From positions 2,418,001-2,482,000 of the forward strand of contig NZ_CP058334.1 in the NCBI RefSeq assembly GCF_013391085.1: a DNA stretch of 64,000 bases, in the 5' to 3' direction. The position numbers were made by a program, and so were the translations under genes. The notes under the pieces are model-generated. The model saw only the letters and a program-made list of their open reading frames with translations, had not been told where the DNA came from and ran no database searches. The stretch is from Natronomonas halophila (GTDB lineage: Archaea > Halobacteriota > Halobacteria > Halobacteriales > Haloarculaceae). This document shows, in pieces, positions 1 through 64,000 of the stretch. The first letter of the stretch is position 1; every line of letters begins with the position of its first letter.

Positions 1-2
1 AG

Positions 3-626
3 GCGCTGGAACTCTCCGAGCGGGCCGCCGACGCCGGCGCCGACGGCCTGCTGCTCATCTCGCCGTACTACAACATCCCCGAACCCGACGGGATGGAGCA
101 TCACTTCCGGCAAATCGCGGACGCCGTCGACCTGCCGCAAATCATCTACAACGTTCCGGGTCGAACGGGCCGCAACATCGCCGTCGAGACGGCCGTCTCG
201 CTGTCCGAACACGAGAACATCGTCGGCTACAAGGCCGCAAGCGGCGACCTCAACCGAACCAACGAGGTCATCGAGCGCACCCGCGAGGAGAACTTCGCGG
301 TGCTGTCCGGTGACGACGCACTGACCCTGCCCATCATCGCACAGGGCGGTTCCGGGTGTATCTCCGTCTCCGCGAACGTCGAACCCGAACGGACCGTCGC
401 GCTGGTCGGTGCGGCCCTCGAAAACGACTTCGACCGTGCCCGTGACCTCCAGTACGAACTCGGCGACCTCTTCCGGACGCTGTTCATCGAGACCAACCCC
501 ATCCCCATCAAGGAGGCCATGGAGATTCGGGACATCCACTCCTCGACGATGCGCTCGCCGCTGAGTCCGCTCCAGCCCGAGAACCGCGAACGGCTCCGTG
601 AGGTCCTCGACGACCTGGAACGATGA
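3..626 (+). CDS. dapA: 4-hydroxy-tetrahydrodipicolinate synthase, 5' end cut by window
   Basis: This is the C-terminal 207 residues; the frame is open from the window edge, so the start lies upstream. DapA condenses pyruvate with aspartate semialdehyde in the diaminopimelate (DAP) route to lysine. The visible family signatures are PYYNIP, the YNVPGRTG stretch carrying the conserved catalytic Tyr, and GYKAASGD, whose Lys (bases 231-233) is the Schiff-base residue. The stop overlaps the dapB start by 4 bases (ATGA), which suggests translational coupling. The C-terminal segment with PIPIKEAM is also typical of DapA. The assignment is firm. Confidence 0.95.
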   Translation, partial: ALELSERAADAGADGLLLISPYYNIPEPDGMEHHFRQIADAVDLPQIIYNVPGRTGRNIAVETAVSLSEHENIVGYKAASGDLNRTNEVIERTREENFAVLSGDDALTLPIIAQGGSGCISVSANVEPERTVALVGAALENDFDRARDLQYELGDLFRTLFIETNPIPIKEAMEIRDIHSSTMRSPLSPLQPENRERLREVLDDLER

Positions 627-1363
627 AACTGGTCGTCATCGGCGCGACGGGCCGGACCGGCAGCGAAATCGTCGCCGAGGCCAGCGGCCGCGGCCACGAC
701 GTCGACGGTATCGCCCGCTCGGAGGATACCATCGAGGACGTGCGCGTCCACACCAGCGATGCCCTGCCCGACCTGCTCGAAGACGCGGATGCGGTCATCG
801 ATTTCACCGTCCCGAGCGCCACGCGGGAGTACGCCGAACTGGTCGCCGAGGCCGGCGTCCCCTACGTCGTCGGCACGACGGGCTTCAACGAGCAGGGCAT
901 CGACGCCCTCCGCGAAGCTAGCGAGTCGACGGCCGTCCTCAAGGCCTCGAACTTCGCGAAGGGCGTGCAGGCGCTCATGCGGGTCGTCGAGGCCGGCGTC
1001 GAGGCGCTGCCGGAGTACGACATCGAACTCACCGAAACCCACCACAACGGCAAGCGCGACGCGCCGAGCGGCACCGCGAACACCGTCTTGGATGTCATCG
1101 ACCAAGCCCGCGACGAGGAACTCGACCGAACTCACGGCCGCGAGGGCGAGCATCTGCGCGAGGAGAGCGAGGTGGGCGTCCACGTCCGTCGGGCCGGCAA
1201 CGTCCGCGGCGAACACGAGGTCATGCTCGCTGGCAACGACGAAGTGCTAACGTTGACCCACCGAGCGGAATCCCGGCGGGTCTTCGCCGCCGGCGCCGTC
1301 GACGCCGCCGAATGGCTGGCCGACAAGGAGCCCGGCTGGTACGACTTCGCCGACGCGCTGTAG
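623..1363 (+). CDS. dapB: 4-hydroxy-tetrahydrodipicolinate reductase
   Basis: DapB reduces the DapA product with NAD(P)H in lysine synthesis. The 246-residue protein is close to the usual 240-270. It starts with the Rossmann nucleotide-binding motif GATGRTG (residues 8-13). VVGTTGF lies at about 82-88 and ASNFAKGVQ at about 109-116. The catalytic and substrate-binding segment HHNGKRDAPSGT is at about 140-151. The ATG overlaps the dapA stop, so the two are co-transcribed. dapD follows after 78 bases. Confidence 0.95.
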   Translation: MKLVVIGATGRTGSEIVAEASGRGHDVDGIARSEDTIEDVRVHTSDALPDLLEDADAVIDFTVPSATREYAELVAEAGVPYVVGTTGFNEQGIDALREASESTAVLKASNFAKGVQALMRVVEAGVEALPEYDIELTETHHNGKRDAPSGTANTVLDVIDQARDEELDRTHGREGEHLREESEVGVHVRRAGNVRGEHEVMLAGNDEVLTLTHRAESRRVFAAGAVDAAEWLADKEPGWYDFADAL

Positions 1364-1441
1364 GCTTCTCTTTTCTACTCCTCCCGCCAGCACGCGCCCG
1401 TTCCAACAGAGCCAAGTCCCGCGTTTCCGAGCACACAACTA

Positions 1442-2278
1442 ATGAGTGCGCTCGAAAACGACATCGCCGAACTGCAGCAGCGCAAGGAAGACGGACTGAC
1501 GGCCGAAGACGTGGGCTCCGAGGAACTCGCGGTCCTCGAAGAGTTCCTGCAGGCCCTCGAAGCCGGCGAGGTTCGCGCCGCCGAGAAACGCGACGGCGAG
1601 TGGCAGGCCAACGAGTGGGTCAAGCAGGGCATCCTACTGAACTTCACGCTCCGCGACATCCAGAGCCACAACTACGGCGGCGTCGACTACCACGACGTCC
1701 TGCCGCTCCGCGAGACCGAGGACCTCCCCGAACGGGGGACCCGGAACACGCCCGACGGGACGGTCATCCGCCGCGGCGCCTACGTCGGCAGCGACGCGAT
1801 TCTCATGTCCCCGGCGTTCGTCAACATCGGCGCCCATATCGGCGACGGCACGCTCGTCGACTCCTGTGACACGGTCGGGTCGGCCGCCCAGATTGGCGAC
1901 GACGTCAAACTCGGCGCGAACACGCTCATCGGTGGCGTCCTCGAACCCGTCGAGGCCGCGCCGGTCATCGTCGAGGACGGCGTCTCCCTTGGCGCCGGCT
2001 GTCGGGTCACCTCCGGCTTCGTCGTCGGCGAGAACAGCATCGTCGGCGAGAACACGCTCCTGACCCCGCGCATCCCGGTCTACGACCTCGTCGAGGAGGA
2101 AGTCCTCTACGGCGAACTGCCGCCCGAGCGGCGGGCCTTCACCCGGTTCGTGGAATCCAGCGTCGGCGACCACGACCTCTTCGAGGGCGGCGCCTACAAG
2201 CCCGCCGTCGTCGCGACTGACGTCGAAGAGGAGACCCTGGAGGCGACCCAGCGCGAGGACGCCCTGCGCGATAACTAA
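1442..2278 (+). CDS. dapD: Tetrahydrodipicolinate N-succinyltransferase
   Basis: DapD transfers succinyl from succinyl-CoA to tetrahydrodipicolinate, so this organism uses the succinylase branch of the DAP pathway. The protein has 278 residues. An N-terminal helical part (1-80) precedes a left-handed beta-helix of hexapeptide repeats (about 100-210, with runs such as IGAHIGDGT, IGDDVKLGANT and VSLGAGC), then a short C-terminal domain. It lies 78 bases after dapB on the same strand and probably belongs to the same transcript. It converges with the small acidic gene ending at 2282. dapC, dapE and dapF are not in the window. Confidence 0.93.
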   Translation: MSALENDIAELQQRKEDGLTAEDVGSEELAVLEEFLQALEAGEVRAAEKRDGEWQANEWVKQGILLNFTLRDIQSHNYGGVDYHDVLPLRETEDLPERGTRNTPDGTVIRRGAYVGSDAILMSPAFVNIGAHIGDGTLVDSCDTVGSAAQIGDDVKLGANTLIGGVLEPVEAAPVIVEDGVSLGAGCRVTSGFVVGENSIVGENTLLTPRIPVYDLVEEEVLYGELPPERRAFTRFVESSVGDHDLFEGGAYKPAVVATDVEEETLEATQREDALRDN

Positions 2279-2281
2279 ACC

Positions 2282-2548
2282 TCAGTCGGCGGTTTCTTCG
2301 GCCTCTTCGTCGGCTTCTGTCTCGGAGTCGGTGTCTTCGGTTTCGTCCTCAGCGTCGGCTTCCTTGTCTTCGATTTCGATAGTCGTCGCGTCGTTCATGC
2401 CATCATCGTCGGCGCCCGTTCCGACCGAGAACTTGAACGCGAAGCGGTCCTCGTCAACGACGGCGCCGACAGCGGCACCAATGGGACCGAGGCTCGCCCC
2501 GAGCATCGTGCCGACGGGTTCGGTCTTGTTCCGGTTTTGGTCGCTCAT
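2282..2548 (-). CDS. Small acidic hypothetical protein
   Basis: An 88-residue protein with two parts. The N-terminal half has a Gly/Ala-rich segment (LGASLGPIGAAVGAV, about 17-30) that could be a short glycine-zipper-like or membrane-associated helix, followed by DEDRFAFKFSV. The C-terminal 35 residues are almost all Glu, Asp, Thr and Ala. I chose the ATG at 2548 (MSDQNRNK); an upstream extension would run through palindromic DNA and looks non-coding. A TATA-like TTTATAAA lies at 2621-2628. I do not recognise the family. The gene sits between dapD and lysA, opposite to both. Confidence 0.6.
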   Translation of the reverse strand: MSDQNRNKTEPVGTMLGASLGPIGAAVGAVVDEDRFAFKFSVGTGADDDGMNDATTIEIEDKEADAEDETEDTDSETEADEEAEETAD

Positions 2549-3259
2549 ATCCGTTCTTCCGCGTTCCGATGGCTGAAACGTTTCGGTCCGCGTGAGTGTT
2601 GCTAGCTGATGGTGGCGTTTCTTTATAAATCGAGCTTGGGAACTGGTCCGACTGCCCCGCGTGCGAAGCCCTCGGCCGGCTGGCGGTCGCTCAGCGACAT
2701 ATTCGACGGACGTAGTTGCGTCGAATAGGGGTCGCTGAGACGACCACGCAAGCGCCAGCCGGCCTCGCCCTTCGATTCCGCCGAGGACCGCAACCACACG
2801 CCTCCCCAGCCGACTCCCTCGCTTCGCTCGGTCGTCCCTCGCACGGTGTTGTCCGACCGCCGCTCACGAACGCGTTCGCGGCGGTCGGGCAGCGCGCACC
2901 ATATTTAAAGGTTCAATTGGCCGGGAGCGCGGGCGGCCGAAGGCCGTCGCGCGACCCGGGGAAGGGCAGGCGCGGTCCTGGTGAACTGAAAGGGCGAGGC
3001 GCGCGAGACGCGAACGAAGTGAGCGTCTCGGTATGGCCGAACGGAGAGCGAAGCGACCCGTGAGGCCGCCTGGCGTTCATATAGTCGCTACGCAGGCACT
3101 ACCCGAGCGAAGCGAGGGTATCCTGCGTAGCGACCGCCAGCGCGCCGAGGGCTTTCCGGTTGTTTGCGGTCAAGAGGCCGCCAAGCTCGGCTTATAAACG
3201 AACACCAAACAGTCCTAGAAGCGGAACTCTTGTTATCGACGGTCCCCCGAATAGTGCCA
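2549..3259. repeat. Palindrome-rich intergenic tract between dapD and lysA
   Basis: 711 bases with no convincing gene, filled with nested inverted repeats. (1) 12-bp perfect arms at 2674-2685 and 2753-2764 enclose 9-bp arms at 2700-2708 and 2719-2727. (2) 11-bp arms lie at 2853-2863 and 2878-2888. (3) The block at 3005-3064 closely matches 59439-59499, including the hairpin with a GAACGAAGTGAG loop and GAGCGAAGCGACCCGTGAG. (4) A 13-bp perfect stem lies at 3084-3096 and 3122-3134 with a further TACCC/GGGTA stem inside it. A TATA-like TTATAAA near 3191 probably serves lysA. Related modules occur in the other repeat elements of this window. Confidence 0.75.
2930..3142 (+). ncRNA. Candidate structured RNA of unknown class
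   Basis: A strong TATA-like box (ATATTTAAAG, 2901-2910) stands about 25 bases before a GC-rich stretch without a start codon or plausible reading frame. That stretch can fold into successive hairpins: GGCGGCC/GGCCGTC near 2932, GAGACGC/GCGTCTC with a GAACGAAGTGA loop (3005-3030), and a long stem at 3084-3134. I looked for the conserved RNase P core and the SRP S-domain motif and did not find either. It could simply be palindromic repeat DNA, with the TATA box fortuitous. Confidence is low. Confidence 0.2.
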
Positions 3260-4516
3260 ATGAGTGACGCCGATTCGCCTGCCGTCAAGCGCCTCGCCGA
3301 GTGGGACGGCGAGCGGCTGGAACGGCTGGCCGAGGAGCACGGCACGCCGCTGTACGTGATGGACCACGACCGCCTGCGGGAGAACTTCGCGCGGTTCGAC
3401 GCGGCCTTCGATTTCGCCCACGTGATGTACGCGGCGAAGGCGAACACGGGCCGGGAGGTCGTCCGCACGCTCTACGACGCCGGCGCGGACGTCGAGTGTG
3501 CGGCCGCCGGGGAACTCGACCGCGCGCTGAAAGCCGGCGTCGCGCCCGAGGACCTCCAGTATACGGCGGTCAATCCGCCGGACGCCGACCTCGATTACGC
3601 GGTCGACCTGTGGGAGGACACCCCTGAGCTAACTATCACGGCGGGCGCCGAGATGACGCTGGACCGCCTCGAAGCCCGCGGCTTCGACGGCCGCCTTTCC
3701 CTCCGAGTCAATCCGGGCATCGGGACGGGCCACCACGAGAAGGTCGCGACGGGCAAGGACGCGAAGTTCGGCTTACCGTACGACGAGGTACCACGAGTCG
3801 CCGAGGAGGCCCGCGAGCGGTTCGATTTCGTCGGCCTGCACGCCCACGTCGGCAGCGGCGTCCTCTCGGAGGACCTCGACGACCACCGACGCGCCCTCGG
3901 GAAGGTCGCGGACCTCGCCGAGCGAGTGGGCGACCTCGAATTCCTCGACCTCGGTGGTGGTTTCGGCGTGCCCTACCGCCCCGACGAACCGGCGCTCGAC
4001 ATTGAGGGGGCCGCCGAGATGGTTCGGGAGGTCACCGCCGACGTCGACGCGACCATCGCGCTGGAGCCAGGTCGCTACCTCGTCGCCGACGCCGGCGCCC
4101 TCCTCACGCGGGTGAACACCATCAAGCAGACGCCCGAGACGCGCGTCGTCGGCGTCGACGCGGGCCTGACCGACATGATTCGGCCGGCGATGTTCGATTC
4201 GTATCATCACATCCGCAACGTCACGGGCGGCGACCGCGAGGCCGTCGAATCGAGCGTCGGCGGCCCGCTCTGTACCAGCGCGGACGTCTTCTGTACCGAC
4301 CGGCCGATTCCGCGGCCCGAGGCCGAGGACCTGCTGGCTATCGGTAACGTCGGCGCGTACGGTATCAACCTCACCAGTCAGTTCCACTCCCAGCCCCGAC
4401 CCGCGGAGGTCGCCATCGAGGGGGACGAGGCGCGCGTGACGCGCCGTCGGGAGACCTTCGAGGACCTGACGCGACTCGAAGACGAGGCGCCGGGAACGCG
4501 TTCTTCCGAGAAGTAG
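3260..4516 (+). CDS. lysA: Diaminopimelate decarboxylase
   Basis: LysA decarboxylates meso-diaminopimelate to L-lysine, the last pathway step, using PLP. From the ATG at 3260 it has 418 residues, normal for the family. The PLP lysine is in MYAAKANTG (Lys60). HAHVGSG, the glycine-rich LDLGGGFGVPY, EPGRYLVADAG and GPLCTSADVF follow in the expected order. The ATG was preferred over an upstream in-frame start because a TATA-like TTATAAA near 3191 would put the transcript start after that codon. It is separated from dapABD by a reversed small gene and palindromic DNA, so it probably has its own promoter. Confidence 0.94.
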   Translation: MSDADSPAVKRLAEWDGERLERLAEEHGTPLYVMDHDRLRENFARFDAAFDFAHVMYAAKANTGREVVRTLYDAGADVECAAAGELDRALKAGVAPEDLQYTAVNPPDADLDYAVDLWEDTPELTITAGAEMTLDRLEARGFDGRLSLRVNPGIGTGHHEKVATGKDAKFGLPYDEVPRVAEEARERFDFVGLHAHVGSGVLSEDLDDHRRALGKVADLAERVGDLEFLDLGGGFGVPYRPDEPALDIEGAAEMVREVTADVDATIALEPGRYLVADAGALLTRVNTIKQTPETRVVGVDAGLTDMIRPAMFDSYHHIRNVTGGDREAVESSVGGPLCTSADVFCTDRPIPRPEAEDLLAIGNVGAYGINLTSQFHSQPRPAEVAIEGDEARVTRRRETFEDLTRLEDEAPGTRSSEK

Positions 4517-4549
4517 CGATACCTACTGTCAACGGGTCCGCCTTTTCAG

Positions 4550-5755
4550 TCAGTCGTCGGCTCTACTTCCGGCAACAGCGCCGCTTTCCGACCGCAGGCG
4601 AACCGGGTTCGTCCCGACCCACAGCAGCGCCGCGAGCGAAGCGACGACGATTCCCGCGCGGGGCAGGAACGAAAGCGGCCCCATCGCCTCCGCGACAGGG
4701 CCGAAGACGGCCGCACTCACGCCGCTTGCGAGCGTCAGGGTCATCGAGACGCCCGACAGCATCGTCGCGCGACTAAACCCATCGAAACGGTCGTTGAGAT
4801 ACTGGTCCCGGAGCGGGCCGACGACTCGGGCCAGCACCCGTCGAAGGTAGACCACGGGGACCACGAAGGCCGGCACGACCGCGACGAGACCGTACGCGAC
4901 GCCGACGAGGGGTGCGAGAAGCAGGAAGAACCGCTTCGCGCCGAGCGAGTCCTGCAGCCACCCGGTCGTCCACGTGCCGGCCGCCGAGACCAGTTGGAAC
5001 GACGCGTAGAGCGCGCCGAATCCGGCCAGCGGCACCCCGGCAGCCTTCAGCGCCGGCTGTTCGAGCCAGCGGGTCATCGACAGCAGCAGATTGAACAGCG
5101 CCGTGTAGACGACCAGCCACCGGACCTCCGGCCGGCCCGCCTGCACCCGGAGCATCCGAACCGCTCGTCGGACCGAGAAGGTCGTTTCCTCGTCACCGCG
5201 AGTCGCCGGCAGCGCGGCGAGCACCGCGATTCCGACCGCGCTCAGCAGTGCGTTTGCCAGGAACGGCAACGCGGGGTCGACCCAGTACAGCGGCGTGGCC
5301 GCCAGCGCACCGCCGGCGGAGGCCAGTAGCGAGGCCGTCTCGCTGCGGCCGCTCACGCGGGCGAACTCGTCGGTCCCATCGTCGCGTCCGTCCAGCAGGT
5401 CGTAGAGCCACGCTTCGCCGGCCGCGGAGTGGAACGCGTAGCCGACGCCCCACACCGCGAACAGGGCGACGACCTGCGGTGTGCTTCCGACGGAGGCGTG
5501 GAGGCCGAACACGACCGTCGCAAGCAGGTTGCCGGCGCCGAGACTGACCCGTCGGCCGAGTCGGTCGCCGACGTAGCCCGCCGGAATCTCGGCGGCGACC
5601 ATCGTGAACAGGAACGCCGCGTTCGCGAACCCGAACGTCGCCTCGCCGAAGCCCAACTCCAGCAGGTATACGTAGGCGTACGGTATCCAGAACCCGTTCG
5701 CGGTGGTCGCCCGGTAGGCGTAGTAGAGGCGGACCGTTCGGCTGTTCTCTGACAC
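4550..5755 (-). CDS. MFS transporter
   Basis: A 401-residue integral membrane protein with about 11-12 hydrophobic helices and the family's motif A between helices 2 and 3 (GYVGDRLGRR, about 61-69). It should be a secondary transporter of the major facilitator superfamily. The substrate cannot be read from the sequence; drug or sugar efflux types share this pattern. A TATA box (TATATAG on the minus strand, 5774-5780) stands about 20-25 bases before the ATG, so the gene is probably leaderless. An inverted repeat lies just upstream of the box. The winged-helix regulator gene is immediately upstream on the same strand and may control it. Confidence 0.85.
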   Translation of the reverse strand: MSENSRTVRLYYAYRATTANGFWIPYAYVYLLELGFGEATFGFANAAFLFTMVAAEIPAGYVGDRLGRRVSLGAGNLLATVVFGLHASVGSTPQVVALFAVWGVGYAFHSAAGEAWLYDLLDGRDDGTDEFARVSGRSETASLLASAGGALAATPLYWVDPALPFLANALLSAVGIAVLAALPATRGDEETTFSVRRAVRMLRVQAGRPEVRWLVVYTALFNLLLSMTRWLEQPALKAAGVPLAGFGALYASFQLVSAAGTWTTGWLQDSLGAKRFFLLLAPLVGVAYGLVAVVPAFVVPVVYLRRVLARVVGPLRDQYLNDRFDGFSRATMLSGVSMTLTLASGVSAAVFGPVAEAMGPLSFLPRAGIVVASLAALLWVGTNPVRLRSESGAVAGSRADD

Positions 5756-5788
5756 TGATAGGAAGAACAGCCGCTATATAGATGGTTT

Positions 5789-5825
5789 TTCTGAGAACAT
5801 AATTTTTGTATGAAATGTTTCAGAA
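5789..5825. promoter_or_regulatory. Inverted repeat upstream of the MFS transporter TATA box
   Basis: Arms TTCTGAGAACA (5789-5799) and TGTTTCAGAA (5816-5825) are near-perfect inverted copies (one extra base) separated by an AT-rich spacer. They end about 9 bases upstream of the TATA box at 5774-5780 (minus-strand transcription). In Archaea this position suits a transcription-factor site next to the basal promoter. Function is inferred from position and symmetry only. Confidence 0.4.
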
Positions 5826-5861
5826 CTTTGTTTCTCAAGAAAATTCGACAGGTTTGCGGTG

Positions 5862-6770
5862 TCACTCGTCTGCCGCGGCTTCGACCGATAGCTCAACCAC
5901 GTCGAGGGTATCGTCGAACGCGACCGCACAGACGTCGCCGTCGGCACGGAACGTGACCCGGTACCGGAACGGTTCCTCGGAGACGAGGGTGGCGTGGCGG
6001 TCGGTCATCGCCTGTTCGACCGCCCAGTACGGCCGCTCGAGGAGCGACGGGTCGCGCTCGCGGAGGAACGCCTCGACGTCCTCGTGCCACAGTGCCAGCA
6101 TGCCGAAGTAGGAGACGGTCCGCCGGTCGCAGACGGTACAGTCGAAGACCGCCTGCAGGTCGATATCGAGGGTGTCCCGAATCGGTTCGCTGAGTCCCGG
6201 CTCCATCGGCCCGGTACAGACCGGACAGACGCCGCGCTTTGCCTGTTCGGTCCGGGTTCGGGCCCACACTTCGTAGGTATCGACGAACTCCGCCGGGTCC
6301 CGTCCGCGGGCAGCACTCGGCGGGACGCCGACGTTCAGGACCCGATTATCGCAGTCGCGGCAGTCGATGCGGAACCGGCCACCGACGTACTCACCGCGGA
6401 GGTCGGCGGCGCCGCAGTCGTAGCAGGACCCTCGGACGTCGAAGTCCTCCATCTCGGTGTTCTCCGTGTAGATGCCGGCGTTAACCGCGCGAGCGACGCG
6501 CTCGCCGGCCTGCGTCAGTCGGTAGCCGTCCTCCGATTTCCGAACGTAGTGCGGGACGAGTTGCTGGCGGTGGTAGTTGAACTTGCCCGTATCCGAGACG
6601 TCGACCCGGTCGTACAGGTCCGAAAAGGGAACGGCGTTCCCGCGGCCGGCCTCCCAGAGCACTCGGATGATGTCGAGTCGAAGCGAATCGCCCAGCAGCG
6701 AGAAAGCGTCCGCGGCGTCCAGTTTCTCGGCCTCGGGATGGGCATCGAACTCCTCGCGTCGGTCGGTCAT
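5862..6770 (-). CDS. Winged-helix (ArsR-like) regulator with paired CxxC zinc-ribbon motifs
   Basis: 302 residues. The N-terminal part (about 18-100) has the winged-helix pattern: AFSLLGDSLRLDIIRVLWEA, a recognition-helix region with KFNYHRQQL, then a wing ending in GYRLTQAG. Cys pairs follow at 116/119 with 137/140, and at 182/185 with 211/214, consistent with two structural zinc ribbons. The rest is an effector or dimerisation region I cannot assign. The architecture is common in haloarchaea, where such proteins are annotated as helix-turn-helix or DUF-domain proteins. The MFS gene lies 107 bases downstream on the same strand. Confidence 0.8.
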   Translation of the reverse strand: MTDRREEFDAHPEAEKLDAADAFSLLGDSLRLDIIRVLWEAGRGNAVPFSDLYDRVDVSDTGKFNYHRQQLVPHYVRKSEDGYRLTQAGERVARAVNAGIYTENTEMEDFDVRGSCYDCGAADLRGEYVGGRFRIDCRDCDNRVLNVGVPPSAARGRDPAEFVDTYEVWARTRTEQAKRGVCPVCTGPMEPGLSEPIRDTLDIDLQAVFDCTVCDRRTVSYFGMLALWHEDVEAFLRERDPSLLERPYWAVEQAMTDRHATLVSEEPFRYRVTFRADGDVCAVAFDDTLDVVELSVEAAADE

Positions 6771-6899
6771 CGACGGACGTTCCGGAGCGACGATAATAAT
6801 ACTCGCGCCGCTGCCTCAGTCAAGTTCGTCACCGAAGCGCCGGGCACCAGATACCGCCCCTTCACCAGCGATTTTAAGCCAGTCGGTGCAACGCACCCC

Positions 6900-7313
6900 A
6901 TGACCGACGTGAACCGCCGATTTCTGACCGACCACGACCACCTGCAGGACCTCGGTATCGCCATCGAGGCACAGGAGGAGGGATATGTCCGCCTCTCGTT
7001 GCCGTTCGACGAGTCGCTCGCGAACCCCGGTAGCGGGGTCATGCAGGGCGGCGTCGTCGCGACGCTTATCGACCACGGGGGCGGTGCCGCGCTTCGGACG
7101 ACGCTGGACGAGCCCGCCGAGACGCCGCACGCGTCGACCGAACTGAACGTGAGCTACGTTCGTCCTGCCTCGGGTGATTTGACGGCCGAGGCGACGGTCG
7201 TTCGCTCCGGGACGTCGATGGCCGTCGTCGAAGTCGAGGTGACGACGGAGTTCGGGGGCGAGGAGAAGACGGTTGCGGTCGGTCGCGTCTCGCTGCATAT
7301 CGACCGCGAATAG
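6900..7313 (+). CDS. PaaI-family hotdog thioesterase
   Basis: 137 residues, single hotdog domain. Members hydrolyse acyl-CoA thioesters, often phenylacetyl- or medium-chain CoA. The core motif is seen as NPGSGVMQGGVVATLIDHGGG (about 42-62). The usual LHGG histidine is a glutamine here (MQGG), while the downstream Asp (D58) is kept. C-terminal strands (TELNVSYVRPAS, AVGRVSLHI) fit the fold. The ATG at 6900 was chosen over a long upstream extension that is only the antisense of the regulator gene. The gene converges with purB, three bases apart. The substrate is unknown. Confidence 0.85.
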   Translation: MTDVNRRFLTDHDHLQDLGIAIEAQEEGYVRLSLPFDESLANPGSGVMQGGVVATLIDHGGGAALRTTLDEPAETPHASTELNVSYVRPASGDLTAEATVVRSGTSMAVVEVEVTTEFGGEEKTVAVGRVSLHIDRE

Positions 7314-7316
7314 GAG

Positions 7317-8702
7317 TCAGTCGAGTTCGTCGACCAGTTCGTCGCCGAGGCCGGTGTAGGTCGCGGGGGTCAGAGCGCGCAGTTCTTCCCGAACGGAGTC
7401 GTCGACGTCGAGTTCGTCGAACAACTCGCGGAAGTCGGCCAGCGTCGCGCGCTGACCGCGGGTGAGGTCCTTGATGCGCTCGTAGGCCTCGGTGTCACCC
7501 TCGCGGCGGAGGATGGTCTGGACGGCCTCGCCGATGACTTCCGGGTTGGCCTCCAGTTCCTCGCGCATGACATCCTCGTTGGGCGCGACCTTCGCGAGGC
7601 CGTTTTGGGTCTTGCCGTAGGCGATGAGACAATGGGCGAAGGCGGCGCCGATGTTGCGCTTGACGGTCGAATCCGAGAGGTCTCGCTGGAGGCGCGAAGT
7701 GGTGATGTAGTCGCCGAGGAACGTGAGGTCGGAGTTGGCCTTCGTCAGGTTCCCCTCGCTGTTCTCGAAGTCGATGGGGTTGACCTTGTGGGGCATCGTC
7801 GACGAGCCCGTCTCCCCTTCGACAGTCTCCTGGCCGAGATAGCGGTCGGAGACGTAGAGCCACATGTCGAGGTCGAGGTCCCGGAGGACGTTGTTGACGC
7901 CACGGAGGGCGTCGAAGACCGCCGCGAGGTCGTCACAGGGGTTGACCTGCGTCGAGAGGGCGGTGTGTTCGAGGCCGAGCGACTCGACGAACTCCTCGGA
8001 GAAGGCTCGCCAGTCGACCTCGGGGTAGGCGGCGTGGTGGGCGGCGTAGGTGCCGGAGGCGCCCGCGAGTTTGCCCGAAATCTCCTCGGCGGCGGCCTCA
8101 AGACGGGCCAGCGCCGTGCCGAGTCGTGAGGCGTAAACGGCCAGTTCCTTGCCGTAGGTGGTCGGCGTCGCGGGTTGGCCGTGAGTACGCGCGAGCATCG
8201 GCAGGTCGCGGTACTCGCGGGCTTCAGCAGCCAGCGTGTCCCGAATCTCACGGATTTCAGGGGCCAGTACCTCCTCGACGGCGGGCTTGACTAGCAGGCG
8301 ATGGGCGAGGTTGTTGGCGTCCTCGCTGGTGAGGCCGAAGTGGACCCACGGGCCCTGCTCGTCCTCGTCGGGCAGGTGCATGCGGATGAAATACTCGACG
8401 GCCTTGACGTCGTGGTTCGTCGCCGAATAGCCGTCGTAGCCCTCGGTTTCGAGCCGTTTGATGACGTCGGCGTCCTCGGCGTCGAACTCCTCGTAGAGGG
8501 CGCGGAGGTCGGCCCGGATGTCGTCGGCCAACTCCAGCGGCGTCGCATCGAGATCGGCGAGGGCGATGAGGTACTCGACCTCGACTTCGACGCGAGCGCG
8601 CATGAGGGCGGCCTCGCTGGCGTAGTCGGTCAGCGGTTCCGTATAGCGGGCATAGCGGCCGTCCAGCGGCGAGACGGCGAAGAGTGGGCCCCGGTCGGTC
8701 AT
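7317..8702 (-). CDS. purB: Adenylosuccinate lyase
   Basis: PurB acts twice in purine synthesis: it splits SAICAR to AICAR plus fumarate, and adenylosuccinate to AMP plus fumarate. The protein has 461 residues, the normal length. It carries the superfamily signature SSTMPHKVNP (near residue 300), HFGLTSEDANN and the segment ARTHGQPATPTTYGKEL with the catalytic His. The start is the ATG at 8702. An operator-like motif shared with the purNH promoter lies 62-79 bases upstream (8764-8780), suggesting common purine control. Confidence 0.95.
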   Translation of the reverse strand: MTDRGPLFAVSPLDGRYARYTEPLTDYASEAALMRARVEVEVEYLIALADLDATPLELADDIRADLRALYEEFDAEDADVIKRLETEGYDGYSATNHDVKAVEYFIRMHLPDEDEQGPWVHFGLTSEDANNLAHRLLVKPAVEEVLAPEIREIRDTLAAEAREYRDLPMLARTHGQPATPTTYGKELAVYASRLGTALARLEAAAEEISGKLAGASGTYAAHHAAYPEVDWRAFSEEFVESLGLEHTALSTQVNPCDDLAAVFDALRGVNNVLRDLDLDMWLYVSDRYLGQETVEGETGSSTMPHKVNPIDFENSEGNLTKANSDLTFLGDYITTSRLQRDLSDSTVKRNIGAAFAHCLIAYGKTQNGLAKVAPNEDVMREELEANPEVIGEAVQTILRREGDTEAYERIKDLTRGQRATLADFRELFDELDVDDSVREELRALTPATYTGLGDELVDELD

Positions 8703-8763
8703 ACGCGATGGTGGGGCGAGGTGTTGAAAAAGGGTGTCGATACTCGGGGATTAGTTGGCAGTT

Positions 8764-8780
8764 CTATGCACGAACGTGTG
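8764..8780 (-). promoter_or_regulatory. Operator-like motif upstream of purB
   Basis: Read towards purB (minus strand) the site is CACACGTTCGTGCATAG. It resembles the two 21-bp sites at 10434-10454 and 10486-10506 near purNH, sharing the core CGTGCATA or TGTGCATA with the same flanks. It overlaps the stop region of the carboxyltransferase gene and ends 61 bases before the purB ATG. Purine regulation is an inference. Confidence 0.4.
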
Positions 8781-8783
8781 TTG

Positions 8784-10355
8784 TCACCACGGGTTGATAC
8801 TGTGTTTCTTCGGCGGCCAGTCCTCCTCGCGCGGTTCGTCGTAGCGGTCCAGCGCGCGGCGAATCCAGCCGTAGGTGTCGGCGGGTTCGATGACGGCGTC
8901 CATGCCGACGCCCTCGACGGCGCGGATGGCGTCGGTGCGGTCCTTGTAGAACTCGACCAGTTCCGCGCGCTTGGCCTCGGGGTCCTCGGCGGCCTCGATC
9001 TCCCGGCCATGGACCACGTCGACGGCACCCTCGATACCCATCGCGGCCACCTCGGCGGTCGGCCAAACGGCGGTGAGGACGTTCTGGACCGATTCGCCGC
9101 CGCCCATGGCAACGTGGCCGAAGCCGTAGCCGCGCCGGAGGACGACGTTGAGGATGGGCACCGTCGCCCGGTTGAGTTCGTAGGGGAGTTTGCCGGCCGC
9201 GCGGGCGACGCCGTCCGTCTCGGAGTCGGGGCCGGGGAGGATGCCGGGGACGTCCTCCAGCGTGAGGATGGGGAGGTCGAAAGCGTCGCAGAGGGAGGCG
9301 AACCGGGCGGAGGCAATCGAGGCGTCGGCGTCGATGGTCCCCGCCATCGCTCGGGGGTTGTTCGCGATGACGCCGACGGGGTTGCCGTCGATGCGGGCGA
9401 AGCCGGTGACGATGTTGCGGGCGAAGTCGGGTTTGAGTTCGAAGAAACTGTCCTCGTCGGTGACGCCCTCGATGATGGCCCCGATGTCGTAGCCCTTCTT
9501 CGGGTCGGCGGGCATCACGTCTTCGAGGTCCGTCCGGGTGGCTTCGGAGGGCGGCGCCGCGTCGACCGCGGGAGGCTCGCGGCGGGCGTTCCGCGGCAGA
9601 TACGAGAGGAACTCGCGGATGCCGTCGAGACAGGCCTCGTCGTCCGGGAAGGCGCGGTCGGCCATGCCCGTCTCGGCGGTCTGGACGTCGACGCCACCTA
9701 ACTCCTCCTTCGAGAGGTCGACGCCCAACGCGGCTTTCACGAGTGACGGGCCAGCGACGCCGAGCGTGGAGCCGTCGACCATCGGCACGAAATCGGCCAT
9801 CGCCGAGAAATTGGTCGGCGCGGCGAAGCCGGGGCCCATCATCGCCGAGACGATGGGCACCCACCCCGAGAGTTTCGTCTGCGTGCGGAAGATGCCGCCG
9901 TCGCCCTGCGCGGTCGGGCGGGCGTCGAGACCCTCCTGAATCCGGTGGCCGCCGCCGTCGTGCAGGAGGATTAGGGGAAAGCCGCGTTCGAGGGCCAACT
10001 CCATGACGCGCCGCATCTTGGCGCCGCCCGTGTGGCCGATGGAGCCACCCTTGACGGTGAAGTCGGTGGCGGCGACGGCGACCGGTCGTCCGTCGACGTC
10101 CCCCACGCCAGCAATCACGCCGTCTGCCGGGGCGTCCTCCCGTTCCCAGTCGGCGGTTTCGGGCGTCGTCGGCGCGGGTGCGGCGAGTTGCCCGATTTCG
10201 TCGAAGTCCTCACAGAGGTAGTCGACCCGCTCGCGGGCGGTGAGTTTGTCCTGTGCGTGCTGTTTCTCGACGGCCTCGGGCCGGCCTGCGTCCTCGACGG
10301 CGCGTTTCGCCTGCCGGACCTTCTCGATGAGGTCCGCCATGCTCTCATCTGTCAT
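8784..10355 (-). CDS. Acyl-CoA (acetyl/propionyl-CoA) carboxylase carboxyltransferase subunit
   Basis: 523 residues from the ATG at 10355. This is the biotin-dependent carboxyltransferase (PccB/AccB type) that moves CO2 from carboxybiotin to acetyl- or propionyl-CoA. It has tandem crotonase-like domains: an N-terminal one with GGSIGHTGGAKMRR and HDGGGHRIQEG, and a C-terminal one with the family's second oxyanion-hole region and GYGFGHVAMGGGE. The biotin carboxylase/BCCP partner is not in this window. An alternative start 5 codons downstream is possible. The upstream region is shared with purNH and holds two operator-like repeats, one overlapping this gene's likely TATA region. Confidence 0.9.
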   Translation of the reverse strand: MTDESMADLIEKVRQAKRAVEDAGRPEAVEKQHAQDKLTARERVDYLCEDFDEIGQLAAPAPTTPETADWEREDAPADGVIAGVGDVDGRPVAVAATDFTVKGGSIGHTGGAKMRRVMELALERGFPLILLHDGGGHRIQEGLDARPTAQGDGGIFRTQTKLSGWVPIVSAMMGPGFAAPTNFSAMADFVPMVDGSTLGVAGPSLVKAALGVDLSKEELGGVDVQTAETGMADRAFPDDEACLDGIREFLSYLPRNARREPPAVDAAPPSEATRTDLEDVMPADPKKGYDIGAIIEGVTDEDSFFELKPDFARNIVTGFARIDGNPVGVIANNPRAMAGTIDADASIASARFASLCDAFDLPILTLEDVPGILPGPDSETDGVARAAGKLPYELNRATVPILNVVLRRGYGFGHVAMGGGESVQNVLTAVWPTAEVAAMGIEGAVDVVHGREIEAAEDPEAKRAELVEFYKDRTDAIRAVEGVGMDAVIEPADTYGWIRRALDRYDEPREEDWPPKKHSINPW

Positions 10356-10433
10356 GTGGCGACGCTTGGCCCGCTTGGTGTTAACATTGTTTGTCGAGGG
10401 CGTGGTACGAGTAGGGTACGTTAAGACTGCTTG

Positions 10434-10506
10434 TTTAAGCACGTACGTGCATACTAGAACGAGAAGTATCGGTTTTAAAACCATATTTAAGCATGAATGT
10501 GCATAG
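10434..10506. promoter_or_regulatory. Two 21-bp direct repeats in the divergent carboxyltransferase/purNH promoter
   Basis: Copy 1 is TTTAAGCACGTACGTGCATA followed by C (10434-10454). Copy 2 is TTTAAGCATGAATGTGCATA followed by G (10486-10506). Seventeen of 21 positions agree, and starts are 52 bp apart, about five helical turns. Copy 1 contains the perfect palindrome GCACGTACGTGC. The palindrome GGTTTTAAAACC (10471-10482) lies between them. Copy 2 overlaps the AT-rich ATATTTAAG that is the likely purNH TATA box, so a bound protein would block transcription. A third, weaker copy precedes purB. Confidence 0.55.
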
Positions 10507-10558
10507 GATACAGCCTACAACCGCAACTACTTTGCCCGCGGCGGGGCGCCTCTTCGAT

Positions 10559-12130
10559 ATGAAACTCGCCGGTATGGCCTCGAACCGCGGCCGGAACCTG
10601 CTGCATCTCGCGGACGCCGCACCGGGCGGCGCGGAGTTTTCCGTCATCCTCTCCAACGAGGAGGGCGCACCCGTGTTGGAAGACGCTGCCGAGCGCGGCA
10701 TCCCGACCGAAGTCGTCGAGAAGTCCGACGAGGAATCACGGGCGGAACACGAACGGCGAATCCTCCAGCGCCTCGAAGGCTACGACGTCGACCTCGTCTG
10801 TCTGGACGGCTACATGCGCATCCTGACAGAGGAGTTCCTCGACCAGGCGCCGACGACGCTCAACGTCCATCCGTCCCTGCTTCCCTCCTTCCCGGGCATG
10901 GACGCCCACGAGCAGGTACTGGAGGCCGGCGTCTCCGTCACCGGCTGTACCGTCCACATCGTCGACGAGACCGTCGATGGCGGCCCCATCGTCACGCAGG
11001 AGCCGGTCCCCGTCTACGACGGCGACGACGCCGCTGATTTGAAAGAGCGCGTGCTCCACGAGGCGGAGTTCACCGCCTACCCGCGCGCAGTCAAGTGGTT
11101 CGCCGAGGACGCAGTCACCATCGAGGACGGCGACGTTGCCGTCGAGGGCGACGACGGCGGCCAGTTCCCCGCCCGCCGCTTCGTCGGCGAGGACCGCGGC
11201 CGCGAACTCCGCTACGGGGAGAACCCCCATCAGGACGCCGCTGTCTACGTCGATGGCTCCGCCGAGGAGGCCAGCGTCGTCGCCGCCGACCAACTCAACG
11301 AGGGCGCGAAAGCGCTGTCGTACAACAACTACAACGACGCCGACGGCGCCTTGAGCCTCATCAAGGAGTTCGACGAACCCGCCGCCGCCGTTATCAAGCA
11401 CACCAATCCCGCCGGCTGTGCGACGGCCGACGACCTCGCGACCGCCTACGAGAACGCGCTGTCGACGGACCCGATGAGCGCCTTCGGCGGCATCGTCGCC
11501 CTCAATCGGGAGTGCGACGCCGCCACTGCCGAGCAGATTACCGATTCGTTCAAGGAAGTCGTCGTCGCGCCCGGATACACCGAGGCCGCCCTCGACGTCC
11601 TCTTCGAGAAGGACAACCTCCGGGTCCTCGACGTGGGCGACCTCGACGAAATCACCGAGACGCTCGTCGAGAAGGACCTCGTCGGCGGCCGCCTCGTCCA
11701 GGAGCGGGACCTCCAGAAACTCACCGCCGACGACCTGGAGTTCGTCACCGACCGCGAACCCACCGACGAGCAGGTCGAGACGATGCTCTTCGCCTGGCAG
11801 ACTATCAAACACGTCAAATCCAACGCCATCCTCTTCGCGAAGGGCACCGAGACGGTCGGCGTCGGCATGGGACAGGTCTCCCGGGTCGATGCCGTCCGCC
11901 TCGCCGCGATGAAGGCCGACGAGCACGCCGAAGGCAAGGATGCCGAGGGGGCTGTCATGGCCTCTGACGCCTTCTTCCCGTTCCCGGACGGCATCGAGGA
12001 GGCCGCCGAGGCCGGCATCGAGGCCGTCATCCAGCCCGGCGGCTCCGTCAACGACGAGGACGTCATCGAGGCCTGCAACGAACACGACATCGCGATGGCC
12101 TTCACCGGCAATCGCGCGTTCCAGCACTAA
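10559..12130 (+). CDS. purNH: Fused GAR formyltransferase (PurN) / AICAR formyltransferase (PurH)
   Basis: 523 residues joining two formyl-transfer steps of purine synthesis. Residues 1 to about 185 form a PurN-type domain with the catalytic triad Asn102, His104 (LNVHPSLLPSF) and Asp140. Residues from about 200 match the AICAR transformylase part of PurH (RYGENPHQ, SYNNYNDADGA, IKHTNPAGCA, IQPGGSVND). The IMP cyclohydrolase (MGS) domain that normally precedes AICAR transformylase is absent, so IMP cyclisation must come from another enzyme, PurO being the archaeal candidate. This fusion is known in haloarchaea. The ATG at 10559 was preferred over an upstream start that overlaps the operator region. 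Confidence 0.92.
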   Translation: MKLAGMASNRGRNLLHLADAAPGGAEFSVILSNEEGAPVLEDAAERGIPTEVVEKSDEESRAEHERRILQRLEGYDVDLVCLDGYMRILTEEFLDQAPTTLNVHPSLLPSFPGMDAHEQVLEAGVSVTGCTVHIVDETVDGGPIVTQEPVPVYDGDDAADLKERVLHEAEFTAYPRAVKWFAEDAVTIEDGDVAVEGDDGGQFPARRFVGEDRGRELRYGENPHQDAAVYVDGSAEEASVVAADQLNEGAKALSYNNYNDADGALSLIKEFDEPAAAVIKHTNPAGCATADDLATAYENALSTDPMSAFGGIVALNRECDAATAEQITDSFKEVVVAPGYTEAALDVLFEKDNLRVLDVGDLDEITETLVEKDLVGGRLVQERDLQKLTADDLEFVTDREPTDEQVETMLFAWQTIKHVKSNAILFAKGTETVGVGMGQVSRVDAVRLAAMKADEHAEGKDAEGAVMASDAFFPFPDGIEEAAEAGIEAVIQPGGSVNDEDVIEACNEHDIAMAFTGNRAFQH

Positions 12131-12250
12131 GCCGTCCGTCTCAGCCGGCACTCGTAGGCCGACCCCACTTTTAAAACCCGCCGAAGCGCCCTGTCATCAT
12201 GGCTACTTTTACGCTGATGTTTTATCAGGCCGCTCGTCGAACGCGACGAT

Positions 12251-13234
12251 ATGGCCCTCCATGCCGCCCAGAACGTCGGTGATGCGATAGACGCGACGCG
12301 CGAGTTCCTCTTTCCGTTCGAGTTGCGTCGCTGGTTGAAACTCGCCGTCGTCGCCCTGTTTATCGGCGGCGGCCTGAACGCCCCGTCGGGACAGTTCGGC
12401 GGCTCCGGTAGTACGCCCGACCCCAACGGTGGCGGCGAACTCCCCGCCACGCTTCCGGCCGACTTCGTCACGATTCTCGCCGTCGTCGCAGCGGTCGCCG
12501 TCGCCTTCGCGCTGGTGTTCGGTATCATCGGCGCCATCATGGAGTTCGTCTTCGTCGAATCGATTCGCACCGACGAGGTCCGACTCCGCCGATACTGGAG
12601 CGACCGATGGCGACAGGGGCTCCGGCTGTTCGGCTTCCGGGTTCTCATCGGTCTGCCCGTACTCGCCCTGTTTTTGGGCTGGGTGGCGCTGTTCTTCGCA
12701 CCCCTCCTGATGTCCGTCCAGCTCCCCGAGATTTCGGCCGGCGTCTTCCTGCTCGGCCTTCCGGTCCTGCTCGTCGTCGGCGTCGTCGTCGGTGCCGTCT
12801 ACAGCTTTACGACCCTCTTCGTCGTCCCGCTGATGATACAGAACGACTCGGGCGTGCTGGCCGGCTGGCGTCGACTCTGGCCCTCCATCAAGCGCGAGTG
12901 GAAGCAGTACGGGGCCTTCGCGCTCATCGGGGCCGTCCTCACGTTCGTGGTCGGCCTCATCGCCTCGATGGCCGTCGGAATCGCCGCCATCGTTCTCCTC
13001 ATCCCCTTCGCTATCGTCGGCGTGCTCGTCTACCTGGCCCTCTCGTTTTCGTCGGCCGGAACGGCCCTGATAGCCGTCCTCGCCGTGATTTTCGCCGTCG
13101 TCATGTTGGTCGTCTGGGCGCTCGTGCAGGTGCCAATCGTGGCCTATCTCCGTTACTACGCCCTGCTCGTGCTCGGGGATATCGAAGCCGAGTTCGACAT
13201 CATCCCCGACCAGCGCGAGGCGATTCGGGACTGA
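12251..13234 (+). CDS. Multi-pass membrane protein of a haloarchaeal DUF family
   Basis: 327 residues. A cytoplasmic-looking N-terminus (ATREFLFPFELRRWLKLAVVALFIGG) leads into the first of about six hydrophobic segments. A Gly/Pro-rich extracellular loop follows at about 38-60. The later helices are rich in Val, Ala and Leu. A soluble loop with GVLAGWRRLWPSIKREWKQYG precedes the last three. The pattern fits a widespread haloarchaeal family annotated only as DUF7544-like; that label is from memory. No enzymatic motif is visible. It stands 120 bases after purNH and may be expressed separately. Confidence 0.75.
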   Translation: MALHAAQNVGDAIDATREFLFPFELRRWLKLAVVALFIGGGLNAPSGQFGGSGSTPDPNGGGELPATLPADFVTILAVVAAVAVAFALVFGIIGAIMEFVFVESIRTDEVRLRRYWSDRWRQGLRLFGFRVLIGLPVLALFLGWVALFFAPLLMSVQLPEISAGVFLLGLPVLLVVGVVVGAVYSFTTLFVVPLMIQNDSGVLAGWRRLWPSIKREWKQYGAFALIGAVLTFVVGLIASMAVGIAAIVLLIPFAIVGVLVYLALSFSSAGTALIAVLAVIFAVVMLVVWALVQVPIVAYLRYYALLVLGDIEAEFDIIPDQREAIRD

Positions 13235-13293
13235 CGGACGCCGCGGCCGGGGTCCTCGCTGGCCTTATCAGGGCTCCGGTCGATTTTCCCGCT

Positions 13294-13446
13294 ATGACTG
13301 ACACCGACGATGCCGTTGACGCGTTCCTACAGAAGGCCGACACCGCATACGACGAGTACGACCAGGGGTACGCCGACGCGGACGCGACGCTGCGGCGCCT
13401 GAAACGGCACATCGAGGACCTGCGGGAGACCCACGAGGATGACTGA
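13294..13446 (+). CDS. Small acidic protein translationally linked to the DsrE gene
   Basis: A 50-residue charged protein, probably a short helical hairpin (AVDAFLQKADTAYDEYDQGY, then a repeat of charged residues ending RHIEDLRETHEDD). No domain is recognised. It is supported by the compact operon layout: its last 8 bases overlap the start of the DsrE-like gene (ATG at 13439), and an ATG sits 59 bases after the preceding membrane protein stop. It may act as a partner of the DsrE protein; that is only inference. Confidence 0.6.
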   Translation: MTDTDDAVDAFLQKADTAYDEYDQGYADADATLRRLKRHIEDLRETHEDD

Positions 13447-13780
13447 AAAGACCGTCTTCCATCTGCCGGAGGGCGATGAGTCCTACGGCAAGCGCGTCTT
13501 CCGGAACGCCGCCAATCTGCTCGCCGACACTACCGTCGATTCGACGGTCGCGGTCGTCGTCAACGGCGGCGGCATCGAGCACGTCCTGACCGACGCGCCA
13601 GCCGCCGAGCAGGCTCGGCAGTTGCTCGATGCCGGCGTCGAACTCTGCGTCTGTCAGAACACGCTGGAAGGGACCGACTACGCGGTAGCGGACCTCCTCG
13701 ATGGGGTCCGCATCGTCTCCTCGGCGATGGCCGAACTGACGCGAAAACAGAACGACGGCTACGCCTATATCAGGCCCTAA
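13439..13780 (+). CDS. DsrE/DsrF-like family protein
   Basis: 113 residues with the DsrE/F fold pattern: an N-terminal strand (TVFHLPEGD), a helix, VDSTVAVVVNGGGIEHVL, and a C-terminal GVELCVCQNTLEG. Members relay sulfur through a conserved Cys in sulfur oxidation or tRNA thiolation, and many paralogues are uncharacterised. Cys residues here are in LCVCQNT (about 79-81), where the active Cys is often found. The gene overlaps the preceding 50-residue gene by 8 bases and the convergent ABC ATPase gene by 4. Confidence 0.8.
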   Translation: MTEKTVFHLPEGDESYGKRVFRNAANLLADTTVDSTVAVVVNGGGIEHVLTDAPAAEQARQLLDAGVELCVCQNTLEGTDYAVADLLDGVRIVSSAMAELTRKQNDGYAYIRP

Positions 13781-14544
13781 CTCCGGATGAGGTCGAGAAC
13801 GCGCTCGTAGTATTCGCCGAACTCGGCGTCCGAACGAGTGCGCGGCCGCGGCAGGTCGACCTCGACGGTTTCGAGGATGCGCCCCGGCTCTTTGGCCATC
13901 ACGACGATGCGGTCGGCGAGTTTGACCGCCTCCTCGACATCGTGGGTGACGAAAAGCACCGTTTTCTCCGTCTCCTGCCAGATGTCGAGCAGTTCGTTCT
14001 GGAGCATCTCGCGGGTCTGGGCGTCGACGGCGCCGAACGGTTCGTCCATGAGCAGGAGTTCGGGGTCGGCCGCCAGCGCGCGGGCGATGGCGACCCGTTG
14101 TTTCATGCCGCCGGAGAGTTCCTTCGGGTAGCTCTCGGAGAAGCCTTCGAGGCCGACGAGGTCGACGAGGTGGGCGACGCGCTCGCGGCGCTCGGCCTTC
14201 GGTGTTCCCTGTTTTTCGAGGCCGAAGGCGACGTTGCCGCGAACGGTCCGCCACGGGAAGAGGTGGTACTCCTGGAAGACGACGCCCATGTTCGGTGTGG
14301 GTTCGTCGACCCGCTCGCCGCTCAGATACACCTCGCCATCGGTGGCCGATTCCAGTCCCGCGATGATGCGGAACAGGGTCGTCTTCCCACACCCGGAGGG
14401 GCCGACGATACAGACGAACTCGCCGTCCTCGACGTCGAAGGAGACGTTCTTCAGGGCCTGCACCGGCCCGTTCTGGCCGGAGTACTGCTTGGAGACGCCA
14501 TCGACCCGGACGCGGGCGTCCAGCGAGGGGTCGTTCAGCGCCAT
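13777..14544 (-). CDS. ABC transporter ATP-binding protein, NitT/TauT type
   Basis: 255 residues. The complete ATPase signature is present: Walker A GPSGCGKTT (48-56), Q-loop VVFQEYHLFPWRTV, signature LSGGMKQR, Walker B LLLMDEPFGAVD and the switch His in VTHDVEEAV. The PWRTVRGNVAFGLE segment is typical of the nitrate/sulfonate/taurine branch (SsuB, TauB). The start at 14544 lies inside the permease gene (10-base overlap), so the operon order is binding protein, permease, ATPase. The substrate is not readable from the sequence. Confidence 0.93.
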   Translation of the reverse strand: MALNDPSLDARVRVDGVSKQYSGQNGPVQALKNVSFDVEDGEFVCIVGPSGCGKTTLFRIIAGLESATDGEVYLSGERVDEPTPNMGVVFQEYHLFPWRTVRGNVAFGLEKQGTPKAERRERVAHLVDLVGLEGFSESYPKELSGGMKQRVAIARALAADPELLLMDEPFGAVDAQTREMLQNELLDIWQETEKTVLFVTHDVEEAVKLADRIVVMAKEPGRILETVEVDLPRPRTRSDAEFGEYYERVLDLIRS

Positions 14545-15335
14545 ACGAGCACCCTCCGTTGGACGGCCCGGAAGGCCACGTCGACCAGCAGGAACATGAG
14601 GCTCAACACGAGGATGTAGGCGATGACTGCGTCGACCTGCAGGTTGTTCGAGGCCCGGAGGATGCGCCGGCCGATGCCGGGGACGCCGAATATTTCGGAG
14701 GCGACAACGAGCATCCAACAGCGGCCGATGCCGGTCCGGGCACCGGTCAGGATTTCGGGGGACGCAGCGGGCACGACGACCGACCGCAGGAGTTCGAGGT
14801 CGCCATCGACGCCGAGGCTCCGGGCGACGTCCAGCAGGTCGTCGGAGACGCCCTCGACGCCGCCGTAGGCGGCATAGAAGTTGATCCAGAAGCCGCCGAC
14901 GGCGATGATGAAGGCGGCGCCGGCGTGGTTGATGCCGAACCACGCGATGGCGAAGCCGATGAGCGCCAGCGGCGGGACGGGCCGGAGCAGGCGGACCAGC
15001 GGCGCGGAGACGTCGTCGGCGATGGGGCTCCACGCCAGGCCGACGCCGGCGGCGATGCCGAGGACCGTGCCCGCGACGACGCCCGGAATCCAATGGAGGA
15101 TGCTTTGCTGAATGGCCGTCAGCATCTCGCCGCTTGCGGCCTCCGCGTAGAACGTTTCGGCGACCGCCAGCGGCGACGGCAGGATGTAGGCGGGTTGGAA
15201 CAGCGACGCCACCCACCACAGCGCGACGAAGCCGGTGATGCCGGCGATACCGAGAAGCGCCCGCTGGGGGTCCAGGTCCTCTATGAAGGACTCGACGGGT
15301 TCGTCGTCGAGCCCAACGTCGGTTTCGGTTGCCAT
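14535..15335 (-). CDS. ABC transporter permease, NitT/TauT type
   Basis: 266 residues with about six membrane helices. The coupling-helix (EAA) region is seen as DVARSLGVDGDLELLRSVVVPAASPEILTG; the LVVASEIFGVPGIG stretch that follows is typical of SsuC/TauC permeases. The N-terminus is cytoplasmic and acidic. It overlaps the downstream ATPase gene by 10 bases and starts 12 bases after the binding-protein gene stop. All three are co-transcribed on the minus strand. Confidence 0.92.
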   Translation of the reverse strand: MATETDVGLDDEPVESFIEDLDPQRALLGIAGITGFVALWWVASLFQPAYILPSPLAVAETFYAEAASGEMLTAIQQSILHWIPGVVAGTVLGIAAGVGLAWSPIADDVSAPLVRLLRPVPPLALIGFAIAWFGINHAGAAFIIAVGGFWINFYAAYGGVEGVSDDLLDVARSLGVDGDLELLRSVVVPAASPEILTGARTGIGRCWMLVVASEIFGVPGIGRRILRASNNLQVDAVIAYILVLSLMFLLVDVAFRAVQRRVLVWR

Positions 15336-15347
15336 CTTCCTTGCTCC

Positions 15348-16370
15348 TTAGAGGTTCTCGTAGACGCTGTAATCGAAGATGTCGTCGAGCGTCAGTTGCT
15401 GGTCGATCTGGCCGTTGTCGTAGGCGAACTCGGCGAAGATTTCCGTCCCGTTCTCGATTTCGGCGGGGTCAGTCACGAAGTTCGAGAGCGGGCTGTCGAG
15501 GGCCTGTCGGGCGAGGTCGCGGTCCATGCCGATGCCGCTTTCGACGATGTCGGCCGTCGTGTCGGGGTTCTCGTTGATGAAGTCGGTCGCCCGGACGTGC
15601 TGTTCGAGGAACTGGGTCGCGAGGTCGGAGTCGCGGACCTCGTCGCTCATGAGCGTGACGGCGGCGGGCTGCCCGGGCATGATTTCGGCGGCGGTTCGGA
15701 ACATGCTCACCGGCGAGTCGGTACTCGACACGCGGGTCGGCACCGGTTCCATGATGGAGGTGCCGTTGATTTCGTCGTTGACGATGGCCTGGAAGACGGC
15801 GTTCGCGCCGCCGATTTCGGTGATTTCGACGGCCGACTCGGGGTCGACGCCGACTTTATCGGAGAGCCAGTACCGGAGGAGCACGTCGGGCACCGAGCCC
15901 TGCGGGAAGGTGCCGAACTGGAACTTCTCGCCTTTCTCCTCTTCCCAGACGCCGAAGGCGTCGGCGCCGTGTTCGTCCCACATCGCCTGCAGGTCCTCGT
16001 GGACCATGATGCCCATCGGCTCCTTGATGTTGGTCGCGGTCACCTTCGCGGGCAGGCCGCGGTCGATGACGATCATCGCGGGGACGATGCCGAACATCGC
16101 GATGTCGATGTCGCCGCCGCCGTAGGCCTGAATGATGGCGGGGCCGTCGGTGAACTCCCGGCCGTCGATGCTGGCGTCGATTTCGTCGAAGTAGCCCTCG
16201 CCTTCCATCACGTAGTACTGCAGGTCGGGGAAGATGGGCATGTGCGCGACGGTTAGTTCGTCGAGGCTGCCACCGCCGTTGCCGCCGCCGAGACAGCCGG
16301 CGAGGCCAGCGGTCGCTGCGGCACCGATACCGCCGAGATACGCGCGTCGAGAGGGAGTGAATTCCGTCAT
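15348..16370 (-). CDS. Tat-exported lipoprotein, ABC transporter substrate-binding protein
   Basis: 340 residues from the ATG at 16370. The N-terminus has a twin-arginine motif (SRRAYLGG) and an archaeal lipobox LAGC (Cys26), followed by a Gly-rich linker. It is therefore exported folded and lipid-anchored, as is usual in haloarchaea. The mature part fits the NitT/TauT (NMT1/SsuA) periplasmic fold: DLQYYVMEGEGYFDE, DIDIAMFGIVPAMI, FGTFPQGSVPDVLLRYWL. Likely ligands for the family are sulfonates, nitrate, pyrimidine precursors or similar small molecules; I cannot choose between them. It is first in the three-gene operon. An upstream in-frame extension is non-coding. Confidence 0.9.
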   Translation of the reverse strand: MTEFTPSRRAYLGGIGAAATAGLAGCLGGGNGGGSLDELTVAHMPIFPDLQYYVMEGEGYFDEIDASIDGREFTDGPAIIQAYGGGDIDIAMFGIVPAMIVIDRGLPAKVTATNIKEPMGIMVHEDLQAMWDEHGADAFGVWEEEKGEKFQFGTFPQGSVPDVLLRYWLSDKVGVDPESAVEITEIGGANAVFQAIVNDEINGTSIMEPVPTRVSSTDSPVSMFRTAAEIMPGQPAAVTLMSDEVRDSDLATQFLEQHVRATDFINENPDTTADIVESGIGMDRDLARQALDSPLSNFVTDPAEIENGTEIFAEFAYDNGQIDQQLTLDDIFDYSVYENL

Positions 16371-16610
16371 TACCGTCGTTAGTCGGTGTGGCCTTATTCC
16401 AAGCCAGTTGGCGGTAAGTTCGGCCCGGAGGTACAACGGTTCTCTGTGGGGTTTACGGCCGGATACGGCCCATATCCCGCGGTTTACGTTTACAACCAGG
16501 TCTGTGGGTGTCACTGATGGAGGAAACATAAGCCGCTATCTGTGTCAGACGATAGCGTGGTTTCGGCCGGACACGGCAGAATTATGGCGACGGCGGCCCG
16601 CCGATTGGCT

Positions 16611-17732
16611 ATGCCACAGTTCTCATCGCGCGTCGAGCAGGTTTCCATCAGCGGCATCCGCGAGGTGTTCGAGGCGGCCGGCGAGGACGCCATCAACCTC
16701 GGGTTGGGCCAACCCGACTTCCCGACGCCGGAGCACGCTCGGCAGGCAGCCATCGAGGCCATCGAGGCCGGCGACACGGACGCCTACACGTCGAACAAGG
16801 GCACGCTGGAACTCCGGGAGGCAATCGCGGCGAAACACGACCGGGACAACGCCTTCTCCGTCGACCCCAACGATGTCATCGCCACCGCGGGCGGCAGCGA
16901 AGCCCTCCATATCGCCATCGAGGCCCACGTCGATGCGGGCGAGGAGGTCATCTATCCGGACCCCGGCTTCGTCTCCTACGAGGCGCTGACCCACCTCGCC
17001 GGCGGCGAACCCAACCCTGTCGAATTGCGCGAGGACCTGACGATGGCGCCGGAAGCCGTCGAGGAGGCCATCACCGACGACACCGCCGCCTTCGTCGTCA
17101 ACAGTCCCGCCAACCCGACGGGCGCCGTCCAGAGCGAGGAAGACATGCGGGAGTTCGCCCGCATCGCCGACGAGTACGACGTGCTGTGTATCTCCGATGA
17201 GGTCTACGAGCCGTTCGTCTTCGACGGCGAGCACTACTCGCCGATGGATTTCGCCCAGACGGACAGCGTCGTCGTCGTCAACGCCTGCTCGAAGGCCTAC
17301 TCGATGACCGGCTGGCGCCTCGGCTGGGTGACCGGCTCCCACGAGCGTATCGAGCGGATGCTCAGAGTCCACCAGTACGCACAGGCCTGCGCCTCCGCGC
17401 CGGCCCAATACGCCGCCGAAGCCGCGCTGAACGGACCGCAGGACCACACCAAGGAGATGCGGGAAGCCTTCGAGGAACGCCGCGACATCCTGCTGGAGGG
17501 CTTGCAGGACATGGGTCTGGACGTGCCGACGCCGCAGGGGGCCTTCTACGCGATGCCCCGCGTGCCCGACGGCTGGGTCGACGAGGTCATCGACCGCGGC
17601 GTCGTCGTCGTCCCCGGCGAGGTCTTCGGCGAGAACGGCGAGGGCCACGCCCGCATCTCCTATGCGACCGACGTCGAGACGCTGAAGGAAGCACTCGAAA
17701 TCATGCGCGAGGCGACCGAGGCCGTCCAGTAA
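16611..17732 (+). CDS. Class I/II PLP-dependent aminotransferase
   Basis: 373 residues of the aspartate/aromatic aminotransferase family, fold type I. Visible signatures are INLGLGQPDFPTPEHARQAA at the N-terminus, YTSNKGTLELREAIA, NSPANPTGAV, the DEVYEPFVFDGE Asp that contacts the pyridine nitrogen, and the PLP lysine in NACSKAYSMTGWRLGW. The substrate is uncertain: aspartate, aromatic amino acids and alanine are all possible. An ATG nine codons upstream (16584) is an alternative start. The gene is divergent from the ABC operon; the 240-base gap between them has no gene. Confidence 0.9.
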   Translation: MPQFSSRVEQVSISGIREVFEAAGEDAINLGLGQPDFPTPEHARQAAIEAIEAGDTDAYTSNKGTLELREAIAAKHDRDNAFSVDPNDVIATAGGSEALHIAIEAHVDAGEEVIYPDPGFVSYEALTHLAGGEPNPVELREDLTMAPEAVEEAITDDTAAFVVNSPANPTGAVQSEEDMREFARIADEYDVLCISDEVYEPFVFDGEHYSPMDFAQTDSVVVVNACSKAYSMTGWRLGWVTGSHERIERMLRVHQYAQACASAPAQYAAEAALNGPQDHTKEMREAFEERRDILLEGLQDMGLDVPTPQGAFYAMPRVPDGWVDEVIDRGVVVVPGEVFGENGEGHARISYATDVETLKEALEIMREATEAVQ

Positions 17733-17833
17733 CGAGTCGATACGGTCGGGCGAGCTTTCGCCAGTTATCTACTCCTCTCGCGGTAACCGCTGTGTCCTCG
17801 GGCGACCGACCGTTTTGGATGCCCGTCTTCAAC

Positions 17834-18841
17834 TCACTCATCCAGCGTGTCGTCTGTCGGTTTCCAGCGGAGGGTCGGACAGTGGAGGGTTGGAGCGACT
17901 CGGAGTGGGCCACGTACGGCGTGGTACCAAGCGACCAGCAGACCGATTCCGAGTACGGCGCCGACCAGTCGGACGAAAACTGCCTCGACAGGAAGCGCAA
18001 TTGACTCCTGGATGGTCGTGCTACTCGTTAGCCGGAGAAGGCTAGCCGGTTGAACGTTCGTGCCGGCCAATACACCGGCGAAGTTGAAGCCGAAGTGGAT
18101 GCCGATGGGGACGGACAGATCACCGCTGAACACGTACGCGAGGCCGAGCAAGATGGATATCCCACCGGCCATCCCCCCGTAGGTCGTCCCTTTTCCGGCG
18201 GCATGTGTCAGGTAGAACACGCCTGAGGACGCGAGTATGCCGATACCGACAGCCACCCATCGCGGAATCCGCTGAACGCTATCGAGGTCCTCGGTTACGT
18301 TGGTGATGAGATATCCGCGGACGAACAGTTCCTCCGGGACGACGAATATCAGTTGGAACACGGCGCCGCCGGCCGCGAGGAAGGGCCAAACAAGGGGGCG
18401 ATGGGTCCGTACGGTGCCTGCGAACTCGTAGTAGCCCATACGGAGCCCGATGACAATCGAGAGAAGGGTGATGCCCGCGCCGAGTATGGTCCCCCCGACG
18501 ATGCCATGCCACCAGCCCTGGTCGATTCGTAACCCGAAATCGGTGAGACGCCGCCGGTCGATCACGAGAGCAGCGATGACGGTTGCCAGAGCGAGGCCGA
18601 CCGCATTCGGGAGTTGTCGCCCGAGCATGTTGATGGTCCGGACGAGCGGGGTATCACCGGAGAGAAGCGTCGGCCGGAACTGGTTTCCTGCCCCTGCCAG
18701 CGCGATGAACAACGCGAACGCCAGCGTGAGGCGGATAAGGAGTTGCGGCCGTCGGTCAGTGTCGTTCCAGACGAGGCGGAACGGCCACCGTAACCGCTGG
18801 TTCTCGTCACGAAGTACTGTTCGGATGGAGGGCTTTCGCAT
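17834..18841 (-). CDS. CPBP-family intramembrane metalloprotease
   Basis: 335 residues with about eight hydrophobic segments. The CPBP (Abi/CAAX) motifs are present in order: EELFVRGY (Glu170-Glu171 with Arg), a His in VFYLTH (about 213) and GIHFGFN (about 247). Members are glutamate-type intramembrane proteases; in Bacteria some process prenylated or bacteriocin-related peptides, and archaeal roles are mostly unknown. The N-terminal 35 residues are basic and cytoplasmic. Upstream on the minus strand, CCTTTATTAAC forms a TATA-like box about 25-30 bases before the ATG at 18841. Confidence 0.85.
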   Translation of the reverse strand: MRKPSIRTVLRDENQRLRWPFRLVWNDTDRRPQLLIRLTLAFALFIALAGAGNQFRPTLLSGDTPLVRTINMLGRQLPNAVGLALATVIAALVIDRRRLTDFGLRIDQGWWHGIVGGTILGAGITLLSIVIGLRMGYYEFAGTVRTHRPLVWPFLAAGGAVFQLIFVVPEELFVRGYLITNVTEDLDSVQRIPRWVAVGIGILASSGVFYLTHAAGKGTTYGGMAGGISILLGLAYVFSGDLSVPIGIHFGFNFAGVLAGTNVQPASLLRLTSSTTIQESIALPVEAVFVRLVGAVLGIGLLVAWYHAVRGPLRVAPTLHCPTLRWKPTDDTLDE

Positions 18842-19075
18842 AGTAGTGGGCGCTAGCCCGTGTTAATAAAGGCCATGGCGCTTCCGAGCGACGTCGGGTT
18901 ACGGCTCGACGGACGAGCGGGCGCGTTCTCACGGCGAATTCAGTCAGCAGGGCGAACGACACCGCACAGCGGACGTGGCTCGGTTTATGTCGCGCAAATA
19001 CTAGCTGCGAGACACGATGTAATCGGGAACGTGTACCCACCTTTATTTGGCGAGCGAAGCGAGTGGGGTGATAGC

Positions 19076-19285
19076 ATGGCGAAGTTAGGGCTGGTAACGA
19101 ACGCGGTCGGACTCGTGATTAGTCTCACAGGAACCGTGTTACTGTTCCTGCATGTGACCGACGAGTACCATTCCGCCATTCAGGACATCGGGTCGATAGC
19201 CATCGGATATCTCGGGTTAATCCTCCTCGGAGTATCCGTCTCAGTCACGGGAATCGCACTTCTGCTGAGGGCTAACGTCGATTGA
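19076..19285 (+). CDS. Small two-helix membrane protein
   Basis: 69 residues with two hydrophobic segments (about 8-27 and 41-64) joined by a short polar turn containing TDEYHSAIQD. No family is recognised. The ATG at 19076 follows a TATA-like CTTTATTT (19040-19047). A short GCGAGCGAAGCGAG hairpin motif, of the kind found in the palindromic repeats, lies in the leader just before the start. The upstream extension of the frame runs through unrelated intergenic DNA. UbiA-like prenyltransferase follows 43 bases later. Confidence 0.6.
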   Translation: MAKLGLVTNAVGLVISLTGTVLLFLHVTDEYHSAIQDIGSIAIGYLGLILLGVSVSVTGIALLLRANVD

Positions 19286-19328
19286 CCGTCGCCCGTAGAA
19301 TAATAGTTCTCCCGGCCATTGATAACAC

Positions 19329-20177
19329 ATGGCAATCGCACGCCACGGCACGGGGCTGCGGGCGGACGTGGGCGCACTCGCATCGCAGGTGCATCCGGTG
19401 TTCATGCTGCCGCCGCTCGCAGCGTCGGCCTTCGGCGCAGTGTTGGCCGACCGACTCGACGTGCTCTTGCTCGCTCTCCATCTCGTCGCCGCCTTCGCGG
19501 GGCTGTACACCGCTCACATCAAGGACGGATACGTCGATTTCCACCAGCGCGGCGAGGACGACGACCACCCGCTGACCGCCCTCGGCTGTCGGGCCGCCTT
19601 GGCGGGTGCGACGGCCCTCTTTTTTGCCTGTATGGTGGCTATCGGCCTGCTCGTGAACGTGTGGGCGGCCCTCCTCACACTGCCGGGTTGGATTATCGGC
19701 TATCTGCACGCGCCACAACTGGACCTCAATCCCGTCGGTGCGACGGCGGGCTACCCCGCGGGTATCGCCTTCGCCCTCCTCGGTGGTTACTACGTGCAGG
19801 CCGAGGCGCTGTCGGCGACCGTCGCCGCCTTCGCAGCCATCTTCTTCGTCGTCCTCGCGGGCATCAAGACCATCGACGACGCGACGGACTACGAGTACGA
19901 CCGCTCGATTGGCAAGCGAACGGTGGCGGTCGTGTTGGGTCGTGAAACGGCCCGCCGCTTTGCTTACGGATTGATGGGCGCCGGGATGGCCGCGGTCGTC
20001 GCGCTCGCTTTCCTCGAGACCTTCCCGCCAGCGAGCGTCTTTGCCCCCGCCGTCTTCGCCGCCGTCGCCGCCTTCGCGTGGCGGGCCGGCGAGGACGACG
20101 GCCTCGCGACGAAACTCCTGATTCGAGGTTCGTATCTCTTTCTCGCGGTGCTGGTCGCGGCGGTGTGGATTGGGTGA
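19329..20177 (+). CDS. UbiA-family prenyltransferase
   Basis: 282 residues, about eight membrane helices. UbiA enzymes transfer a prenyl chain to an aromatic or glycerol-phosphate acceptor using two Asp-rich motifs. The second motif is clear: IDDATDYEYDRSIGKRT (DxxxDxxxD, about 182-190). The first is reduced to HIKDGYVDFHQRGEDDDHP instead of NDxxDxxxD. The first motif therefore differs from the well-known menaquinone and DGGGP synthase members. Candidate acceptors include quinone or archaeal lipid intermediates; the substrate cannot be assigned. Confidence 0.82.
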   Translation: MAIARHGTGLRADVGALASQVHPVFMLPPLAASAFGAVLADRLDVLLLALHLVAAFAGLYTAHIKDGYVDFHQRGEDDDHPLTALGCRAALAGATALFFACMVAIGLLVNVWAALLTLPGWIIGYLHAPQLDLNPVGATAGYPAGIAFALLGGYYVQAEALSATVAAFAAIFFVVLAGIKTIDDATDYEYDRSIGKRTVAVVLGRETARRFAYGLMGAGMAAVVALAFLETFPPASVFAPAVFAAVAAFAWRAGEDDGLATKLLIRGSYLFLAVLVAAVWIG

Positions 20178-20250
20178 CCCCCTCGGCGGCCGACCGTGCC
20201 TCGAAGATGTTCGCCGGAAGAATAATCCGCCGCCGTCCGCGGATAGACGT

Positions 20251-20745
20251 ATGTCCCTCCGTCGATACTTCTGGGTAGTTCGCGCCCTCCTGCTGTTGGT
20301 TGGGGTTGGGCTGTTCGCGGCCGGCCTCGACGCCGTCGCTTCGACGTCCCCTTCGCCGCCCGAAAGCGACGGGTTCGTCGAGGGCCTGGCATACATCTTC
20401 GCCCTGATTTCGGGCGTTTCCGGTCTGGTCGTCGCTCAAATCGGCTACGCGTTGCCGGCCGGAACCGGGCGGTTCCGCGTCGGGCCGCTGGCTGACCGGG
20501 GCGCGGGGGTTCGCAGCGGCGCCGTCGTGGTCCTGTATCTCCTGATAGCCATCGTGATGGTGTACGGCATTCCCGTGGTCGTCCCGGGGGTCACCGAGAG
20601 CATGACCTACGCGACAGCGCTCTTCGTCTTCGCTATCGCGGCCGTCGTCGGCGCCGTGGTCACCGGCATCGCAGCCCTCTCCGACATACTACTCGATTTA
20701 TACCGGCGACACAGTGGGAGCGACGAATCGTCTCCGTCGACGTAG
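20251..20745 (+). CDS. Hypothetical four-helix membrane protein
   Basis: 164 residues with four hydrophobic segments: about 8-27, 44-67, 88-108 and 118-145. There is a short acidic/Pro loop (STSPSPPESDG) after helix 1. The C-terminus is hydrophilic and Ser-rich. The start ATG at 20251 was preferred to an upstream frame that reads through UbiA's 3' end. No catalytic motif is seen and I do not recognise the family. It follows UbiA by 73 bases and converges with the ychF-type GTPase gene. Confidence 0.65.
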   Translation: MSLRRYFWVVRALLLLVGVGLFAAGLDAVASTSPSPPESDGFVEGLAYIFALISGVSGLVVAQIGYALPAGTGRFRVGPLADRGAGVRSGAVVVLYLLIAIVMVYGIPVVVPGVTESMTYATALFVFAIAAVVGAVVTGIAALSDILLDLYRRHSGSDESSPST

Positions 20746-20794
20746 CCCGGATCTTCGACTCCCACAAGCGGTCTCGGAAACGGCTGAGTAATCC

Positions 20795-21976
20795 TTAGCT
20801 CGCCGTCGAGACGATTTTGATGACGTCGCCCTCGTCGAGTTCGTGGTCCTCGCCGATGCGGCGGTTCTCGCGGGCGTCGACGGCGTGGAGGTACCCCTCG
20901 CCGATATCGGAGTGGACGGCGAAGGCGAGGTCCTTCGGCGTGGCGTCCTCGCGCAGCAGGAAGGCGTCCGGCAGGACGTTGCCCTGTCCGTCGGTCCACT
21001 TCGAGCCGTCCTGCACGGGATAGACCGTGATGCGGTCCAGCAGGTCGTAGATGGCTTCGTTGAGCGACTGCTGGAGGCCCGTGCCGCCCCATTCGGTCAT
21101 CACGTCGCGGATGCGATTGAGGCCCTCCTCCTGCGAGTCGGAGATATCGCCCGTAATCTCGAAGTCCTCGTCGCCGGGGTCGTAGTCGACAACGCCGGCC
21201 TCGACGGCCTGGCGGAGGGCGAGTTCGCCTTCGGCGGTACAGGGGATGACGTGGCCTGCGGCCTCTTCGAGGCGCTCGATGTTCTCCTCGGGCGCGATAT
21301 CTGCCTTGTTGGCGACGACGACGATTGGCTTGGTGCGCTCGCGGACGAGGCGGGCGAGTTCCTCCTTGTCCTCGTCGCTCCACTCGAAGGGGTCGGAGGT
21401 GTAGTCGATTTCCCGGAGGACGGCCATCACGTCGTATTCGGTCGCGCCGACGCCGGTGAGCATCTCGGTGAGGACCTCCTCGAAGTCGAACTCCGGCGAG
21501 CGGGACTGCCGCTCGACGGCCTCCCAGTTGCCTTCGATGATGGACGCCAGCCACAGGTCCATCTCCTCCTGAATGAACTCGATGTCCTGAACGGGGTCGT
21601 AACTGCCGACCTCGACGGGTTCGCCCTCCGCGTTCGTACCGCCCGAGGCGTCGACGACGTTGAGGATGACGTCGGCGTTCGACAGCGCGTCGAGGAACTG
21701 GTTGCCGAGGCCCTTCCCCTCGTGGGCGCCGGGGACGAGGCCGGCCACGTCCAGCAGTTCGATGGGGACGTAGCGCTTGCCGTCGTGGCAGTTCTCGTTG
21801 CCGCACCGCTCGTCGCGGTCGAGGCAGGGGCATCGGGTGCGGACGTGGCTGACCCCGCGGTTCGGGTCGATTGTCGTGAAGGGGTAGTTGCCCACGTCCA
21901 CCTCCGCCATCGTGGCGGCCTTGTAGAACGTCGATTTGCCGGCGTTGGGCTTGCCGGCGAGCGCGACCGAGAGCAT
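20795..21976 (-). CDS. YchF/Obg-type nucleotide-binding protein with TGS domain
   Basis: 393 residues. Translation-associated P-loop ATPase/GTPase of the YchF/OLA1 branch. G1 is GKPNAGKST (8-16), G3 is [14 protein letters not shown] (about 75-88) and G4 is NKAD (about 199-202). The usual YchF alpha-helical insertion follows, here starting with a Cys-rich strip ([15 protein letters not shown]) that resembles a zinc knuckle and is typical of archaeal members. The C-terminal TGS domain (ITVYPVQDG to IVSTAS) ends the protein. The protein is cytosolic and probably ribosome- or tRNA-associated. It sits 45 bases upstream of nothing on its strand except the HAD gene end. Confidence 0.92.
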
Positions 21977-22021
21977 ACCGACTCTGGGGCGAGGGCGCCG
22001 AATTGCCTTTCGGTTGCGCGA

Positions 22022-22606
22022 CTACCAGTCGAGAGCCTCGGGCAGGTCGCCGAACCCGCCGCCGTCGTAGCGGTGGGCCGCCCATCCGACGCCGTCGGCA
22101 CCCTCCACGTCGTGGTCGCTGTCGCCGACCATCGCGTACCCGTCGGCAGGCAGGCGCTTTTCGGCGGTTCGAAACGGTTCGGCGTCGGGTTTGTGGGCGC
22201 CGACCTCGTAGGAGGAGACGACCGTCTCGAAGACACCGGTGAGGCCGCTGGCGTCGAGTTTCGCGCGCTGGACCTCGGGGACGCCGTTGGTCAGCACGCC
22301 GAGGCGGTACTCCTCGGCCAGTCGGTCGAGGTCGCCTTCGAGGCCCTCGGTCGGGTAACAGCTCTCGATTTCCCGCCGCTGGAGGGTCTCCGCGAGCGCC
22401 TCGGCATCGTCGCCGAAGGCGTCGAATCCTCGTCGGTACGGGTTCGGTTCGCAGTTCCAGAACGCGTCGAAGAACGACTCGCTGTACTCCTCCAGCCACT
22501 CGTCGCGGGCCTCACCGCGTACCTCGTTGAACGTCTCGGTCAGGAGGGTCGCGAAATCCGGGGTGTGGAGCAGGGTCCCGTCGAGGTCGAAGAAAATCGC
22601 GTTCAT
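22022..22606 (-). CDS. HAD-superfamily hydrolase
   Basis: 194 residues, single HAD domain with a helical cap. Motif I is FFDLDGTLL (nucleophile Asp7 and acid Asp9), motif II is VLTNGVPEVQ, motif III Lys lies in GAHKPDAEPF, and motif IV is MVGDSDHDVEGADG. This is the phosphoglycolate-phosphatase-like subfamily; the natural substrate is unknown. The ATG at 22606 overlaps no neighbour. It is followed 45 bases downstream by the ychF-type gene on the same strand, so the two may be co-transcribed. Confidence 0.88.
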   Translation of the reverse strand: MNAIFFDLDGTLLHTPDFATLLTETFNEVRGEARDEWLEEYSESFFDAFWNCEPNPYRRGFDAFGDDAEALAETLQRREIESCYPTEGLEGDLDRLAEEYRLGVLTNGVPEVQRAKLDASGLTGVFETVVSSYEVGAHKPDAEPFRTAEKRLPADGYAMVGDSDHDVEGADGVGWAAHRYDGGGFGDLPEALDW

Positions 22607-22669
22607 TATCGGATGCTGTCGGCGCTATGGTATGTATCAATCGCCGGCGTGAGACGCCCTATCAAGGCA

Positions 22670-23830
22670 TTACTGCTTTTCGGCCTCGGCGATGATGCCC
22701 GAGAGGTCGTCGTCGCCGTTCGTGGCGGGGTCGGTGCCGTCGTCGACGTCCCACTCGAAGTCGGCTTCCTCGATGGGGCGGACGGCGGGTTCGGCGTCGG
22801 CGTCGAGTTCGCCGTCGCCGAGGCGGACGAAGGCGGCCTCCGGTTCCGGTTCGGGGAGTTCGCCCTCACCGAGCAGGACGACGGCAGGTTCCGGTTCGGC
22901 CGTCTCCTCGGGTTCGTGTTCCGTGGCCGTCTCGTCGTCGGCCTCCTCCACGTCGGCGTCGGAGTCCGGTTCGACGGCTTCGAAATCCGCGGGCGCGTTG
23001 GTGAAGGTCGTCTCCCCGCGGGCGCGGATGGCGCCGTCGACCTCGGCGGCCTCCGAGAGGGTGCAGTCCTCACAGGAGATATCGCCGCGGACGTGGGCGC
23101 CGGGGGCGACGGTCACGTTGCCTCCTTTCGTCGTCACGTCGCCGTGGATGACGGTATTCGGCCCGACGCTGATGTCGTCCTTGGCGCGGAGGCTGCCGAA
23201 GATTTCGGTTTCGCTGCCGACATCGATTTCGGTCGCCCGGATGTTGCCGTGCATCCGGCAGTCGTCGCCGATGGTCGCGGGTTCTGAGACGCGCCACGCG
23301 TCGTCGTCGATGCGGGCACCACGGGGGATGAGAACGGGGTCGGCGTCGTTGTCGGAGGCGAGGAACTCCTCGGCGACGTCCTCCGCGGCCTCCTCCTCGC
23401 CGATACGGAGGAGATGCGAGAGGTAGACGAACAGGAAGACGATGGTCGGCATGGGGTTGCGGATGACGATCCAGCCGTTGGCCTCGAAGCCCTGCTCGAT
23501 GTCGACGTCGTCGCCGATATCGAGGTCCCCGGAAACGATGAGTTGGCCGGTGATGTGGACCCGCTCGCCGAGGTAGGCGTCCTGACCGACCAGGACGTTG
23601 CCCTCGACATCACACCACATGTCGAGGCGGCAGTCGCCGTCGGCCTCGATGTCGCCGCCGAAGCGGACGCGCTCGCCGGCGACGACGTTGCCGCCGCGGA
23701 CGCCCAACTCGACGACGCTCTGGCCGCCGACGAGGACGTCCCCGTCGGTAACCAGGTCGTGTTCCTGGACGTGGGTACCGTCCGGGACCGCGAGTTCCTC
23801 GAGGGGGTCCGACCCAAGCACGGTGTACAC
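22670..23830 (-). CDS. Bactofilin-like polymer-forming protein with membrane segment
   Basis: About 386 residues. Long runs of hexapeptide-like repeats rich in VxxGxxx (for example GGDIEADGDC and GDLDIGDDVDI) form right-handed beta-helical bactofilin domains. They are split by a hydrophobic segment (PTIVFLFVYLSHLL) and followed by a second repeat block. The C-terminal ~110 residues are a Glu/Pro/Ala-rich acidic tail. The start is uncertain. A TATA-like TTTTAATA (23845-23852, minus) suits a leaderless GTG at 23821 or 23830; an ATG at 23890 would lie upstream of that promoter. I give 23830. Cytoskeletal or surface scaffolding is inferred from family. Confidence 0.72.
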   Translation of the reverse strand: MYTVLGSDPLEELAVPDGTHVQEHDLVTDGDVLVGGQSVVELGVRGGNVVAGERVRFGGDIEADGDCRLDMWCDVEGNVLVGQDAYLGERVHITGQLIVSGDLDIGDDVDIEQGFEANGWIVIRNPMPTIVFLFVYLSHLLRIGEEEAAEDVAEEFLASDNDADPVLIPRGARIDDDAWRVSEPATIGDDCRMHGNIRATEIDVGSETEIFGSLRAKDDISVGPNTVIHGDVTTKGGNVTVAPGAHVRGDISCEDCTLSEAAEVDGAIRARGETTFTNAPADFEAVEPDSDADVEEADDETATEHEPEETAEPEPAVVLLGEGELPEPEPEAAFVRLGDGELDADAEPAVRPIEEADFEWDVDDGTDPATNGDDDLSGIIAEAEKQ

Positions 23831-24022
23831 CTGCGTGGCGCTCCTATTAAAACCTCCTCGGGCGTCAGACGGCCGGCAGACATTTGTCATTCGAGCGACT
23901 ACACGCACACGGGGCCGTCGATGCGCCTTTGGGCGCACCCCACGCGACGGGGAGGGGAACGCTCCGTCGCACTTCTCGCGAGCCAACGTGCTACTTATAC
24001 CGAGGACTCTCCAAACCGCTGT

Positions 24023-24220
24023 ATGACCGTTCTCTCGTTCGATGAACAGGGTGTGGAAGTCATCTACGAAGGCACCGAGTTCCGACTGGAAAAGGACCTC
24101 ATCGAGGAGGCCGTCCGCAAGGACTACCCCGACGTCACCGACCACGAAGTCCTCCAGATGGTCGAAGACGACCCCTCGCTGTCCGGCGAACCGCGACGCA
24201 TCAAAGAGATTCTCGACTAA
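24023..24220 (+). CDS. Small conserved haloarchaeal protein (DUF5800-like)
   Basis: 65 residues: a short beta unit (VLSFDEQGVEVIYEGTEFRLEK) then helices ending EVLQMVEDDPSLSGEPRRIKEIL. The family label is from memory and no function is known. A TATA box (CTTATACC, 23993-24000) ends 22 bases before the ATG, so the gene is likely leaderless, which supports this start. Its stop overlaps the convergent oxidoreductase gene by 4 bases. Confidence 0.78.
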   Translation: MTVLSFDEQGVEVIYEGTEFRLEKDLIEEAVRKDYPDVTDHEVLQMVEDDPSLSGEPRRIKEILD

Positions 24221-25467
24221 CTGTTCAGCACGGCATCCGCGGCCCGCTTGCCGCTCTCCAGAGCACCCTGAATCGACGACCAGCGGGTGTAATCGCCCGC
24301 AAGGTAGACCGACCCACCGGGCGTATCGACCGCAGGTAGCGACTCCCGAAAGCCCGGCGGTTGGGCGAACTGCGCGAACTCGATGCGGTCGATATCCACC
24401 AGTTCGAACTCACCGAAGTGGTTCTCGGGATACCACGCATCCAGCGCCTCTTGGACCTCCGTGGCCAGTTCCTCGTCGCCCGCGTCCTGCTGGCCGAGGA
24501 AGGTCGCGCTGAGTAATTGCTTGTCCTCGGGTGCGTACTCGGGCGCCGCCGCGGACATCGGCGCGATGGTGTTGGGACGGTCGTCTGCCGTGTTCAGCAG
24601 AATCCGAGAGCCCGTATCCAGCGTCTGGTGGTCCGGCAGTGAACAGTGGACCGTGACACAACATTTGGCATCGGTCGGCGTCTCCACGCCTGTCAACTCC
24701 GCCACTGATTTCGGGTCGGTCGCGACGATGACGGCGTCGGGAAATACCATCTCGTTGCCCGCTTCGACTTTCAGTTTCTCGCCGCGCTCGATGGTCGTGA
24801 CGGCCTTTCCGGTCTTGACCGTCGCGCCCGCGGCCTCGGCCCGGTCGCGCAACTGGGCGGGAATCGCGCCCATCCCCGCGGCGGGTACGACCGTCCTGCC
24901 CTCCGAGAGTGCCTTGAACGTATATTCGAAGACGCCGCTGTCGGTCCCCAACTCGCGGTCGAGGGTGATACCACCGTAAAACGGCTCGGCGAAGTGCTCG
25001 ATGAAGGCCGGCGAGAAGCCGCGGTCGGCGAGGTATTCACGCACCGTCTTCCCCTCGCCGTCGAGCAGGTTCTCGAACGACTGGCCCTTCAGTTCGCGCT
25101 GGAGGCGGAACAGCCGAAGCTTGTCACTCGTCCGGACGTCGCGATTCAGCAGCGTCGGAAGCGCCGCGCTCGGGTCGCCCAACGGGTCGGCCAGCGTCGA
25201 GCGGTGGTTCGGCCTGGCGATGGTCGCGCCGGGGGCGAACGTCCGCAAATCGAGGTCGTCAAAGTCCAACTCGCGGCGCGCGGCCGGGTACGCTGTAAAG
25301 AGCACCTGAAAACCCCTGTCGAGGGTGAATCCGTCGACCTCACGTGAGCGGACGCGGCCGCCGACACGGGCGTTTTCCTCGAAGAGTTCGACTTCAGCGC
25401 CCGCCTCGGCCAGATGGCGTGCGGCGACCAGTCCGGCGAGGCCGCCACCGGCTACGACGACGTGCAT
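24217..25467 (-). CDS. FAD-dependent amine oxidase/desaturase-type oxidoreductase
   Basis: 416 residues. The N-terminus is a dinucleotide-binding fold: VVVAGGGLAGLVAARHL, then ELFEENARVGGRVRS with the acidic ribose-binding residue and the GGR motif. The C-terminal FAD motif is VYLAGDYTRWSSIQGALESGKRAADAV. This pattern is shared by protoporphyrinogen oxidases, phytoene desaturases and flavin amine oxidases. The branch cannot be fixed; a carotenoid- or haem-type substrate is possible. The ATG at 25467 begins the Rossmann strand directly, as is usual. The frame upstream of it is not conserved-looking. Confidence 0.85.
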   Translation of the reverse strand: MHVVVAGGGLAGLVAARHLAEAGAEVELFEENARVGGRVRSREVDGFTLDRGFQVLFTAYPAARRELDFDDLDLRTFAPGATIARPNHRSTLADPLGDPSAALPTLLNRDVRTSDKLRLFRLQRELKGQSFENLLDGEGKTVREYLADRGFSPAFIEHFAEPFYGGITLDRELGTDSGVFEYTFKALSEGRTVVPAAGMGAIPAQLRDRAEAAGATVKTGKAVTTIERGEKLKVEAGNEMVFPDAVIVATDPKSVAELTGVETPTDAKCCVTVHCSLPDHQTLDTGSRILLNTADDRPNTIAPMSAAAPEYAPEDKQLLSATFLGQQDAGDEELATEVQEALDAWYPENHFGEFELVDIDRIEFAQFAQPPGFRESLPAVDTPGGSVYLAGDYTRWSSIQGALESGKRAADAVLNS

Positions 25468-25594
25468 AGAACGGGGTTCGGGCGGCAGGCCCATACCCGT
25501 TTTCGTCGATTCGCTCGTGGCGAGTGGCCTGTCGCGATTCTCCCGGATAGTGTCAAACGATATAAGTTACTTTGTGAACGAATCGGCTGATACG

Positions 25595-25819
25595 ATGGAC
25601 GAACTACTCGAAGTCGTCGACATCGTTGCCGACTCAGGGATGGAGGAGGCCATCGCATGGGTCCTGCGTCTCGTCGGCCTCGTCGCGCTTCTGGCGGGAC
25701 TCGGCCTCTGGCTTCTCACTGAGATGGGCCTGCTCTGGCTCCCGGGGCTGCTGATGCTCGTCGGTATCGTCCTGCTGGTCGCACCCAGCGTACTCCTGTT
25801 TTTGGCCGAGTTCGCGTAA
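25595..25819 (+). CDS. Small two-helix membrane protein
   Basis: 74 residues. An amphipathic acidic N-terminus (MDELLEVVDIVADSGMEEA) precedes two hydrophobic helices (about 19-41 and 45-70) rich in Leu, Gly and Val. No motif is recognised. A TATA-like TATAAGTTAC lies at 25561-25570, about 25-30 bases before the ATG, which fits a near-leaderless transcript and supports the call. It is divergent from the FAD oxidoreductase gene and followed 96 bases later by the threonine synthase-like gene. Confidence 0.65.
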   Translation: MDELLEVVDIVADSGMEEAIAWVLRLVGLVALLAGLGLWLLTEMGLLWLPGLLMLVGIVLLVAPSVLLFLAEFA

Positions 25820-25915
25820 GCGACCGCTCCCCCGGCAACCCAACCGGCGTATCGGAACCACACCTCACGACCCGCGAAGGACAGGGCTTTGCCGGGGGCG
25901 TCCGAAACTCCACCA

Positions 25916-27094
25916 ATGACGAGTTTCGAGGGCTTCGATTGTACGGACTGCGGGCAGACGGTCACCGACGAGGGCGCCACGCGCTGTCCCGACTGCGACG
26001 GCACGCTGGATGCGACCTACGACTACGACGCGGTCGACCTCACGCGCGAGGAACTGGGCGACCGCGACGGCGGCTGGAAACACGGCGAACTGCTGCCGTT
26101 CGTCCCCGAGGGCATCGGCGAGGGCGCAACCCCGCTCGTCGAGGCGCCGCGTCTGGCCGACGAACTCGGTGTCGGTCGCGTCCTCATCAAAAACGAGGCG
26201 CACAACCCGACGGGCACCGTCACCGACCGCGGGCAAGCGCTCGTCGCCGAGGCCGCCGCCCGCTCCGATGCTGATACGCTCGCCCTTCCGACGACGGGCA
26301 ATGGCGGCCAGTCCGCGGCCGCCTACGCCGCCCGCGCGGGCCTGCTCTCCCGCGTCTTCGTCCCCAGCCGCACTAACTTCGTCAACAAGGCGATGATAAA
26401 CGTCCACGGCGGCGACATGCGCGTCGTCGAGGGCCGCTACGGCGACGCACGCGAGGCCTACGAGAGCGAACGAGAGGAGATGCCTGCTGCCGACCGCGAG
26501 GACTGGTTCCCCGCCGGCGCCTTCGACTCGCCGTATCGCCACGAGGGCGTCAAGCCGCTCTACTACGAGACCGTCGAGCAACTGGACTGGGAAGCCCCCG
26601 ACGCCATCGTCGCGCCGGTCGGTCACGGCGCCGTCGCCGCCGGTCTCTGGAAGGCCGCCCGCGAGTTCGCCGACCTCGGACTGGCCGACGACACGCCGCG
26701 GGTCTACGCCGCCCAATCCGACGGCTGTGCGCCCGTCGTCGAGGCCATCGACTCCGGCGGGGACCCCGAACCGTGGGAGGTCCCCGACACCGTCGTCGGC
26801 AGCCTCGAAATCCCCGACCCCGAGGGCGGCCTGCCCGCCGCCGAGGCCGTCCGTGCAAGCGGCGGCGACGGGGTCGCCGTCGATGACCAAGACGCTCTCG
26901 ACAGCGCTACCACGGTCGCCCAACACGAGGGTCTCGAAATCAGCATCGCCGCCGGCGTCGCCGCCGCCGGCGCGTGGGACCTCAACGACGCGGGCGCCTT
27001 CGACGACGATGACACTATCGTCATCGTCAACACCGGCACCGGCAACAAGGACGCCGACGTGGTGCGGAGTCGGTTGATGAGCCGCGGTATGTAA
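25916..27094 (+). CDS. Threonine synthase homologue lacking the usual PLP lysine
   Basis: 392 residues of the threonine synthase/fold-type II PLP family. An N-terminal zinc ribbon (CTDCGQTV...CPDCDG, Cys at about 6, 9, 22 and 25) precedes the PLP core. The phosphate-binding loop is TTGNGGQSAA and the C-terminal part has NTGTGNKD. The active-site motif is NPTGTVTDRG, where the family has NPTGSFKDR: the Schiff-base lysine position is Thr103 (bases 26222-26224). Without it normal threonine synthase chemistry is doubtful, so this may be a divergent or regulatory paralogue. I leave the symbol empty for that reason. A palindromic repeat element starts 17 bases after the stop. Confidence 0.82.
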   Translation: MTSFEGFDCTDCGQTVTDEGATRCPDCDGTLDATYDYDAVDLTREELGDRDGGWKHGELLPFVPEGIGEGATPLVEAPRLADELGVGRVLIKNEAHNPTGTVTDRGQALVAEAAARSDADTLALPTTGNGGQSAAAYAARAGLLSRVFVPSRTNFVNKAMINVHGGDMRVVEGRYGDAREAYESEREEMPAADREDWFPAGAFDSPYRHEGVKPLYYETVEQLDWEAPDAIVAPVGHGAVAAGLWKAAREFADLGLADDTPRVYAAQSDGCAPVVEAIDSGGDPEPWEVPDTVVGSLEIPDPEGGLPAAEAVRASGGDGVAVDDQDALDSATTVAQHEGLEISIAAGVAAAGAWDLNDAGAFDDDDTIVIVNTGTGNKDADVVRSRLMSRGM

Positions 27095-27110
27095 AATCCC
27101 ACTCGACGCC

Positions 27111-27310
27111 CACTTTTTGCACGCTCGGCGCGGCTACGCCGCGCCTCGCGGCAAAAACATGGGGAAAATATGCGCGCCTCCTTCCAGCCGCCGCGCTCCC
27201 TGCGGTCGCGCGGCGTTAGTCAGTCGGCGCTACGGCGACTCGACGGCTTCGCCGTCTCGTCGCCGCGGAACCGCCTCGGGGGCGCTTTTCAAGCGCCCCG
27301 CTCGGCGGAC
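27111..27310 (+). repeat. Modular palindromic element 1 (after the threonine synthase homologue)
   Basis: The element begins CACTTTTTGCACG 17 bases after a stop codon. A stem GGCGCGG/CCGCGCC follows, then GGCAAAAAC and the constant block GGGGAAAATATGCGCG. After more small palindromes it ends with AACCGCCTCGGGGGCG, a self-complementary hairpin and GGCGGACACT. The outer TTTTTGC and GCAAAAA form an inverted pair. No gene is seen here or in the rest of the gap to 27432, apart from a possible ribosome-binding GAGGAG before the LysE gene. Confidence 0.75.
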
Positions 27311-27432
27311 ACTCACTTTGGTCCCTGCTTCCCAAGCTACGCCCAGTAGTTGTCTCGTCGTTCCTAGTTGAAATCATGTCACGACTTCTCACCACGCCAT
27401 GTTTTTGACCACCCATCGAAAATTGAGGAGCA

Positions 27433-28104
27433 ATGACGCTCGTGTCGACGTTTCTGGCCGGCATCGTCTTCGGGTTGGCGCTGGCAGCGCCTCCGGGGCC
27501 GATGAACGCCATCATCGCCGAGGAGTCGGTGCTGCGGGGCTGGGACGCGGGATTCAAAGCCGGCCTCGGAGCGATGACTGCCGATTTGGCCTTCTTCGTG
27601 TTGGCGTTCGTCGGCGTCGTCGCCGCCATCGAACGCCTACCGGTGCTGCACGGACTCATGGTCGGCATCGGAGGCGTGCTGATGCTGTATTTCGCCTACG
27701 GCGCGGCCACCGACGCCCACCAGACCTTCCGTGCCTCGGACCTTGACGACGAGAGCAAGGGCTTCCGGAAGGCGTTCGTGCTGGCGCTGACGAACCCCTA
27801 TCAGATTCTCTTCTGGCTGACCGTCGGCGTGGGCCTGCTTGCGCCCGGCCAGGTCGACGTCCTCTCGTATGCGAACGAGGCGCTGGCGGGACTGGTCGTT
27901 GTCCAGACGGGACATCCGGCTCTGTTGGTCGGACTGTTCGGCGGTATCGTCGTCTGGATAACGGGCTTTCCGGCGGCGCTGGTGGCGGCCGGCAAGCGGG
28001 TCGACGCGCTCGCGCCGGCGGTCGCCTACGGGAGCGCGCTGGTGCTCGCGGGGTTCGGCGTCTTCTTCCTCGTGGATGCGGCGGGAACGCTCACCTCGCT
28101 GTGA
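27433..28104 (+). CDS. LysE-family amino-acid exporter
   Basis: 223 residues with about six membrane helices. The LysE/RhtB signature GLALAAPPGPMNAIIAEESVLRGWDAGFKAGLGA is clear near the N-terminus (about 13-45). Members export lysine, arginine, threonine, homoserine or other solutes. FRKAFVLALTNPYQILFWL in the middle is also typical. A GAGGAG sequence 7 bases before the ATG resembles a Shine-Dalgarno site, unlike the leaderless neighbours. The substrate is unknown; the nearby lysine and threonine genes are not evidence enough. Confidence 0.88.
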   Translation: MTLVSTFLAGIVFGLALAAPPGPMNAIIAEESVLRGWDAGFKAGLGAMTADLAFFVLAFVGVVAAIERLPVLHGLMVGIGGVLMLYFAYGAATDAHQTFRASDLDDESKGFRKAFVLALTNPYQILFWLTVGVGLLAPGQVDVLSYANEALAGLVVVQTGHPALLVGLFGGIVVWITGFPAALVAAGKRVDALAPAVAYGSALVLAGFGVFFLVDAAGTLTSL

Positions 28105-28107
28105 GCG

Positions 28108-28818
28108 TTAGATGTCGGGGTCGATGTCCGGCTCCCCGTCGGCTTCGGGGTCGACGCCCGCGATTTCGCCTTCGAGCCACTCCTTGAACCACCGGACGCG
28201 CTTGATGCGCTGGTGGGCCATGCTCTCGGCGGTGTCCGAGCGAATGCGCTCGATGGCGTCCTCGCCGCGTTCGAGCACGCGGCCGACCATCTCGTTTGCG
28301 TCCATGTGCGTTCGGGCCTCGTAGCCCATCCGAAGCAGCATGAGGGTCGTGCCGTTGGCACCCACCTTGTCGAGCAGGTCGGCTTCCATGAGACACTGGG
28401 TTTCGAGGGGCATCTCTTCGAGGTCGCCCTCGTAGGAGTGGTCCTCGACGGCGTTACAGACCTGTTCGACGAACGATTCGGGGTAGTCCGTCCGCGTGTA
28501 GAGGTACTCGCGAGCGACGCGAGCGCCGGCCTCCGCGTGGACGTCCTGGTCGGCTTCGAGCTTTGCGATATCGTGGAAGAGGGCCGCAACCCGTGTGACG
28601 TCGACGTTAGCGCCTTCCTGCTCGGCGATCTCTGTCGCCAGTTCGGCCACGTTGAGGATGTGGTTGTAGCGGTACTCCGCGGAGTGCCACGGGTACCACC
28701 GCATCCGTCCGCCCTCGTCTTCGCCTTCGACGCTGGCGGCGAGATAATCGTGGACGAACTGCTTCATCTCCTCGAACTCGTCGTCGGAGACGGGTGCTTC
28801 CCTTATCTCGACACCCAT
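28108..28818 (-). CDS. HD-domain phosphohydrolase
   Basis: 236 residues. A metal-dependent HD hydrolase domain occupies most of the protein: His in RYNHILNVAELA, the HD pair in ALFHDIAKLEA and His in a distal VEDHSYEG, with Asp in ADLLDKVGA. These are the expected H...HD...D ligands. Members hydrolyse nucleotides or phosphodiesters; this branch is close to uncharacterised archaeal HDIG-type proteins. The acidic C-terminal ~30 residues are disordered-looking. It converges with the LysE gene, three bases apart. Confidence 0.85.
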   Translation of the reverse strand: MGVEIREAPVSDDEFEEMKQFVHDYLAASVEGEDEGGRMRWYPWHSAEYRYNHILNVAELATEIAEQEGANVDVTRVAALFHDIAKLEADQDVHAEAGARVAREYLYTRTDYPESFVEQVCNAVEDHSYEGDLEEMPLETQCLMEADLLDKVGANGTTLMLLRMGYEARTHMDANEMVGRVLERGEDAIERIRSDTAESMAHQRIKRVRWFKEWLEGEIAGVDPEADGEPDIDPDI

Positions 28819-29026
28819 GTATCCACCCCCACGGCGAAAGAGTCGTATGCGTCGGTCATCTTAGTTCAAGAAAGGTTGGTTCGACTTTTTAGCGTTGCGG
28901 TGGGCGCATAAACCGATTTCGGCGGTTCCCGGTGGTCTTCGTTTATAAGTAATCGTGTTACCGATGCACGCGGGTTTAAATACTCACCGACGCCCTTATA
29001 GCCGCAACTCACCTCTCAGTGTGTGT

Positions 29027-29632
29027 ATGATGCTGCCGACACATGCGTTAGTGGGGCTTGCGCTTGCCGCCCCGCTGGCGCTGTACGCGCCCGAACTTGC
29101 CCCAGCAGCGCTTCTGGGCGCGCTCGTGGGGGGTATCCTCCCCGACCTCGATATGTACGCCGGCCACCGGAAGACGCTGCACTACCCGACGTTCTACCCG
29201 CTGGCCGCCGTGCCGGCAGTCGTCGCCGCGGTCGTCTGGACGACGCCGCTGACGCTCGCTGTCGTCTTCCTCCTGCTGGCAGCAGCAGTTCACTGCCGGA
29301 TGGACATCTACGGCGGCGGTCTCGAACTCCGCCCCTGGGAGGGCACCTCAGAGAAGGCCGTCTACGACCACGCCAGCGGCACATGGCTCACCCCCCGTCG
29401 GTTCGTCGCCTACGACGGGTCCCGTGGTGACCTCGCCATATCGCTGGCTGTCGGCCTGCCGCTGTTGGTAGTCCTCGACGGCGCCTTCGTGGCCGTCGTC
29501 GCCGTCGCCCTCACTATCGCGACGAGTTACGTCCTCCTGCGCCGCTATCTGGCGGAGCTCGCGCCGACCGTCTTCAGTCGCGTTCCCGAACCGCTTGAGG
29601 AGTACGTGCCCGAGCGATACCTGCACGACTGA
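29027..29632 (+). CDS. Membrane-bound metal-dependent hydrolase, YdjM-like
   Basis: 201 residues with about five hydrophobic segments. The N-terminus MMLPTHALVGLALAAPLALYAP and the following GGILPDLDMYAGHRKTLHYPTFYPL contain the family's conserved His and Asp residues (THA, PDLD, HRKTLHYP), thought to bind metal in the membrane. The substrate is unknown. Either of two adjacent ATGs (29027 or 29030) may start it. TATA-like TTTAAATAC near 28976 and CTTATAGCC near 28997 precede it. Confidence 0.78.
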   Translation: MMLPTHALVGLALAAPLALYAPELAPAALLGALVGGILPDLDMYAGHRKTLHYPTFYPLAAVPAVVAAVVWTTPLTLAVVFLLLAAAVHCRMDIYGGGLELRPWEGTSEKAVYDHASGTWLTPRRFVAYDGSRGDLAISLAVGLPLLVVLDGAFVAVVAVALTIATSYVLLRRYLAELAPTVFSRVPEPLEEYVPERYLHD

Positions 29633-29766
29633 GTTTTTATATCGCGACCACCCTCGCTTCCCCCATCCTTTCGAGGCGGCGGTCGATTCCCGGCATCGGT
29701 AAACGTTCGTCCATGATTTGCGGCCAGCGTTCGGTTTTATGACACCCCGGAGTGTAACTGTCTCAC

Positions 29767-30489
29767 ATGAAGGTTCGTGAAGCGACGGAAGACGACGGCC
29801 CGACGATTCGGTCGATTGCACTCCGCTCGATGGAAGCGTCCTATTCGTTGAGTCCCTCTACTATCGAAACCGCCATCCAACAGTGGTACGGCGTCGATAG
29901 CTTCGCGGAGAAACTCGAAGACGACGAGGTCATGCTCCTCATTGCCGAGAAGGACGGCGACCCTGTCGCCTTCTCGGAGAGCGCCCTCGTCGACGACCGC
30001 GGTGACATCCACTGGCTCCACGTCGGCGCGATGTACCGTGGAGAGGGAATTGGCCACCAACTCTACGAGGAAACTCGGGAACGCCTCGAAGACAAAGGCG
30101 CCGAGACCATCCGCGGGCTCGTGTTGGCGATGAACTCCGAGGGCAACCGGTTCTGGGAGAAGCGGGGCCTCACCAAGGTCGGCGAAGGCACCGTCGAGAT
30201 CGACGGCACCGCCTACGTCGAAAACATCTACGTCGACAAGGACTCCATCGGGCTCCAGCCCATCGTCGTCGACGACCGGGAACTCTACATCGACCGTAAC
30301 GACAGCGATAGAGGCTCCGATGGGGCCTTCTACACCGTCTACACCGACGAGGGCCGCGAGACCAAATACGGCTACTACTGCGGCGCCTGCGAGAACCTCG
30401 TCACCTCCATGGACTCCATGGGCGGGCTCCAGTGTGACGAGTGTGGCAACCAGTTGAAGCCGACGCGGTGGGACGCTGCGTACATGTAG
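29767..30489 (+). CDS. GNAT acetyltransferase with C-terminal zinc ribbon
   Basis: 240 residues. Residues 1-150 form a GNAT N-acetyltransferase: DIHWLHVGAMYRGEGIGHQLYEETRERL carries the acetyl-CoA pyrophosphate-binding loop (RGEGIGHQL). A short linker and a C-terminal Cys4 ribbon follow (YYCGACENL and CDECGN), suggesting nucleic-acid or protein binding. The acceptor is unknown. A TATA-like GGTTTTATG (about 29733) lies about 30 bases before the ATG. A palindromic element starts directly after the stop. Confidence 0.85.
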   Translation: MKVREATEDDGPTIRSIALRSMEASYSLSPSTIETAIQQWYGVDSFAEKLEDDEVMLLIAEKDGDPVAFSESALVDDRGDIHWLHVGAMYRGEGIGHQLYEETRERLEDKGAETIRGLVLAMNSEGNRFWEKRGLTKVGEGTVEIDGTAYVENIYVDKDSIGLQPIVVDDRELYIDRNDSDRGSDGAFYTVYTDEGRETKYGYYCGACENLVTSMDSMGGLQCDECGNQLKPTRWDAAYM

Positions 30490-30490
30490 A

Positions 30491-30760
30491 AACTTTTTGC
30501 ACGGCGCCCTGCGGGCGCCGGCAAAAACGTTCATGAAAAAGACACGGCGGCCTTCCCTCAGGAAGACTCGCTTCGCTCACGGCTTCGCCGTTCGCTTCTC
30601 GTGGTTCTCGCTCCCTGCGGTCGCTCCGAACCACGCACCGCTCGTCTTCCAACGCTCCCGCTCACTCCGTTCGCGGGACCTCCGGTCAGGCCTTGGTCCC
30701 GCGCCTCCCTGCGGTCGGCGCGGCGGAACCGCTCGCGCCCTGTGGGCGCTCGCGGATGCT
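30491..30760 (+). repeat. Modular palindromic element 2 (after the GNAT gene)
   Basis: It begins AACTTTTTGCACG directly after a stop codon, then the stem GGCGCCC/GGGCGCC, GGCAAAAAC, and the constant block TTCATGAAAAAGACACGGCG shared with element 6. A palindrome-rich middle follows with CAGGCCTTGGTCCCGCGCC, also shared with elements 4 and 6. The end module AACCGC-stem-GCGGATGCT closes it. The 306-base gap between genes holds little else. It converges with the lipocalin-like gene. Confidence 0.75.
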
Positions 30761-30795
30761 TTTCGAACTAAAATACCACTAAGCGTAGCCCTGTC

Positions 30796-31788
30796 TCAGT
30801 CCCAATCCGGCTGATACTCGCCCTCAAGCGGCGGCTCCTCGCTCACCCACTCCGCACGGGCCGCGTTGCTCGTGATAGTCCGGGCCGGTTTGCCGTCCTT
30901 CTGATAGGTAACGGTCACGTCCGACAGCGAACAGTGGGCGTTGTACCGGAGGCTATCGTCGGGAGTCATATACGACACCTGCTGCCAGTGGTTCTCGGGC
31001 GATTCGACCGTGACCTGTAGCTTGATTCCCTCGCCCTCCCCGCGGAAGCGCCAGTGGCCGACCTCGTCGTGGTCGACCTCGTTCGCCCACGGACTCACCG
31101 GGAGGACGTGTTTGAGACGGTTGAGGGAGTAAACCTCGCCGTCTACCCGGAAACACAGCGATAGCTTGTCGTCCAGCCGGAGGGCTTCGAGGACGGCTGA
31201 TTCCTCGTCCTCGAAATCGTTGCATTGCACCCACGTCCAGTCTTCCGGCGGACTCGTCGAGGAGACGGTATGGCCCTGATGGCCCGGCGCGTCGTCGAGT
31301 TCGATGGTCCGGTCGCCGACCGTGATTTCGCCGTCCATGAACACCGATTCGTTGCGACTCCAGTGTTTGCCCGTCCCGATGGTCTTCGAGAGAATATCGG
31401 TCAGCGTCTCGCTCCGAAGCGGCGTGAACGCGTAGGTATCCGGCTCGTATTCGAGGTCCCACGAGACGTCGTCGATTTCACCCTTGGCCGACGAGGTGGT
31501 GAGGACGCTGTCGCCGATGGTCAACTCGAAGGGGTCGCCCTCGGGCCAGACGTCCTCGAAAGCGAAGGCCTCGGAGACGAACGTCGAGTTTTCGGGATTT
31601 TCGCGGTCGGTCAGCGCCGCCCACACCCGACCCTCCTGTCGGCCGCTTTCGGTTGACAACAGCGTGTAGCGATACCAGAAGGCGACCGACGCGTCCCGCG
31701 GACTCACCAGCGAATACCACACCTCGCGGCCCGGTTCGCCCGCCGCCAGCGGCCAGTCTGCCTCCGGATTGTTCGGGTCGGGTTGCAT
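30796..31788 (-). CDS. Lipocalin-like (CrtC/tocopherol cyclase-like) hypothetical protein
   Basis: 330 residues, no signal peptide or membrane helix, rich in Trp and Tyr. Alternating beta strands such as EVWYSLVSPRDASVAFWYRYTLL, the GHQGHTVSSTSPPEDWTWVQCNDF stretch and GHWRFRGEGEGIKLQVTVESP resemble the two-lobed lipocalin-like fold of hydroxyneurosporene synthase (CrtC) and tocopherol cyclase. The functional residues of those enzymes cannot be confirmed here. It may bind a hydrophobic ligand. Treat as a hypothetical protein with a weak fold suggestion. Confidence 0.55.
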   Translation of the reverse strand: MQPDPNNPEADWPLAAGEPGREVWYSLVSPRDASVAFWYRYTLLSTESGRQEGRVWAALTDRENPENSTFVSEAFAFEDVWPEGDPFELTIGDSVLTTSSAKGEIDDVSWDLEYEPDTYAFTPLRSETLTDILSKTIGTGKHWSRNESVFMDGEITVGDRTIELDDAPGHQGHTVSSTSPPEDWTWVQCNDFEDEESAVLEALRLDDKLSLCFRVDGEVYSLNRLKHVLPVSPWANEVDHDEVGHWRFRGEGEGIKLQVTVESPENHWQQVSYMTPDDSLRYNAHCSLSDVTVTYQKDGKPARTITSNAARAEWVSEEPPLEGEYQPDWD

Positions 31789-31885
31789 GGGTCTATCTAC
31801 CGAGAAATGAATTTGCCGACGATTTATAGTTTGGTGGTGCGGTTGGTGTGAACTATCGAGAGTTAGAAAGTGTCAGTAAATTTAG

Positions 31886-31992
31886 TAGTCCCGGGCAGAT
31901 TCGAACTGCCGTCATGGGCTATCCTCTGGAATCTGACATGAATCAGGATTCCATCCAAAGGCCCATATGATTGGCCACTACACCACGGGACT
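31886..31992 (-). tRNA. tRNA-Gln (UUG) with a 34-nt intron
   Basis: The acceptor stem pairs AGTCCCG with CGGGACT, and the T-arm has GTTCGAATC. The anticodon TTG (31956-31958) sits in the loop CTTTGGA. The intron at 31921-31954 follows base 37, the canonical archaeal site, and its flanks can form the bulge-helix-bulge motif cut by the archaeal splicing endonuclease. Exons total 73 nt. Intron-bearing tRNA-Gln is known in haloarchaea. Confidence 0.93.
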
Positions 31993-32034
31993 TCACTACG
32001 ACATTTTCGCCGGGTGCACAATAGGCTTACTTTT

Positions 32035-32775
32035 TTAGTCACCACTCACGTTGGCGTTCTGTTCAACCACTGCATGACATTGTCGGCAGAGGGAAACGAG
32101 ATTCAGAAGCTGATGCGCGTCTTGAGCGTCATCGAAACATCGAACGGGGATGAGGTGGTGGACGTCCGGTTCTCGACCCATCTCCTCCATTGTTTGCCCG
32201 CATCTCTGACATTCGTAGTCGTCACGCTCCAAAGCCTTCCGGCGAACAGAGCGCCACTTCCCCGTATAATCCGCGCTACCCCCTTTCCATTGATGGTGAT
32301 TTTCGCCACGCCAGTTTTCGGACATCCACCGAGAGAGGCAACGCCGACTGCAGAATCGTTTTTCACCACGAGCGATATCTGATTTCAAGACCTCACGGAC
32401 GTCACTACAATAGTCACAGGCCCGCTCGATTCGCTCGGCCCGACGCCAGAATCGAGTTCCTTCGAACGTTCCATCCGCCTTGACACAATCCGAACAGAAG
32501 TGGCCCTCCTTATCCGACGGGTAATATTCGAACTCGTCACCACATGCGTTACAGGACGTGGTCTCCTTTGCACCCTTCCAGTTGCCGTTATTCTTGCCTG
32601 CGTTCGGCTCGCAATCATCGCAATATACCAGCCGGGCTTTCTCGTCGTAGAACTCTACTCCACATCCCTTGCATTCTCGGTTCGGTAACGATTCGTCATG
32701 GACCTTGGCGTGGTGCTGTCGCTTTCCTTGTTCGGTAGCCAGTTTCTTTTCACAGGTTGGACAGGAATGCCCCAT
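32035..32775 (-). CDS. HNH endonuclease with multiple zinc fingers
   Basis: 246 residues. An N-terminal C2H2 finger (CPTCEKKLATEQGKRQHH) is followed by three Cys4 ribbons: CKGCG...CDDC, CNACG...CSDC and CDYCSD...CSRRC. An HNH domain with its own zinc Cys pairs comes last (CQRCGQ, DVHHLIPV, LNLVSLCRQCH). Such proteins are common in haloarchaeal mobile elements and viruses as DNA-binding nucleases. It lies 42 bases upstream of tRNA-Gln on the same strand. Its base composition is visibly less GC-rich than neighbouring genes, consistent with transfer. Target and activity are unknown. Confidence 0.85.
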   Translation of the reverse strand: MGHSCPTCEKKLATEQGKRQHHAKVHDESLPNRECKGCGVEFYDEKARLVYCDDCEPNAGKNNGNWKGAKETTSCNACGDEFEYYPSDKEGHFCSDCVKADGTFEGTRFWRRAERIERACDYCSDVREVLKSDIARGEKRFCSRRCLSRWMSENWRGENHHQWKGGSADYTGKWRSVRRKALERDDYECQRCGQTMEEMGREPDVHHLIPVRCFDDAQDAHQLLNLVSLCRQCHAVVEQNANVSGD

Positions 32776-32832
32776 AGACGGGCTAACTACCTAATAGAGA
32801 TTAAACCATATCCGTCCAAAGTGAAAGTAAAA

Positions 32833-33270
32833 CTAATCCGCCGCTTCGGATTCCAGTTCGACGTCGAGCAACTCGCAGGCGTCGGCTTCCGCATCGAAAC
32901 AGTCGGGACAGCAGTCCTGTCGGTCGATGATTGTGTCGAGGCGTTCGGCGACGGTTTCGTCGATGACGCTTTCGAGTTGTTTGGCTTCGGTGCGGAACTC
33001 CTCGACTTCGAGGACCTCCCAGAGGAAGCGTTCGATGATGCAGTAGGTCTGGAGCGCATCGCGGGCCTTGACGATGCCGTCGTCGGTCAGGGAGACGCCC
33101 TTGTATTTCTCGTGGTCCGCGAGGTCGCGTTCTTCGAGTTTGCCGATCATCTCGTTTGCGCTCGCGGGACTTACTTCGAGGAGGTCGGCGATGTCCCCGG
33201 TCGATGCTGGGCCGTCTTCCTGCTCTTGGATGAGGTATATGGCCTTCAGGTACTGGTCCTGCGTGTTCAT
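32833..33270 (-). CDS. sirR: SirR/DtxR-family metal-dependent transcriptional regulator
   Basis: 145 residues. The winged-helix DNA-binding part (residues 1-65) is typical: YLKAIYLIQEQEDGPASTGDIADLLEVSPASANEMIGKLEERDL. The metal-binding and dimerisation domain follows, with LQTYCIIERFLWEVLEV and His/Cys/Glu-rich segments (DCCPDCFDAEADACELL). The SH3-like C-terminal domain of DtxR is absent. Metal is probably manganese or iron, as in the family. Its ATG overlaps the stop of the upstream ferritin-like gene (ATGA), so the two are one operon. Confidence 0.88.
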   Translation of the reverse strand: MNTQDQYLKAIYLIQEQEDGPASTGDIADLLEVSPASANEMIGKLEERDLADHEKYKGVSLTDDGIVKARDALQTYCIIERFLWEVLEVEEFRTEAKQLESVIDETVAERLDTIIDRQDCCPDCFDAEADACELLDVELESEAAD

Positions 33271-33752
33271 GCTCGCTCCTCCATGAGGTCTGTCACTTCT
33301 TCGACGCCCTCCTTTTCCTCCTCGCGAATGTCACGGAGGACGGCAAGCAGTTCGTCGCGGTCGATACTGAACTCGATATCCGACTGTTCGACGGCTTCGA
33401 TGAGGTCGTCGTAGAACTTGTAGGCCGTCTCCTCGTTGCACAACTGGTCGTAGAGGACGCCGTCGAAGTCCGTATCGGACTCGTAGCGGGCGGCCACGAG
33501 CGTCTCGATTTCCTCGTAGGCGACGGGGTCGGCGTCGAGTTCGTCGACGAGGGCTTCGAGGCGCTTGCGGTGTTCTTCGGACTCCTCGGCGGCGTGGTCG
33601 AGCAGTTCTACGATTTCCTCGCCGAGTTCGTCCTCGTCGAGCGTCTCGTAGTGTTTGTGTGCGCGGGCCTCGACGACCTCTTCGAGGACCATCCCGATCT
33701 GGAGGAGTCGCGCGAGTTGGTGGTCCGACGCGACCGGATAGGTGAGGCTCAT
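33267..33752 (-). CDS. Ferritin-like/rubrerythrin-type protein
   Basis: 161 residues, all helical, with Glu-rich helices of the ferritin-like superfamily: LLQIGMVLEEVVEARAHKHYETLDE, VELLDHAAEESEEHRKRLEALVDEL and CNEETAYKFYDDLIEAVEQS. The EExxH-like spacing suggests a di-metal site, but this cannot be confirmed. The ATG at 33752 was chosen over an upstream start 18 codons earlier; a GGGGTGA lies just before it. It is cotranscribed with SirR, so a role in iron or manganese handling is likely. Confidence 0.78.
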   Translation of the reverse strand: MSLTYPVASDHQLARLLQIGMVLEEVVEARAHKHYETLDEDELGEEIVELLDHAAEESEEHRKRLEALVDELDADPVAYEEIETLVAARYESDTDFDGVLYDQLCNEETAYKFYDDLIEAVEQSDIEFSIDRDELLAVLRDIREEEKEGVEEVTDLMEERA

Positions 33753-33869
33753 CGACTCACCCCGCAATCGTCGAATCGTGCGTCGGGCATACTCACGGTT
33801 CGGCACCGGGGCGACTTAAGGGGTTCCCTTGCCCCGCCGTTTTTTGCCGCTGCCGGCGAAGAGGGTCGT

Positions 33870-34859
33870 ATGTCAGACGAGCCAGCCGACCGGCTGCGGG
33901 AACGCTCCGGTCGGAGCACGGCCGTGCTCTATCTCCTGTTGGATGCTGACCGGCGACTCATCACGACCGGTATCGTCACGCTCGTTTTCGTCGCTACTGC
34001 GGGACTCTCGCTTGTCGTTCCCGACGCCGTCGTCGTGCTCCGGGAGACCGACTCGGTCGATACCGCCTTTCAGGCCCTCATCGGCGCGACGGTGACCGGC
34101 GTCACGCTCGTACTCACGCTGAACCAGTTGGTCCTGTCACAGGAACTCGGCGCCGTCGGCGACCAGCGCGAACGGATGGACGGCGCGATGACCTTCCGCG
34201 ATGACATCCGCGACCTGCTCGGCGAGACGCCGTCCGCCGAACCCTCCGCGTTCCTGCAGGAAATCGTCGAGGAAATCGCCGACCGTGCGACGGCGGTCGA
34301 CGAGTCCGGTCCGCTCGACGAGGACCTCGAATCGATGCTGGGCGGGACGGTTCGGAACGCCGAACTAGTCTCCGATCGGCTTGATGGAGCCTCGTTCGGC
34401 GAGTTCGAAGTCGTCCGTGCCGCGCTGGATTTCAACTACTCGTGGAAACTCCACGTCACCCGTCGGGCCCTCGACCGTGATGACCTCCCCGAGGCGACCC
34501 GCGAATCGCTGGAGAGCCTCGCCGAGGCGCTCCGCGTGTTCGCGCCCGCTCGCGAACACTTCAAGACCCTCTACTTCCAGGCGGAACTCATCGAACTCTC
34601 CCGAACCGTCCTCTATGCGGCCGTCCCTGCGCTCGTAGTGGCTCTCGGCGTCGTTTTCTATGTCGACGTCGGCGCCTTCACCGGTACGCTACTCGGCATC
34701 AATACTGGCGTCCTGCTCGTCAGCGCGGCCGCTGCTGTCGTGATTTCCCCGTTTGCGGTATTGCTGTCGTACGTGCTTCGTATCGCGACGATTACCGGTC
34801 GGACGCTCTCTATCGGACCCTTCATCCTCCGGGGCGACGGCCCCGAGGCTGGCGACTAA
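33870..34859 (+). CDS. Hypothetical membrane protein
   Basis: 329 residues. About two hydrophobic segments near the N-terminus (30-56 and about 64-84) are followed by a long acidic helical middle (EIVEEIADRATAVDES and similar, about 90-260) and two C-terminal helices. The middle resembles a cytoplasmic coiled or helical domain. No motif is recognised. The ATG at 33870 follows ACGAAGAGGGTC and no strong TATA box. It converges with sufD. Confidence 0.6.
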   Translation: MSDEPADRLRERSGRSTAVLYLLLDADRRLITTGIVTLVFVATAGLSLVVPDAVVVLRETDSVDTAFQALIGATVTGVTLVLTLNQLVLSQELGAVGDQRERMDGAMTFRDDIRDLLGETPSAEPSAFLQEIVEEIADRATAVDESGPLDEDLESMLGGTVRNAELVSDRLDGASFGEFEVVRAALDFNYSWKLHVTRRALDRDDLPEATRESLESLAEALRVFAPAREHFKTLYFQAELIELSRTVLYAAVPALVVALGVVFYVDVGAFTGTLLGINTGVLLVSAAAAVVISPFAVLLSYVLRIATITGRTLSIGPFILRGDGPEAGD

Positions 34860-34925
34860 GCGGTGGGCGACGGCGCGAAAGAAAGGAAACGGCACGCTTA
34901 CTCGCGGGCCATGCAAGGCACTCGA

Positions 34926-36143
34926 TTACTCTCGTGCTTGCAGACGGTCGTGAATGCGACCCTTCAGGTCCTCGCGGAGTTCCTCGACTTCGATTTCCTC
35001 GAAGACGGGGACGTAGAAGCCTTCCACGAGCATGTTCCGCGCGGTGCGCTCGGGGAGGGCTCGGGAAGTCATGTAGAACATGTCCTCCTCGGAGACCTGC
35101 CCGACCGTCGCGGAGTGGGAGGCCTCGGTATCGTGGTTGTTGATGATGAGTTTCGGCGAGGCGTCGGCCTCGGACTCGTCGGAGAGCATCAGCGTGTTCT
35201 CACGCTGGTAGGAGTTGGTGTCCCATGCTTCCCGGCCGACGTCCTGGACGCCCTCGTAGACCGAGCGGGCCTTGTCGTCGATGACACCACGGGTGACGAG
35301 GTCGGCCGTCGTGTGCTCGGCGTTGTGCCAGACGCGGGCGCTGACGTCGAAGTGCTGGTCGTTGTGGCCGTAGAAGGCCCCGACGATCTTCGTCTCCGCG
35401 GAGTCACCGTTGAGGTGGCTCTCCACGGAGGACTTCGTCAGCTTCGAGCCGACGTTGCACTCGATCCAGCTGGTGGTGGCGTAGGTATCGACGTCGGCCT
35501 CACGCAGCGAGTACGTGTAGGTCGTCTCGTCGAGGTCCTGCAGGTCGCCGTACTGGACGTAGCTGTTCTCGGCGGCGATGACCTCCGTGATGCCGCTGTA
35601 GTAGCGGTCGCCGTCGACATCCTCGGCGGTCTCCTGCCGTTCGAGGATGGTCACCGAGGAGGACTCCTCGGCGACGACGAGCGTGTAGTTGAACAGCGAC
35701 CGGGAGGTCATCGTCGTCCGGATCTTCACGTCCTCGGCGTCGACGCCCTCGGGGACGTGGATGACGGTGCCGGTCGTGAACAGCGCCGTCGAAAGCGCCG
35801 TCAGGTAGTTCTTCTCGGGGTCGACGACGCTGCCGAAGTACTCCTCCAGCAGGTCGCCGTGCTCCTCGACGGCCTCCGCGAACGGGAGGACGTCGATTTC
35901 CTCGGGCCCGACCTGGTCTTTCTCCTCGGTCGCGTCGAGGGGGTCGACCAGTTCCTCGTAGTCGAGGTCCTCGAGGTTCGTCCACTTGCGGCCGGGTGTC
36001 TGGATGACGTCCGGGAAGGCCAGTTCGTCGAGCGCCTCGAGGGCGTCGAGTCGCGTCTCCAGCAGCCACTCGGGTTCGCCGAGTTCCTCACTGATCTGGC
36101 GAACGGTGGCTTCGTCGATGGATGCGTGTACCTGCGTGGACAT
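34926..36143 (-). CDS. sufD: Fe-S cluster assembly protein SufD
   Basis: 405 residues of the SufB/SufD family, the scaffold partner of SufB in the SUF system. The beta-helix core runs from about 100 to 340, with HVPEGVDAEDVKI, ILERQETAEDVDGD and NVGSKLTKSS. The C-terminal helical region is LPERTARNMLVEGFYVPVFEEI. It starts one base after the sufB stop (TAA, T, ATG). SufB, C and D form a complex that builds and transfers iron-sulfur clusters. The operon here is sufC-sufB-sufD. Confidence 0.93.
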   Translation of the reverse strand: MSTQVHASIDEATVRQISEELGEPEWLLETRLDALEALDELAFPDVIQTPGRKWTNLEDLDYEELVDPLDATEEKDQVGPEEIDVLPFAEAVEEHGDLLEEYFGSVVDPEKNYLTALSTALFTTGTVIHVPEGVDAEDVKIRTTMTSRSLFNYTLVVAEESSSVTILERQETAEDVDGDRYYSGITEVIAAENSYVQYGDLQDLDETTYTYSLREADVDTYATTSWIECNVGSKLTKSSVESHLNGDSAETKIVGAFYGHNDQHFDVSARVWHNAEHTTADLVTRGVIDDKARSVYEGVQDVGREAWDTNSYQRENTLMLSDESEADASPKLIINNHDTEASHSATVGQVSEEDMFYMTSRALPERTARNMLVEGFYVPVFEEIEVEELREDLKGRIHDRLQARE

Positions 36144-36144
36144 A

Positions 36145-37569
36145 TTACCCGAGCGAACCCTCCATTTCGAGTTCGATGAGGCGGTTAAGTTCGACCGCGT
36201 ACTCGATAGGCAGTTCCTCGGTGATGGGTTCGATGAAGCCGGCGACGATCATCTGCTTGGCGTCGTCGTCGTCCAGTCCGCGCGACTGGAGGTAGAAGAC
36301 GTCCTCGTCGCCGATTTTGCCGACGGTCGCCTCGTGAGCGACGTCGACCTTCGACTCCTCGATTTCCATGTACGGCATGGTGTCCGAGGTGGATTCGTTG
36401 TCGAACATCAGCGCGTCACACTCGACGGCCGTCGAGGAGTTCTCGGCGCCGTCGGCGATGTGGACGAGGCCGCGGTAGTTGGTGCGGCCGCCGTCCTTGC
36501 TGATGGACTTGGACTCGATGGTCGACTTCGTGTTCGGCGCGTTGTGGTAGACCTTCGCGCCGGTGTCGATGTTCTGGCCCTCGCCAGCGAAGGCGATGGT
36601 GATGTGGTTGTCCGTCGCACCGGGGCCCTTGAGGATGGTACACGGATACAGCATCGTGGCCTTCGAGCCCATGGACCCGGACACCCACTCCATCGTCCCG
36701 TCCTTCTCGACGATGGCGCGTTTGGTGTTCAGGTTGTAGGTGTTCTTCGACCAGTTCTGGACGGTCGAGTACTGAACGTGGGCGCCTTCCTTGACGAAGA
36801 CTTCCACGCCGCCGGAGTGGAGGTTGAACGCCGAGTACTTCGGAGCCGAACAGCCCTCGATGTAGTGAACTTCGGAGTTCTCCTCGGCGATGATGAGCGT
36901 GTGCTCGAACTGGCCCATGCCTTCCGAGTTCATCCGGAAGTAGGCCTGAACGGGCATGTTGACCGTCGTGTCCTCGGGGATGTAGACGAACGAGCCGCCG
37001 GACCAGATGGCGCCGTGAAGCGCAGCGAACTTGTTGTCACTCGGGGGGACGCACTTCGTCATGAAGTACTCCCGGACGAGTTCTTCGTGTTCCTGGACGG
37101 CCTTGTCCATGTCACAGAAGATGACGCCCTTCTCCTCCCACTGCTCCTGCATGTTCTGGTAGACGATCTCCGATTCGTACTGGGCGCCGACGCCCGAGAG
37201 GGCGTTCTTCTCGGCTTCCGGAATGCCCAGTTTGTCGAAGGTGTCCTGAATCTCCTCGGGGAGGTCTTCCCAGTTTTCGGCGCCGCCACGGGTCTCGATG
37301 TCCGGACGGATGTACGGAACGATCTCGTCGATGTCGACCTCGCTCAGGTCCGGCTGTCCGGGCCAGTCGGTCGGCATCGGCATCTGTTGGAACTGCTCGA
37401 GTGCGCGAAGGCGCCGTTCGAGCATCCACTCGGGTTCGTCCTTGTCGTCGGAGATGACCCGAATGGTCTCTTCGGTGAGGCCCTTCTCGGTCTTGAAGGC
37501 GGACGACTCCTCCTTCTTGAACTCGAATCGAGCCTCGGTGTCAGTGTCTTGTAGGTCTTCGGAACTCAT
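36145..37569 (-). CDS. sufB: Fe-S cluster assembly protein SufB
   Basis: 474 residues, normal length for SufB. The N-terminal helical domain (ETIRVISDDKDEPEWMLERRLRALEQF) is followed by the beta-helix. Visible conserved stretches are YIPEDTTVNMPVQAYFR, AEENSEVHYIEGCSAPKYS (with the conserved Cys), the run near SMGSKATMLYPCTILKG, and LQSRGLDDDDAKQMIVAGFIEPI at the C-terminus. It nucleates [Fe-S] clusters with SufC ATPase. It lies between sufC (57 bases upstream) and sufD (adjacent). Confidence 0.95.
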   Translation of the reverse strand: MSSEDLQDTDTEARFEFKKEESSAFKTEKGLTEETIRVISDDKDEPEWMLERRLRALEQFQQMPMPTDWPGQPDLSEVDIDEIVPYIRPDIETRGGAENWEDLPEEIQDTFDKLGIPEAEKNALSGVGAQYESEIVYQNMQEQWEEKGVIFCDMDKAVQEHEELVREYFMTKCVPPSDNKFAALHGAIWSGGSFVYIPEDTTVNMPVQAYFRMNSEGMGQFEHTLIIAEENSEVHYIEGCSAPKYSAFNLHSGGVEVFVKEGAHVQYSTVQNWSKNTYNLNTKRAIVEKDGTMEWVSGSMGSKATMLYPCTILKGPGATDNHITIAFAGEGQNIDTGAKVYHNAPNTKSTIESKSISKDGGRTNYRGLVHIADGAENSSTAVECDALMFDNESTSDTMPYMEIEESKVDVAHEATVGKIGDEDVFYLQSRGLDDDDAKQMIVAGFIEPITEELPIEYAVELNRLIELEMEGSLG

Positions 37570-37626
37570 GGTCGTTGGTGGTGTTTACGTCTGTATGGTT
37601 ATGAGGTTGTGCGTAACGAGAACCGT

Positions 37627-38541
37627 TTACGCGGTCTCGTAGACTTCCTCACGGACCCAGTCGTACCCCTTGTCTTCGAGCTGCTCGGCGAGTTCGGCAC
37701 CGCCGCTTTTGGCGATTTCGCCGTCGAGCATCACGTGGACGTGGTCGGGTTCGACGTAGTCGAGAACCCGCTGGTAGTGGGTAATCTGGAGGATACCGGT
37801 GCCCTGCTCGTCGCGGAGGGCGTTGATACCCTTCGAGACGTCCTGCAGACGGTCGATGTCCAGCCCGGAGTCGATCTCGTCGAGGACGGCAATCGACGGT
37901 TCGAGGATGGCGGCCTGAAGGACCTCGTTCTGCTTTTTCTCGCCGCCGGAGAAGCCGGCGTTGAGATAGCGGTGGGCGAACTTCTCGTCCATGTCGAGCA
38001 GTTCCATCTTCTCCTGCAGGATTTCCTGGAACTCCGCGACGCCGACTTCGCCTTCCTCGACGTTGCCTTCCATCGGCGAGGTGTCGAAGCCTTCGTCGTC
38101 TTCCTCGTCTTCGGCTGCTTCCTCGTCTTCGTCCTCGAAGAGTTCCTCGCGCTCTTCGAGTTTGGCGTTGAGCGCGGTCCGGAGGAAGTTGACCATCGTG
38201 ACGCCCTCGATCTCGGCGGGGTACTGGAAGCCCAGGAAGATACCGAGCGCGGCGCGCTCGTTGGGCTCCAGGTCGAGGAGGTCCCAGGTCAACTGGTCGT
38301 CGTCGATGTCGACGCCCTCGAACTCGTCTTCCTCGATGTGGAGGAGGACTTCACCGTCGGTGACTTCGTAGGCCGGGTGGCCGGCGATGACCTTCGCGGT
38401 GGTCGACTTCCCGGAGCCGTTCGGCCCCATCAGCGCGTGAATCTCTCCCGAGCTGACTTCGAGGTCGACACCGCGGAGGATCTGTTCGCCGCCCTCCTCG
38501 GCGACCTCTGCGTGTAGGTTTTTGATTTCAAGCGTAGCCAT
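37627..38541 (-). CDS. sufC: SUF-system ATPase SufC with acidic insert
   Basis: 304 residues. ABC-type ATPase that powers SufB/SufD. Walker A is GPNGSGKSTT (about 38-47). The signature motif is FSGGEKKQNEVLQ and Walker B is IAVLDEIDSGLDID, followed by the His switch in LQITHYQRVL. Compared with the ~250-residue bacterial protein there is a ~40-residue Asp/Glu-rich insert (about 130-170, with EDEDEEAAEDEEDDEG) in the helical region, a frequent halophilic feature. It is first in the suf operon. Confidence 0.94.
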   Translation of the reverse strand: MATLEIKNLHAEVAEEGGEQILRGVDLEVSSGEIHALMGPNGSGKSTTAKVIAGHPAYEVTDGEVLLHIEEDEFEGVDIDDDQLTWDLLDLEPNERAALGIFLGFQYPAEIEGVTMVNFLRTALNAKLEEREELFEDEDEEAAEDEEDDEGFDTSPMEGNVEEGEVGVAEFQEILQEKMELLDMDEKFAHRYLNAGFSGGEKKQNEVLQAAILEPSIAVLDEIDSGLDIDRLQDVSKGINALRDEQGTGILQITHYQRVLDYVEPDHVHVMLDGEIAKSGGAELAEQLEDKGYDWVREEVYETA

Positions 38542-38741
38542 AGTTGGTTCTCATAGGAGATGGGGTCGTGAGCGGCATAATGGTTTCGGGTTCAGGGTGA
38601 TTTGGCTTCAGTATTCGGAAAAATATTTTCGCTTGGAAAAAGTTGACACGGCGTGGGTAAAAATACGGATATCGGGTTCTGCGTCCCTCAGAAGCGCGCT
38701 CGCCGAAAATCAGGAGACGGCAGCCGAGTTACCTGAACGGT
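38542..38741. promoter_or_regulatory. sufC upstream region with 13-bp AT-rich palindrome
   Basis: 200 bases without a gene between the start of sufC and the end of polB. The 13-base palindrome GAAAAATATTTTC lies at 38618-38630, about 80 bases upstream of the sufC ATG on the minus strand. It is much more AT-rich than its surroundings and could be a promoter/operator for the suf operon or part of the polB 3' end. The exact TATA box is not certain. Confidence 0.35.
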
Positions 38742-41528
38742 TTACATATACGAGCCGAGGCCGGTCTGTTCTTGACCGCTTTTGACCTCCTCCCAGGAGA
38801 TATCCAGCGCCTCCAACACGCGCGCGATGGGTCCCTTCAACGTCTTCTCCAGCATCTTCTCGTAATCCACCTCGAAGGCGTCGGGCACCTGGTCGTCGAA
38901 CTCGAAACAGATGACGTCCGGGTCCCGCTTGAACTCGCCGTACAACGGGTCTTCGGAGGGGTCTAATCCCATCTCGGATTCGACTTCGCGGAAGAACTCG
39001 GGGTGGACCTTCTTGAGGTAGAGCCGTTTCGGCTTCGACCCGCTGGCGAAGTTCGTCCCCAGGAGGAGGTTCGCGTACTTCGCACCCCTGACCTGTGCGG
39101 TGTCGGTGTCGTAGTTGTCGAGCTTCTTGCCGATGCCGCCCGGAATCCCGATTTCGTCGAGGCTCACGTCGCCGGCCTGCACGCGCTCGATGACCCCGTG
39201 GACGTAGTCCTTGATGTCTTCGGGGTCCTCGCCGGTGACGATCATCTCGAGGACCTGCTTTTGGACTTCCTTCGTAATCGGCGCGATGTCAGAGCGCTTG
39301 TACTCGAAGCCCGTGATGTCGAGGTCGTCGACGTCCTTGCCCTCCTTCCAGATGATGTGGCCGGCGTAGCGTTTCTTCTTGCCTGCCTGGAAGAACCGCC
39401 GGTAGAGTTTCTCGAACTCGATCTGGAAGCGGTGCTCGTCGGCGTTCAGTTCGGCCGCGAACTCGTCGTAGGCGTCGTTGATGTGCTCCTCTATCTCGAA
39501 GGACTGCTCGATGGCTTCGTCCTTGGAGATGTCGTGCTCCAACTCCAGCATGATGCTGTCGGTGTCCCCGTAGATGACCTCCTTGTCGAGGTCGGCGGCG
39601 GCCGATTCGGTGAACTCGATGACGTCCCGGCCGGTGGCGGTCACGGCCGCGCCCATCTCCTTGTCGTAGAGGCGGAAGCGGTCCCAGCCCAGCACGCCGT
39701 ACAGGGAGTTCATGATGACCTTCACCGCGGCCTGCTGGCGGTCGTAGGTGTCGTAGGCGTCGGTTCCGGGTTCGTGCTCGTTGCGGAGGCCCTTCTTTTC
39801 CTCCCGCTCGGTGAGGAGTTCGTCGACCATCTCCCGGATCATGCCGTCCGGTTCCTTCCGGAAGTGGGTCCCGTTGGGCGCGACGTATGTCTCGCCGTCG
39901 TATTCCGTGGGGTCGACCTTCGTTTCCGGCGAGGCGTTGATGGTCACCATGCACATCGGATAGAGGGATTTGAGGTCCAGCACCGACACCATCTCCTTGA
40001 CGCCGGTGATGGGGTCGAAGACGGCGCCGCCCTCGTACTCCTCGCTTTCCTGCTGGCCCTTCGAGGGCAGCGCGAACTCGCCGTGAATCTCGTGGAGGAC
40101 GTACATGTCGACGGCGTCGCCGGGCGTGGTCGCGTCTTCGAGTTTACAGCCGACGAAGGAGGCGACCTCCTCCCAGAACTCGACGATGTTCTGCTTGCGG
40201 TCCAACTCGACGCACAACTCGACGTCACGGAGGTTGTATTCGAGCAGGCGCTCGGGGTCGTCCTCCCAGAGGTCGCCGATATCTCCGGTATAGCGTTCCT
40301 TGCCGACGCCCAACTCCTCCTCCCCGACGGCGTCCAGTCGGTAGGAATCGAGTTCGGAGAACTGGGTGCGCTGGTAGGCATACAGGAGGTCGAAGACGAC
40401 GCGACCCTTGATGTTCGGGCCGCCCCACCCGGAGTCCCAGACCTCGTCGACCCGCGAGAGGCGGTCGGATTCGAGGCGGTCGTGGCGGCTCTGGAGGCGG
40501 TCGATGCGGTCGATGAGGTAGGGCGCGTCGAAGTCGTCGAAGTTCCAGCCCGTGAGTACGTCGGGGTCCGTCTCGTCGATGTAATCGAGGTAGTCGACGA
40601 GCATGTCGGCCTCCTCGCTGAAGGCGCGGATGTCGACGTCGACCTCGCCGTCGCCGAGGGGGTCGTAGCCCTCGACGGCTTCCGGACCGGGGACGCCTTC
40701 CGGCGATTCGTAGAGCCAGATGACGTACTCGTCGCGATAGGAGTCGTGGCTGGTCAGACAGATGATGGTCTGTTCGCCGTCCTCGGGGAAGCCGTGGCGG
40801 TCGTCGACCTCGATGTCGAGGGTGTGAACGCGGGTGTCGGCCTCCAACTCGACCGCGGAGAGTTCGGTGTGGTGGACTTTCAGGCTGCCGTCGTCGTCCT
40901 CACGGACGGGGACGCGAACGCCGCTGGTGACGTCCTTGTCGATGAGCAGGCGGTTCGGGAAGAGGATGTCCGCCTCGTAATGCTCGAAACGGTCCCGGAG
41001 TTCACCGACGTCTCGGGGCGTCTGGCCGAAGACCTTGACCAACTCCTCGCCACGGATGGATTCGTAGACGACGGCCTCGCGTTCGTCGTGGGCGCCGATG
41101 TCCTGTCCTTCCTCGGCGAGGTGGCCATAGGTCTCGACGCCGGTCAGGCGGTCGTGGTCGAGGCGGGAATCGACGATATCGGCGTCGGTAAGCGGCTTTT
41201 CGGCGTCAACGGCGAGGTCCAGTTCCGAGATAGGCGTATAGAAGTAGGGCTTGAAGCCGTAGACGCGAATGTGGACGGTTTCGCGGTTCTCGTCGCGGCC
41301 GAAGACGTGGAGGACGGGGTGTTCGTCGTCGCCGCGGCCCTCGATGGTGTAGTCGACCTGCGTGACCGAACACTCGACGTGGCCGTCCGCGTCGGGAAAG
41401 CGGTGCTCCGAGACGTCGACGACGGTGGCATCGCCGTCGTCGCTGCCGGCGACGGCGGCGGCTTCCTCGTCGGGGCGCTCGCCGTCGCTCCCGCCGCCAC
41501 CGAACGCTCCGAGGGTCCCCTGTTTCAT
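38742..41528 (-). CDS. polB: Family-B replicative DNA polymerase
   Basis: 928 residues from the ATG at 41528. The 3'-5' exonuclease motifs are HTLDIEV (Exo I), GWNFDDFDAPYL (Exo II) and EYNLRDVEL (Exo III). Polymerase motif A is LDLKSLYPM, motif B is KVIMNSLYGVLG and motif C is YGDTDSIML. The C-terminus QTGLGSYM matches the PCNA-interacting (PIP) pattern, like the QVGLTSWL of Pyrococcus PolB. A Gly-rich N-terminal QGTLGAF is a second PIP-like stretch. The coding sequence is uninterrupted at all motifs, so there is no intein here. A minus-strand TATA-like GAATTTAAG lies about 55 bases upstream. Confidence 0.96.
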   Translation of the reverse strand: MKQGTLGAFGGGGSDGERPDEEAAAVAGSDDGDATVVDVSEHRFPDADGHVECSVTQVDYTIEGRGDDEHPVLHVFGRDENRETVHIRVYGFKPYFYTPISELDLAVDAEKPLTDADIVDSRLDHDRLTGVETYGHLAEEGQDIGAHDEREAVVYESIRGEELVKVFGQTPRDVGELRDRFEHYEADILFPNRLLIDKDVTSGVRVPVREDDDGSLKVHHTELSAVELEADTRVHTLDIEVDDRHGFPEDGEQTIICLTSHDSYRDEYVIWLYESPEGVPGPEAVEGYDPLGDGEVDVDIRAFSEEADMLVDYLDYIDETDPDVLTGWNFDDFDAPYLIDRIDRLQSRHDRLESDRLSRVDEVWDSGWGGPNIKGRVVFDLLYAYQRTQFSELDSYRLDAVGEEELGVGKERYTGDIGDLWEDDPERLLEYNLRDVELCVELDRKQNIVEFWEEVASFVGCKLEDATTPGDAVDMYVLHEIHGEFALPSKGQQESEEYEGGAVFDPITGVKEMVSVLDLKSLYPMCMVTINASPETKVDPTEYDGETYVAPNGTHFRKEPDGMIREMVDELLTEREEKKGLRNEHEPGTDAYDTYDRQQAAVKVIMNSLYGVLGWDRFRLYDKEMGAAVTATGRDVIEFTESAAADLDKEVIYGDTDSIMLELEHDISKDEAIEQSFEIEEHINDAYDEFAAELNADEHRFQIEFEKLYRRFFQAGKKKRYAGHIIWKEGKDVDDLDITGFEYKRSDIAPITKEVQKQVLEMIVTGEDPEDIKDYVHGVIERVQAGDVSLDEIGIPGGIGKKLDNYDTDTAQVRGAKYANLLLGTNFASGSKPKRLYLKKVHPEFFREVESEMGLDPSEDPLYGEFKRDPDVICFEFDDQVPDAFEVDYEKMLEKTLKGPIARVLEALDISWEEVKSGQEQTGLGSYM

Positions 41529-41611
41529 GAGATAGCGTCGTTTGTCCCTCCTCGGTAAAAACCCCGATGTTCCCGTTCGTTCACTTAAATTCATCGCCCG
41601 ACTCAACGCCC

Positions 41612-41628
41612 GTGTCAAGGTATGACAC
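41612..41628. promoter_or_regulatory. Inverted repeat in the divergent polB / small-gene promoter
   Basis: Arms GTGTCA (41612-41617) and TGACAC (41623-41628), perfect over 6 bp with a 5-base spacer, lie between the minus-strand TATA-like box for polB (about 41585-41592) and the plus-strand TATA-like CTTTACATA (41640-41648). This central position fits an operator for both genes. The role is inference. Confidence 0.35.
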
Positions 41629-41681
41629 TGCCACAAGGGCTTTACATAGACCCGTCATACTGCTAACTGGTGACACCCACC

Positions 41682-41873
41682 ATGCCCGACCCTGATGCGA
41701 CGAGTGAGCAGGACAGTGCGGGCGCCGACGAGCGCCCTGAACCGGTGGTCGCCGACGCCGTCGAAACGACGGAGTCCTACGAGACAGAGGAGGGCGTGGT
41801 ATTCTACGATGCGGAGAACCCCCTTGCCTGGATGCAGGCCGAAAACGTCGTCGACCTCGACGAACTGGCATAG
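41682..41873 (+). CDS. Small acidic haloarchaeal protein (DUF7331-like)
   Basis: 63 residues, acidic throughout. The C-terminal half contains a distinctive VVFYDAENPLAWMQAENVVDLDELA segment; the first half is low-complexity. The label DUF7331 is from memory. No known function. It is divergent from polB, with a shared promoter region containing an inverted repeat. A role near replication is only a neighbourhood guess. Confidence 0.65.
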   Translation: MPDPDATSEQDSAGADERPEPVVADAVETTESYETEEGVVFYDAENPLAWMQAENVVDLDELA

Positions 41874-42008
41874 ACCGACTATCCAATTCGCTTCTCGCCG
41901 TTCGCTACCGGACCAGAGCCGTCGGTACCGCTGGTGGCGACTTTTAAACCGATAACCGGAACCGCGAACAGCCCCCACGCTTACGGGTCGAGCGGCGGAA
42001 GCCCCGCT

Positions 42009-42797
42009 ATGGCCATCGACCCCGGTGTCGCCCGCGACCACGCCGTGTCGTTCCTCCGGGAACGCCTGTCCTCGTCGGGCCTCGACCGCTACGTCATCGG
42101 CATCAGCGGCGGCCTCGATTCGACCGTCGCGCTCCATCTCGCCGTCGACGCCGTCGGCGCCGATAGCGTGACGGGCATCGTCCTCCCGGACCACCCCAGC
42201 GCTCCCGAGAACATGCAGGACGCCCGGGACCTCTGTAAGACGGTCGACGTTACGTGGCGCGAGGCGAACATCGCCTCGCTGGTCGCCGACTACACCGACC
42301 GGATGCCCTACGACGTCGACACCCTCTCGCTCGGGAACCTCCGGGCGCGCACCCGCATGGTCTTCCTCTATCTGGAGGCCAACGTCCACGACGGCCTCGT
42401 CGTCGGCCCCGACAACCGCTCGGAGTACCTGCTCGGCTACTTCACGAAGTTCGGCGACGGCGCCGCTGACGTCCGCCCGCTCGGCGACCTTTATAAGACG
42501 GAGGTCTACGACCTTGCGAGACACATCGGCGTCGACGAGAGATTCATCGAGAAGACGCCGACTGCGGAGTTGTGGGCCGGGCAAACCGACGAAGGCGAGA
42601 TTGGGGCGAAGTATGCGGATATCGACCCTTTCCTTCGCGCGTATGTGTATGGTGATAAGGGGGTTGAGGAAGCCGCTGAGACGGCTGACGTCGATATGGA
42701 TACTGCCGAACGGTTGGCTGAACTGGTCGATGGGAGTGCGCACAAGCGCGATGTGCCGCCGACGGCTTCCATGGCCGACCGAACGCCTCTGGGGTAA
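42009..42797 (+). CDS. nadE: NH3-dependent NAD+ synthetase
   Basis: 262 residues. NadE makes NAD+ from deamido-NAD+, ammonia and ATP. The PP-loop ATP motif is GISGGLDSTVAL (SGGxDS). GPDNRSEYLLGYFTKFGDGAADVRPLGDLYKTEV contains the substrate-binding residues, and the C-terminal ELWAGQTDEGEIG is typical. There is no glutaminase domain, so it uses free ammonia. The ATG at 42009 was chosen because the ~25 upstream codons of the frame are not family-like. Confidence 0.93.
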   Translation: MAIDPGVARDHAVSFLRERLSSSGLDRYVIGISGGLDSTVALHLAVDAVGADSVTGIVLPDHPSAPENMQDARDLCKTVDVTWREANIASLVADYTDRMPYDVDTLSLGNLRARTRMVFLYLEANVHDGLVVGPDNRSEYLLGYFTKFGDGAADVRPLGDLYKTEVYDLARHIGVDERFIEKTPTAELWAGQTDEGEIGAKYADIDPFLRAYVYGDKGVEEAAETADVDMDTAERLAELVDGSAHKRDVPPTASMADRTPLG

Positions 42798-42815
42798 GCA
42801 GCCGATGGCTACCCG

Positions 42816-43349
42816 TTAGCGCTGTTGTCGCTTTTCGATTAAGTCCTGTATCTTTCCAGGGTTCGGTATTGAGCTAAAGCGTATGAACCCCAGACTTTGG
42901 TTCATGCCGCCCGTAAGGAACTGAACTGTTCCGACGCCGAACAACGACTGAATCCGACTCGTCGTTATCTCCGTCCCGCGAAGCTCCCGTATCGGGAGTT
43001 GTCGGCGCTTTACTTTCCCGAATAACCGATATTGATGTACGACGCTGTCGGCGTTGACGATATATCTGGTCCGGTAGAGGATAAGCATAAGCCAGAGATA
43101 TCTGAGCGAGACCAGAGCGCCGAGCGCGATTGCGACCCAGGCGGCGTTGTCCGACCGCTGTGCGGAGTTGAAGAAATACCCCGCGATTGCGGCGGTTCCC
43201 ACCACGACGAGTATGAGCTTGATGGCCGTCGGCTTTATCGTCGGATGAGTGCTTTCGCTACCGGTCTCATCGGATGGCTGTTGTCCTCCATCGGCTCGAA
43301 GGCGCTGTGCACGATTTTTGCTACGTATCGAGGTACTGTCTCCTGTCAT
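42816..43349 (-). CDS. Membrane protein with PH-like (bPH2) domain
   Basis: 177 residues. A polar Ser/Arg/Gln-rich N-terminus (1-40) precedes two hydrophobic helices (about 42-62 and 70-92, with a WVAIALGALVSL segment). A beta-rich C-terminal part has RTRYIVNADSVVHQYRLFGKVKRRQLPIRELRGTEI, the pattern of bacterial PH-type domains (DUF304/bPH2). Function unknown. The DNA is less GC-rich than its neighbours. It may be co-transcribed with the Yip1-like membrane protein upstream (4-base overlap). Confidence 0.7.
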   Translation of the reverse strand: MTGDSTSIRSKNRAQRLRADGGQQPSDETGSESTHPTIKPTAIKLILVVVGTAAIAGYFFNSAQRSDNAAWVAIALGALVSLRYLWLMLILYRTRYIVNADSVVHQYRLFGKVKRRQLPIRELRGTEITTSRIQSLFGVGTVQFLTGGMNQSLGFIRFSSIPNPGKIQDLIEKRQQR

Positions 43350-44173
43350 GCTCCTAGTATCAACCGAAGGAACCGGAATATTGGTGCTTGAACGTTGGTC
43401 GCAGCCCCGACTCTGAGAAACGTCTCGAGCGGATTATTGCTTGTTAATACGATCGTGTGTCCCCACACGGTGATTAAAAGCGCAAGGAGAGATTCAGCCA
43501 CGCTTCCTCCGTGATTAATCCGCACATCGAGGTACAGCAAGTAGAGGAAGTATCCGAAGGAGCCGATCCACACGACGAACAGTGCCGCCGGAACCGGCGT
43601 GGCCAGCGTTTCGAAAAGCGGGGCTTGGCTATACGAGGCCAAATCGGTTGTTGGTGGTGCGAGTGGAGCGACGCCTTGGGTGATCCCTCCCGTCGTGTAT
43701 TCCCAGGCGTACGGATCCCGGACGCCGGTCAGTACTCGTAGCCCTCCGTTTCGAATACCGTTCAGAACCAGCGTATACTTCTGTGGCATGGCCGCCTGCG
43801 CACTAATATTCAAGATGAGAAAGCCTCCCCCAGCGTACAGTAGTGATTGGACCGACCGGCCTAGACCTGCGGTTTTCGAAAGCGTGACCAAGGCCAGAAC
43901 GTAGCCGGGTAAGAAGGCGGTGATTAGTACAATGAACTGTGTCAGGACTCCGTATGTGCTCCTGACGGAAGCCCGAATTCCATGCTCGTATCCGCCTATC
44001 TGTTGTACGATTAGCGCGACGTTGACCAGAACGAACAGTCCGACGACAGCAAAGTTGCGAAGCGAAGTCCCCAACCCCTGCCGCCGATAGCTGATAATGG
44101 CAGTCTTCGGCCTGAAAAACAGGTCCAGAAACTGCTGAAGTTCGCGGGGAAACTCCACGCGTTCACGTCTCAT
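43346..44173 (-). CDS. Multi-pass Yip1-like membrane protein
   Basis: 275 residues from the ATG at 44173. A cytoplasmic N-terminus (RRERVEFPRELQQFLDLFF) leads to about five or six hydrophobic segments. The FFRPKTAI-like start of the family is close to FFRPKTAIISYRRQG. Yip1-type proteins are membrane proteins of unclear role in Archaea. A TTG start 10 codons upstream (44203) is possible; TATATAATT just before the ATG is too close to be its own promoter. Lower GC than flanking genes. Confidence 0.65.
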   Translation of the reverse strand: MRRERVEFPRELQQFLDLFFRPKTAIISYRRQGLGTSLRNFAVVGLFVLVNVALIVQQIGGYEHGIRASVRSTYGVLTQFIVLITAFLPGYVLALVTLSKTAGLGRSVQSLLYAGGGFLILNISAQAAMPQKYTLVLNGIRNGGLRVLTGVRDPYAWEYTTGGITQGVAPLAPPTTDLASYSQAPLFETLATPVPAALFVVWIGSFGYFLYLLYLDVRINHGGSVAESLLALLITVWGHTIVLTSNNPLETFLRVGAATNVQAPIFRFLRLILGA

Positions 44174-44366
44174 GAATCGGATATATAATTTTTGGACGTC
44201 CAACTCCGCAGAGAACCGGATAACCCGCCGATCTTCCTATCAGTAGAGTACAAGTCGGTGTCCGGATGGTGGCAGAGGGTCCAGACAACGCTGTGTCTTT
44301 TCGTGCGCGTGCCCGGCTCCTCCTAGAGCCGTTGGTTTTTATCGGAGCACGCCGAAGCCCTCGCCG

Positions 44367-45530
44367 ATGCTTGATGGCGTCAACGTCGCGCTGGGGGTCT
44401 CCGGCTCTATCGCGGCGGTAAAGACGGTCGAACTGGCCCACGAACTCCGTCGACAGGGCGCGGAGGTCCGGGCGGTGATGACCGAGGCAGCGCAGGGAAT
44501 CATCCATCCGTGGGCCCTCGAATTCGCGACTGAGAACCCGGTCGTCACGGAGATTACGGGCTCGGTCGAACACGTCGAGCTATGCGGCTACGACGGGTGG
44601 GCCGACGTCCTGCTGTTGGCGCCATCGACGGCCAATACTATCGGCAAGGTCGCGGGCGCCGTCGACGATACGCCCGTCACGACCTGTGCGACGACGGCCC
44701 TCGGCGCGGGGATGCCGGTCGTCGTCGCCCCGGCGATGCACGCGCCGATGTACGACCATCCGGGCGTGCTGGAGGCCATCGAAACGCTCGAAGAGTGGGG
44801 CGTCGAGTTCGTCGACCCGCGCCTCGAAGAGGGGAAGGCCAAAATCGCCGAGGAGGAAGCTATCGTCCTCGATGTCGCCCGCGCGGTGGGCGCTCGACCG
44901 CTCGACGACGAACACGTCGTCATCACCAGCGGGCCGACCAGCGAGTCCATCGACCCCGTACGCGTCATCTCGAACCGCGCCTCGGGGCGGACGGGCCGCG
45001 CGGTCGCGAAGGCCTGCTACGTCCGGGGAGCGGACGTGACGCTGGTTCACGACGGCCCGGAAGTTCCCTATGCGGACGTGGTCGCCGTCGAAAGCGCCGC
45101 GGAGATGCTGGAGGGCGTGCTGTCGGTCGCCGACGGCGCCGACGGCGCCGACACGCTGGTATCGGCCGCCGCGATTAGCGACTATACCGTCGAGACAGCC
45201 CCCGAGAAAATCCGCTCCGGTCAGGACCTCACGCTTGACCTCGAACCGACGCCGAAACTCATCGATTCCGTGCGCGAGGCGTATCCGGACCTCCCCATCG
45301 TCGGCTTCAAGGTCGAAACCAGTGGCAACGACGAGGCGATGGTCGAGAAGGCCCGCGAGACGCTTGCCCGTGCGGGACTCGCGTTCGTCGTCGCCAACGA
45401 CGCCAGCGTGATGGGCGCCGAGACGACCCGCGTGCTCCTCGTTCGCGCCGGGTCGACCGAGGAACACGAGGGAACGAAGGCCGAAATCGGCGGCCATATC
45501 GCTGACGCACTCGCCGACGAACTGGCGTAG
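44367..45530 (+). CDS. coaBC: Phosphopantothenoylcysteine decarboxylase / phosphopantothenate-cysteine ligase
   Basis: 387 residues. CoaBC joins two CoA-synthesis steps: ligation of cysteine to phosphopantothenate and its decarboxylation. The N-terminal flavin decarboxylase (CoaC) shows GSIAAVKTVELA, ADVLLLAPSTANTIGKVAGAVDDT and PAMHAPMYDHP. The C-terminal CoaB ligase shows TSGPTSESIDPVRVISNRASGRTGRAVAKA and VSAAAISDY. The full-length fusion is the common form. It is preceded by about 160 bases without a gene. Confidence 0.94.
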   Translation: MLDGVNVALGVSGSIAAVKTVELAHELRRQGAEVRAVMTEAAQGIIHPWALEFATENPVVTEITGSVEHVELCGYDGWADVLLLAPSTANTIGKVAGAVDDTPVTTCATTALGAGMPVVVAPAMHAPMYDHPGVLEAIETLEEWGVEFVDPRLEEGKAKIAEEEAIVLDVARAVGARPLDDEHVVITSGPTSESIDPVRVISNRASGRTGRAVAKACYVRGADVTLVHDGPEVPYADVVAVESAAEMLEGVLSVADGADGADTLVSAAAISDYTVETAPEKIRSGQDLTLDLEPTPKLIDSVREAYPDLPIVGFKVETSGNDEAMVEKARETLARAGLAFVVANDASVMGAETTRVLLVRAGSTEEHEGTKAEIGGHIADALADELA

Positions 45531-45633
45531 CCGCGCGTTACGAGTCTCGAAACGAGCCTCGAAACCGCGTTGAGTGCTTTTTGAATGGGTGTCGTCCACC
45601 CGGATACGCGGCGGTAACGCCGGGGTGGACGAT

Positions 45634-46035
45634 ATGCTCGGACAGGATACTCGGGGCCGCTCACGACTGCTCGGAGCCATCCAACTCGTCTGTCTCGTCA
45701 TGCTTCTCTCCTTGGTACTCGGCCTCGGCATCTACGGCGTCGCCGGCGGATTGGCCCAGACCGTTCCGGCGACGAACTTCGAGTTCGACTACGACGATTC
45801 GGCGGAGACGCTCGTCATCACCCACGCCGGGGGCGACACCGTCGACGCCCGGGCGATTCGACTCACGGGCATCGACGCCGAATGCACTGCCGACGACTGG
45901 GGCGGCCGAAAAGTCTCGGCGGGCGATACCTGCCGGGTCGATTCCGTCCCTGCCGATACCGACCTCCGAATCGCATGGGACGGCGTCGGGACGAACACCG
46001 CCACGCTCGGCGGCTGGGCGGGCCCGGACGCCTGA
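45634..46035 (+). CDS. Pilin-like secreted/membrane protein (archaeal type IV pilin-type domain)
   Basis: 133 residues from the ATG at 45634. A basic stretch (DTRGRSRLLGA) precedes a hydrophobic helix (AIQLVCLVMLLSLVLGLGIYGVAGG), then an extracellular beta-rich part. NFEFDYDDSAETLVITHAGGDTVDARAIRLTG matches the DUF1628/archaeal pilin-like pattern. The classical pilin cleavage motif is not obvious. A GTG nine bases upstream is an alternative start. A cell-surface role is likely. Confidence 0.65.
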   Translation: MLGQDTRGRSRLLGAIQLVCLVMLLSLVLGLGIYGVAGGLAQTVPATNFEFDYDDSAETLVITHAGGDTVDARAIRLTGIDAECTADDWGGRKVSAGDTCRVDSVPADTDLRIAWDGVGTNTATLGGWAGPDA

Positions 46036-46092
46036 CGTCACCGGGTGAATCCCTCGCTGGGTTTATATTTACGGCCCCGCTGTGCTGTTGCG

Positions 46093-46566
46093 ATGAGTGG
46101 CTCTCACGCCGTCGGGTTCACCGTGTTCGTGGTGCTGGCGGTGACGCTCGTGTCGGGCCCCCTCGTCGGGGTTTCGCTAACCGAGGAGGCGGTGCCCGAC
46201 GGCGAACCCAGCCACGTAACCGTCGAGGTGGATTCGGCCCCCGAAAGCGCGACGCTGTCGCCGAACCGCCACAACGACGAACTCTATCACCTCCGGGCCG
46301 ACGCGGTGCACATCACCGCTACCAACGTTTCGGGGCGGCCGACGGTCGTCTATCAACTTCAGGTTCCCGAACTGAACCACACCCGAAGCGTGGGGATGTT
46401 CATCGACGAGGCGGGTTCCTACGAGGTTTCCTTCGACCCCTCGAACATCGAGACCGAGCGGGTCGATAAGGACCGATACGAGGGAACGATTACAGTGAAA
46501 GCGTTCGATGACGACGGCAGTCGTACGCTGGTCGAACGGACCGTTACCGTCGAGGTCGAGGAATGA
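46093..46566 (+). CDS. Secreted hypothetical protein with N-terminal signal
   Basis: 157 residues. A hydrophobic signal or anchor (VGFTVFVVLAVTLVSGPLVGVSL) is followed by a beta-rich, acidic domain with two Asn-X-Ser/Thr sequons (NVS, NHT) that could be glycosylated. [27 protein letters not shown] suggests a terminal Ig-like strand pattern. The stop overlaps the start of the following membrane protein (ATGA), so they may work together at the cell surface. Confidence 0.65.
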   Translation: MSGSHAVGFTVFVVLAVTLVSGPLVGVSLTEEAVPDGEPSHVTVEVDSAPESATLSPNRHNDELYHLRADAVHITATNVSGRPTVVYQLQVPELNHTRSVGMFIDEAGSYEVSFDPSNIETERVDKDRYEGTITVKAFDDDGSRTLVERTVTVEVEE

Positions 46567-48416
46567 ACCGCCGCGACCGCCTCCTTCGTGCCGTTTTCGG
46601 CGACCGCCTCGGGGTAATCGTCTTTCTCGCTGCACTCCTCGTCTACCTTTCCTGCTGGCGAATCGGCGTCCTGATAAACGATAGTTACACCGTCGCAAAC
46701 GCCCTCGTCGCCGTTGCCGACGGTCATCTGTATCTCGACGAGGCCGTCTATGGCCCCGGGCTCGATACGCCCGGTGTGGGCAGTCGTGACGGGCAACTCT
46801 ACGGCCGCAACTACGGCCAGGTATTCCTCAGCCTGCCGCTCCTCTTCGCTATCGAGGCACTCGCAACGGTCGCCGACCTCCGGGTCGCCCTCGCGGGACT
46901 CTGGGCGCTCGTCGTCCTCGCGCTCGCGGTTCTCGTCGGCCGTGAACGCGGTATCCACGACCGCGCCGCGTACGCCGGAAGCGCACTCGCACTCGTCGGC
47001 TTCGCTGCAATCGTCATCGACGCGACCCCGATCGACCCCAGCGACCACTACCTCATCGCGCTGCAACTGCTGACGATGCTCGCCGCCGCCGGAACCGGCG
47101 TCGTCTGCTATCGACTGCTATCGCTGGCCTACGACCGCCGCGTCGGCTTCGTTGCCGGCCTCGGGGTCACGCTCGCCACACCCGTCGGCTTCTGGGCCCA
47201 GTTCCCGAAGCGACACGCCTTCGTCGCCTGCTGTGCGGTCGCCGTCATGTACTTCCTCTACCGGAGTCGAGAGGGCAACGGCGTCGATACCCGGTATCGC
47301 GCAGCCGCGTACGTCCCCGTTGGAATCGCAGCGTGGGTCAGTGCTGCGGAAGGCGCTATTCTCCTGTTGGCTCTCCTGGCTGTCGACGTACCGACCGGCG
47401 GCCGAAGCATCCGGTCGCTGGCGGCCGCCGCGACCGCCTGTGTCCTCGCTAGTCTTCCCATGTTCGTGACGAACCTCTTCGTGAGCGGTAACCCGCTCGA
47501 ACCGCCGCGGGTGTTGAGCGCCGGCGGGAGCGGTTCGCTCGCGGAGCGTGGCGACCCTAACGATAGTGGGAGTGGTGGGGGAAGTAGTGGCGGTAGCAGC
47601 AGCGGTGGGGGAAGTAGTGGCGATAGCGGCAGTGGCGGCGAAACTATTGACGCAATCACCGAAATCATCGATACCGCACTCGGCGTTGGTGACCTCCTAC
47701 TCGGTCTTTATCAGCGGGGTATCGATATGGTGTTCTCCGAAACGGGGGAACTCTACCACACCTTCATCCGTGGTGGCTACCTCCCCGGTATCGCACAGCA
47801 GGACGCCGGCGAGGCGATTCGACTCGCCTTTCTCGAAGCCATGCCGCTGGCTGCCGCACTCGTCGTCGTACCCGTCGTGGCCGCTCGGACCGACCTCGTC
47901 GGCCGCGTTCGGGCGGTAGTCGACCATCGCGGACTCACTGGGTTCGGCATCGTCGATGCCTTCGCCGTCGTCTACGGAACCGCGCTGACGCTCATCTATC
48001 TGCCACGACTCCCGATACACGCCGCGATCACCGTCCGATACCTGCTTCCGCTGTATCCGATTGCTATCTATGCGCTCGCCCGGCAGCCAGCCGTCCGGCG
48101 AGTCATTGACGAGCGATTCCGTCCGCTGTCCTTCGCGTACGCCGGAAGCCTCCTCGTTGGCGGCCAACTACTGGTCCTCTATCTGTGGGCGACCGAGGCC
48201 ACGCGCGGCGAGGCCGTCCAGACCCACGCACTCGTCAGTCTCGTCGCCGCTGGCCTGCTCGCGGCGTGGATTCTCGCCGATGCGTTCGGCTATCGCGAGG
48301 ACCGTTTGGGGGCCGTTGCACTCGCCTTCGCGGCGGCCGCGGCGACCGCCTTCGTGGTCCTCGGCGCGCTCTGGCATTTCGCCTTCGTCGGCCCGCAGGC
48401 GCTCCCGTTCGTCTGA
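46563..48416 (+). CDS. Large multi-pass membrane protein, probable glycosyltransferase-like
   Basis: 617 residues with about 11-12 membrane helices. The first extracellular loop carries a [22 protein letters not shown] stretch that resembles the GT-C/ArnT-type mannosyltransferase catalytic loop (acidic residues near the first loop). A Gly/Ser-rich linker (about 319-359) interrupts the middle. The family is uncertain; a dolichyl-phosphate-dependent surface glycosyltransferase is plausible. It overlaps the secreted-protein gene by 4 bases (ATGA). Confidence 0.65.
47540..47641 (+). repeat. GGGGGAAGTAGTGGCG-type coding micro-repeats in the membrane protein
   Basis: Within the Gly/Ser-rich linker the DNA repeats a unit of about 33 bases containing GGTGGGGGAAGTAGTGGCG twice, with shorter AGTGG and GGCAGTGG variants around it. 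The codons translate to [23 protein letters not shown]. Near-identical DNA suggests recent expansion by slippage or unequal exchange. The loop is predicted extracellular. Confidence 0.7.
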
Positions 48417-48478
48417 GACGCCTCCACACTCCGGCCTCTTACCGTCAAGCTTTACCCCGGCCTTCGAGTACCCCGAGC

Positions 48479-49048
48479 ATGGACCAGCTTCAGCAGTCCC
48501 TCCTCGACGCGCCGATTATCGAGAAGGACGGCTACCACTACTTCGTCCATCCGATCAGCGACGGCGTCCCGATGCTCGAACCCAGCCTTCTGCGCGAAAT
48601 CGTCATCAAAATCATCCGCAAGGCGCAACTGGAGGACGTCGACAAAATCGTCACCCCCGCCGCGATGGGGATTCACATCTCGACGGCCGTCTCGCTGATG
48701 ACCGATATCCCACTGGTCGTCATCCGCAAACGCGAGTACGGCCTCGAAGGCGAGACGCCGCTCTTCCAGGAGACCGGCTACTCCGAGAACCAGATGTTCA
48801 TCAACGACGTCGACGAAGGCGACAGCGTCCTCGTCCTCGACGACGTGCTCTCGACCGGCGGCACGCTCTCGGCTATCTGCGACGCCCTCGAAGACATCGG
48901 CGCCGACATCGTCGACGTCGTCGCCGTCATCAAGAAGGTCGGCGGCGAGAACAAACTCGAAGCATCCCCTTACTCCGCGAAGACGCTCATCAACGTCGAC
49001 GTCGTCGACGGCGACGTCGTCATCGTCGACGCGAAAGGCGACGACTAA
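48479..49048 (+). CDS. hpt: Purine (hypoxanthine/guanine) phosphoribosyltransferase
   Basis: 189 residues of type I phosphoribosyltransferase fold. The PRPP loop is [22 protein letters not shown] (DDVLSTGGT), and the N-terminal [16 protein letters not shown] is the nucleotide-binding region. HGPRT-type salvage is likely: hypoxanthine or guanine plus PRPP gives IMP or GMP. The start ATG at 48479 was preferred to a long upstream frame that reads through the membrane protein. A palindromic element starts 5 bases after the stop. Confidence 0.88.
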
Positions 49049-49053
49049 CAACC

Positions 49054-49312
49054 ACTTTTTGCACGCTCCGGCGGTTCGGCGCGCTGCAGCGCCGAACCCG
49101 CCTCCGCGGTCATCAGATTCCTGCGGAATCTGATGGGCAATCAGACCGCGTCGCGGTCTGATGACGGCAAAAACGTGGGGAAAATATGCGCGAGAGCCTC
49201 CAGCCGCCTCCCTTCGGTCGTCGTTAGTCGGCTCTCGCTACGGCGGCTCACTTCGTTCGCCGCCGGGAACCGCCTCGGGGGCCTTCTTCGAAGGCCCCAC
49301 TCGGCGGATACT
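49054..49312 (+). repeat. Modular palindromic element 3 (after hpt)
   Basis: ACTTTTTGCACG begins 5 bases after the hpt stop. Successive perfect hairpins follow: GGTTCGGCGC/GCGCCGAACC, ATCAGATTC/GAATCTGAT (49112-49120/49126-49134) and ATCAGACCGCG/CGCGGTCTGAT (49140-49150/49152-49162). Then come CGGCAAAAAC and GTGGGGAAAATATGCGCGAGAG. The end module AACCGCCTCGGGGGCC-stem-CGGCGGATACT closes it at 49312. The next 90 bases hold no gene, only a TATA-like GATATATG near 49394. Confidence 0.75.
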
Positions 49313-49402
49313 AACCTTGATTTCTGCTAAACCTGTCTCAGTAATTCGCTGCGTAGGCTGCTTACGCCGAACACCGTATCGAATACTTGACAGATATATG
49401 AT

Positions 49403-49603
49403 GGTGTCCGCGAGCGCTACGCGCTCGCGGTTCTCCGCGCCGAGCGTAGCGAGGCGCGGGACCAAGGCCCGACCGTAGGGAGGGCCGAAATGTCTTTTTC
49501 ATCGAAGTTTTTGCCGGGTAGCGAGGGACCGTAGGTCCCTCGGACCATACGAGCGGGCCGAAGGCCCGCGAGCAGACGGCCGCAGGCGCCCGTGCAAAAA
49601 GTT
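49403..49603 (-). repeat. Modular palindromic element 4 (after initiator tRNA, minus orientation)
   Basis: Read on the minus strand from 49603: AACTTTTTGCACG, then a hairpin cluster, CCGGCAAAAACTTCGATGAAAAA (49517-49495 region), CTTGGTCCCGCGCC and the end module AACCGC-stem-GCGGACACC (to 49403). The first ~110 bases match element 5 almost base for base. With element 3 it forms an inward-facing pair between hpt and tRNA-Met. The element starts about 37 bases from the tRNA 3' end. Confidence 0.75.
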
Positions 49604-49639
49604 CGGTGTAGAAAGTTCGATGGGAAACGTCGGGGAGTA

Positions 49640-49714
49640 TAGCGGGAGGTAGATTTGAACTACCGATCTCCGGGTTATGAGCCCGGCGGAATCTCCTGGC
49701 TATCCCATCCCGCT
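49640..49714 (-). tRNA. Initiator tRNA-Met (CAU)
   Basis: The acceptor stem pairs AGCGGGA with TCCCGCT, closing as A1:T72, which is typical of archaeal initiators. The anticodon stem has three consecutive G:C pairs (CCGGG/CCCGG around the CTCATAA loop). The T-arm is GGTAGTTCAAATCTACC. No intron is present, unlike the usual intron-bearing elongator tRNA-Met of haloarchaea. Confidence 0.93.
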
Positions 49715-49774
49715 ACTTTCTCGTAATCCGGTCCGCCCATTAAGGGTTGTGATTGACGTGCCGTCTGTGGAATC

Positions 49775-50248
49775 CTACCGTGAATCGTGAACCCGCCAGG
49801 TAAGCAGGCTCTCGGCGACGTAGTTGACCGCGACGGCACAGCCGATGGCGACCGGGAGTGTAATCAGGGGCCAGACATCGGTATCGGCGACGACAACCGT
49901 CACGTCGAGACGAGTGAGGACGTAGACGACGACGAACTGAACCAACAGGCCGGCGGAGCGAACGACGTTGGATTTGACGAGGCGCCGGAACTTCGGCACC
50001 AACCCCGCCGCGCCGTGGTCGGCGAACGTCCAGTGGTCGTTGATGAGGAACATGAGGACGATGGCAATCTCGGCGCCGACGAGTTTGGCCCACTCGGCCG
50101 GCAGTATCGCACCGAGGGTAAGGGCGGAACTAACCGACAGGTCGACCGCGGCACCGATTGCTCCGACGCCGAGGAACTGGCCCATGCGGACCGGCGCAAC
50201 CAGGATGTCACGGAGGTCGATGATGAGGTCGATGAGGCGGCGTTTCAT
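49775..50248 (-). CDS. GtrA-family membrane protein
   Basis: 157 residues with four hydrophobic helices and the GtrA pattern: GQFLGVGAIGAAVDLSVSSAL, a loop, FLINDHWTFADHG, and LSKFRRL-like VPKFRRLVKS. Family members help flip or use lipid-linked glucosyl carriers. It sits 4 bases overlapping the dolichyl-phosphate glycosyltransferase gene downstream in coordinate (upstream in transcription), so the two act together in surface glycan or N-glycan assembly. Confidence 0.85.
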   Translation of the reverse strand: MKRRLIDLIIDLRDILVAPVRMGQFLGVGAIGAAVDLSVSSALTLGAILPAEWAKLVGAEIAIVLMFLINDHWTFADHGAAGLVPKFRRLVKSNVVRSAGLLVQFVVVYVLTRLDVTVVVADTDVWPLITLPVAIGCAVAVNYVAESLLTWRVHDSR

Positions 50249-51003
50249 TCTCTATCAACGAGCGCGATGTCGTCCTCACGTGCGAGTGCGTCGTGTAGCC
50301 GGCTATCCTGCAAGCGCTTGGCGCGGTGACGGGCGACGAACAGTGCCTTGCCCATCGAGAGGCTGGTCCGGACCGGCGAGACGGTCGAACCGGGTTTGTC
50401 CTCCCAGCGAATCGGCACCTCCGCGATTTCGAGGTCCAGCGCCGCGGCCATCGCCAGCAGTTCGACGTCCCACGCGAAGCCGGGTTCGTAGATGTGGGTC
50501 CGCACGCGCTCCCAGGCGTCGGCGGTGATGGCCTTCGCTCCGCACTGGTAATCGTAGAGTTGTGCCTCCAACAGCCGGCGGGCGAACCACGCGAAACCGT
50601 CGCCGAGGAGGCGACGGGCCAGCGTCTGGTGCCCGACGACGTGTGACCCCGGATGTCGGCGGGAGCCCGCGGCCACGTCGGCGTCGTCGAGTCCGTCGAC
50701 GATTCGGGCGAGTTCCGATGCGGGCGTGCTGCCGTCGGCGTCGGCGAAGGCCAGTCGGTCCGTTTCGAGGGCCTCGAAGCCGGCGGTGATTGCGGCGCCT
50801 TTCCCCCGGCGGTAGGGGACCGCGTTGACCACGACGCCGGGGAGGGATGCCGCGGTAATCGACTCGAGTGTTTCCGGGTCGGGGTCGTCGAACTCGACGC
50901 GAACCGTTGCCGGGGACAGTTCCTCGACGATATCCTGGAGGTATGCCTCGAGGCGGGCAGGGTCGGGGCGGAAGGCGGGGACGACGACCCCAAGGCGGCT
51001 CAT
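50245..51003 (-). CDS. GT2-family dolichyl-phosphate sugar transferase
   Basis: 252 residues. GT-A fold: GVVVPAFRPDPARLEAYLQDIV, then FADADGSTPASELARIVDGL, where the DxD-like DADGS binds the nucleotide sugar and metal. AGSRRHPGSHVVGHQTLARRLLGDGFAWF and YDYQCGAKAITADAW are typical of DPG/AglJ-like enzymes that load dolichyl phosphate. The sugar is not known. It overlaps the GtrA gene start by 4 bases and is divergent from the DUF2298 gene. The ATG at 51003 was chosen; the upstream frame is short and not family-like. Confidence 0.88.
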   Translation of the reverse strand: MSRLGVVVPAFRPDPARLEAYLQDIVEELSPATVRVEFDDPDPETLESITAASLPGVVVNAVPYRRGKGAAITAGFEALETDRLAFADADGSTPASELARIVDGLDDADVAAGSRRHPGSHVVGHQTLARRLLGDGFAWFARRLLEAQLYDYQCGAKAITADAWERVRTHIYEPGFAWDVELLAMAAALDLEIAEVPIRWEDKPGSTVSPVRTSLSMGKALFVARHRAKRLQDSRLHDALAREDDIALVDRE

Positions 51004-51086
51004 GTCCGCCTCTGGCATCCGGGTCAGCAAAAACCGTTCGACTCCGGTGTGACACTTCACAAGAGGTATAGGGGCTGGATTCGGCC

Positions 51087-53348
51087 ATGTTGGTGATGGA
51101 ATACGGCCTCGTCGCCCTCTGGCTGGCGATGTATCTCATCGTGGGACTCGCGACGCTCCCACTCGCAGCGGCCCTGTTCCCCCGGTTTCAGGACGCCGGC
51201 GCTGCCTTCGCCATCCCGGTCGGACTCGGAACCATCGGTATCGTCGGCTATCTGGTCGGCCATCTCGCCTTCGGCTGGCCGGCGCTGCTCGCCGCCCTCG
51301 TCGTGCTGCTCGCGGCCAGCGCGTTCGCCGGCGACAACGAACTCGTCGACGAGTACGCCTACGCCGAGGTCGCTGTCGTCTTTGCGGTCGCCTTCGGGTT
51401 CCTCGTCGCGATTCGTTCCGTAACTCCGGAAATCGCCCCATTACCGCTCGCTATCGGCGAGAAATTCCTCGATTTCGGCCTGCTCCGGACGTCGCTTCGT
51501 GCCGAGGCGCTCCCGCCGGAGGACATGTGGTTCGCCGGCGAGAGCCTGCAGTATTACTACGGCGGCCAGATGCTTACGGCGCTGTTGACGATACTGACCG
51601 GCACTGCGCCGCGGTTCGCCTACAACCTCGCGCTGGCGGGGTTTTACGCCTCGCTGGTGACCGCCGCCTACGGACTGGCGGGCGCAATCGCCGACTCCCA
51701 CGGCGCGCCCCGACGCATCGCGGCCGGCCTCGGTGCCTTCTTCGTCGGTATCGCGGGGAACCTCTATACCGCCGGGCAGGTCCTCGTGTGGCTGCTGCCG
51801 GACTCGCTGGTCGCGTCGGTGACTGGCTTCGAGCGGGGCGGTGAGATTCTGTCGTGGAACCCGACGGAGTTCTGGTTCTTCGATACCAGTCGAATCATCC
51901 CGGGCACGATAAACGAGTTCCCGCTGTTCGCATGGCTCAACGGCGACCTTCACGCTCACATGCTGACCACGCCGTTCACGCTGCTGGTCGCCGCCCTCTG
52001 TTTCAGCTACTGGCAGACGCCGGAACCCGAACGCACGCGACGGCGACTGCTGCTGGCCTCGACTGCCCCAGTCGCGGGCTTTCTCGCCATCTCGAACACG
52101 TGGGACTTCCCGATAGCCGCCGGAGTCGTGCTGCTGACGGTCGCCTTCGCGCCGAGCGACCCGGCGACGCTGCTTCCGCCTCGACTGGCCGAGCGCGTCC
52201 CCCCGCGTGAGGGCCTTCTCGAAGAGGTACGCCGCGACGGGCTTGCCCTCGCCGGTGCAGTCGCGGTCCTGCTCGTCGGCGGTCTCCTCGTGATTCCGTT
52301 CTGGTTCGGAACTGCGAGCACGCGAAGCCTCGGCTTCTTGCCACCGCGGAGTGACCTCGGACCGCTCCTCATCGTCCACGGCGGCTTCCTGTTGGCTTTC
52401 GTCCCGTATCTCGCCGGCCGCGTCTATGGGACCGTGACGGTACCACGGAAGCGTCTCGCCGCCGCTGCGGTAATCGGGGCGGTCCTCCTCGTCGCTGTCT
52501 GGCTGTCCGGTTTCGCGGCGGTAGCGCTTTTCGGACCGCTACTCGTCGCCGCGTGGTACCTGCTGCGCCGCCGGGCCGATGTCGGGTTCGAGGCGGTGCT
52601 GCTGCTCGCCGGCATCGGCCTCGTGCTCATCGTCGAGTTCGCCTACGTCATCGAACCGCAGTACCAGGGGACGGACCTCGAGCGGATGAACACGGTGTTT
52701 AAGACCTACATGCAGGTGTGGGTCCTCTGGGCGCCGGCCGCGGGTGTCGCACTCGCGAGGCTGGTGGACCCCTCGAACGCGCTCCCGTCGGTCGATACGC
52801 CGGCCTGGCGGTCCGCGGGCGTGGCTATCGCCTGCGCGGTCCTATTGACGACCGGCCTCTATGCTGGGTTCGCGGTTCCGGCACATTTCGGTAACCAGCC
52901 GGTCGGTTCCGACGGGCCGACGCTCGACGGGACTGCCTACACGTACGAGCGCTATCCCGACGAAGCAGCGGCTATCGACTGGCTCGACGCTCGCGAGGGT
53001 CAACCGACCATCGTAACTGCCGCACCGGGCGGCTATCGGTGGAACCCCGACGAGGGACAGGGCGCATCGGCGCCGGCGAGCCTCACCGGCGTGCCGACCG
53101 TCCTCGGCTGGTTCCACGAACGACAGTACCGCGGCGGGGAACCGTACGAGAAGCGCCTCTCTGATGTCGAGACGATTTACGAGGGGTCGACCGTCGAACA
53201 GTCGTCGCTCTTCGAGCGCTACGACGTGGAATACGTCTACGTCGGGCCGGCAGAACGCGCACGATACGACCTCGCAATCGAGGACCACCCGGACCTTGCG
53301 GTCGCCTTCTGGGAGGGAGATGTCGTCATCTACGAGGTTCAGGGCTGA
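51087..53348 (+). CDS. DUF2298 (YYY) membrane protein, archaeal surface-glycan type
   Basis: 753 residues, about 14 membrane helices in two blocks. The diagnostic block is MWFAGESLQYYYGGQMLTALLTILTG (about 147-172), which gives the YYY name, and SRIIPGTINEFPLFAWLNGDLHAHMLTTPFTLLVAAL. DUF2298 proteins occur in Archaea and some chloroflexi beside glycosyltransferases and are thought to be lipid-linked glycan enzymes of GT-C type. A TATA-like TATAGG (51066-51071) fits a leaderless start at 51087 or at the second ATG (51096). Divergent from the GT2 gene. Confidence 0.85.
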   Translation: MLVMEYGLVALWLAMYLIVGLATLPLAAALFPRFQDAGAAFAIPVGLGTIGIVGYLVGHLAFGWPALLAALVVLLAASAFAGDNELVDEYAYAEVAVVFAVAFGFLVAIRSVTPEIAPLPLAIGEKFLDFGLLRTSLRAEALPPEDMWFAGESLQYYYGGQMLTALLTILTGTAPRFAYNLALAGFYASLVTAAYGLAGAIADSHGAPRRIAAGLGAFFVGIAGNLYTAGQVLVWLLPDSLVASVTGFERGGEILSWNPTEFWFFDTSRIIPGTINEFPLFAWLNGDLHAHMLTTPFTLLVAALCFSYWQTPEPERTRRRLLLASTAPVAGFLAISNTWDFPIAAGVVLLTVAFAPSDPATLLPPRLAERVPPREGLLEEVRRDGLALAGAVAVLLVGGLLVIPFWFGTASTRSLGFLPPRSDLGPLLIVHGGFLLAFVPYLAGRVYGTVTVPRKRLAAAAVIGAVLLVAVWLSGFAAVALFGPLLVAAWYLLRRRADVGFEAVLLLAGIGLVLIVEFAYVIEPQYQGTDLERMNTVFKTYMQVWVLWAPAAGVALARLVDPSNALPSVDTPAWRSAGVAIACAVLLTTGLYAGFAVPAHFGNQPVGSDGPTLDGTAYTYERYPDEAAAIDWLDAREGQPTIVTAAPGGYRWNPDEGQGASAPASLTGVPTVLGWFHERQYRGGEPYEKRLSDVETIYEGSTVEQSSLFERYDVEYVYVGPAERARYDLAIEDHPDLAVAFWEGDVVIYEVQG

Positions 53349-53366
53349 CAGGCGGCGACCGCTTTC

Positions 53367-53405
53367 GATAGCCCGCGTGCCGCACGACCGCCTCGGCGGG
53401 CTATC
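53367..53405. terminator. Stem-loop between two convergent genes
   Basis: Ten-base perfect arms GATAGCCCGC (53367-53376) and GCGGGCTATC (53396-53405) enclose a 19-base loop. It stands 19 bases after the DUF2298 stop, between convergent genes, so a bidirectional 3'-end structure is likely. No T-tract follows. A second small palindrome GTTTA-GTATA-TAAAC lies at 53440-53454. Role inferred. Confidence 0.35.
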
Positions 53406-53503
53406 GGCGAGGGATTAGAGCATACGGCCGCTGGCCGCGGTTTAGTATATAAACTGCCGGACGAAAACAGACGGTAGAACGGGGACGAACGTTGGGGCCG
53501 CGC

Positions 53504-53770
53504 TTAAACGGAGAGTTCGCCCTTGGCCTTGACGACGTCGAGGGCGTCGGCGTCGATGGTGTCGACATCGAGGTGCATCGGGATGTACTGGCGTTTCTCG
53601 AACGTCTCGCGTTCGTCCTCGGTGCCGATGGTACACCACAGCTGGACGCGGTCGGGGCCGTGCCATTCGCCCTGCCGGGAGATGTTGAAGCAGACGTGTT
53701 CCTCGCCGTCGTAGTTGATGATGGCGTCCTTCCGGATGCCGGGGTCCCCGTGGATGATGAGGTGCTTCAT
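53504..53770 (-). CDS. Conserved small haloarchaeal protein (HAH_0734-like)
   Basis: 88 residues, compact and mostly beta: MKHLIIHGDPGIRKDAIINYDGEEHVCFNISRQGEWHGPDRVQLWCTIGTEDE... The pattern matches a small protein family found across haloarchaea, named after HAH_0734 from memory. No catalytic motif. The ATG at 53770 lies 145 bases from the L44e gene on the other strand. Confidence 0.72.
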   Translation of the reverse strand: MKHLIIHGDPGIRKDAIINYDGEEHVCFNISRQGEWHGPDRVQLWCTIGTEDERETFEKRQYIPMHLDVDTIDADALDVVKAKGELSV

Positions 53771-53914
53771 GCGCGGGTGTTTGCAGGAATATGGGTTAAG
53801 CGCTTCGAAGGCCGCTATCGGTACTGGCGTCGGTTCGTCGCCGGCAACCGACGCCGGATAGCGGACGCGAAACCAAACCCGTTTTAACCTACGGTGCGTT
53901 AGCCGTCGATAACT

Positions 53915-54196
53915 ATGGAAATGCCACGCCGGTTCAACACGTATTGCCCGCACTGCGACGCCCACCACCAGCACGAGGTCGAGAAGGTCCGCTCGGGCCG
54001 TTCCTCGGGAACGAAGTGGGACGCTCGCCGAACCCGCCGCGGAAAGGCCGTCATCGGCAACGCCGGTCGCTTCTCTAAGGTGCCCGGTGGCGACAAGCCG
54101 ACCAAGAAGACGGACCTGAAGTACCGCTGCAGCGACTGTGGCAAGGCCCACCTCCGCGAGGGATGGAGAGCAGGCCGTCTCACCTTCCAGGAGTAA
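53915..54196 (+). CDS. rpl44e: 50S ribosomal protein L44e
   Basis: 93 residues. Archaeal/eukaryotic large-subunit protein with a zinc ribbon: [15 protein letters not shown] (Cys11, Cys14) and [20 protein letters not shown] (Cys at about 73 and 76). The middle has the basic [40 protein letters not shown] linker. A TATA-like GTTTTAACC near 53880 precedes the start. S27e follows 2 bases later; the two are classically paired. Confidence 0.95.
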
Positions 54197-54198
54197 GT

Positions 54199-54372
54199 AT
54201 GGCAGGAAGCTTCTTCCGCGTCGAATGCGCGGACTGTGAGAACGAACAGGTCATCTTCGGAAAGGCCGCCAACGAAGTCAACTGCGCCGTCTGTGGCTCG
54301 ACGCTCGCGACCCCGACGGGTGGCGACGCTGAGTTCCACGGCGACGTCGTCGAGACCGTCGAAGCGCGATAG
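54199..54372 (+). CDS. rps27e: 30S ribosomal protein S27e
   Basis: 57 residues. Small-subunit zinc protein with Cys pairs CADCEN and CAVCGS (about 10/13 and 29/32) flanking the conserved [13 protein letters not shown]. Directly downstream of L44e (2 bases), in the same transcript. Short but full length for the family. Confidence 0.94.
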
Positions 54373-54429
54373 GACCGAACCGGCGGGCGGAACGGTGCTT
54401 TTATTCTTATAAGACGGGTAGCGGTGAGT

Positions 54430-55230
54430 ATGAAATATAGCGGCTGGCCTTCTCCGGGCGAACTTGTCGTCGGACGCGTCGACGAGATAGAGGACTTCGG
54501 GGTCTTCGTCGACCTCGAAGAGTACGAGGACAAACGCGGGCTGGTCCACGTCAGCGAGGTGGCCTCCGGATGGATCAAGAACGTCCGGGACCACGTCAAC
54601 GAAGACCAGATGGTCGTCTGCAAGGTCATCGAAGTCGACCAGGACGCCCAGCAGGTCGACCTCTCCATCAAGGACGTCAACGACCACCAGCGCTCCGAAA
54701 AGGTTCAAGAGTGGAAAAACGAACAGAAAGCCGACAAGTGGATGGAAATCGCCTTCGGCGAGGACATCGACGACGACCGGTTCCGCTCGATTGCCAACGA
54801 ACTCATCGACCAGTACGGCTCCCTTTATAAAGGGTTCGAGGAGGCCGCCATCCACGGCGAGGAGGCGCTCGAATCGACCGACCTCGACGACGATGACATC
54901 GACGTCATCGTCGAGACGGCCCGCGAAAACGTTTCGGTCCCCTACGTAACAGTGACGGGCTACGTCGACCTCGAATCCCCCGACGTCGACGGCGTCGAGG
55001 ACGTCCGCGAGGCCATGCAGGCCGCCGAGGGCAACGGCGAAGTCCCCGAGGAGGTCGAACTCGACGTCACCTACGTCGGCGCGCCCGAGTACCGCATCAA
55101 GGTGAAGGCGCCGAACTACAAGACCGCCGAAACCCAACTGGAAGAAAGCGCGGCCCGCGCCCGCGAGGCCATCGAGGCCGCCGGTGGCACCGCCGACTTC
55201 CACCGCGAACGCCGCACCGACGAGGAGTGA
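54430..55230 (+). CDS. Translation initiation factor aIF2 subunit alpha
   Basis: 266 residues, homologue of eIF2-alpha, which with beta and gamma subunits delivers Met-tRNAi. Residues 1-85 are an S1 domain: [39 protein letters not shown]...[12 protein letters not shown]. The helical middle and the C-terminal alpha-beta domain ([50 protein letters not shown]) follow. A TATA-like TTATAAGAC (54406-54414) fits a leaderless start at this ATG; a GTG two codons upstream is less likely. Confidence 0.95.
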
Positions 55231-55244
55231 GGTAGCGACCCCCG

Positions 55245-55427
55245 ATGGCCAAATCCGACATTCGCGTCTGCTCGGCGTGGGAATCGACCCACGACCGCCC
55301 GGTCTACACGCTCGGCGAGGAATGTCCCGAGTGTGGCGCCGACGCCGAAAACACCGCGCCCGCGCCGTTCAACCCCGAAGACCCCTACGGCGAGTATCGG
55401 CGGCGAGCGCGGCGCCGCGACGAGTAG
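55245..55427 (+). CDS. nop10: rRNA pseudouridylation protein Nop10, reduced zinc site
   Basis: 60 residues, part of the H/ACA RNP with Cbf5, Gar1 and L7Ae. The family core VCSAWESTHDRPVYTLGEECPECG and FNPEDPYGEYRRRARR is clear. Typical archaeal Nop10 has two CxxC pairs, but here the first pair is Cys9-Ser-Ala-Trp12, so one zinc ligand is missing (Cys27 and Cys30 remain). The zinc site is therefore incomplete or uses another residue. Follows aIF2-alpha by 14 bases. Confidence 0.9.
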   Translation: MAKSDIRVCSAWESTHDRPVYTLGEECPECGADAENTAPAPFNPEDPYGEYRRRARRRDE

Positions 55428-55476
55428 TTCTCAAACATCGCCGTGTTCTTATGCGGCCGGACCACCAGTACGGTGC

Positions 55477-56232
55477 ATGGACGCCTTCGATATCGAGACC
55501 GTTTCCGACCCGGACCTTGAGGACCCCGTCCTCGTCGAGGGGCTGCCCGGCGTCGGCCACGTGGGGAAACTCGCCGCCGAACACCTGCTGGAGGAGTTCG
55601 ACGGCGAGTTGGTACGCCGCGTTTACTCCGAACACTTCCCGCCGCAGGTGACCGTCGACGAGGGGCGCACGCAGTTGGCCTCCGCGGAGGTCTACGCGCT
55701 GCAGGAACCCGAACGGGACTTGCTCGTCCTCACCGGCGACCATCAGGCCGGCGACGGGCCGGGCCACTATCGCCTGACCGAGGGCTTTCTGGACGTCGCC
55801 GACGGGTTCGACGTCGACCGAATCTTCGCACTCGGCGGGGTTCCGACCGGCGAACTGGTCGACGAACCGGATGTCATCGGCGCCGCGACGACCGACGAGT
55901 TCATTGAGGACCTCGAAGACGTCGGCGTGGAGTTCCGCGAGGACGAACCCGCTGGCGGCATCGTCGGCATCTCCGGCCTCCTGCTCGGCCTCGGCGAGCG
56001 CAACGGGTTCGAGGCCGCCTGCCTGATGGGCGAGACCAGCGGCTATCTCGTCGACCCCAAAAGTGCCCGCGCAGTGCTGGAGGTCCTGCAGGAGGCGGTC
56101 GGCTTCGATATCGGCTACGACTCCCTCGAGGAACGGGCCGAGGAGATGGAGGAAGTCGTCAAGCGCATCCGCCAGATGGAACAGCAGGGGTCGGCCGCGC
56201 CGAGCGAGGAAGACCTCCGATATATCGGATAG
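55477..56232 (+). CDS. Proteasome assembly chaperone PAC2-family protein
   Basis: 251 residues. The N-terminus VLVEGLPGVGHVGKLAAEHLLEEFDGELVRRVYSEHFPPQV is the PAC2/DUF75 signature, followed by VLTGDHQAGDGPGHYRLTEGFLD and EPAGGIVGISGLLLGLGERNG. Such proteins in Archaea are suspected proteasome-assembly chaperones. Follows Nop10 by 49 bases. Located in a translation-centred cluster. The start ATG at 55477 is unambiguous. Confidence 0.88.
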   Translation: MDAFDIETVSDPDLEDPVLVEGLPGVGHVGKLAAEHLLEEFDGELVRRVYSEHFPPQVTVDEGRTQLASAEVYALQEPERDLLVLTGDHQAGDGPGHYRLTEGFLDVADGFDVDRIFALGGVPTGELVDEPDVIGAATTDEFIEDLEDVGVEFREDEPAGGIVGISGLLLGLGERNGFEAACLMGETSGYLVDPKSARAVLEVLQEAVGFDIGYDSLEERAEEMEEVVKRIRQMEQQGSAAPSEEDLRYIG

Positions 56233-56281
56233 CCGCTGTCGCATCGATAAACGTCTTAAGCGATTCTTCCCTAGGGGGCCT

Positions 56282-56911
56282 GTGCCCGTCGAAGCGCTGC
56301 TAACGCTTCCCCGATGGCTCTACCTCGGGGTGTTGCTCGGTGCTCTCCTGAGCGTCGGCGTCGCCGTGACGTTCGTCGTTGCCGCGCGCGTGTTCCCCGA
56401 CGGAGGAGGCGATACCGGCCGAAGCTTTTCGACGGAGGACCGCCGTCGGGTAGAGATTCGCCGCTATCTGGACGCCATCGGCGAAGGATTCACCGAGGAC
56501 GTCGCCGTCCACGGCGAACGCGTCGCGTTCTACCTTCCACACCGGGGCGTGGCCGTCACGTTCGATGCCCGAACTTTCTACGCGCTCGACGGAACGCCGA
56601 CCCACGCGGTGCTGGTCGAACACGAACTACCGGGTATCGCTCTGGGCTCCCGTCTCCCGTTCGAAACGCCCGATATCTCCTTCGGTGAGGACGAAAACGA
56701 ATCCGAAACCGCCAGCCAGGCCGACCGCCTCACCGAACGCGAACGGGCCGCATATGCCGTCCTCGGCCTCCCGGCGGACGCCGACCGGAACGCGGTCCAG
56801 CGGGCCTACCGCAAGCGAATCAAGGAGGTCCACCCGGACCACGGCGGCGACAAGGCCGCCTTCGAACGCGTCCGCGACGCCTACGATACCGCCAAACGAC
56901 ACGCCTCATGA
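56282..56911 (+). CDS. J-domain protein with N-terminal membrane helix
   Basis: 209 residues from a GTG at 56282. A transmembrane helix (WLYLGVLLGALLSVGVAVTFVVAARVF, about 12-36) precedes an extended domain (about 40-145) and a C-terminal J-domain: AAYAVLGLPADADRNAVQRAYRKRIKEVHPDHGGDKAAFERVRDAYDTAK, with the HPD motif that stimulates Hsp70 (DnaK). It recruits DnaK to the membrane. The GTG was preferred because no ATG fits the N-terminal helix. It overlaps the next small gene by 4 bases (ATGA). Confidence 0.82.
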   Translation: MPVEALLTLPRWLYLGVLLGALLSVGVAVTFVVAARVFPDGGGDTGRSFSTEDRRRVEIRRYLDAIGEGFTEDVAVHGERVAFYLPHRGVAVTFDARTFYALDGTPTHAVLVEHELPGIALGSRLPFETPDISFGEDENESETASQADRLTERERAAYAVLGLPADADRNAVQRAYRKRIKEVHPDHGGDKAAFERVRDAYDTAKRHAS

Positions 56912-57117
56912 CACGAGTTCCAATTACCGACGACGTAATCGAACAGCTCTCGGAAGTCCTCGCCGCCGATATGCTCGACGACGAGCACAACTGGATGGGC
57001 GCGAGTTTCGCCGCACAGGACCTCGGCCACGAGGCCCTCGCGGAGTTCATTTACGAAGCCGACGCCGCAACCTACTACGAGGCCCTCCAGCGGGCGAAAG
57101 ACCGCAACGAAGACTGA
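56908..57117 (+). CDS. Small acidic hypothetical protein
   Basis: 69 residues, mostly helical: PITDDVIEQLSEVLAADMLDDEHNWMGASFAAQDLGHEALAEFIYEADAATYYEALQRAKDRNED. No family recognised. The 4-base overlap with the J-domain gene (ATGA) suggests co-translation, so it may be a partner of that protein. Confidence 0.65.
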   Translation: MTRVPITDDVIEQLSEVLAADMLDDEHNWMGASFAAQDLGHEALAEFIYEADAATYYEALQRAKDRNED

Positions 57118-57170
57118 TGGCCTGATGGCTAAAGTTTCTCTACGAACTCTTAAACGAGATACGAACAGGT

Positions 57171-57944
57171 TCAGATATCGTCGACTTCGTAGGCGAGGCC
57201 GGCATCCCGGAGCGCGTCGGTGACGCGGCCGGCGAGGTCCGTCGTCGCAACGACGACGACGTCGAGGCCACGACTCGCGGCGTCGGCCGCAACTTCGCCC
57301 GCAGCGAAGGTCACGTCCGCTTCGGTGTCGGATTTCCGAAGGGCGGCGACGGCTTCGACGCCCGCGGCGGCGACGACGTCGGCCTCGGCGGCCGCAGTGG
57401 CGAGCGCTTCGGAACCGTCGGGATAGCTCGACCGGATGGGCGAGACCTGAAAGACGGTTACGTCGCCGGGTTCGAGGTCGATGATGCCGGCGAAGCCGGT
57501 GACGCCGACGACCTCGCCTTCGGCGGCGTCGGTCGTGGCGACGCCCGTTGCGGGGCCTTCGTCGCCGGGGTCGGCATGGAGGAGGCCGTCCTCGATGAAC
57601 AGCGACACCGTCTCCCCCGATTCGATGTCGGCAGTCGCGAAGGCGGCATCCTCCTGCATACTTCCGAGGACGTCCTCGGTGACGTGGTCGGCAAAGCGCT
57701 TGACGTCGGAGGCCTGCTGGAAGAGCCAGTCGACGCCCTGCTTGGTGACGCGATACCGCGACCGGGCCTCCTTTTCGACGAGGCCTTCGTCGACGAGTTC
57801 GCGGATGTACTCCGAGACCGCTTGGCTCGTCACCCCGACTGCGTCGGCGATTTCCCCCTGATTGACCGCCGGCTGCCGGTCCGCGATTTCGACGAGAACG
57901 CGGAACTTCGTCGCGGCCCGCTTGTTGTCGAGCACCTCGACCAT
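57171..57944 (-). CDS. Winged-helix transcriptional regulator with ligand-type C-terminal domain
   Basis: 257 residues. The N-terminal winged helix (about 10-75) is FRVLVEIADRQPAVNQGEIADAVGVTSQAVSEYIRELVDEGLVEKEARSRYRVTKQG. The C-terminal ~150 residues form an alternating alpha/beta domain without visible catalytic residues, possibly sensing a ligand. A TATA box (TTTATAAATAA on the minus strand, about 57962-57972) ends about 20 bases before the ATG, so the gene is leaderless and the start is well supported. The regulated target is not readable. Confidence 0.82.
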   Translation of the reverse strand: MVEVLDNKRAATKFRVLVEIADRQPAVNQGEIADAVGVTSQAVSEYIRELVDEGLVEKEARSRYRVTKQGVDWLFQQASDVKRFADHVTEDVLGSMQEDAAFATADIESGETVSLFIEDGLLHADPGDEGPATGVATTDAAEGEVVGVTGFAGIIDLEPGDVTVFQVSPIRSSYPDGSEALATAAAEADVVAAAGVEAVAALRKSDTEADVTFAAGEVAADAASRGLDVVVVATTDLAGRVTDALRDAGLAYEVDDI

Positions 57945-58059
57945 ACCGACCTCTCGTATCGGTTATTTATAAACCCCGGCGACTCCGGGCGTTTGCGGGG
58001 TGCTGGTTGGCCCTCCCAATACCCGTCAGGGATTTGCCGTCTACTCACCAAGCGACGGT

Positions 58060-58752
58060 ATGGACTTCGTGCCGCGTGACCGCGCCGTCTATCTGCCGTC
58101 GGCCGACGTGCTCGTCCTCGCGGACCTCCACGTCGGCCGGGACGCGGCCTCGAACGTTCACGCGCGACTCGGCGAGCACGAAGACCTCACCGAGCGATTC
58201 GAAGCGCTGCTGGCCCACTACGGCCCCGCCGAAGCGGTCATCGCCGGTGACCTGCTGCATTCCTTCGATGCCCTGCCGACTGGCACCGCCCAGACGGTCC
58301 ACGAACTCCGTGATATCGCCGCCGAAGCCGACTGTCGCGTCGTCGTCACGCCCGGCAACCACGATTCGATGCTCGGCGAACTGTGGGAGGGCTCGACTCC
58401 CGACGAATACCGTCCCTCGGGGGCTGATACCGTGATTACGCACGGCCACGAACCCCCGGAGGCGGATGCCGACTGCTACGTCGTCGGCCACGACCACCCG
58501 ACCATCGATATCGAGGGCCAGCGGCATCCCTGCTATCTGTACGGCACCGAGCAGTACGACACCGCCGACGTGCTGATGCTGCCGGCCTTCAGCCGCGTGC
58601 CTGCGGGGATGCGTATCAACGACATGTCCGCAAGCGATTTCCAGTCGCCTCTCATCAAACGCGTGAACGCGTTCCGGCCCATCGTCCGGGATGAGGTTGC
58701 CGACGAGACACACGAGTTCCCGCCGCTCGGCGAGTTCCGGCGCCATTTATAG
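58060..58752 (+). CDS. Metallophosphoesterase
   Basis: 230 residues of the calcineurin-like phosphoesterase fold. Motifs in order: VLADLHVGRD (DxH), AGDLLHSFD (GDLxH), TPGNHDSML (GNHD), THGHEP (GHxP) and VVGHDHPTI (GHDH). These residues form a two-metal active site. Haloarchaeal homologues are annotated as nucleases or phosphatases without fixed substrate. The ATG at 58060 starts the domain; an earlier in-frame start is possible. Confidence 0.9.
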   Translation: MDFVPRDRAVYLPSADVLVLADLHVGRDAASNVHARLGEHEDLTERFEALLAHYGPAEAVIAGDLLHSFDALPTGTAQTVHELRDIAAEADCRVVVTPGNHDSMLGELWEGSTPDEYRPSGADTVITHGHEPPEADADCYVVGHDHPTIDIEGQRHPCYLYGTEQYDTADVLMLPAFSRVPAGMRINDMSASDFQSPLIKRVNAFRPIVRDEVADETHEFPPLGEFRRHL

Positions 58753-58822
58753 CGGTCCCCGACCCCGACGCCAAATCGGTCGGTAGCGGTACACATAAGG
58801 GATAGCGACCAAATCAGCGCAT

Positions 58823-58966
58823 ATGAGCATCTCCGACATCAAGGAACAACACGACCATCCCGCGTGGTTCACCGCCGGGGGGACCGCCGTCGCCTACGTC
58901 CTCATCCTCGTCACGATGACGATTCTGCTGTTCGGCCTGCCGTTTGTGGTTTTCTCCCTGCTATAA
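58823..58966 (+). CDS. 47-residue single-pass membrane protein
   Basis: A short frame reading MSISDIKEQHDHPAWF..., with one membrane helix (about 19-46). A TATA-like CACATAAGG (58794-58802) lies about 25 bases before the ATG. Similar very small proteins with a DHPAWF box and one helix exist in haloarchaea, which supports it, but no function is known. A palindromic element starts 3 bases after its stop. Confidence 0.68.
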   Translation: MSISDIKEQHDHPAWFTAGGTAVAYVLILVTMTILLFGLPFVVFSLL

Positions 58967-58969
58967 CCC

Positions 58970-59326
58970 ACTTTTTGCACGACGAGCCTGCGGCCGTCTG
59001 CTCGCGGGCCTTCGGCCCGCTCGCATGGTCCGAGAGACCTACGGTCTCTCGCTACCCGGCAAAAACTTCGATGAAAAATAGCGCGTACTCCTTCCGGCGG
59101 CCTTCGGCCGCCTCCAGTCCGTGTGCGCTACCGGACGCTCACTTCGTTCGCGTCCGGCGTGGTTCGAAAGGCGCTACGCGCCTTTCGTCATGCGAAAAGA
59201 GCGCTTTGCGCTCTTTTCAGCAAACCGCCTCGGGGGCGTTCTCAGGAAGACTCGCTTCGCTCATCTTCCAACGCTCTGGTTCGCTACGCTCACGAGACCT
59301 TCGAACGCCCCCACCCGGCGGATGCT
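58970..59326 (+). repeat. Modular palindromic element 5 (after the 47-residue gene)
   Basis: ACTTTTTGCACG starts 3 bases after the stop. The first ~110 bases (to about 59080) match element 4 in inverted orientation almost exactly, including CGGGCC/GGCCCG and GAGAGACC/GGTCTCTC stems, GGCAAAAACTTCGATGAAAAA and a CGAGACG region. The middle has many perfect small hairpins. In the end module AACCGCCTCGGGGGCG...CCCCCACCCGGCGGATGCT, the stem is interrupted by an inserted palindromic stretch (59241-59305 region), unlike the uninterrupted copies in elements 1-3. Confidence 0.75.
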
Positions 59327-59334
59327 ACAACCAG

Positions 59335-59372
59335 TTCTGGCGTAGCTATCTACGGTGCGTTCTGGCGTAGCT
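59335..59372. repeat. 13-bp direct repeats between elements 5 and 6
   Basis: TTCTGGCGTAGCT occurs at 59335-59347 and again at 59360-59372, 25 bases apart, exactly in the short gap that separates the two inward-facing elements. Their origin is unknown; they could mark an insertion or recombination junction. Confidence 0.6.
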
Positions 59373-59391
59373 TCCGAGCCAAAACAAGAGG

Positions 59392-59574
59392 AGATGTCCG
59401 CGAGCGAAGCGAGCGCGGGACCAAGGGCCGACGGTAGCGAGACTCCGAACGAAGTGAGGAGTCTCGTTATGGCGAACGGGGAGCGAAGCGACCCGTGAGC
59501 CGAGGGAGGCCCGCCGTGTCTTTTTCATGAAAGTTTTTGCCGCGAGCGCCAGCGGCGCTCGCGTGCAAAAAGTT
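59392..59574 (-). repeat. Modular palindromic element 6 (after the PAN gene, minus orientation)
   Basis: Read on the minus strand from 59574: AACTTTTTGCACGC begins at the base after the PAN stop. A perfect stem GCGAGCGCC/GGCGCTCGC follows, then GGCAAAAACTTTCATGAAAAAGACACGGCGG, shared with element 2. Further on, the block 59439-59499 matches 3005-3064 of the dapD-lysA gap, and CTTGGTCCCGCG is shared with elements 2 and 4. The end module is only partial, GCGGACATC without the AACCGC side. Confidence 0.72.
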
Positions 59575-60789
59575 TCAAGCGAAGGTTTTGGAGACGTCCT
59601 CGGTCTCTTCTTCGGTCTGCTTGATCTTCTGCCAGGCGTTCTCGAAGTCCTCCATCCGGACTTCGGTGCGGTCGTCGCGGATGGCGTACATGCCGGATTC
59701 GGTACAGATGGCTTTCACGTCGGCGCCGGAGGCGTTGTCGGCCATCTCGGCGAGTTCGCCGAAGTCGACCGTGTCGGCGACGTTCATGTTCCGCGTGTGG
59801 ATCTGGAAGATCATCTCGCGGCCCTCGTGGTCCGGCTTGGGCACCTCGATAAGGCGGTCGAAGCGGCCGGGTCGGAGGATGGCGCGGTCGAGCATGTCGA
59901 AGCGGTTGGTCGCGGCGATAAGCGAAATCTGGCCGCGGTCCTCGAAGCCGTCCATCTCCGAGAGGAGTTGCATCATCGTCCGCTGGACCTCGGCGTCGCC
60001 GGAGGTCTTGGAGTCGGTCCGCTTGGCGGCGATGGCGTCGATTTCGTCGATGAAGACGACGGCGGGTTCCTGCTGGCGCGCGAGTTCGAAGAGGTCGCGA
60101 ACGAGTTTCGCGCCTTCGCCGATGAACTTGTGGACCAGTTCGGAGCCGGCCATCTTGATAAAGGTCGCGTCGGTCTGATTGGCGACGGCCTTCGCGAGCA
60201 TCGTCTTGCCGGTGCCGGGCGGCCCGTGCAGGAGGACGCCGCTCGGGGGGTCGATGCCCACTTCGTCGAACATTTCGGGGCTCTCGATGGGCAGTTCGAC
60301 GGTCTCGCGGACCTCTTCCATCTGCTCGTCGATGCCGCCGATGTCGTCGTAGGAGACGTCCGGCGACTGGTCGACCTGCATGACGCGAGCGCGAACGTCA
60401 GTCTCGTCGTCGAGTTCCTTGACGATAGAAAGCGAGTTGTTGACCGCAACCCGCGAGTCGGGGCCGAGGTCCTCACGCAGGTCGTCGGTGACCTCGGTGA
60501 GGGCTTCCTGGTTGTTGCCGTGCTGTTTGATAATGACGCCCTCGTCCGTGATTTCCTGGACGGTGGCGACGAACAGCGGCGACTGCTTGAGCTTCTTGTT
60601 CTCGTGGGTAAGCCGCTCGAGCTTCTGCTGGTATTTGTTGTTCTCCGCGTTGGCGTCGAGGAGTTTGTCCCGCATTTCCTCGTTTTGCTGTTCGAGGATC
60701 TCGAGACGCTCCTCCAGCGCCTCCACTTTCTCCTGCTGTGACGCGCCGTCCTCGTAGGGGAGGTCGACGTCGTCAACAGTATCAGTCAT
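59575..60789 (-). CDS. pan: Proteasome-activating nucleotidase PAN
   Basis: 404 residues from the ATG at 60789. AAA+ hexamer that unfolds substrates for the 20S proteasome. N-terminal coiled coil (about 15-75: EKVEALEERLEILEQQNEEM...), an OB-type domain, Walker A GPPGTGKTMLAKA, Walker B VVFIDEIDAI, SRH TNRFDMLDRAILRPGRFDR and the C-terminal helical domain. The C-terminus is VSKTFA, where the HbYX motif that docks PAN in the 20S pocket normally ends the protein; a Phe takes the Tyr position and no hydrophobic residue precedes it. A TATA-like TCTTATAAC (60809-60817, minus) supports a leaderless start. Confidence 0.94.
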   Translation of the reverse strand: MTDTVDDVDLPYEDGASQQEKVEALEERLEILEQQNEEMRDKLLDANAENNKYQQKLERLTHENKKLKQSPLFVATVQEITDEGVIIKQHGNNQEALTEVTDDLREDLGPDSRVAVNNSLSIVKELDDETDVRARVMQVDQSPDVSYDDIGGIDEQMEEVRETVELPIESPEMFDEVGIDPPSGVLLHGPPGTGKTMLAKAVANQTDATFIKMAGSELVHKFIGEGAKLVRDLFELARQQEPAVVFIDEIDAIAAKRTDSKTSGDAEVQRTMMQLLSEMDGFEDRGQISLIAATNRFDMLDRAILRPGRFDRLIEVPKPDHEGREMIFQIHTRNMNVADTVDFGELAEMADNASGADVKAICTESGMYAIRDDRTEVRMEDFENAWQKIKQTEEETEDVSKTFA

Positions 60790-60895
60790 CAACAGGTCCG
60801 TAGCGGCCGTAGTTATAAGAGACTTCGGGTAGGCTCACCCGCCTGACGTTGCCGAAAACCCCCGGTACGAGGGTTCGACGCTGCGCGATGCGGAA

Positions 60896-60924
60896 TTACT
60901 ATTGGGTATATTTTTGAATAGTAA
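60896..60924. promoter_or_regulatory. Inverted repeat flanking the TATA box of the small winged-helix gene
   Basis: Arms TTACTATT (60896-60903) and AATAGTAA (60917-60924), perfect over 8 bp, bracket a 13-base spacer that contains the TATA-like GGTATATTT (60905-60913). The CACGTG palindrome lies at 60932-60937. Such symmetry around the TATA box is what an autorepressor would bind. Role inferred. Confidence 0.45.
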
Positions 60925-60959
60925 GTATTATCACGTGTCATGGGAATACTCCAAGTACC

Positions 60960-61223
60960 ATGAGTGCAACCGAAGTGCAGGCGGAGTCCGAGGCGGTCGG
61001 CTGGGAGGCCGTTGCGGACCTGCCGCCGAGCGCCAAGCTGGTCGCGAAGGTCCTCGAATACAACGACCGGCTCACCCAGAGCCAACTCGCCGAGGAGACG
61101 ATGCTGCCGGCCCGGACCGTCCGCTATGCGCTTACCCGACTCGAAGAGGTCGACGCCGTCGAGTCCCGCTTTTCCTTTACCGACGCTCGCAAGCGCGTCT
61201 ACGCCCTCGCCGTCGAAAACTGA
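60960..61223 (+). CDS. Small winged-helix (MarR-like) transcription factor
   Basis: 87 residues, essentially one DNA-binding domain: SAKLVAKVLEYNDRLTQSQLAEETMLPARTVRYALTRLEEVDAVESRFSFTDARKRVYAL. The helix-turn-helix is about 38-60 and the wing follows. The upstream region is AT-rich with an inverted repeat around the TATA box, consistent with self-control. Such single-domain regulators are common in haloarchaea. Target unknown. PAN is divergent. Confidence 0.85.
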   Translation: MSATEVQAESEAVGWEAVADLPPSAKLVAKVLEYNDRLTQSQLAEETMLPARTVRYALTRLEEVDAVESRFSFTDARKRVYALAVEN

Positions 61224-61277
61224 GCGGCCCACACGATTCGTTCTTTCTGCCGTCTCGCCGTTCACCCCTGTCGGTAT

Positions 61278-61958
61278 TCAGCCCGAGTCAGGCTTGGGGT
61301 TCGACCGTCGGTCATCGAATTTCCGCTGCCGCCGGGTAATCGCCCAGACGATTGCCGGCACACCCACGGCCGTCGGCCCGAGCCAGCGTGCCAGCGGCGG
61401 GAGCATCGTGAGGTTGACCGTAACGGCCGCGGTGACGGTTGCGATGTAGCCGCCACCCATGAGCGTGATGTGGCGATAGAGCCACGCCATGCGGTCTGTC
61501 GGCGGCCGGTAGATACGCCACAGCGCCTGTGCGGCGAGTGCCAGCCCGATGGCGCCGAACACGAGCAGAACGGTCCCGAGGCCGTTCCCCGAACGCAGGT
61601 CGTAGCCGCCGAGGACCAGCATCCCGACGCCGAAGAGGACCATCGTCAGATGCAGTGCCCAGTCGACGGGAGCGGCGACCCCCGGGTCGGGCCGCTTTCG
61701 GGCGAGTGCGCGATATCCGGCGGCGACGAGATAGCCGGAAAAGACGGCGATGGTAAACAGGAAGTAGTCGCCGTCGACCAGCGCCAGCGGCATCGCCGTC
61801 ACGACGACGACGGCCATCGACAGTGCGTAGGTTCTGCCCGCCCGGAGGTGTCTCGTGCCGCCCTTTTCGGTCAGGATGGCCGCGAGTCCGGCAAGGAGGG
61901 CGATACCACCGGCGGCGATGTGGACCAGCAGCGTCAGCGAGAGGGTCGTGAGTGGCAT
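61278..61958 (-). CDS. DUF2306-like multi-pass membrane protein
   Basis: 226 residues with about seven membrane helices. The first helix LLVHIAAGGIALLAGLAAILTEKGGTRHLRAGRTYAL and VDWALHLTMVLFGVGMLVLGGYDL have the His-containing pattern of DUF2306 (cytochrome b561-like) membrane proteins. Whether it binds haem is unknown. It is divergent from the HTH-10 regulator with a palindrome between their promoters. Start ATG at 61958. Confidence 0.75.
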   Translation of the reverse strand: MPLTTLSLTLLVHIAAGGIALLAGLAAILTEKGGTRHLRAGRTYALSMAVVVVTAMPLALVDGDYFLFTIAVFSGYLVAAGYRALARKRPDPGVAAPVDWALHLTMVLFGVGMLVLGGYDLRSGNGLGTVLLVFGAIGLALAAQALWRIYRPPTDRMAWLYRHITLMGGGYIATVTAAVTVNLTMLPPLARWLGPTAVGVPAIVWAITRRQRKFDDRRSNPKPDSG

Positions 61959-61997
61959 CCATACGACTGGTTCGGCGAAAAGTGGATATACGTTTGC

Positions 61998-62009
61998 CCA
62001 ACATGTTGG
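61998..62009. promoter_or_regulatory. CCAACATGTTGG palindrome between divergent promoters
   Basis: A perfect 12-bp palindrome in the 54-base gap between the divergent membrane protein and HTH-10 regulator genes. The plus-strand TATA-like GGATATACG (61984-61992) and the minus-strand CATATACCAAC (62005-62015) flank and partly overlap it. The position fits an operator for both promoters. Role inferred. Confidence 0.45.
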
Positions 62010-62012
62010 TAT

Positions 62013-62666
62013 ATGTCCGCCGACCCCTCCCGCGTCGTGGACGCTCGGTTCCGTATCGAACTGCCCGACGACGCGTGGATTTCGGAGGTTTCCCGGGAGT
62101 TTCCCACCGCCGACCTCCGCCTGCTCGTGGGGTATCGCACTGAAGACGGGGCGATGGAACTCGGGGAAGTCGTCGCGGATGACCCGACGCCGGTGAGCGA
62201 GGCCATCGAATCCCATCCGGCAGTCAACACCTATCAGCGCCTGCACGCGGACGACGAGCGCACGTTAGCCCGATACGAGGCCGATGGATCCGGGTTCTAC
62301 GAGTTCGTCGAGCGGTCGCCGCTGACACCCGAGTATCCGGTCGTCGTCCGAAACGGCTGGTTTACCGTCGACGTCACCGCGACGCGGGATTCGTTCGACG
62401 CGTTCCGGGCGGGTCTGGAGGCCTCCCCGAGGGACTACGAACTGCTCTCGGTGGTCGGCGCCGTCGACGACGAGGGGGTGTTAACCGACAGGCAGCGCGA
62501 GGTACTGGAACAGGCGCTGCAGGCGGGCTATTTCGAGGTGCCACGAGGCTGTACCCTCACGGATGTCGCAGCATCGCTCGACGTCGATAAATCGACGGCC
62601 AGCGAGATTATCAGGCGGGCCGAGGGCCGCCTCGTCGCGCGGTATTTGAGTTCATCCGGCGTGTGA
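62013..62666 (+). CDS. Bat-like (HTH-10) transcriptional regulator
   Basis: 217 residues. The N-terminal ~150 residues form a sensor-like GAF/bat-type region (VSREFPTADLRLLVGYRTEDG, SFDAFRAGLEASPRDYELLSVVGA). The C-terminal HTH-10 (LTDRQREVLEQALQAGYFEVPRGCTLTDVAASLDVDKSTASEIIRRAEGRLVARYL) is the bacterio-opsin activator DNA-binding domain. The ATG at 62013 is about 25 bases after a TATA box, so leaderless. Target unknown; the divergent membrane protein gene is a candidate. Confidence 0.88.
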   Translation: MSADPSRVVDARFRIELPDDAWISEVSREFPTADLRLLVGYRTEDGAMELGEVVADDPTPVSEAIESHPAVNTYQRLHADDERTLARYEADGSGFYEFVERSPLTPEYPVVVRNGWFTVDVTATRDSFDAFRAGLEASPRDYELLSVVGAVDDEGVLTDRQREVLEQALQAGYFEVPRGCTLTDVAASLDVDKSTASEIIRRAEGRLVARYLSSSGV

Positions 62667-62721
62667 GCGACCCGACGCCCCGAGGTTTTTATCTGATGCC
62701 GGGGCCAGCGCCGTCCACCAG

Positions 62722-63054
62722 ATGACGGCCGACGGTGACGCTATCGATGTCGATACGGACCGGGTGAAAGCCTCCCTGCGGCGTCTCACGGACACCGATG
62801 ACGCCACCGTTATCGCACGGGCCGACGCGGCCATTGACGACCTCGATAAAGCGGCCGCGTTCGTCGAATCGGTCGGACTCGATAGACTCGAAGCCGCCGT
62901 CGAGGCGACCGAGGCACCGACCCGCCGCGAGACGGGCGAACGCGCACTCGAAGCCTTCCGTCGATTTCGCGCGGCGGCATCCGGGGACGGCGTTCACTTT
63001 CACCGTGGTCGCGGAACCGATTTAAGAGGCGGTACCGAAGAAAGCACCAGATGA
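62722..63054 (+). CDS. Hypothetical protein upstream of mre11
   Basis: 110 residues, mostly helical. Repeated VxxSVGLDRLEAAVEATEAPTRRETGERALEAFRRFRAA pattern, then a His/Gly-rich tail. No family recognised. The stop overlaps the mre11 start (ATGA), so it is translationally coupled to mre11 and may be a repair-linked partner; that role is inferred from position. Confidence 0.65.
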   Translation: MTADGDAIDVDTDRVKASLRRLTDTDDATVIARADAAIDDLDKAAAFVESVGLDRLEAAVEATEAPTRRETGERALEAFRRFRAAASGDGVHFHRGRGTDLRGGTEESTR

Positions 63055-64000
63055 CACGGGTGATTCACACCGGCGACACCCACCTCGGCTACCGACAGTA
63101 CCATCTGCCGGAACGGCGGGAGGACTTCCTCGACGCCTTCCGGCAGGTCGCCGAGGACGCGGTGGAAGACGACATCGACGCCGTCGTCCACGCCGGCGAC
63201 CTCTTTCACGACCGCCGCCCCGGCCTGCCCGACCTCCTGGGGACGATCGACGTCCTCGAAACGCTCGACGAGGCCGGGGTTCCGTTCCTCGCTATCGTCG
63301 GCAACCACGAGACCAAGCGCGACGCCCAGTGGCTGGACCTCTTCGAGGCCATGGGCCTCGCGACCCGTCTCGGCGATGACCCGGTCGTAATCGGGGATAC
63401 CGCCTTCTACGGGCTCGACTTCGTCCCGCGCGCACAGCGCGATAGCCTCGACTACGAGTTCGAATCCCACGACGCCGACCACGCGGCGCTCGTCTCCCAC
63501 GGCCTCTTTTCGCCGCTGGTCCCCGACTACGGCAACGTCGAATGGGACGCCGAGGAAGTCCTTGCCGAGGCCAACCGCGAGTTCGACGCGATGCTGCTCG
63601 GCGACGAACACGCCCCCACGCGCGAGCAAATCGGGGGCACGTGGGTGACCTACTGTGGCTCCACGGAGCGCGCAAGCGCGAGCGAACGCGACGAGCGAGG
63701 CTACAATATCGTCGAGTTCGACGACGGCGTCTCCGACGGAACGTCGGAGGCTCGTCAGACGGAGTCTGACGGTGGCGTTCACATCTCCCGACGGGGCATC
63801 GAAACCCGAGAGTTCGTCTTCATCGACCTCGAACTCGGCGAGACGGAGGGCTTCGACCGCGTCCGGGACCGCCTCCGGGAACACGACCTGACTGACGCCG
63901 TCGTTCACGTATCGCTGGAGGGCGACGGCGAGGATGTTTCGGCCGCCCGCATCGAGGAGTTCGCCGCCGACGCGGGCGCGCTGGTCGCTCGCGTCAACGA
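63051..64000 (+). CDS. mre11: DNA double-strand break repair nuclease Mre11, 3' end cut by window
   Basis: The first 316 residues plus two bases; the end lies beyond 64000. Mre11 with Rad50 processes DNA breaks. Phosphodiesterase motifs: HTGDTHLGYRQ (I), VHAGDLFHDRRP (II), GNHETKRD (III), VSHGLF (IV) and LLGDEHAPTRE, where Pyrococcus has GHIH (motif V: first His is Asp). An acidic Ser/Thr/Glu-rich stretch (about 215-245) contains two in-frame palindromes at 63731-63749 and 63753-63771. rad50 is expected just beyond the window. Confidence 0.93.
   Translation, partial: MTRVIHTGDTHLGYRQYHLPERREDFLDAFRQVAEDAVEDDIDAVVHAGDLFHDRRPGLPDLLGTIDVLETLDEAGVPFLAIVGNHETKRDAQWLDLFEAMGLATRLGDDPVVIGDTAFYGLDFVPRAQRDSLDYEFESHDADHAALVSHGLFSPLVPDYGNVEWDAEEVLAEANREFDAMLLGDEHAPTREQIGGTWVTYCGSTERASASERDERGYNIVEFDDGVSDGTSEARQTESDGGVHISRRGIETREFVFIDLELGETEGFDRVRDRLREHDLTDAVVHVSLEGDGEDVSAARIEEFAADAGALVARVN

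Follow-up and report, generated by a model that had tools for sequence, protein, structure and literature searches.

A homologue of threonine synthase that lacks the Schiff-base lysine is encoded in the analysed window, i.e., the whole 64,000-nt stretch of Natronomonas halophila DNA, and comparative analysis indicates that it is probably a pseudoenzyme, which performs no PLP chemistry and is kept by selection for a PLP-independent function. The catalytic residue is gone, and the gene bears the mark of purifying selection. Many haloarchaeal lineages appear to have lost the PLP lysine independently, yet keep the gene intact. The earlier note had proposed a regulatory or moonlighting paralogue; such a role is still the best reading, but the gene is class-wide, with repeated lysine loss, rather than one odd paralogue.

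Thr103, which the earlier note had placed at the position of the catalytic lysine in the motif NPTGTVTDRG, was confirmed by translation and by alignment, where it stands against the lysine of NPTGSFKDRG in the solved threonine synthases and in the canonical ThrC of the same genome; the nearest Natronomonas homologues (73–83% identity) share it. The AlphaFold2 model (mean pLDDT 93.3, pTM 0.92) matches the threonine synthases 2c2b (Z 48.2) and 1v7c (Z 45.2) over nearly the whole chain, and the threonine synthase fold, that of fold type II PLP enzymes, is predicted to be intact, as had been anticipated. The zinc ribbon and the PLP phosphate loop had both been described as retained: the four ribbon cysteines are indeed present, but the loop has degenerated, as in most lysine-less relatives. 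Two hallmarks of a catalytic threonine synthase are thereby missing, the Schiff-base lysine and the glycine-rich phosphate loop (PVGHGAV vs. PTGGGVG). According to the alignment, T373, the Thr/Ser position contacting the pyridine nitrogen, is present. In three homologues (L038, L040, L096), the zinc-ribbon cysteines are lost, with the remainder conserved.

Table 1. Features of the gene for the lysine-less protein and of its conserved neighbours (positions in the window)
Feature	Position	Strand	Evidence
Gene for lysine-less protein of predicted threonine synthase fold, 392 aa	25916..27094	+	Pfam PF00291, 220.7 bits; AlphaFold2 pLDDT 93.3
Zinc ribbon cysteines C9, C12, C24, C27	25940..25996	+	87–96% kept in lysine-less homologues
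Active-site motif NPTGTVTDRG, residues 97–106	26204..26233	+	Translation, homologue alignment
Codon ACC for Thr103, aligned with the PLP Schiff-base lysine	26222..26224	+	Alignment with solved threonine synthases
Asparagine loop TTGNGGQ, residues 126–132	26291..26311	+	Asn kept here, gone from 38% of lysine-less homologues
Signature block 1, PSRTNFVNKAMINVHGGDMRVVEGRYGDA: R152, F155, K158, M160, N162, R174	26363..26449	+	97–100% in orthologues with or without lysine; paralogues almost lack N162 and R174
Arg208 of PYRHEG	26537..26539	+	Invariant with and without lysine
Degenerated PLP phosphate loop PVGHGAVAAG	26615..26644	+	PTGGGVGLVG in lysine-bearing orthologues
Signature block 2, PDTVVGSLEIPDP: P290, D291, G295, E298, P302	26783..26821	+	Conservation counts
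Signature block 3, C-terminal DVVRSRLMSRG: D381, R384, S385, L387, M388, G391	27056..27088	+	Conservation counts
LysE-type translocator gene, conserved downstream neighbour	27433..28104	+	PF01810, 79.8 bits; synteny
Divergent gene of the flavin amine oxidase family, conserved upstream	24217..25494	-	PF01593, 165.8 bits; synteny

The protein passes the cut-off of the PALP superfamily model PF00291 (220.7 vs. 35 bits) and falls below two NCBIfam equivalog cut-offs, those of NF006050 (PRK08197) “threonine synthase”, its best-scoring model (263.5 vs. 303), and of TIGR00260 thrC (127.8 vs. 167.1). The lysine-bearing orthologue L134 lies above the NF006050 cut-off (388.6 vs. 303). Some lysine-less proteins, L046 (340) and L123 (321) with their relatives, also exceed the value of 303 and would receive the name threonine synthase in automatic annotation. 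With the canonical enzymes of Thermus (1v7c) and Arabidopsis (2c2b) the N. halophila protein shares the fold and the NPTG..DR motif, and with the canonical ThrC of its own genome the zinc ribbon; it differs in the absent lysine, the degraded phosphate loop, an extra signature, and scores below the cut-offs of the ThrC models.

The second, canonical threonine synthase that the earlier note had suggested looking for was found among the ten PALP-family genes of the N. halophila genome. This protein (L002) carries NPTGSFKDRG and scores 300.4 against the TIGR00260 cut-off of 167.1; it is 33% identical to the lysine-less protein, and the two genes lie approximately 0.74 Mb apart. A homoserine kinase gene is present as well, hence threonine synthesis should not need the lysine-less protein. 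Canonical ThrC was observed in 78/78 good genomes of the family, with the motif NPTGSFKDR in all 31 checked from the same group. A transposon insertion in thrC3 of Haloferax volcanii yields an auxotroph (PMC4300041); HVO_2969 may correspond to any of the homologues considered here. From these data we infer that the N. halophila protein hardly binds PLP, if at all, and does not synthesize threonine, which would be supplied by the canonical ThrC; weak non-covalent PLP binding is possible, given that N129 and T373 are kept.

Homologues (E 1e-60 or better) were identified in 112/116 genomes of the family and 278/293 of the order, and G006, a genome without a match at this threshold, has a diverged copy. 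Residue counts refer to an alignment of 219 distinct homologues and one canonical ThrC. Position 103 is occupied by K in 81 rows (including canonical ThrC), A in 45, T in 37, V in 15, L in 14, R in 10, and G in 8, and by F, Y, E, D, N, Q, or I in one or two rows each; the lysine is thus missing from about 138 of the 219 homologues. The alignment of haloarchaeal homologues, also proposed in the earlier note, places Thr in the closest Natronomonas homologues and a variety of residues, or lysine, elsewhere, e.g., Arg in Halobacterium salinarum DSM 3754, Thr in Halococcus thailandensis, Asp in Haloglomus, Ala in two Natronorubrum species, and Thr or Arg in most Natrinema.

In a tree built with the motif and PLP-contact columns left out, lysine-less sequences are scattered among lysine-bearing ones, and parsimony counts 11 changes (217 rows) or 14 (the careful tree of 79 rows). 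A single origin of all lysine-less forms was rejected by the AU test of a one-clade constraint (p-AU 1.25e-5). Well-supported sister groups with and without lysine include L176/L203 (100/100), L185/L207 (100/97), L216/L211 (100/99), L030 with L026/L032/L166 (100/100), and L057 with L076/L103 (100/99); named examples of such pairs are Halobacterium sp. TGN-42-S1 and H. salinarum (100/100), and Halostella and a MAG (100/97). The clade of the N. halophila protein comprises 91 sequences, none of them with the PLP lysine, from several families, including its own and the Haloferacaceae-like f4, and may reflect one old loss. The parsimony changes may also include a few regains, i.e., in L159 and the Halomarina group (L038, L039, L041).

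A separate lysine-bearing paralogue with the motif NPTNTFKDRG occurs patchily (L106, L108, L110, L111, L115, L116), and similar genes are located on plasmids of Halomarina sp. BND7, Natribaculum, and others; this apparently active form may be transferred among genomes in which the lysine-less gene is retained as well. Two genomes, G024 and G084, gave identical scores and contig positions with both genes searched for and may share a chromosome assembly.

The remainder of the PLP site decays together with the lysine. The GGG of the phosphate loop is found in 76/80 sequences with lysine vs. 4/136 without it, and T373 in 80/80 vs. 72/136 (54% of the lysine-less). In independent pairs, the loop changes only together with the lysine, about 5.4 to 0, the sign test being borderline (median p 0.06). 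Four lysine-bearing sequences (L038, L039, L041, L159) have already degraded loops; hence, either the order of losses is not uniform or the lysine can return. The gain in entropy at position 103 is the largest of all 392 positions, as expected if the residue is out of use.

What is kept forms a second signature. Invariant in the 138 lysine-less sequences are T99, D104, R105, G128, P150, R152, A159, M160, N162, P206, R208, P228, Q267, P290, D291, G295, E298, P302, D324, D381, R384, and L387. A double dissociation was observed: the signature residues are conserved at 97–100% in both the 64 lysine-bearing orthologues and the 138 lysine-less sequences, and at 0–62% in the 16 lysine-bearing paralogues (0–44% for N162, R174, P290, D291, G295, E298, S385, L387, M388, and G391), whereas the PLP residues show the opposite pattern and are kept in these 16. 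Being equally conserved with or without lysine and poorly conserved in the paralogues, the signature marks a PLP-independent property of the orthologue; it is not shared with canonical ThrC. Judging from substitution rates, the lysine-less genes are under purifying selection: the median dN/dS is 0.17 in lysine-less pairs (n = 193) vs. 0.156 in lysine-bearing pairs (n = 290), pairs within a clade being not independent.

These observations may be explained by a previously unrecognised, PLP-independent core function of this near-universal haloarchaeal protein that predates the loss of catalysis, the lysine then having been lost in parallel from one bifunctional ancestor, an account that we hold with moderate confidence. 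The selected function would already have been present in the lysine-bearing ancestor; with threonine probably supplied by canonical ThrC, PLP chemistry would then no longer have been needed, and the lysine would have disappeared many times. K158 and R208 are presumably the contacts to the substrate phosphate in threonine synthases, as assigned by alignment. Our preferred guess at the mechanism, a tentative one, is ligand sensing coupled to partner binding: the cleft residues T99, K158, and R208 could hold a phosphorylated amino acid (e.g., O-phosphohomoserine) non-covalently, and a partner could dock on a surface formed by the signature residues. As a sensor or regulatory subunit, the protein would then serve the metabolism of aspartate-family amino acids, perhaps linked to canonical ThrC or to the LysE-type exporter encoded next to it.

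A special case of the pseudoenzyme reading is that of a regulatory subunit in heteromers with the catalytic canonical ThrC. Precedents for heteromers with a catalytic partner are the LCB1 subunit of serine palmitoyltransferase and dead prozymes. Canonical ThrC is universal alongside the lysine-less gene, plant threonine synthases are dimers (PMC9081730), and a paralogue without catalytic activity can activate its partner enzyme (PMC3663545). Given the low identity of the two N. halophila proteins, the distance between their genes, and the absence of the signature from canonical ThrC, we nevertheless regard this arrangement as unlikely, though worth serious consideration.

Improbable, in our estimate, is an enzyme with changed chemistry that holds PLP non-covalently or dispenses with it. 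Some PLP enzymes do function without the lysine, e.g., ColD, and the invariance of the cleft residues T99, D104, R105, K158, and R208, as well as the retention of N129 and T373 in the N. halophila protein, would fit. However, no single residue substitutes for the lysine (A, T, V, L, R, G, F, Y, and others are found), the phosphate loop decays along with it, and no new lysine has been fixed near the site. The unusual chemistry that the earlier note had offered as an option gained no positive support, position 103 being the most relaxed in entropy of all; another lysine reaching the PLP, named there as a possible refutation, was also sought in the alignment, and none recurs around position 103 in the lysine-less sequences. 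K158 was rejected as a replacement, as the lysine-bearing forms have it too.

That the gene is functionless and decaying, though not yet gone, is very improbable: lysine-less sequences do evolve faster (median root-to-tip 1.12 vs. 0.75), but the 91-sequence clade retains open frames across several families, at least 20 residues are invariant in the lysine-less sequences, and the dN/dS data led us to reject decay. A sequencing error at the Thr103 codon, also foreseen in the earlier note, or an annotation error there has nothing in its favour and negligible probability, as all recovered Natronomonas relatives, from independent assemblies, lack the lysine.

Regulatory pseudoenzymes without the catalytic residue of their family include LCB1 and antizyme inhibitor. 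Another is the dead paralogue of deoxyhypusine synthase in trypanosomatids (PMC3663545). All share with the present case a dead homologue kept alongside an active enzyme; the present case differs in being archaeal, in belonging to fold type II, and in having many losses within a single orthologous gene. A cyanobacterial ThrC is likewise a threonine synthase homologue with an additional role, but that role, PLP-dependent threonine deamination, is catalytic (PMC12172450), unlike the one proposed here. The literature searched, which covered few subscription papers, contained no earlier description of a lysine-less haloarchaeal threonine synthase, and thrC is unmentioned in a review devoted to unresolved annotation questions for Haloferax. 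Pseudoenzymes and dead regulatory subunits were already known; what appears new is that a single orthologous gene lost the residue repeatedly and carries a second conserved signature.

The protein, one of those that annotation models call threonine synthase, is carried by nearly all haloarchaeal genomes and in many lineages is probably not that enzyme; annotations and metabolic models that count the lysine-less form as threonine synthase would then be wrong. The family further offers a natural experiment, in which the same enzyme would have become a pseudoenzyme many times and versions with and without lysine occur in close sister species. A small set of residues marks the putative second function, the nature of which could be tested directly in haloarchaea amenable to genetics.

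Conservation of the gene neighbourhood was assessed by tblastn with the neighbours from the window, as clustering of ORFs was cluttered by spurious ORFs in this GC-rich DNA. A LysE gene is located at most 500 nt downstream in 31 loci, and for most genus g20 members the gap is 2–9 nt. Allowing up to 5.5 kb, it was found downstream and on the same strand in 11/18 f4, 6/7 Natronomonadaceae, 2/3 Halorubellaceae, and 3/8 Haladaptataceae loci, and in 0/33 Natrialbaceae, though the threonine synthase homologue is present there. Hence, as far as synteny goes, LysE cannot be a general partner. The divergent upstream amine oxidase gene is likewise frequent, and the N. halophila genome has only two LysE-family genes. 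The neighbourhood weakly suggests a link to amino-acid export.

In most f4 loci (L285–L304), the lysine-less gene is followed by a gene for a DtxR-type metal-dependent regulator with a FeoA domain, and a GDT1-type cation transporter gene is close by in some f4 genomes. In the window, a bactofilin-domain protein (PF04519; 22,670–24,145, minus strand) is encoded next to a HAD hydrolase gene, and a GNAT acetyltransferase fused to DUF5816 (29,767–30,489, plus strand) is a conserved neighbour of the lysine-less gene in several loci of the Natronomonas type.
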